Assembly: GCA_025399215.1 (NCBI GenBank)
Contig: MU621280.1
Span: 8,319-33,456 of the forward strand
Reading direction: 5' to 3'
Length of the DNA: 25,138 nt
Origin: Globomyces pollinis-pini
Lineage: Eukaryota > Chytridiomycota > Chytridiomycetes > Rhizophydiales > Globomycetaceae
Part shown: positions 1 through 25,138 of the stretch, piece after piece
Numbering within the stretch: the stretch's first letter is position 1
How the letters are laid out: every line of letters starts with the position of its first letter
Position numbers and translations under genes: made by a program
Notes under the pieces: generated by a model
What the model saw: the letters and a program-made list of their open reading frames with translations, nothing else
Told to the model about the DNA's origin: nothing
Database searches by the model: none

Positions 1-598
1 CTTTTGGTTCGCAACAGGACTTTGCCTGTTTAGATTCATCTTTCGTTCCACAGCATGATTTTTCTCCTGCAGATTTACAAGCACACTTTGTTGTTTCTGC
101 CCCAGAACAACTACATCCAGTTAAAGATTTATTGGATTCGCATTTGCAGACCTTCTCTCCACATGTGCAAGATTCTTTCAATGACCCAGAGCAACTACAA
201 CCCGAAGTAGACGTGTTTTTAGCACATTTACACTTTTTTTGACAAACACATTGTGTTTTTTCCGAACCAGAACATGAGCAACCAGTAGCAGAAGTATTTG
301 AGTCACAGGAGCATACAGATGACTTCTTGCATTTACAAGAGTCTGTAAATTTACCAGAGCATGAGCAACCAATTTCCCCACTTTTAGAGCATTTGCATGC
401 GTGACAAGCGCAGGAGTCTTTGGTGGTTCCAGAGCAGGAGCAAGTAGCAGTAGCAGTTCCAGAGCATTTGCAGGCTACAGTCTTTGGAACTCCATCAGCG
501 CTACAAGAGCAAGTTTCGGTCAGTAATCCACTACAAGAACAACCAGTCTTATTGGAACATTCTAAACAGGCACATCGTTTGGCTTCTTCAGCTTTCAT
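1..598 (-). CDS. Metallothionein-like cysteine-repeat protein (3' end cut by window edge)
   Basis: The minus strand is open from an ATG at 598 to the left edge, at least 199 codons without a stop. It encodes about 40 cysteines (roughly one residue in five), almost all in CxC or CC pairs. The motif GCSCSG occurs five times and TCSCSG once, separated by Lys/Glu/Ser/Thr-rich linkers with further CxC pairs such as CKC, CAC, CTC and CVC. Aromatic residues are nearly absent. This composition is typical of metallothioneins that bind Cu(I), Zn(II) or Cd(II) through thiolate clusters, though it is longer than most fungal metallothioneins and clearly built by internal duplication. Metal binding is inferred from composition, not homology to a named family. 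The frame continues upstream of the ATG without a stop for 17 codons and includes a leucine/phenylalanine-rich run, so a signal peptide from an unseen first exon is possible. An alternative is a cysteine-rich cell-wall protein. Confidence 0.8.
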   Translation of the reverse strand, partial: MKAEEAKRCACLECSNKTGCSCSGLLTETCSCSADGVPKTVACKCSGTATATCSCSGTTKDSCACHACKCSKSGEIGCSCSGKFTDSCKCKKSSVCSCDSNTSATGCSCSGSEKTQCVCQKKCKCAKNTSTSGCSCSGSLKESCTCGEKVCKCESNKSLTGCSCSGAETTKCACKSAGEKSCCGTKDESKQAKSCCEPK

Positions 599-1181
599 TA
601 AGGGAAGAAAAAAAAGCAGTAAAAGCAGCTTTTTATAGAGGTTTCTGAGTTAAAATTGCCATTCAGCAGTTTGGTCAGATCTGCAGAAAAGACTCCAAAC
701 AAATTGCAAAAATATCGCGCTAAACACAATACTAATCATTCTTAAGCTGGGAATATATGAATTACGATTCATTCAAATTCGTAATTCTCGTGGAAACAGT
801 TGTGGTGGTCGATTTTGGGTGTGTTTTGAGTTGGACCCTGGTTTTCAGGATATAAACTGTTTAGTTCCTACTTTTTATAGTATTTCTATCAACTCAGTAC
901 TAGATGCAAAGAATAATGATATAGTCGTAATCGTAAGCAAAATTTTGAGTTTGTTCTAGATTCACAACGGCAGCAAAAATGGCTCAAATACAAATTTTCC
1001 GACCTTAATTGTACCAATCAAGCGAAATGCTAGCGCTAATCTTCAATACAACCTAAGATAGAGTAAACTGGTTGGACTCTTTGGTAACTCTTGTGTTCCC
1101 CCACATTTCCAACGGTCAGTCACGCGAAAGTCACAAAACCACTTTGGATGACGACCTTTGAAGCCAACTAATTTTGTTAAC
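599..1181. promoter_or_regulatory. Divergent intergenic region between the Cys-repeat gene and the SCOT gene
   Basis: About 580 bp separate two divergent start codons, so both promoters must lie here. No convincing open frame, RNA gene or long repeat was seen. The part next to 598 may hold an upstream exon of the cysteine-repeat gene: a possible 3' splice site (minus-strand CTCAG) lies at about 645-649, just before the leucine-rich in-frame stretch. No matching first exon with the right phase could be fixed. Confidence 0.5.
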
Positions 1182-2832
1182 ATGATGAAAAAATATCAAT
1201 TATTAGGTTTGCTCAGGTCCAAGACTATCTTCCAACGTTGGTCAAGTTCAAAAGTATTTCCAAATGCAGCATCAGCATTGAAAGCATCCAATTTGCAGTC
1301 AAACCAAACGTTGCTAGTGGGTGGGTTTGGATTATGTGGTATTCCAATGGCTACAATTCATGCAATCGACAAACTGGATGTGAAAAATCTCACAGTGGTT
1401 AGGTAATTGTATTTGATTCATTAACCTTTAGCAATAACTGTGGTGTGTCTGATTGGGGTTTGGGAGTACTTCTGAATTCAAAGAAGATAAAGCGTATGAT
1501 ATCTTCATATGTTGGAGAGAATGATGAATTTGAACGTCAATATTTATCTGGAGAATTAGAAGTTGTTTTGACACCACAAGGGACGCTGGCCGAGAAATTA
1601 AGAGCAGGTATATTGAATAGATATAGTTTGATTTTATGAAATAGGTGGTGCCGGAATTCCTGCTTTTTATACACCCACTGCTGTTGGGACAGTCATTCAA
1701 GAAGGTGGATTTCCTATAAAATATCGCATGGGAAGTAATTTTGAAACTGAACAGGTATCAGAACCAAAGAAAGTTGGACGGTTCGTAAATGGCCGAACTG
1801 GTAAACCTCAAGATTATGTATTAGAAGAATCTATCTTTGGAGATGTGTCCATCATCAAAGCATGGAAGGCTGATCGTTATGGAAACCTCATGTTCAGAGG
1901 TACCGCAAGAAATTTCAACCCTGAATGTGCCAAAGCGTCTAAATTTACTATTGCTGAGGTAGAGACTATTGTGGAGACAGGATCATTAGACCCTAGTGAA
2001 ATTCATGTTCCAGGAGTCTATATTCATGCCCTTTTTGAAGCTAATGCTGAGAAAAGGATTGAAAAAGTAAAGCTATCACAACCAACAAAGGCCGATTCTA
2101 CAGTCAAAGTTTCCAAAGCTGCAGAGATGAGGGAGCGTATTGTTCGCAGAGCGGCATTGGAGCTGAAAGATGGAATGAATGTAAACTTGGGAATTGGAAT
2201 GGTACACAAATTTATGCTTTATACTAATGTGTAGCCAACTTTAGCGTCCAATTACTTACCAGATGGTGTGACGATCATGTTACAATCAGAGAACGGTATA
2301 TTTAATCGTATATTCATTGTTAGGATTACTTGGAATGGGACCATATCCAACTGCAGATGAAGTAGATGCTGATATGATCAATGCTGGTAAAGAAACTGTC
2401 ACTACGTTACCTGGCTCCTCTATTTTCTCATCATCAGAATCATTTGGAATGATTCGAGGAGGTCATATTGACATTAGTATCTTAGGTGCCATGCAAGTAT
2501 CATCAGATGGATCTCTAGCTAATTGGATTATCCCAGGAAAGATGGTCAAAGGAATGGGAGGAGCAATGGATCTTGTCAGTTCCGGTTCTCGAGTAGTTGT
2601 TACAATGGAACATACTGCGAAAGGTGGTAAACCAAAAATCCTCAACAAATGCACTTTACCTCTCACTGGAATGCAATGCGTTGATCGTATCATCACTGAA
2701 CTTGCAGTCTTTGATATCATCGATGGTGGTTTGGTATTAATCGAGAAAGCAAAGGATGTTTCGGTGGATGATATTCGTAAAGTGACCGAAGCAGACTTTA
2801 AAGTCTCTTCAAATCTCATTGATATGCCATAA
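1182..2832 (+). CDS. Succinyl-CoA:3-ketoacid CoA-transferase, mitochondrial
   Basis: Exons 1182-1402, 1432-1607, 1645-2201, 2235-2295 and 2324-2832 join in frame to 507 aa, close to the roughly 520 aa of animal SCOT/OXCT. The enzyme transfers CoA from succinyl-CoA to acetoacetate in the mitochondrial matrix (ketone-body use). The N-terminus ([14 protein letters not shown]) is basic and hydrophobic, as expected of a targeting sequence. The alpha-type half carries the glycine-rich [10 protein letters not shown] motif near residue 47 and [11 protein letters not shown]. The beta-type half has [15 protein letters not shown] and the QSENG motif, whose Glu337 is the expected catalytic glutamate that forms the enzyme-CoA thioester, followed by GLLGMGPYP. 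Introns are 29, 37, 33 and 28 nt. The start is the first in-frame ATG; upstream in-frame codons lack ATG. The family assignment is strong. Confidence 0.95.
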
Positions 2833-2975
2833 TTTAAAGAAAGATTTACTTTCAATCATATTAAACCTTTTAAACTTGTGAGTACATAATCATTACTGTG
2901 ATGTAATTGAAAGAATTATTTCAAATAGGATTATATAAGTATCAGATTAATTTATTATCTTCAGTAATATGATTT

Positions 2976-5515
2976 CTATATTTTGGCAGATTCAGTTTCA
3001 CATAATGTTTCTACAGAACTGGCCCCATCCGAATCTTCATCCAAAGCATCTGACTGAGAACTTTTGAATACAATATCTTTTGGAACATACCCCAAACACG
3101 TTCGTATTGATCGTATATAATAGTGAGGTAACGAGATACATTGACGGTTGATGTATTTTAACACCACCAATGTTTTCATTGGATTCTTATTGCGTAATTG
3201 GTCATCCAGAACAAGTAATGTTTGAGATGAAATCCATGGACTAGATGAATGGGAGGAGATTCCTGCTTGCCAAATGGTCCATAAATGAGTTCTATCGGAT
3301 TCTAAAGCCCATTCAAATAATACAATCCATGTTTCAATTCCAAAGTTCAATTCTTTTGTATTGCGAGTTTGCTTGATTCGTTTCAAGTAATCATGAAAAC
3401 AAGCGATCTCTCCCAGGTTTTTTCGGATTTTTAGTATATCAGTTTCCAAACCAGTAGTCCTTTCAATTCTATATTTTCCCAACAAAGAGATAATGAACTG
3501 TAGTTTGCTTGCAAGTCCAGGTTGCGTTCGAGTAGTGCAGAACTGAGTTCGATGAAGTAGAACTTTTATCAATGTTTCAAACATTCTCGTATTTGCAGGT
3601 TTCTTAACAGTCCATTCATTAAAAACAAGCTCCACTTGATCATAATTGTGGTTTTCATACAGGACAGCCATGAGAGCTGCAACTGAATCTATATTTACAG
3701 AAAGTGAGGATTTGAAATGTTCCAATGACTTTCGAGTACCCTTTCGGAGAGAAATTGCTCCCAATTGCTGTATACTCAACTGATTGATACAATCAGTTTC
3801 TATTCCATTTTTCAAACCAAGTTCAATTAAGTTCTGCAATTCCAAATGTTTTCCATTTTTCCGTAAATATTTTCCATAGCATACATATAATTGCCCTATT
3901 TGTCGATTATGTTCGTTTTCTACCAGAATTCCAAAAAAATCTTGAAGAAGAGAATACTCTCCTGTATACTCTAATCCATCTAGCAATGAAACTAGCCACT
4001 CTGGACGAGTGTTTAGCCATATTGATTGATCGAGAATTGAAATTAAAATAGATTTAACTTGACTAGAATCCGAAATCGTACTTTTCAAACTCTGCAAAAT
4101 TGTGGTAAAGGTAAATTTGTTGATCCTAAATAAACCCGATGATTTCTGCATTTGTAATAAGATTGAATGTACAAACATCCATTGACCTTCATAAATAAAT
4201 GCACTAATTAAAGTATTGATGTGATCAGACATTTGCTTTGAGGAAAGAAATGACTTGGATAGTCGACTAAAGTAAATATCAATGAACTGAGGAAGCATTC
4301 GAATATCCTTTGACGTTAAACTAAATATTATTCTGTTCAAAGTAATCCTATTGTAAAAATCATAGCAAATCCCAGATTGTAGTGACGAATCTGCTGAGTT
4401 GCATACTGTTTCGTTCATCTGATTTTCTGTTGTGTCTATTAGGATTGGTTCAGTGGGTATTTGATGAATAACATCTAACAACGGAAAGGTTGCATTTTCC
4501 AAAATTAAAATACTAGTGATAGTAATACAAGATGTTAAAGAAGTAGGGTCAATTTTAGCCGCAGATTCTACAGGCGTATCACAAGCGATTAGTGACCTTT
4601 TTGACAATTGTTGAAATTGCAAAAGCAGTAATTTTAATGCTAATAAGTTTGATGGACACGACTTCTTTTGTTTCAGAATACCAGCCAAATGGTTGATCAA
4701 CTTCAAAAGGTGAGTAAAAGAAACATCTTTTGGAATAGAATCGATGATGAAGGGCAACACCTTGGTAAATGAAATTCCATTCTCCATTAATAAATCTACA
4801 TATTTTCGAAGGCGATAGTCTTTAAATGATCCCTTGAACATTATAATACATAAACCAATATAAGCATCCTGTGAAGGTAACTCTGGATGTGTTTTTAACA
4901 GTTGAGCAAACAATGACTCTGCAATTTTAGTATTTCCAACTTTAATGTAATATTCAATAACTTTTTCATATATGAATATTCCAGAGTTGGGAGTATTTTG
5001 AAGATGCTTGTACAGGTTTACATTTGGTTCTTCCCCACAGTCAAAAGCTAATAAGCAATATTCACTATGTGACAGTTTAGGTTTTTTCGTTATTGGGGTA
5101 TTAATATGTTGGGATAATGAACTGTTTTTCTGTGAGTGAATTCTAAAATGATCATGATGATTCTTTTGAATTGTCTTTGATTTTAAATTGTTTTTACTAG
5201 ACGTTTTTGTTAATAACAAAGGATTGAATAGCATTGATATTTGTGATTTCAGAGTGACTAAGTGAGAATTCGATAGTTTAGATTTCGTTTGTAGAACTGG
5301 TTCGATATCTGATATTTTAATATGGACCAATTCTTGAAGATGAGTTCTTCCAGTACTTAAATATTTCTTTGGATTTGCATTTACAAAAGTCAGTAAATTG
5401 AAACCTAATGATTAATAATTAAATGGATACCCAGAAATCCAATTTTTACAGCTGTTGATAGACCAGCATTCGCTCTCTGATAATATTTGGTACGCAAAGG
5501 GTTACTAGTTCGCAT
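2976..5515 (-). CDS. PPR-like helical-repeat protein, probably mitochondrial
   Basis: Exon 1 is 5515-5431 and exon 2 is 5404-2976, joined across a 26-nt intron (5430-5405) to give 837 aa. The long ORF alone lacks an ATG at its 5' end; the short first exon supplies one (MRTSNPLRTKYYQR...), basic and without acidic residues, consistent with mitochondrial import. The body is a long series of alpha-helical pairs resembling degenerate pentatricopeptide repeats, for example IYEKVIEYYIKVGNTKIAES and the stretch around TFTTILQSLKS. Such fungal PPR proteins usually bind mitochondrial transcripts for translation, stability or processing. No specific orthologue (Pet309, Aep3, Dmr1 or similar) could be recognised. 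The acidic C-terminus (DALDEDSDGASSVET) is unusual for the family. It is convergent with SCOT (about 140 bp between stops) and divergent from the SYG1 gene. Confidence 0.7.
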
Positions 5516-5813
5516 AGCTGGGTATCAAGAAATTGTGTATCCAAATGTAACTAAAAAAAATTTAACAATTCAATTGAAACAAAGTATTCAACTTCAAATA
5601 TCCTTAAACTAACAAAGAATTTCGTAATGTTTAGATTCAGTAGATCAAGATGATGATTCAACACGTACTGTTTAGATTAGTACAGAATTTTAAACTCAGC
5701 AAAGGATAAAAGGAGTACGAATCACTATTAATACATGTTTTTATGTATTAGGTACAACAACAGTTACAAACTTCTCTTGGTTTTCTATTGTTACAAACTT
5801 CACCTGTAAAAAA
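5516..5813. promoter_or_regulatory. Divergent promoter region, PPR-like gene / SYG1 gene
   Basis: 298 bp between two divergent starts. It holds a short direct repeat (GTTACAAACTTC, twice between about 5763 and 5802) and a small inverted repeat AATACAT...ATGTATT near 5732-5750. No coding potential was seen. Any regulatory role of the repeats is not shown. Confidence 0.4.
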
Positions 5814-8229
5814 ATGCGATTTGGAAAATATTTGATTGAACAGTCAGTACCTGAAGTAATAGAATTTGGAATTGATTTGTAGTGGCATAGGAAATACTTG
5901 AACTACAAGTACTTGAAAGACTCTTTGAAAATTAACTCTATCACTCATGATTCCGATTTTTATCATACCGTATTCAACAATGATCCTCAATTCGAATCAT
6001 TCTTGCATTCAATTGAATCACAAAGGCCTGCTGATCATTCTTTCGTATATTTGTTTTATAAACAACTATCAAAAGTAAACAAGTTTTATTCAGGTACAAA
6101 AAGTCTTAATAATTGATTCATAGTACAATTGGAAGATGCAGAAAAGAGATTATTTCAATTAGAACAACAATGCACTTTTTTGGATTGGTCAGAAAGTTTA
6201 ACAAACGTAATTCATCCAACACTTCAACCAACTCCTAATATTTTTGTTCAATCTCCTGATCATATTGAAATGAGACCACATTCATTAGATGCTGCATTAT
6301 CTGAAGATGAAGATATTGCTCATAGTGAAATTGTCGTACATAGCACCAACCCGAAAAAAGAACTTACAAAAGTATTCATAGAGTTTTATAGAATGTTACA
6401 AATGCTTGAAAATTATAGAATCTTGAATGAAATTGCTACAAAAAAGATTTTGAAGGTATCTTGTACCGTTTTTTAACCATAGAAATTTGCTAAATACAGA
6501 GGAATAGATACAACAGATCTCAGTGCTCAAGCAAATCAGTTGGATATATTTCAATCCAAAAGGACATCAGTAAAGAACTTAATTCTTAAAACGGAAGATT
6601 TGTATGTCAACAATTTTGGTTCCAAATTTCAAAAACGGTACTTTACATTATTTGTTTATAAAAAGAAAAGATATACTAGAAGAAATTAGAATTGAAAATA
6701 ACGAAGTTCAGGTATTCTAATACATATTGATTCCAGTTCCTCCAACCTGTTCCAATATGGAGTGCTGGATTCCTCACTGGACTCTCCATACCACCTTTAG
6801 TTGCAATTATAGTTCAACTATCACTTATGCAACTCAACAGTGAAAAAAAGTTTATTTTGTTAATTTATGGTGGTATCAGTATACCTATCATGTTCCTCTA
6901 CCTATTTTCCTATTGTATGATTGTGTTAAATGCAAATAGAGTGAATTGGATCTTGATTTGTGAATTAGATCCAAAATGTATAAATGTTCTTGAATTAACA
7001 ATAGCTTCATTATCTCCTATCGAATTCACAACTATTGCTGGATTTATGTTGTTTATCTTTAGTTACAATATGTATTTTGCTATTTGCTACCCTTTTTTAA
7101 CCACAAATCTTCAAATTTATCCAATTGTAAAGTTGTCATCTCCTCATCTTAGTGCCTTATATCTATATATTTGTTTATATTGTTTATGCCAGTAGAGGTG
7201 TTTCATGGCAAAGCAAGAAGTTATCTTCGATCACTCTTGGTGATATAATATTATGATTAATCATATAGGCCAAAATTTTTCTCTCGGGTTTATATCCAGT
7301 TCAGTTTATAGACTTCTTTGTATGTGATTTACTATCTTCACTGGTAATGATTCTATCTAAATCAAAAAAAGACATATTCATTTGTTTCGATAGAAACTGC
7401 AATTTGTTTGATTTTTCAATACCCTGATGGTGGTAATGATTTGAAAAATGTAGTTAATCAAAAGAATCTTCATGTCGGGTATCTGAATCATGGCTAGGTT
7501 CGATGGTTGTAGCTTTACCAGCATGGTGGCGATTGTTACAATGCTGTAGAAGTAATTCGAGTTTCAATACATTAACACTAGGATATTATGATAACAGACT
7601 TGTACATCCTCATTTGACAAATATGCTCAAATATGTGTTTTCGTTAACGACAATCAGTCTATCGATCGTTTCCAAATTCACTGACTCGATTACAATCAAA
7701 GTACTGTGGTTTCGTAAGGATTGTTATTTTGTTTATGATTAGTTTCTTCATTATTGACATCGATCTATGCCTACTTATGGGATGTTTTGTTTGATGTAAT
7801 CCATTTCTTTGACTCACAGTTAGTGGGGTCTATTTCATCAGAATTCCAAACATAAATATGTAATGTTTATGTATTAAACAACAGCTTCGTGAAGAAATAA
7901 CATTTCCACCAGAAGTATACTATGTTGGAATCATGTAATGATTTTTTAAAAAAAAACTCAACCTCTAGATTAAATGGAATATTGAGATTTAGTTGGATAG
8001 CCCTTTTATCGCCAAGTTATTGGTCATCTATTGTATATGGTCAACTGATTATTTATACTATTGCAGTTTGTGAGATATTTAGGTAATATGATTGTAGTTG
8101 ATTGGTAGACGTGGGTTTTGGGCGGTACTACGGATGGAAAATGAACATGCTAATAATGTTGGACAATTTCGAGTTGTTCGAGATTTACCACTTCCGTTTG
8201 ATATTTCCAAAAAACAGAAAGTCAATTAA
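5814..8229 (+). CDS. SPX-EXS protein, SYG1/XPR1-type phosphate exporter
   Basis: Fifteen exons: 5814-5855, 5883-6093, 6124-6455, 6483-6637, 6666-6711, 6737-7126, 7153-7239, 7269-7343, 7372-7432, 7498-7713, 7743-7795, 7824-7859, 7885-7934, 7969-8082, 8109-8229; 662 aa. The SPX domain opens with [20 protein letters not shown], the inositol-pyrophosphate sensor, and continues through [15 protein letters not shown] and [14 protein letters not shown]. Membrane helices start in exon 6 (residue 263 on). The EXS domain shows [39 protein letters not shown] and [21 protein letters not shown], all hallmarks of XPR1/SYG1. The family exports or redistributes phosphate and in yeast is linked to G-beta signalling. 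Introns are 25-34 nt except the one at 7433-7497 (65 nt). That join is the least certain: it keeps frame but omits sequence where relatives have a longer loop. Confidence 0.9.
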
Positions 8230-8307
8230 TATAGTTTATGTAAAATGAATCAATCAGATTTAAATCAATTTATTTTTATTTGGAGAAATGTTTTTTTAGG
8301 TTACAGG

Positions 8308-8577
8308 TTATTCTTCAGATTGATTTCTTCTAAAAATGGGTCTTCGAAATCGAACGATATGTTCATTATCGTCATCACGTTTATGGAATGGTGCCAAATC
8401 AGTATCGTCATCACGTTTATGGAATGGTGCTAAATCCGTCTCAACCTCTCTTTTTTGAACACCTTCTTGACGTTTTACGTTCGTATAACTTGTGTAGTAT
8501 GGAATAGGTTCAATTCCTTCTGGAGGAATGGCAACTGCGGCAACAAGAGACAAGAATACAAGATTGATAAATTGCAT
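8308..8577 (-). CDS. Secreted precursor with Lys-Arg-bounded repeat peptides (pheromone-like)
   Basis: 89 aa, single exon, ATG at 8577. Residues 1-16 (MQFINLVFLSLVAAVA) form a textbook signal peptide. A pro-region IPPEGIEPIPYYTSYTNV is followed by dibasic sites at 35-36 (KR), 42-43 (KR), 54-55 (KR), 66-67 (KR), 78-79 (RR) and 83-84 (RR). Cutting after them would release QEGVQ, EVETDLAPFH, DDDTDLAPFH, DDDNEHIVRF and PIF. The two central peptides share the core TDLAPFH. This is the architecture of alpha-factor-like pheromone precursors and other Kex2-processed repeat proteins: signal, pro-region, tandem peptides with dibasic spacers. Peptide sequence and receptor are not recognised. The gene is convergent with SYG1 (stops 78 bp apart) and lies on the same strand as the next two genes, one encoding a 7TM protein. 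Acidic leaders (EVE, DDD) might be trimmed by an aminopeptidase. Confidence 0.78.
   Translation of the reverse strand: MQFINLVFLSLVAAVAIPPEGIEPIPYYTSYTNVKRQEGVQKREVETDLAPFHKRDDDTDLAPFHKRDDDNEHIVRFRRPIFRRNQSEE
8341..8448 (-). repeat. 36-bp tandem repeat encoding the released peptides
   Basis: Two near-identical 36-bp copies (8413-8448 and 8377-8412) each encode a 10-residue peptide plus Lys-Arg. A third diverged copy (8341-8376) keeps the DDD start and dibasic end but has NEHIVRF in place of TDLAPFH. The 36-bp period equals one peptide plus its cleavage site, as expected if the repeats grew by unequal exchange under selection for a peptide product. Confidence 0.85.
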
Positions 8578-8820
8578 AGTGATGAAATTGAATTGATTTC
8601 AATTTATATTTATATATTTGACGTGTTTACTCTCCATTGTTTTGATGAACAATGAAAGACAATGCCATTTTTTTAATTTGTTTACGATCTTGTTTGAAAA
8701 CAATGATGTTGATTAGAATTGTAACTGTTTCGTATCAGTAACGATGAAGACTCGTTTGATATTGATTTCTACAATAAAAATCAACATTTACAAAATCGTA
8801 ACGAAAATGATTCAATAAAA
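8578..8820. promoter_or_regulatory. Promoter of the peptide precursor with clustered ACAATG motifs
   Basis: Upstream (minus-strand sense) of the precursor, four copies of ACAATG or its complement lie within 71 bp: 8635-8640, 8649-8654, 8659-8664 and 8700-8705. The first two and the fourth extend to AACAATG on one strand or the other. This matches the general (A/T)(A/T)CAA(A/T)G core bound by HMG-box factors of the Ste11/Prf1/SOX type, which in fungi often control pheromone genes. The motif is short and the region is AT-rich, so this is suggestive only. Confidence 0.4.
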
Positions 8821-9060
8821 TCAATAGTTCCATTTATTAAATAAACAACAGAGTAAAAGAAAAGTGGAGAGATCTGGTAAACCCGATACCGAACCAGAAA
8901 AATTCAAATGAAAATCATCATGACGATAAAGTGATCGATTCTTCATATAACGGTTAATATGTTGTAATTGTTGATGATGATTTACAAAATGGCCATCACT
9001 ATCTCGAACCAATGGAATTGCAAAAGTGGTGAATATCAAAAACAGAGAGCAAATCTTCAT
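8821..9060 (-). CDS. Small secreted histidine/arginine-rich ORF
   Basis: 79 aa from an ATG at 9060. Residues 1-16 (MKICSLFLIFTTFAIP) look like a signal peptide. The middle is polar and rich in His, Asn and Arg (HFVNHHQQLQHINRY, KNRSLYRHDDFH) with one N-glycosylation sequon (NRS at 41-43) and another at NFS near 54. The C-terminal third contains a hydrophobic stretch (STFLLLCCLF) ending in a short polar tail, unlike a standard GPI signal. No family was recognised. It lies between the peptide precursor and the 7TM gene on the same strand, about 240 and 215 bp from them. It may be a second peptide precursor, an accessory secreted protein or a fortuitous ORF. Single-base Arg sites are present but no clear dibasic pair. 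Confidence 0.45.
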   Translation of the reverse strand: MKICSLFLIFTTFAIPLVRDSDGHFVNHHQQLQHINRYMKNRSLYRHDDFHLNFSGSVSGLPDLSTFLLLCCLFNKWNY

Positions 9061-9276
9061 ATTCAGTTTGTTGATTAACTTGAAAATCTAATTAGATTGC
9101 TTATTAAATTGTTTATGTTTGTTGTTTACTTTGTGTATCTACAATACAAAGCAACAATCACGTTTATTTGTTTAAGGTGAGACTATAGTTGATCATTATT
9201 GATCCATTATATCATGATTCTATTCATTTTGAGTTTATTATTTTGTTTTTGATTTTATTATTTCGATGGAAAGGTT

Positions 9277-10038
9277 CTAAACCCAAGATTTTATACTACA
9301 TGCATTGATACACAATCTATTTACAATTTCTTCAACAAATGCACAGACATTGGTAGAAATGTTGCTTCTTAATACTACAATTGGAATCATGACTGATGAA
9401 AAATTCCAAAAGAGGTTGGTATAAAAGTTTGCAAGTCCTAAATTATACGTGATGGAACCAATCAAATACATGATTGAGTAGAGTATCGTCCAATAAACTG
9501 GAAGCATCAATGTCAGTTTATCTCGTCTAGAAAACTTTTGATCAAATTTGTTCATCACGGAATAGATGTAGTAAATATCGAAATATATGATGGTCAAGAA
9601 AATGGAAATACATTGTAGTGGACCACTATATACCCAACAAGATCCTGCATCACCCAGTAAACAAGTCCCACTTGCAATGATACTAAATGCAGATACCGCA
9701 ATCAACATGGCTTTATCCCAATACTTTGTAGGGCAAAGTATGGTCTTTCGTTGATACATGCCCAATGCTTTACATATGTAGACAAGGATGTTTACATATT
9801 CCAAGATGGTATAATAGTTTGCAGCGCGTTTTGTATCTATTTGGAGTATTTCATTATATAAAATGGTTAGATATAACTTTTGAGAGATTAACAGCAAAGA
9901 TATTGCTACTATAGACCAGAAACGATTACATTTGAATCTAAAAGAACATTCGAATATGGTAGCTACCACCCAAATGAAGGATAATATGGCAGATAGTTTC
10001 CAAGTTAGATCATCAGTTGAATTCCAATGTCCCGCCAT
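9277..10038 (-). CDS. Seven-transmembrane, GPCR-like protein
   Basis: 253 aa, single exon, ATG at 10038. Hydrophobic segments at about 13-32, 40-61, 74-94, 108-128, 141-162, 175-198 and 203-224 give seven membrane helices. The N-terminus has an N-glycosylation sequon (Asn6-Ser-Thr). Loops 1-2 (FRFKCNR), 3-4 (YQRKTILCPTKYWDK) and 5-6 (MNKFDQKFSRRDK) are positively charged, so the positive-inside rule predicts N-terminus outside and C-tail inside, the topology of G-protein-coupled receptors. Helix 6 carries a central proline (LMLPVYW), and the outer loop 4-5 holds Cys134 and Cys143. The short tail has three cysteines that could be lipid-modified. No named receptor family (Ste2, Ste3, Rta1, Pth11) was recognised from its motifs. 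The neighbouring secreted precursor and the nearby G-gamma gene suggest, but do not prove, a receptor role. A 7TM transporter is the main alternative. Confidence 0.7.
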   Translation of the reverse strand: MAGHWNSTDDLTWKLSAILSFIWVVATIFECSFRFKCNRFWSIVAISLLLISQKLYLTILYNEILQIDTKRAANYYTILEYVNILVYICKALGMYQRKTILCPTKYWDKAMLIAVSAFSIIASGTCLLGDAGSCWVYSGPLQCISIFLTIIYFDIYYIYSVMNKFDQKFSRRDKLTLMLPVYWTILYSIMYLIGSITYNLGLANFYTNLFWNFSSVMIPIVVLRSNISTNVCAFVEEIVNRLCINACSIKSWV

Positions 10039-10254
10039 ATCTTTTTTAGTTATAGATTTATGATAGTTGTAGTTTTATAATAGAGTGGCAACAGTGATCT
10101 TTGGGCTACATAGGCTTGTAATCAGAATGTCACACAAAACAATACTTTGTATCACTTCAATAATCCTACACTCCAAAGTTTTGTTGATTTAAATTCCAGT
10201 TGTAACTATAGGGACGGGTTGATTATCAAGTTGAAATGGTGCCGTACGTTGTGC
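10039..10254. other. Upstream region of the 7TM gene
   Basis: 216 bp between the 7TM start and the edge of the retroelement remnant. It holds AACAAT next to CTTTGT (10139-10150), again resembling HMG-box core sites, and otherwise no recognisable feature. Confidence 0.3.
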
Positions 10255-11200
10255 TTATTTCTTCAATTTGAAGATTAGAGCTCCAATTGAAACTGTATCA
10301 AAAGCTTTTCGTAAATCTATGAAAGTAGCAAAAGTCTCCTCATCCAATGCCGCTCTTCTTCTGCTCGCTATATCAATTAAAGATGCAATGGCAGCTGAAG
10401 TTTCCATTTTCTTTCTGAAGCCAAATTGCCCTTCATACAGCATTTTTGGTCACAGTACGTTTCTAACTTATTCTTAGCAATAGATGTAATCAATTTTAAG
10501 CCGATGTTCATTAGTGTAATACCTCGGTAATCATTACAGTCTAATGAGTCTCCATTGTTTTTAAATATTGGGACAAAAACCCCTGTTTGCCAAGCGGTCG
10601 GTATTTTACTATGCTTCCATATGGAGTTGAGAAGAGAATGTAAGAAGAATAACTGATCTGGATGTGTGTCATCTACACCAAGAAAGCACACTTTCCACAA
10701 TCCAGGTACTATACCGTCAATTCCAGGAGCTTTGTTCATTTTTAATTTTTTGAGGGCAGAAATAACCTCTGTGATTTCTATGTCACGATTCATATTTTCC
10801 AGCGAAATGTCAGAAGGGGTATGGGTACTGTTCATATCGCATCTTTCTTTCCAATACACAGCTAATCGTTGAGCATCAATGTGAGGAGTTGCTAGCTGTT
10901 TGAAGTGATTTTTCCAGGTGTCAAAGATTTCATCTGGTTGGTACGTAGTTTCTCCATTTGGTAGAGTAATTGGAGTGACTAGATTTGTTTTAATTTGGCA
11001 ATGGTAATGTTCCAAAATGCTTTAGAATCATTACTTTTACAGTGAGTAGATAATTTTAGTGCAAATTCATGCCATTCTCCAGCTTGGAAGTTCATGATTA
11101 TTCTATATCCTGCTCGTTTATTTCTCCATAATTGATATGCAACAACTACTATTTGAACTACAGCAGCAGCATAAGCTTGTCGGTTCGCATCATCCACCAT
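10255..11200 (-). pseudogene. Non-LTR (LINE-type) retrotransposon reverse transcriptase remnant
   Basis: Three minus-strand frames carry consecutive parts of one reverse transcriptase. The first piece (11200-10979) ends at LSTHCKSNDSKAFW, a typical pre-RT motif. The second (about 11015-10377) has MNKAPGIDGIVPGLWK, IPTAWQTGVFVPIFK and CNDYRGITLMNIGLKL. The third (10443-10255) has EGQFGFRKKMETSAAI and FATFIDLRKAFDTV, the region with the first catalytic aspartate. Frame changes fall near 10980-11020 and near 10430-10445, the latter beside an A run. The (Y/F)ADD box and everything after it are absent, and no endonuclease or ORF1 was found, so the copy is dead. Losing the 3' part of the element is unlike normal 5' truncation at insertion and points to later deletion. 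Confidence 0.85.
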
Positions 11201-11555
11201 ATGCGTGTAATTCTTAAATGTACCAAAAGCGCAAATGTACCAAAATATGTTAAACGCTATCTTTATTTGAGTTGAACTATTATTGTAACAAATATAAAAT
11301 TAAAAGGGAAATAGAAAACTATATTTAAAATGGCCGACCAAACACAATATCTCCAGTTGTTTTTATGATGACTTCTCTGGACATGGAGTAAGAATTAATA
11401 TAATGAACTGCTAGTAGAAATCGCTTTGTGGTTTCATCTTCAGTCCTTAGTCTTTTCATTCCTTGATAAATCCAAGAGGCGTGGTCTTTTAAGTGGAGTT
11501 GCAACAACTAGAATAAGAAATAATATAAACCTTCACTTTCCTTTGCGTCAGGGCA
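11201..11555. other. Region between retroelement remnant and foldback repeat
   Basis: About 355 bp of AT-rich sequence. An open minus-strand frame (11507-11325) without an ATG at its start reads HASWIYQGMKRLRTEDETTK and further residues. It could be a decayed piece of the adjacent retroelement or of another mobile element, but no family was recognised. The phrase GCAAATGTACCAAAA near 11231, partly repeated at 11218, is a small local duplication. No gene is claimed. Confidence 0.3.
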
Positions 11556-11685
11556 ATTGATGGTTGCATCAGGTAACCCGATGGTTGCATTAGAGGAATT
11601 GATGGATGGATCAGACAGTATGTTCTCTGATACAACCATCAACTCCACTGATGCAACCATCGGTTTAACTGATGCAACCATAATA
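11556..11685. repeat. 130-bp imperfect foldback (inverted repeat)
   Basis: Arm 1 (11556-11614) and arm 2 (11627-11685), each 59 bp, are reverse complements at roughly four positions in five, separated by a 12-nt loop. Each arm is built of a diverged unit of about 21 bp starting GATGGTTGCATCA on one strand and ending TGATGCAACCATC on the other. It could form a long hairpin in DNA or RNA. It resembles a small foldback element or a non-autonomous palindromic repeat. No flanking target-site duplication was identified. Confidence 0.75.
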
Positions 11686-11720
11686 TAAATCAACTGAATG
11701 AAAATAGAATGGCATGAAAA

Positions 11721-11850
11721 TAACTCTAAATAACCCTAAGTAACCCTAATTACTACTAACCCTAAGTAACCCTAATTACTACTAACCTAAGGTAACCCTA
11801 ATTACTACTAACCCTAACTCCAGTAACCCTAACTTCAGAATAACCCTAAT
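11721..11850 (+). repeat. Telobox / interstitial telomere-like array upstream of MGM1
   Basis: Eight copies of AACCCTAA occur in 130 bp (CCCTAA starting at 11734, 11744, 11760, 11770, 11796, 11812, 11827 and 11844). Three 26-bp units run in tandem at 11741-11766, 11767-11792 and 11793-11818, each holding one or two teloboxes around a TTACTACTAA spacer. The motif equals the TTAGGG telomere repeat on the other strand and also the site bound by Tbf1/Teb1-type Myb factors in fungal promoters. The array ends about 40 bp before the MGM1 start codon, so a promoter role is plausible. A relic telomere or telomere-healed break is the alternative. Confidence 0.8.
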
Positions 11851-11890
11851 TTGCCAGTTTGCAGTTGCTTCTTTGTCCGTTGAAATTAAA

Positions 11891-14885
11891 ATGTTCTTCA
11901 AGAACTTTAAAAATTTTAATCCAATAAGAATTCATTCAAGAAATTATATGTTCATACCAAGAGCTGCTTTCTCTTTATTAAGACTACCAATTGCTGCTGC
12001 CGGTACTGGTTTAGGTGTATCCGCTTACTTGAATTATAAACTTGAAAATGCTAAAAAAGAATTCGTTCCCGATTGGTTAAATGAATCTTTAAATAATGCT
12101 AATGATTATTTACAATCATTAGATTTAAACTCTTTAAATTTACCAAAAACTCCTGATTATGATAACTCTCCTATAATCATTAACGATGTAATTAATCATT
12201 TAACTCATCCATTTTAGGTAGAGGTATTAAAAAATATTCATTAAAAATTCATTATAGGATGAGGTATAAAAAATATTCATTAAATTAAATAGGATGAGGT
12301 ATTAAAGAATTCATTCATGTTAGGAAAATATGGTAAAACAAACTCTTTCTAAACCTTTAGTTAAACCAAAAAGCTACTGATTACGATATCCCTATCGTTC
12401 ACTCTCAAATTGACAATAACACACCTAATCAATTAATGGGTCTCACTAAAAGACTCATCGAAATTAGAAACTTATTAAAGTCGATAAACACAAACTCTTC
12501 CTCTGCACTCACTCTCCCTTCAATAGTCGTCATCGGTTCTCAATCTTCTGGAAAATCTTCAGTCTTGGAAGCTATTGTCGGTCATGAATTCTTACCAAAG
12601 TACTCTTTCTTTTTCTTATTGATTTTTAGAGGTTCAAATATGGTCACTCGAAGACCCATTGAATTGACCCTCATTCATACTCCAAATTCTCATCAAGAAT
12701 ACTCGGAATTCCCCCAATTAGGTATACTCACAAAATAGCTAATCTTTCAAAAGGTATAATCAAAAAATAACTAATCTTTCAATAGGTATAGTCACAGACT
12801 AGCTAATCTTTCAAAAGGTATAATCAAAAAATAACTAATCTTTCAAAAGGTATTATTCATACCCATTAGCTAATCTTTAAGGTATATTACAAAACAACTA
12901 ATATCCACAGGTTTAGGAAAAATAACTTCCTTCTCAAAAGTCCAAAAAACCCTCACAGATCTCAACTTGGCCGTAAGTGACGAAGAATGTGTCTCACATA
13001 AACCTATTGAATTGAAAATTTACTCTCCCAACGTCCCCGATCTTACCTTGGTTGATTTGCCAGGTACTTTGATATCCTAACATTAGGTTATATTCAGGTG
13101 GTAACTCGTAATCAACCTATTGCTCTCAAACAAAAAATTATTGATTTGTGTGATGTGTATATTCAGGAACCTAATATTATTTTGGCAGTTTGTGCTGCTG
13201 ATGTGGATTTGGCTAATTCAGAAGGTTTGTATTTTTTATTTCCTTCCTTTTTATGAATTCCAATGAATTATTTATACTTGCTTTTTGCTACCTTGCTTGC
13301 CACTTTGGCTCATTATATTCCTTGTCTATTTTTTTTCTTGTATTATATATGTCTTTAACTTGGCCAAGTTTTATATATCCCTTTATACCATCTGTACTCT
13401 TCAAGTGACTCAAACACTCTTTTTTCATGTATTGACTTTTTATAGCACTTCGATCTAGTCGAGTTGTGGATCCTATGGGTCTGAGAACCATTGGTGTTAT
13501 TACCAAGATGGATTTAGTCGAACCTGCTTTGGGTGTTTCAATTCTCAAAGTAACGTTATATATCTTAACAATAGAACAAAAATTTTCCTCTCTCGCATGG
13601 TTATATTGGTGTAGTCAACAAATCCACAGGTGCCAAAAATTCTACAGCAATGATTCAAAATGAACAAGCATATTTCAAAAAACATACTGAATACGACCCT
13701 ACTATGGTAGGATCCACCACCCTTCGTCAAAAATTAATGGAAGTTTTGGAAACACATATGGGTAGATCATTAAACCATATTGTGGATGCTGTAGAAGTGG
13801 AACTAGATGATGCCCGATACGATTTTAAAGTTCATTTTAATGATGTTCGTATTTCACCAGAGTCTTATGTAGCTGAAACTATGGATGCGTTCAAACAACG
13901 ATTCAAAGAATTCAAGAAACAATTTGATAAACAAAGTGTTAAAGAGAGTATTCGATTGATGTTGGAACAGCGTATGCTTGATATTGCATCTGAACAATAT
14001 TATGATGATTCAGTCAAATTGGCAGGATTACCAAAGGAATGTGGTGATAGTATGATGTGGGATAATAAGGTGAATCAAGCTTCTGCGCAATTGACTCGAT
14101 CAGGAGTTGGTAAAGCATCTGTACAATTAGTAGTTGATTTAATTTCATCCAAATTAACTGAAATCACTACTACTGAAGCTTGGAAATATCATGCCAATGC
14201 CCGACAACAAGTACTACAATTGGCCACTGAATTGTTACGATCCAAATTCCATATCACTATTGACCAAGTTGAGAATACTATCAAACCTTTAAAGTTTGAA
14301 GTAGATGTAACTGAATTGGAATGGGCTGAAGGTCAACGTCGAGCTATTGATACTCTACAACGACAATTAAATGAAAGTCAACAAGAATTAAAGGAAATCA
14401 AATCTCAAATTGGAAGACGTAAATTTCGTCATGGTACCCGATATATAAATTACGTTGATAATGCTCATCCTGATGAACCTATCCCCGAATCACCCTTCCC
14501 TGCACCCATCATTACACAAATTCGTCAAGCTTTACATACACAATCCCGTATCACCATCCTCACTCAACGACTCCAAGCCATCAAATCACGTCAATGTTCT
14601 TCACTCGCCTCCAAACCTTGTTGTCCTGAAACCTTCCTTTCAGTAGTATCCGAAAAACTTGCCACCACTGCCGTCATGTTTATCCAAATTGAACTTTTAA
14701 ATGAATTCTTTTTCCAATTACCTCGAGAAGTTGATAATCGAATGTACTACTCACTTGATCGACAACAAGTTGAAGCATTTTGTAAGGAAAATCCTGGAAT
14801 TGAAACTCATTTACGAGCCCAAGAACGAAAACAAACTTTGGAATTGGTGATGACAAAGTTACGTGATTTAACTAGAAATATTTGA
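11891..14885 (+). CDS. MGM1: Mitochondrial dynamin-like GTPase (Mgm1/OPA1)
   Basis: Preferred exons: 11891-12187, microexons 12218-12223, 12258-12263, 12293-12298 and 12324-12332, then 12361-12599, 12630-12721, 12911-13063, 13087-13224, 13446-13549, 13575-14885; 786 aa. The protein drives inner-membrane fusion and cristae shaping in mitochondria. A basic presequence is followed by a membrane segment ([18 protein letters not shown]) typical of Mgm1/OPA1. The GTPase has G1 GSQSSGKSS (167-175), the G2 region around [12 protein letters not shown]3 DLPG (267-270), G4 TKMD (335-338) and GYIGVVNKS (359-367). The long last exon holds the middle and effector regions, with coiled coil around ALHTQSR and [13 protein letters not shown]. 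Start is the first in-frame ATG. Two intron arrays interrupt the gene (separate entries), and one intron (13225-13445) is 221 nt. If the microexons are skipped the protein is simply 9 residues shorter. Confidence 0.93.
12188..12360 (+). other. Array of five short introns separated by 6-9 nt in-frame microexons
   Basis: Between two MGM1 exons the sequence reads as five GT...AG introns (12188-12217, 12224-12257, 12264-12292, 12299-12323, 12333-12360; 30, 34, 29, 25 and 28 nt) separated by GTAGAG, GATGAG, GATGAG and GAAAATATG. Every boundary is phase 0, adding Val-Glu, Asp-Glu, Asp-Glu and Glu-Asn-Met. The units with GTAGAG/GATGAG and their following introns (GTAT...ATTCATT...AG) are clearly related copies. 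The acidic insert falls between the membrane segment and the GTPase domain. Splicing the whole 173 nt as a single intron is also in frame, so inclusion of each microexon needs transcript data. Confidence 0.7.
12722..12910 (+). repeat. Six head-to-tail intron units with zero-length exons
   Basis: The intron between the PQLG and LGKI codons of MGM1 consists of six consecutive complete intron units: 12722-12753, 12754-12785, 12786-12817, 12818-12849, 12850-12881 (32 nt each) and 12882-12910 (29 nt). Each starts GTAT, carries a CTAAT branch-like site 11-13 nt before its end, and ends in AG directly followed by the next GT. Units 2 and 4 differ at one position, and units 1 and 3 at three, so units 1-2 and 3-4 look like a duplicated 64-nt dimer. 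The total is 189 nt against 23-37 nt for nearly all other introns here. Removing all of it joins the exons in frame (Gly codon split G|GT). Confidence 0.92.
13225..13445 (+). other. Unusually long, pyrimidine-rich intron of MGM1
   Basis: A single 221-nt GT...AG intron between the codons for SE and ALRSS. It is strongly T/C-biased on the coding strand with no internal AG|GT junction, so it is not an intron array like the one upstream. No coding, RNA or repeat feature was seen inside. The flanking protein sequence is continuous and conserved, so the exon join is firm. Confidence 0.75.
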
Positions 14886-15181
14886 ATTTATTATTAAAAA
14901 TTTTGTGGTTTGTTTTTTTATCTGAATCTAGTGTTTTTTATTATTGATTTGAGTTTGTTGACGCGTTTGGGAAATGGTTTGTTGATTAGTTGATTATTAA
15001 AGAGTCTTTATCAGTACAGATTATACTTTTAAGTGATATTCATGATTCCATCTTTTAATGGATTGTATAAGCACATACTATAATAATTATAAACTCGAGA
15101 GAATGAAAAACGACAATAAATCAACACAAAACAAGGTTTATTTCTTACAAGAAACCAGAATCCGACCTATAAAATAGGTTG
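14886..15181. other. Convergent intergenic region, MGM1 / G-gamma
   Basis: About 296 bp of AT-rich sequence between the stops of two convergent genes. No coding or repeat feature was seen; it should hold both 3' ends. Confidence 0.4.
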
Positions 15182-15429
15182 TTAAATAACCGAACAACAT
15201 CCACCACCTTGAGTTTGAAATGGATCATCCTTTTTATCCACAGGACCCCATACGGAAGGTAACAATGAATCTTTTGTTGCCTTTACATACGCAATTAACC
15301 TATAAAAATATCAACATGAATATAAAATTACGTTAATCCAGCTTCAGATACTTTAATACGAGGTAATTCGAGTTGTTCTCGTAATCGTTGAGTATGTTCC
15401 ATTAATTTACGTAGCTTTAGTTCAGACAT
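15182..15429 (-). CDS. G-protein gamma subunit
   Basis: Exon 1 is 15429-15332 and exon 2 is 15299-15182, joined across a 32-nt intron to give 71 aa, the normal size of fungal G-gamma. The N-terminus ([19 protein letters not shown]) forms the coiled coil that pairs with G-beta, [19 protein letters not shown] follows, and the characteristic fungal block [17 protein letters not shown] is present. The protein ends GGGCCSVI: Cys68 is the CaaX prenylation site and Cys67 a likely palmitoylation site, as in Ste18-type subunits. It anchors the G-beta/gamma dimer at the plasma membrane in receptor signalling. The gene is too short and too split to appear as a single long frame. Its closeness to the pheromone-like precursor and 7TM gene is notable but may be chance. 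Confidence 0.92.
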
Positions 15430-15854
15430 TTTGACTTTATTGAAATTACTAACGTGTTTTTTTTTAGAGTCAACTTTTTTTTGTGTTGACAATGGAAGGA
15501 GGCGTTTGAGCGTGATTTTTTACTGTTGGTTTTTTGATTGTGAGATTTTTCATTTCCCACGATATGGTTGTTTTTTTGGTGATTGGAATTGTGAGGGTAT
15601 GATCTTGTTGATTATACGTTACATTAGTTTTTTTTGAGATTTGTATATAGTAGTGTGAATAAGTCTAGCTAATTGTTCAAAATTCAAATTTAAAAATTGA
15701 ATCGTGTTTTTATTCGTTTTAATCAAACATGAATTCAAAAATCCATCATTGATCAACATTTTATAATTACAAATAGAAAAAAAAAGTTTATATTTTTGTT
15801 GAGAACGCGTAAGTTGATTATAGAAAAAAAAACACTACAAAAAAATCATATATC
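15430..15854. promoter_or_regulatory. Divergent promoter region, G-gamma / ankyrin gene
   Basis: 425 bp between two divergent starts, with T-rich and A-rich tracts. A short inverted repeat (GTCAAC...GTTGAC, about 15468-15489) flanks a T tract. An open plus-strand frame across 15431-15637 is T-rich and Phe/Cys-biased and is not considered a gene. No other feature was seen. Confidence 0.4.
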
Positions 15855-18800
15855 ATGACAACTTCCATCAAAAGACTTTCGTACTCGAATGAGAAGGTTT
15901 ACCAAGATGATAGTATATTATCACAAACTTTGGGTTTTGATATTTCAGATACAACACAATTAGAAAAAATCTTATTTACAACTATAAATGATGGTGATGA
16001 TCATCATTTATTACAAATTTTCGATTTATTTCCTTCTCCAACTACTATTTTACAAACTTTATTAACAACTACGTATCCAAATCGTGATTCATTTTATTAT
16101 CATGATTCTGAAGTGATTTTGGATGCTACAGAATTATTAGGTCCCAGGTGATTATTCATTTTATATATTAATCTTTTTTTTTAAAAATATAGTTTGACAA
16201 ATTTAAATGCAATTCATATTGCTTGTTTATTAGGTGAAGAAGAAATGGCATTACATATTATAGAATTCGTGGTACGTATTACGGATGAAATACAAGCAAG
16301 AAAAATATTATATGAATTTTTGGGTAGAGTTTGGGGTGATGGTAATACGGCATTACATTTAGCATCATTTTTGGGTATGTCTGAATTAGTTAAAAAATTA
16401 ATTGAATTGGGTGCTGCTACTAGTAAATCAAATGATCGAAAGTATAAACCTGTTGATTGTGCTGGTGATGATATTACTAGAATGATGTTTGAAACTGTTA
16501 CAGAAAGTAAAATATTTATTTTATTTTGATATTAAATTATTAGTTGATGCTGGGAAACGAAAAGGTTTAAATATGAGATCTACTTTGGATGTGATTGCAA
16601 CTTCACCTACTACTCTAACTCCATTACAAGGTTTATTACCACTACCACAATCTCCACTTGATTTGAATAATTCTCCTCGGTCACCTATTGATAATACCGA
16701 TCCAATGAAATCTCATACTAGAACTGCATCCTTTGATTTTCGTACTCGTTCTCAATCAAGTCCTAAAGTCAGACCTCAACGATCAAGTACTTCAGTTGCT
16801 TTTCAAGCTTCCAGTCTAAACAAAAGTCATACAAATGTATTGGCTTCATTTTTATCTCCACAACGAAAATCAGTTAAATTCAATCCTGCTACATTATTAT
16901 TACATTTATGTTCTTTAAATGATAATAGTGATGAAAATTATAATGCTGTTTTACAATGTTTGGGATTAAATGATTCAAATCATACTGATATTGATGTGAA
17001 TAATATTTATATGCCTCATCAATGGTTAACACCTTTACATTTAGCTTGTTCTCATGGATTACTTAAAATAACAGAATTATTATTGACAAGGGCTGGAGCG
17101 GCAGTTAATATTCGTGATAAAGAAGGTTGGACTCCATTACATTGTGCTGCTGCTGAAGGACATATTGATATCATTAAATTTCTAAGTAGATGTCAAGGAA
17201 ATGTTTTAATTGATGATATCAAAAGGACTGAAAGTTGGGTTGATGTTTTAGATGGTCCAATTGAATTGAATCCATTGAATTTTGATGGTGATTTACCTGA
17301 ACAAGTATCATTGGATTCTAAAGAAGAGGAAATTACTCAAATATTGGAAGGTAAATGGTGATTTTATTTTAATTTTAGATTTGAGAAAACAGTACCCTCA
17401 ACCAATACAAACACCAATGGAACAGGATGAGTCGGATGAAGAAGAAGAAGAAGAAGAAGAAGAAGCAGTTGAAAAAGAGGATGTAAAACCAGCATTTACA
17501 GGAAATTTTAAGAGATCTCCATCGATAATGAAATCAGCATTTCGTAGAAAAGATACTGATGAAGATAAGAAAGATGACAAAGATTCACTTCCAAAATTGC
17601 AAACAAATGAGCAACCAATTTCCAAAAAAGAACAAACCAAATCTGATACTGAATCTAAAGAAGAAAAAAAGATTTCATCAAGTGTAGAACAATTAAAAAA
17701 GAAATCATCATTGATGAGTTTGAGTGAAAGTGATGAAGAAGAATCATCTCCTCGTTCAAAAACTATTATAACATCACAAGATAAGCCTAAATCACAAGAT
17801 AAACTTAAGACTATTGAAACTCTGGCTAATCATCAAACACAATCAGATGTTCAAATAAATACAATCGATTCTTCCAGCGCACAAAAATTTAATGATGTGA
17901 ATTCCAAGGAAAACATCATTCCATCAATTACAGTGGCAGAAAATGATTTGGTAAAGGAGAATGTGATGAAAGAAAAAGTGGTTAAAATCGAAGTCTCATC
18001 ACCTCTCAAAGAAAAACGAACATCATGGGAGTTAAAAGCTTGTTCAGAATCACATTTAAGTGATATACCAGTTATGTCAGAAGATGTCAATAGAAATTCA
18101 GTCAGTACTAGTGATGGAAGTGATTCAACAGCAACAGCAGTTTCTGAAGTGAATCGAAAACAAAGAATATTTCCTAATCGAAAAGGTGCTGTACCAGTTC
18201 CATGGATCAAAACCGCAATTACTGAGTTGGAGACCGAGAAACCAAAACATATTGGTGAACATATGAAAAGACCTGCTGATTTACAGAGAAGATCTTCGAA
18301 AGGACAAGGGCAACGTGATTTGATTCCTAGATTGAACCCCGAGACTGGTTTGGTAGAATTAAGAACACCTGTTTCGGCAATCGGTGACAGGTCTTTTGGT
18401 GCCAGAAATGGAATCTCAGCAACAGATCGGTTAAGTAGTACTGCAAATTCACCTACTCTAAAAGGGCCAATATCTGATGCTACTGAAGAAAAGAACAAAT
18501 CTTCAAGAGCTAGTAAAACGGATGAAGAAAAGAAGCTATCGAGAACGACTAAAAATGAGGAGGTTATAGATTCTCCAACTAAAGTATCTGTTCGATCCAT
18601 TGCAAATTCTATAGTCAACGCTGGAGCAGATTTATCAAATATCCCTAAACCCTCCAAGCTCGGATCGATACCTCCAACCAACAATCAACTTAACAGCTCT
18701 ATTACAGGAAAAACAGTTCCATTGCAGAATCAAACCAAACCATCAAGTCAAGTTGATCTTCTAAAAAATGGAACGAAATCCGAGGAAAAGCAGTTGAAAT

Positions 18801-19069
18801 CAAATAGTGCAAGTTTTATCAAAGGAACAGCATCAACTGATAGTATCAATTCAACTACACCAAATGTTTTCGACAATCCAAAAGACGGTACCGAACTAAC
18901 ATTTGCCCATTCTAAGGAAGCGTTAGACAATAGTCTACAACAGTTGAAGAAGACTGGGACGGTTAAGGATAGAATCAAAATGTTCCAGACAGTAGAAAAA
19001 GAGCAACCACCGAAACCTGAGCTGGGTAGAACATGGAGTATTAAGAACAACCAGTTACCTCACAACTAG
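15855..19069 (+). CDS. Ankyrin-repeat protein, MYPT-like PP1 regulatory subunit candidate
   Basis: Exons 15855-16147, 16193-16506, 16544-17350 and 17379-19069 join in frame to 1034 aa; introns 45, 37 and 28 nt. A first ankyrin block lies at about 98-200 (NAIHIACLLGEEEMAL, GNTALHLASFLGMSELVKKL). After a Ser/Pro-rich linker comes RKSVKF (about 310-315), which fits the RVxF docking motif for protein phosphatase 1. A second ankyrin block follows at about 360-430 (WLTPLHLACSHGLLKI, EGWTPLHCAAAEGHIDI). Order and wording of RVxF, ankyrins, EGWxPLH and FDGDLPEQ resemble MYPT/PPP1R12 myosin-phosphatase targeting subunits, though those lack the extra N-terminal ankyrins. The second half is low-complexity: a glutamate run near 485-495, then Lys/Ser/Glu-rich sequence ending in KDRIKMFQ, a motif often seen in cytoskeletal adaptors. 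The ankyrin protein call is firm; the MYPT link is inference. Confidence 0.85.
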
Positions 19070-19352
19070 CTGGTAATGGCGTATCGATCGTTAAATTTTA
19101 TGTTATATAAATATCAATAATTTCATTTTTATTACTTTCTATTGAGATTCAATAGTAAATCTCGTTGAATGGTACTTGGTTTTTCAGTACCTTGCCACCG
19201 CTAGATTTCACGAATACTGTGATGACTGATTTCTTCTTTAACAAAATGTAATTCTAAAGGAGTGCACACCAACAGATTACTCTCACTATAACAAAGTTGC
19301 TCAGTTAAATGAACGAGAAAATGATGGAGGAAAACTTTGAATTTTTTACAAG
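19070..19352. promoter_or_regulatory. Intergenic region upstream of PRP2-type helicase
   Basis: 283 bp between two genes on the same strand, presumably the 3' end of the ankyrin gene and the promoter of the helicase gene. GGTACTTGG...CAGTACC (about 19170-19184) is a small imperfect inverted repeat. No RNA gene could be supported. Confidence 0.35.
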
Positions 19353-22875
<3,523 letters not shown>

Positions 22876-23447
22876 TATACTTTATTTTTCAAACTTAAAT
22901 GGAAGTGTGTCAAGATTATTACTTTATATATAGGACTTGAACACAAATAAAGAAAGTCTGGGTTTCTCTTTAGAAAACGTGGTAAGAGATAGATGGTAGA
23001 ACGTAACACACCATAGTAAATGTCTTGAGACAGAAAGATCCATCTGCAGATATTCGATAGATAGAAAGTACAGAAACCTCCGAATACTATTATTTTGATT
23101 TATTCTTTAGCATTTGACCCTGTTCCACCCAATTTTATGCAATGTGAGGGCATAGTGTAACTGGATGTGTTACCACGTTGATTTGGAAAATTACCAATCA
23201 CCATACATTGCAATAAAGAAAATCGAAAAAGAATACTACATATAAGTTTTAATCTTCGAAATTCGTAGCATCTGTCAAGGCCAGGCTTAATTCCATTTTC
23301 CAATAAGTGAAAACTTTCAAACTTTCAAAATGGTAGGTTTCTCTGACCGAAGCCATGAAACGTGTATATATATCAACAGTTATGGATGACGGCTTGCCAA
23401 GTATAAAAGAGGTCGGCAATTGTGTCTTGTTGAACTCAGTCCTTAGA
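22876..23447. promoter_or_regulatory. Intergenic region and promoter of the phospholipase-type gene
   Basis: About 570 bp between the helicase stop and the next start. A TATAAAA box lies at 23402-23408, about 40 bp before the chosen ATG at 23448. AACTTTCAA is directly repeated near 23310-23328. Minus-strand open frames here (23100-23303, 23249-23497) have no recognisable product and overlap each other and the next gene, so they are not called. Confidence 0.45.
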
Positions 23448-24818
23448 ATGAAGTGCCTTGCAATTGGTTCAATCTTAACTGTGGTAATGACCCACAAAGT
23501 AAAGAACGTTGTTCATGTTATGATGGTAAACTCCGTTTATACTAATGTAAAATTGTAGGAAAATAGATCATTCGATTCAATCTATGGTTATGTAAACCAC
23601 ACCTCCGATATTGACAACTTGAACGGCAAACCTCCTTTCTGTAACCATGTGAACGTGAAGGACCCTAATTCTGTCAAAGTTTGCACCTCTCCAAATCAGG
23701 TAGATAGTACTATCTATGGACCAAATCATGGTAAACGGTATCACTAATACCAGGTTACCGACAGACTACTGAACAACTATATGGAACTGATGATCCAAGT
23801 GTACCACTTCCAAAAGTTGCGCCTATGAATGGATTTGCCCAACAAGGATCTAAGGGTGCATACCAAAATGCCGATACCGCATCGCTTGCTCAAGTGATGC
23901 AAGGATTCAACCCTGATAAAATTCCTATCGCTCGCACTCTAGCTTCTGAGTTTGCTATCTTTGATAAGTGGTTTGCATCTGGTAGAACTATTATACAATT
24001 GATACCTAGTACCGGGCCCAACTCAACCAAACCGAATTTTCTCTCATTGTGCCACATCTAGTGGTTGGTACAATAATGATAGAGACAACTTGATTAAGGG
24101 CAATCCTTGCAGGCCAATCCAAAAAGATCTTGCTGACGCGGGTCTAACTTGGAAAAACTACTATCAAGAAGTCCCATCATACTTTTTTGTAAGAGAAACC
24201 AGACTTGACATGCTTACTCGCTCCAAACTTTGGTTCGAGTTTAAAATTGATGCGAAGAATGGGAAATTACCCAATTACTCGTTTTTGGAACCCACTTTTG
24301 GAGAGTTACCAAATAACAACAAAAACTCGAATGATGGACATGCTGGTGGGACTCAATTTCATAATGCAGAAACGTTCCTCAAAGACTTGTATGAAACGCT
24401 GAGACGATCACCACAATGGGAAAGTACACTGTTAATCATCACGTATGACGAACATGGAGGCTTCTATGATCATGTCGCACCACCTACTGCTCCTAACCCA
24501 GATGGAATTACCACTGTTGACAAAGATGACAAAAATGTAGTATACTCATATGATCGTTTGGGGGTTCGAGTCCCTGTTACCTTAGTATCCCCCTGGATTC
24601 CAAAAGGAATGGTGATACATGAACCAAATGGTCCACAAAATGATAGTCAATTTGAACATTCATCTATTCCCGCAACTTTAAGATCGATTTTTAACCTTAA
24701 ATCTGGCCCTTTGACAAAGAGGGAGTCTTGGGCTGGTAAGTTTGACAGCTATTTGTTGGACTCCCCTCGTCTGGACTGCCGAATGACACTTCCAAACGCT
24801 GTCATCAGTGGTTTTTAG
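23448..24818 (+). CDS. Phospholipase C-type phosphoesterase (phosphatidylcholine-hydrolysing family)
   Basis: Exons 23448-23525, 23559-23730, 23754-23981 and 24010-24818 join in frame to 428 aa; introns 33, 23 and 28 nt. Family features: VVHVMMENRSFDSIYGYV (27-32 is ENRSFD, with the metal-binding Glu/Asn and nucleophile region of the fold), FAIFDKWFAS followed by VPGPTQPNR, ATSSGW, LTWKNYYQEVP, then TYDEHGGFYDHVAPP (about 304-318) and VSPWIPKG. These match the fungal and bacterial non-haemolytic phospholipase C / acid phosphatase superfamily, which cleaves phosphocholine head groups. The N-terminus (MKCLAIGSILTVVMTH) is a short hydrophobic segment that may be a signal peptide. The start is chosen because it lies just before the conserved fold and behind a TATA box; an in-frame ATG at 23355 would add 31 polar residues. 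Substrate is not determined by the sequence. Confidence 0.92.
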
Positions 24819-25014
24819 AATCTTGAATAAAATAAAAAAGAGATAAGCCAATTCTATGCCTAACTAAGTTTACTAAAGCTAGACTTAAAGTTACTCCGTC
24901 TTCTAGCTCGAATGTACTAACCCGCAAAAATTATAAACAATTCGAATTCCTTTCTTACTAGCGACACTTCTTAAAAACACTATCCTATTATCAACGTCAA
25001 ATATTTATTCAAGA
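24819..25014. other. Convergent intergenic region at the right end
   Basis: 196 bp between the stop of the phospholipase-type gene and the stop of the partial minus-strand gene. An AATAAA-like sequence lies just after the stop (24825-24832). Nothing else was seen. Confidence 0.35.
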
Positions 25015-25138
25015 TCAAAATATAATTCCTAGACCACCAAAAAATTTGCTGTTAGGTAATTCTCCAGGAGTAGTATGTGGAATGACCGTAGTAGTCCATG
25101 GAACTTCACCTGGAGTGGAGAATAATGTTGTTTGAGGA
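25015..25138 (-). CDS. C-terminal end of a Thr/Pro-rich protein (partial)
   Basis: The minus strand is open from the window edge to a TGA at 25017-25015, giving the last 40 residues of a protein. It contains a repeated motif, TPGEVPW and TPGELPN, in a Thr/Pro-rich setting, and ends KFFGGLGIIF. This composition would suit a repetitive cell-wall or secreted protein, but too little is visible for a family call. An internal splice acceptor (TCCACTCCAG near the edge) cannot be excluded. The orientation is convergent with the upstream gene. Confidence 0.5.
   Translation of the reverse strand, partial: PQTTLFSTPGEVPWTTTVIPHTTPGELPNSKFFGGLGIIF

Follow-up and report, generated by a model that had tools for sequence, protein, structure and literature searches.

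How could six complete introns come to lie end to end in one gene, and how would a spliceosome remove them? The question is raised by a 189-nt array in the chytrid Globomyces pollinis-pini, located within a dynamin gene of the MGM1/OPA1 type, which we analyzed in a window of 25,138 nt (the whole stretch of DNA under study). The origin of new introns is a long-standing question, and to our knowledge few recent cases have been proven. We consider it probable that the array consists of six tandem U2-type mini-introns with zero-length exons between them, arisen as in-place duplicates and each spliced separately, in any order.

Direct reading and a script agree that positions 12722-12910 (+ strand) hold six abutting GTAT...CTAAT...AG units, five of exactly 32 nt and one of 29 nt, with each AG abutting the next GT as a preliminary description had claimed. 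Unit 1 (12722..12753, 32 nt; GTATAC...GCTAAT...AG) and unit 2 (12754..12785, 32 nt; GTATAA...ACTAAT...AG) are followed by unit 3 (12786..12817, 32 nt), whose interior is 88% identical to that of unit 1, and unit 4 (12818..12849, 32 nt), whose interior is 96% identical to that of unit 2. Units 5 (12850..12881, 32 nt) and 6 (12882..12910, 29 nt), on the + strand like the others, are diverged with their signals intact. Tandem Repeats Finder recovered the near-identical dimer formed by units 1-2 and 3-4 (period 64, 94% matches, score 242), which had also been described. All six units have the features of U2-type introns: GT...AG ends, a branch-like site near the 3′ end, and host intron size. The five internal AG/GT junctions bear out the earlier point that every removal would recreate such a junction, the donor being regenerated after the first step. 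Elsewhere in the window, the same parser returned a single other chain, a pair of units at 11766 within TAACCC-rich DNA; run on the window's minus strand and on both reversed strands, it returned no chain of at least two units. Because it finds almost no chains in the window or the reversed controls, chance is excluded as the source of the array.

The exon 5′ of the array (12630..12721, +) ends with EFPQL and a G, the exon 3′ of it (12911..13063, +) starts with GT TTA GGA AAA (GLGKITSF), and the reading frame is restored once the whole array is removed. The deposited protein P0001 and the homologs P0005, P0009, and P0012 are contiguous across this point at the protein level (EFPQLGLGK), so that all 189 nt are intervening sequence. 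Domain matches in the host gene are to the Dynamin GTPase (PF00350, E = 8.4e-10, from one exon piece matching profile positions 1-25 of 168) and to the MGM1 lipid-interacting stalk (PF24550, E = 4.4e-15). The last exon region (13650..14885, +), 100% identical to P0001, carries the LIS_MGM1 match and a Dynamin_M match below the Pfam cut-off. A probable first exon (11891..12187, +), absent from the deposited model P0001, would encode an N-terminal presequence with a hydrophobic segment; in a BLASTP comparison of its translation with 62 fetched homologs, none matched at E ≤ 1.

Introns were called by a gene finder with a hand-set model, which we preferred because a re-trained version drifted: a 221-nt intron of the host gene became 230 nt, and the 189-nt array was absent from the high-confidence introns. 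The hand-set model placed two extra introns before the MGM1 gene and one at its end, which we judged to be over-prediction, and it predicts weak genes in non-coding stretches. Among 393 predicted introns with coding flanks, 333 are at most 45 nt long (median of those 333, 29 nt; 2.5-97.5% range, 21-37 nt), in agreement with the earlier statement that the units match ordinary introns in both size and signals. In the host gene, ordinary introns of 30 nt (12600..12629), 23 nt (13064..13086), and 25 nt (13550..13574), all on the + strand, occur together with the intron of 221 nt (13225..13445, +), which starts 314 nt downstream of the array, does not tile into units, and is read through by P0001. 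This plain long intron contradicts the claim that 189 nt would be far outside local intron sizes and makes one-step removal of the array feasible. Most predicted long introns, in a list that includes false predictions, likewise do not tile into units (54 of 60); six tile against 0.9 expected, an excess that is biased, five of the six coming from pattern-fetched stretches.

Because the host spliceosome would work mostly on introns of ~21-37 nt, presumably by intron definition, excision of single units appears possible. Each unit could be recognized as a full set of donor, branch site, and acceptor and cut out singly, in any order; each excision would rejoin an AG to a GT and leave a shorter train that could still be spliced. 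The stepwise path and a single jump from the first donor to the last acceptor would yield identical mRNA, and since every complete path ends in that one mRNA, growth of the array should cost the protein nothing if removal is complete. All 63 partial-retention combinations of the six units give an early stop, and for this reason complete removal should be under selection; the same result led us to reject a coding-repeat reading of the array. From these sequence features we infer unit-by-unit (recursive) removal.

The unchanged mRNA would equally follow if the array were a minisatellite in one 189-nt intron, with the first donor and last acceptor paired in one step, while the signals inside the array would be unused passengers of duplication. 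The deposited protein is compatible with one removed interval, and the 221-nt intron and the other untiled long predictions offer parallels. We nevertheless regard this as unlikely. The internal donors, branch sites, and acceptors look no worse than those at the two ends and have the favored spacing, and since the spliceosome favors introns of ~29 nt, they should be used. In two sets of duplicated units, none of the 11 variable columns falls among the 22 signal columns (P = 0.005, in a small sample from arrays found by patterns containing those signals). Diverged units also keep their signals: of 54 units from 15 arrays, many of them found by such motifs, 52 have a branch-like YTRAY motif close to the 3′ end. 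The RNA fold of the array is ordinary (z = −0.85), with no structure seen that joins the distal sites, and structure-aided one-step removal was rejected on that account.

Separate removal of the units, our preferred reading, goes together with an origin by duplication in place. Units are more alike within arrays (identity 0.663) than between arrays (0.575; permutation p = 0.0005), and the excess persists without the three clearest duplications (p = 0.001). When the window's unit-2 pattern was searched through the whole genome with up to three mismatches, it matched only three units of its own array. Because units are closer to their neighbors than to units of other genes, and no further copy of the window unit turned up within three mismatches, local tandem duplication is indicated, and local tandem amplification, which the preliminary description had proposed, is the best origin. 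A single ~30-nt intron may have been duplicated in place and a two-intron dimer duplicated later, perhaps by a DNA-level process such as slippage or unequal exchange. The expression "caught in the act" suits units 1-4, which are close copies, but not the diverged units 5-6 or the arrays as a standing feature of the genome. GT opens the downstream exon in 9 of 15 arrays, as against 65 of 333 single introns (p = 0.001), a pattern consistent with exact duplication guided by microhomology. An upstream AG was not enriched (3 of 15 arrays vs. 103 of 333 single introns), and 5 of the 15 arrays lack both an AG on the upstream side and a GT on the downstream side, so that microhomology does not cover all of them.

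Those five arrays lacking flanking microhomology would be accommodated if units had been added singly, with excised introns of this gene or of others reverse-spliced into an AG/GT joint and then reverse-transcribed, that is, by transposition and not slippage. Such insertions would also be exact at AG/GT, which DNA slippage would not automatically achieve. This route is improbable, however: units are closer to their own neighbors than to units of other arrays, the window unit lacks any other genomic copy within the three mismatches allowed, and ABAB dimer copies in two arrays, MGM1 and C264, suggest that two units were duplicated together in DNA. That the array is an assembly error, a repeat collapsed or expanded, is a suspicion invited by the draft state of the genome (459 contigs) and the near-identity of units 2 and 4. 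We give it hardly any weight: units 5-6 and most other arrays differ clearly from unit to unit, the in-frame layout is repeated at 17 loci, and the 64-nt dimer is shorter than an ordinary sequencing read.

The host gene probably contains a second array, at 12188..12360 (+), for which we propose five candidate introns of 30, 34, 29, 25, and 28 nt. Here the introns are separated by micro-exons of 6, 6, 6, and 9 nt (GTAGAG, GATGAG, GATGAG, and GAAAATATG), whose inclusion is predicted only; the frame is kept even if every micro-exon is skipped. Tandem Repeats Finder reports periods of 35-39, and the gene finder supports the layout. Introns 2 and 3 look like tandem copies that each include a GATGAG.

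The MGM1 array is no one-off; the Globomyces pollinis-pini genome holds many such trains. Including this array, we read 17 trains of 2-7 units (unit lengths 23-38 nt) in ~200 kb of genome, mostly retrieved through pattern matches, and the sixteen further arrays, at other loci, all read in frame. Alignments of the proteins to solved structures are ungapped where the array lies for the trains in the genes for gamma-tubulin (four units, 108 nt), trehalose-6-P synthase (TPS1; four units, 118 nt), coatomer gamma (two units, 58 nt), and cytochrome c peroxidase (two units, 59 nt); the train in an EF-hand protein gene has seven units. Conceptual junction peptides of the DCAF7-like and LEU1-like loci matched no solved structure at E ≤ 0.001. 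In Pfam searches, only the EF-hand and ERp29 peptides matched among eight peptides, and among four in a second search (E ≤ 1) chitin synthase scored above the cut-off, kinase and aconitase below it, and the DCAF7-like peptide had no match.

Across the whole genome, AG/GTAT pairs are in excess at the spacing expected of introns: AGGTATN{14,30}AGGTAT gave 299 matches compared with 118 at N{70,86} spacing, while the reversed patterns gave 166 and 168 at the same two spacings; among the first 100 matches listed, 73 had their AG/GTAT pairs 26-32 nt apart. CTAAY occurred in 148 units between AG/GTA sites, with 52 for the reversed pattern and, for permuted motifs, 43 (YACTA) and 87 (ATYCA, a high control). 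Retrieved loci contained 9 distinct chains of at least three units, whereas the 12 reversed-control chains were all of two units, a 9-vs.-0 contrast biased by the fetching of most loci with forward signals. One set of loose patterns showed no excess over its reversed counterpart (130 vs. 258) and a second loose pattern little (489 vs. 442). Two-unit patterns gave 52 matches vs. 36 in the control, and many of these matches are chance. Because loose patterns gave no clear excess, we relied on the stricter patterns, the spacing control, chains of at least three units, and reading frames. Around 42 seed junctions, the best coding-flanked GT..AG interval tiled in 5, by a very noisy score.

We give about even weight to a broader reading, in which Globomyces has genome-wide, satellite-like intron trains whose units are removed in any order and which grow and shrink in place nearly free of cost, because the spliceosome would remove every unit through zero-length exons. 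Capture of a few exon bases by a duplication, as may have occurred at 12188-12360, would then make new introns and codons, a running engine of intron gain. The genome is a natural place to study intron multiplication and to ask whether introns are removed singly. Trains of differing age, from identical dimers to diverged units, allow direct tests of intron gain, including copy-number change among isolates, selection on internal splice signals, and how far intron definition reaches at sizes of 23-38 nt. They also offer recursive splicing a compact natural system in which each step would take ~30 nt, and gene models with no place for zero-length exons hide their architecture.

Ratchet points in flies and vertebrates divide long introns of many kilobases. 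The array would work like recursive splicing, but we set it outside that class because it spans 189 nt and not kilobases. In the cited accounts of recursive splicing at ratchet points and zero-length exons in flies and vertebrates (PMC8605326, PMC5126111), a juxtaposed AG/GT likewise regenerates a splice site at each step and leaves the final mRNA unchanged; here, by contrast, the segments are complete introns of 23-38 nt, duplicated copies in a tiny-intron fungus, and their usage is predicted. Stwintrons (PMC8469720, PMC9024468), or spliceosomal twin introns, are described as complex fungal introns assembled from U2 introns that are excised in successive reactions, and some proliferate. In these accounts, a splice element of one intron is interrupted by the other, removal follows a set order, and splicing at the distal sites of the [D1,2] type shifts the frame, whereas in the array any order or a single step would give the exact mRNA. 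We rejected a stwintron reading, all units being complete and abutting with no interrupted signal.

Introner-like elements of fungi and algae (PMC4457414, PMC8469720) share with the array the multiplication of spliceosomal introns within a genome. As described there, they are dispersed copies, and an introner reading was rejected for the one window unit tested, which has no copies at unrelated loci within three mismatches. Intron gain by repeat expansion, as interpreted for Cryptococcus CNN00420 (PMC2395259), concerns one gene in which an intron-bearing repeat keeps exon between the introns; the array copies have none, and a short-exon version may exist at 12188-12360. Dual-specific AGGT sites, reported in tandem repeats of human UBC and in the duplicated intron 3 of VCX3A (PMC10809524), delimit repeat units and act as both acceptor and donor, with repeat expansion as a route to introns. 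The five internal sites of the array carry this sequence, for putative dual use. According to that report, the units of UBC encode protein, and the extra VCX3A intron is a single polymorphism; the array units are non-coding complete introns, and Globomyces trains reach seven units and occur in many genes of one genome.

Six GTAT...CTAAT...AG units lie end to end at 12722-12910 (+) of the window, measuring 32, 32, 32, 32, 32, and 29 nt. The tandem array of six introns reported in the preliminary description was confirmed, both by direct reading and by a parser that links GTA...branch...AG units into chains wherever they abut. The only other chain recovered by the parser in the window was a two-unit one at 11766 in a TAACCC-rich stretch; chains of at least two units were absent from the minus strand and from either strand read backwards. 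Units 1-4 form a 64-nt dimer repeat (94%, Tandem Repeats Finder). The host gene encodes an MGM1/OPA1-type dynamin according to Pfam (LIS_MGM1, E = 4.4e-15; Dynamin_N, E = 8.4e-10 in an upstream exon piece), and a protein search found an identical deposited protein, P0001, from Globomyces pollinis-pini, a chytrid of the order Rhizophydiales. P0001 is contiguous at the array point. Since EFPQLGLGK runs across it in this protein and in the homologs from Polyrhizophydium (P0005), Fimicolochytrium (P0009), and Obelidium (P0012), exactly 189 nt intervene and no residue is added; removal of the whole array leaves the junction TTAG|GTTT. The array is real, and its parts are ordinary; its architecture and frequency are unusual.

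All 63 of the 63 combinations that retain one or more units run into an early stop, and complete removal should therefore be required. The resulting mRNA is identical for every order of unit removal and for a single jump. The preliminary description had argued against the single jump on the ground that 189 nt lies far beyond the local intron size range. That argument fails, because the same gene has a protein-supported intron of 221 nt. A simple gene finder, whose score is built from the donor, the acceptor, the intron length, and a branch site close to the 3′ end and takes no account of the interior of long introns, called the 189-nt interval unaided along with introns of 30, 23, 221, and 25 nt in this gene; three further calls at the outer ends of the gene were taken for overprediction. 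The array was missing from the output of a retrained version that had drifted. Over 57 nonredundant stretches, which total 200,515 bases and include the window, the finder predicted 393 introns flanked by coding sequence, 333 of them ≤45 nt (median 29 nt). Six of the 60 longer ones can be divided without remainder into GT...AG units, where shuffled sequence would give 0.9, a comparison in which five of the six come from stretches fetched for the pattern and the predicted long introns include errors. Unit-wise removal is argued for by the preference for short introns. In window units 1-4 and TPS1 units 2-4, all 11 variable columns fall outside the 22 signal columns (P = 0.005, from a small sample of arrays that had been found by their signals), as expected if the internal signals are in use. 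The array RNA showed no unusual fold. Stepwise removal of units is thus the better reading, though an inferred one.

A second array, this time with micro-exons, is probably present in the same gene at 12188-12360 (+), where the gene finder and direct reading gave five introns, each 25-34 nt long, with micro-exons of 6, 6, 6, and 9 nt between them. The spliced protein there reads ...INDVEDEDEENMLNQ..., and two intron-plus-GATGAG units resemble tandem copies; this would be an exon-carrying version of the same duplication process. Inclusion of the micro-exons is unproven, as the frame is also kept when all four are skipped. The P0001 model begins here, without the first exon, which had no BLASTP match among 62 fetched homologs and so rests on frame and presequence-like makeup.

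Telomere-type repeats (TAACCCTAA / TTAGGG-like) immediately precede the start regions of MGM1 and CCT zeta (window 11718-11851 (+); locus L048, upstream of 1450; C222:13112) and may act as a promoter element in this genome. Also upstream of MGM1, at 11543-11681 (+), a 21-nt repeat around TTGATGGTTGCATCAGG gives way to copies in reverse-complement orientation, the result being opposed minisatellite blocks. An ORF at 10377-11015 (-), reading APGIDGIVPGLWK... NDYRGITLMNIGLKL, resembles by eye a LINE-type reverse transcriptase fragment, with no Pfam match at E ≤ 0.001. A short ORF at 8305-8577 (-) encodes a secreted-looking precursor with a hydrophobic N terminus and two copies of the 12-residue unit TDLAPFHKRDDD with KR sites (a 36-nt DNA repeat), which we take to be like a Kex2-processed repeat peptide precursor.

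Across the genome (18.5 Mb, 459 contigs), CTAATN{3,12}AGGTATN{8,25}CTAAT had 24 matches, several of them chained, against 5 for the reversed pattern. Seventeen such trains, window included, were read in fetched loci. The longest of the others, seven units in 185 nt, interrupts an EF-hand protein whose Pfam matches extend beyond the junction. Trains in gamma-tubulin (four units, 108 nt), TPS1 (four, 118 nt), coatomer gamma (two, 58 nt), and cytochrome c peroxidase (two, 59 nt) yield conceptual junction peptides that align to solved structures and are ungapped at the array position. A Pfam match spans the junction in an ERp29-like protein (three, 100 nt) and, below Pfam's cutoff, in a kinase on C25 (two, 47 nt). 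In CCT zeta (three, 94 nt) the train splits the start codon as AT^G and the alignment begins just past the junction; a chitin synthase N-terminal region on C330 (three, 86 nt) has its match downstream of the junction, and a LEU1-like protein (three, 92 nt) has a weak aconitase match. Open frames without a family match cross the junction in presumed DCAF7-like WD (four, 123 nt) and C88 small membrane (four, 131 nt) proteins, both named by our own recognition, and in unnamed genes on C31 (four, 112 nt), C2 (three, 92 nt), C130 (three, 95 nt), and C70 (two, 55 nt).

Genome-wide, AGGTATN{14,30}AGGTAT occurred 299 times versus 118 at N{70,86}, a spacing control that has a peak of its own at 89-92 nt, roughly the length of three units; the reversed patterns gave 166 and 168. 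GT-to-GT spacing was 26-32 nt in 73 of the first 100 places listed (chi-square versus uniform, p = 6e-6, chained matches not being independent). CTAAY lay between two AG|GTA sites 148 times, against 52 for the reversed pattern. Two permuted motifs scored 43 and 87, and the chained matches within the higher of these controls may represent arrays that use different branch sites. Looser patterns gave no clear excess over control in the whole genome. Chained AG|GTA places with 27-32-nt steps at C12:42083-42340 (+), where eight overlapping matches step by 27-29 nt, C194:3409-3559 (-), and C68:15902-16015 (+) suggest longer trains, although the exact 27-nt step on C68 could instead reflect a coding repeat. 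In the genome as a whole, tandem units probably number a few hundred.

Units are more alike within than between arrays (identity 0.663 versus 0.575; 54 units, 15 arrays; p = 0.0005, or p = 0.001 once the three clearest cases are removed), and a genome-wide search at ≤3 mismatches found no copy of the window unit outside its own array. Dimers were duplicated in the window array and in the EF-hand array (ABAB, identical copies). Together these observations favor local DNA duplication as the origin of the trains. GT opens the downstream exon of 9 of the 15 arrays versus 65 of the 333 single introns (p = 0.001); upstream AG was not enriched (3 of 15 versus 103 of 333). GT-GT microhomology that the start of the intron shares with exon 2 may be what makes duplication exact, a pattern spotted post hoc that does not cover every array.

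Among the matches listed in the open-licence literature, there was no report of arrays of complete, exonless spliceosomal introns in Globomyces or another chytrid. We regard the trains as a new form of tandem intron duplication that has the potential for recursive splicing. The closest known systems in that literature include recursive splicing and stwintrons, together with AGGT dual-specific sites (with the duplicated intron of VCX3A) and Cryptococcus CNN00420.
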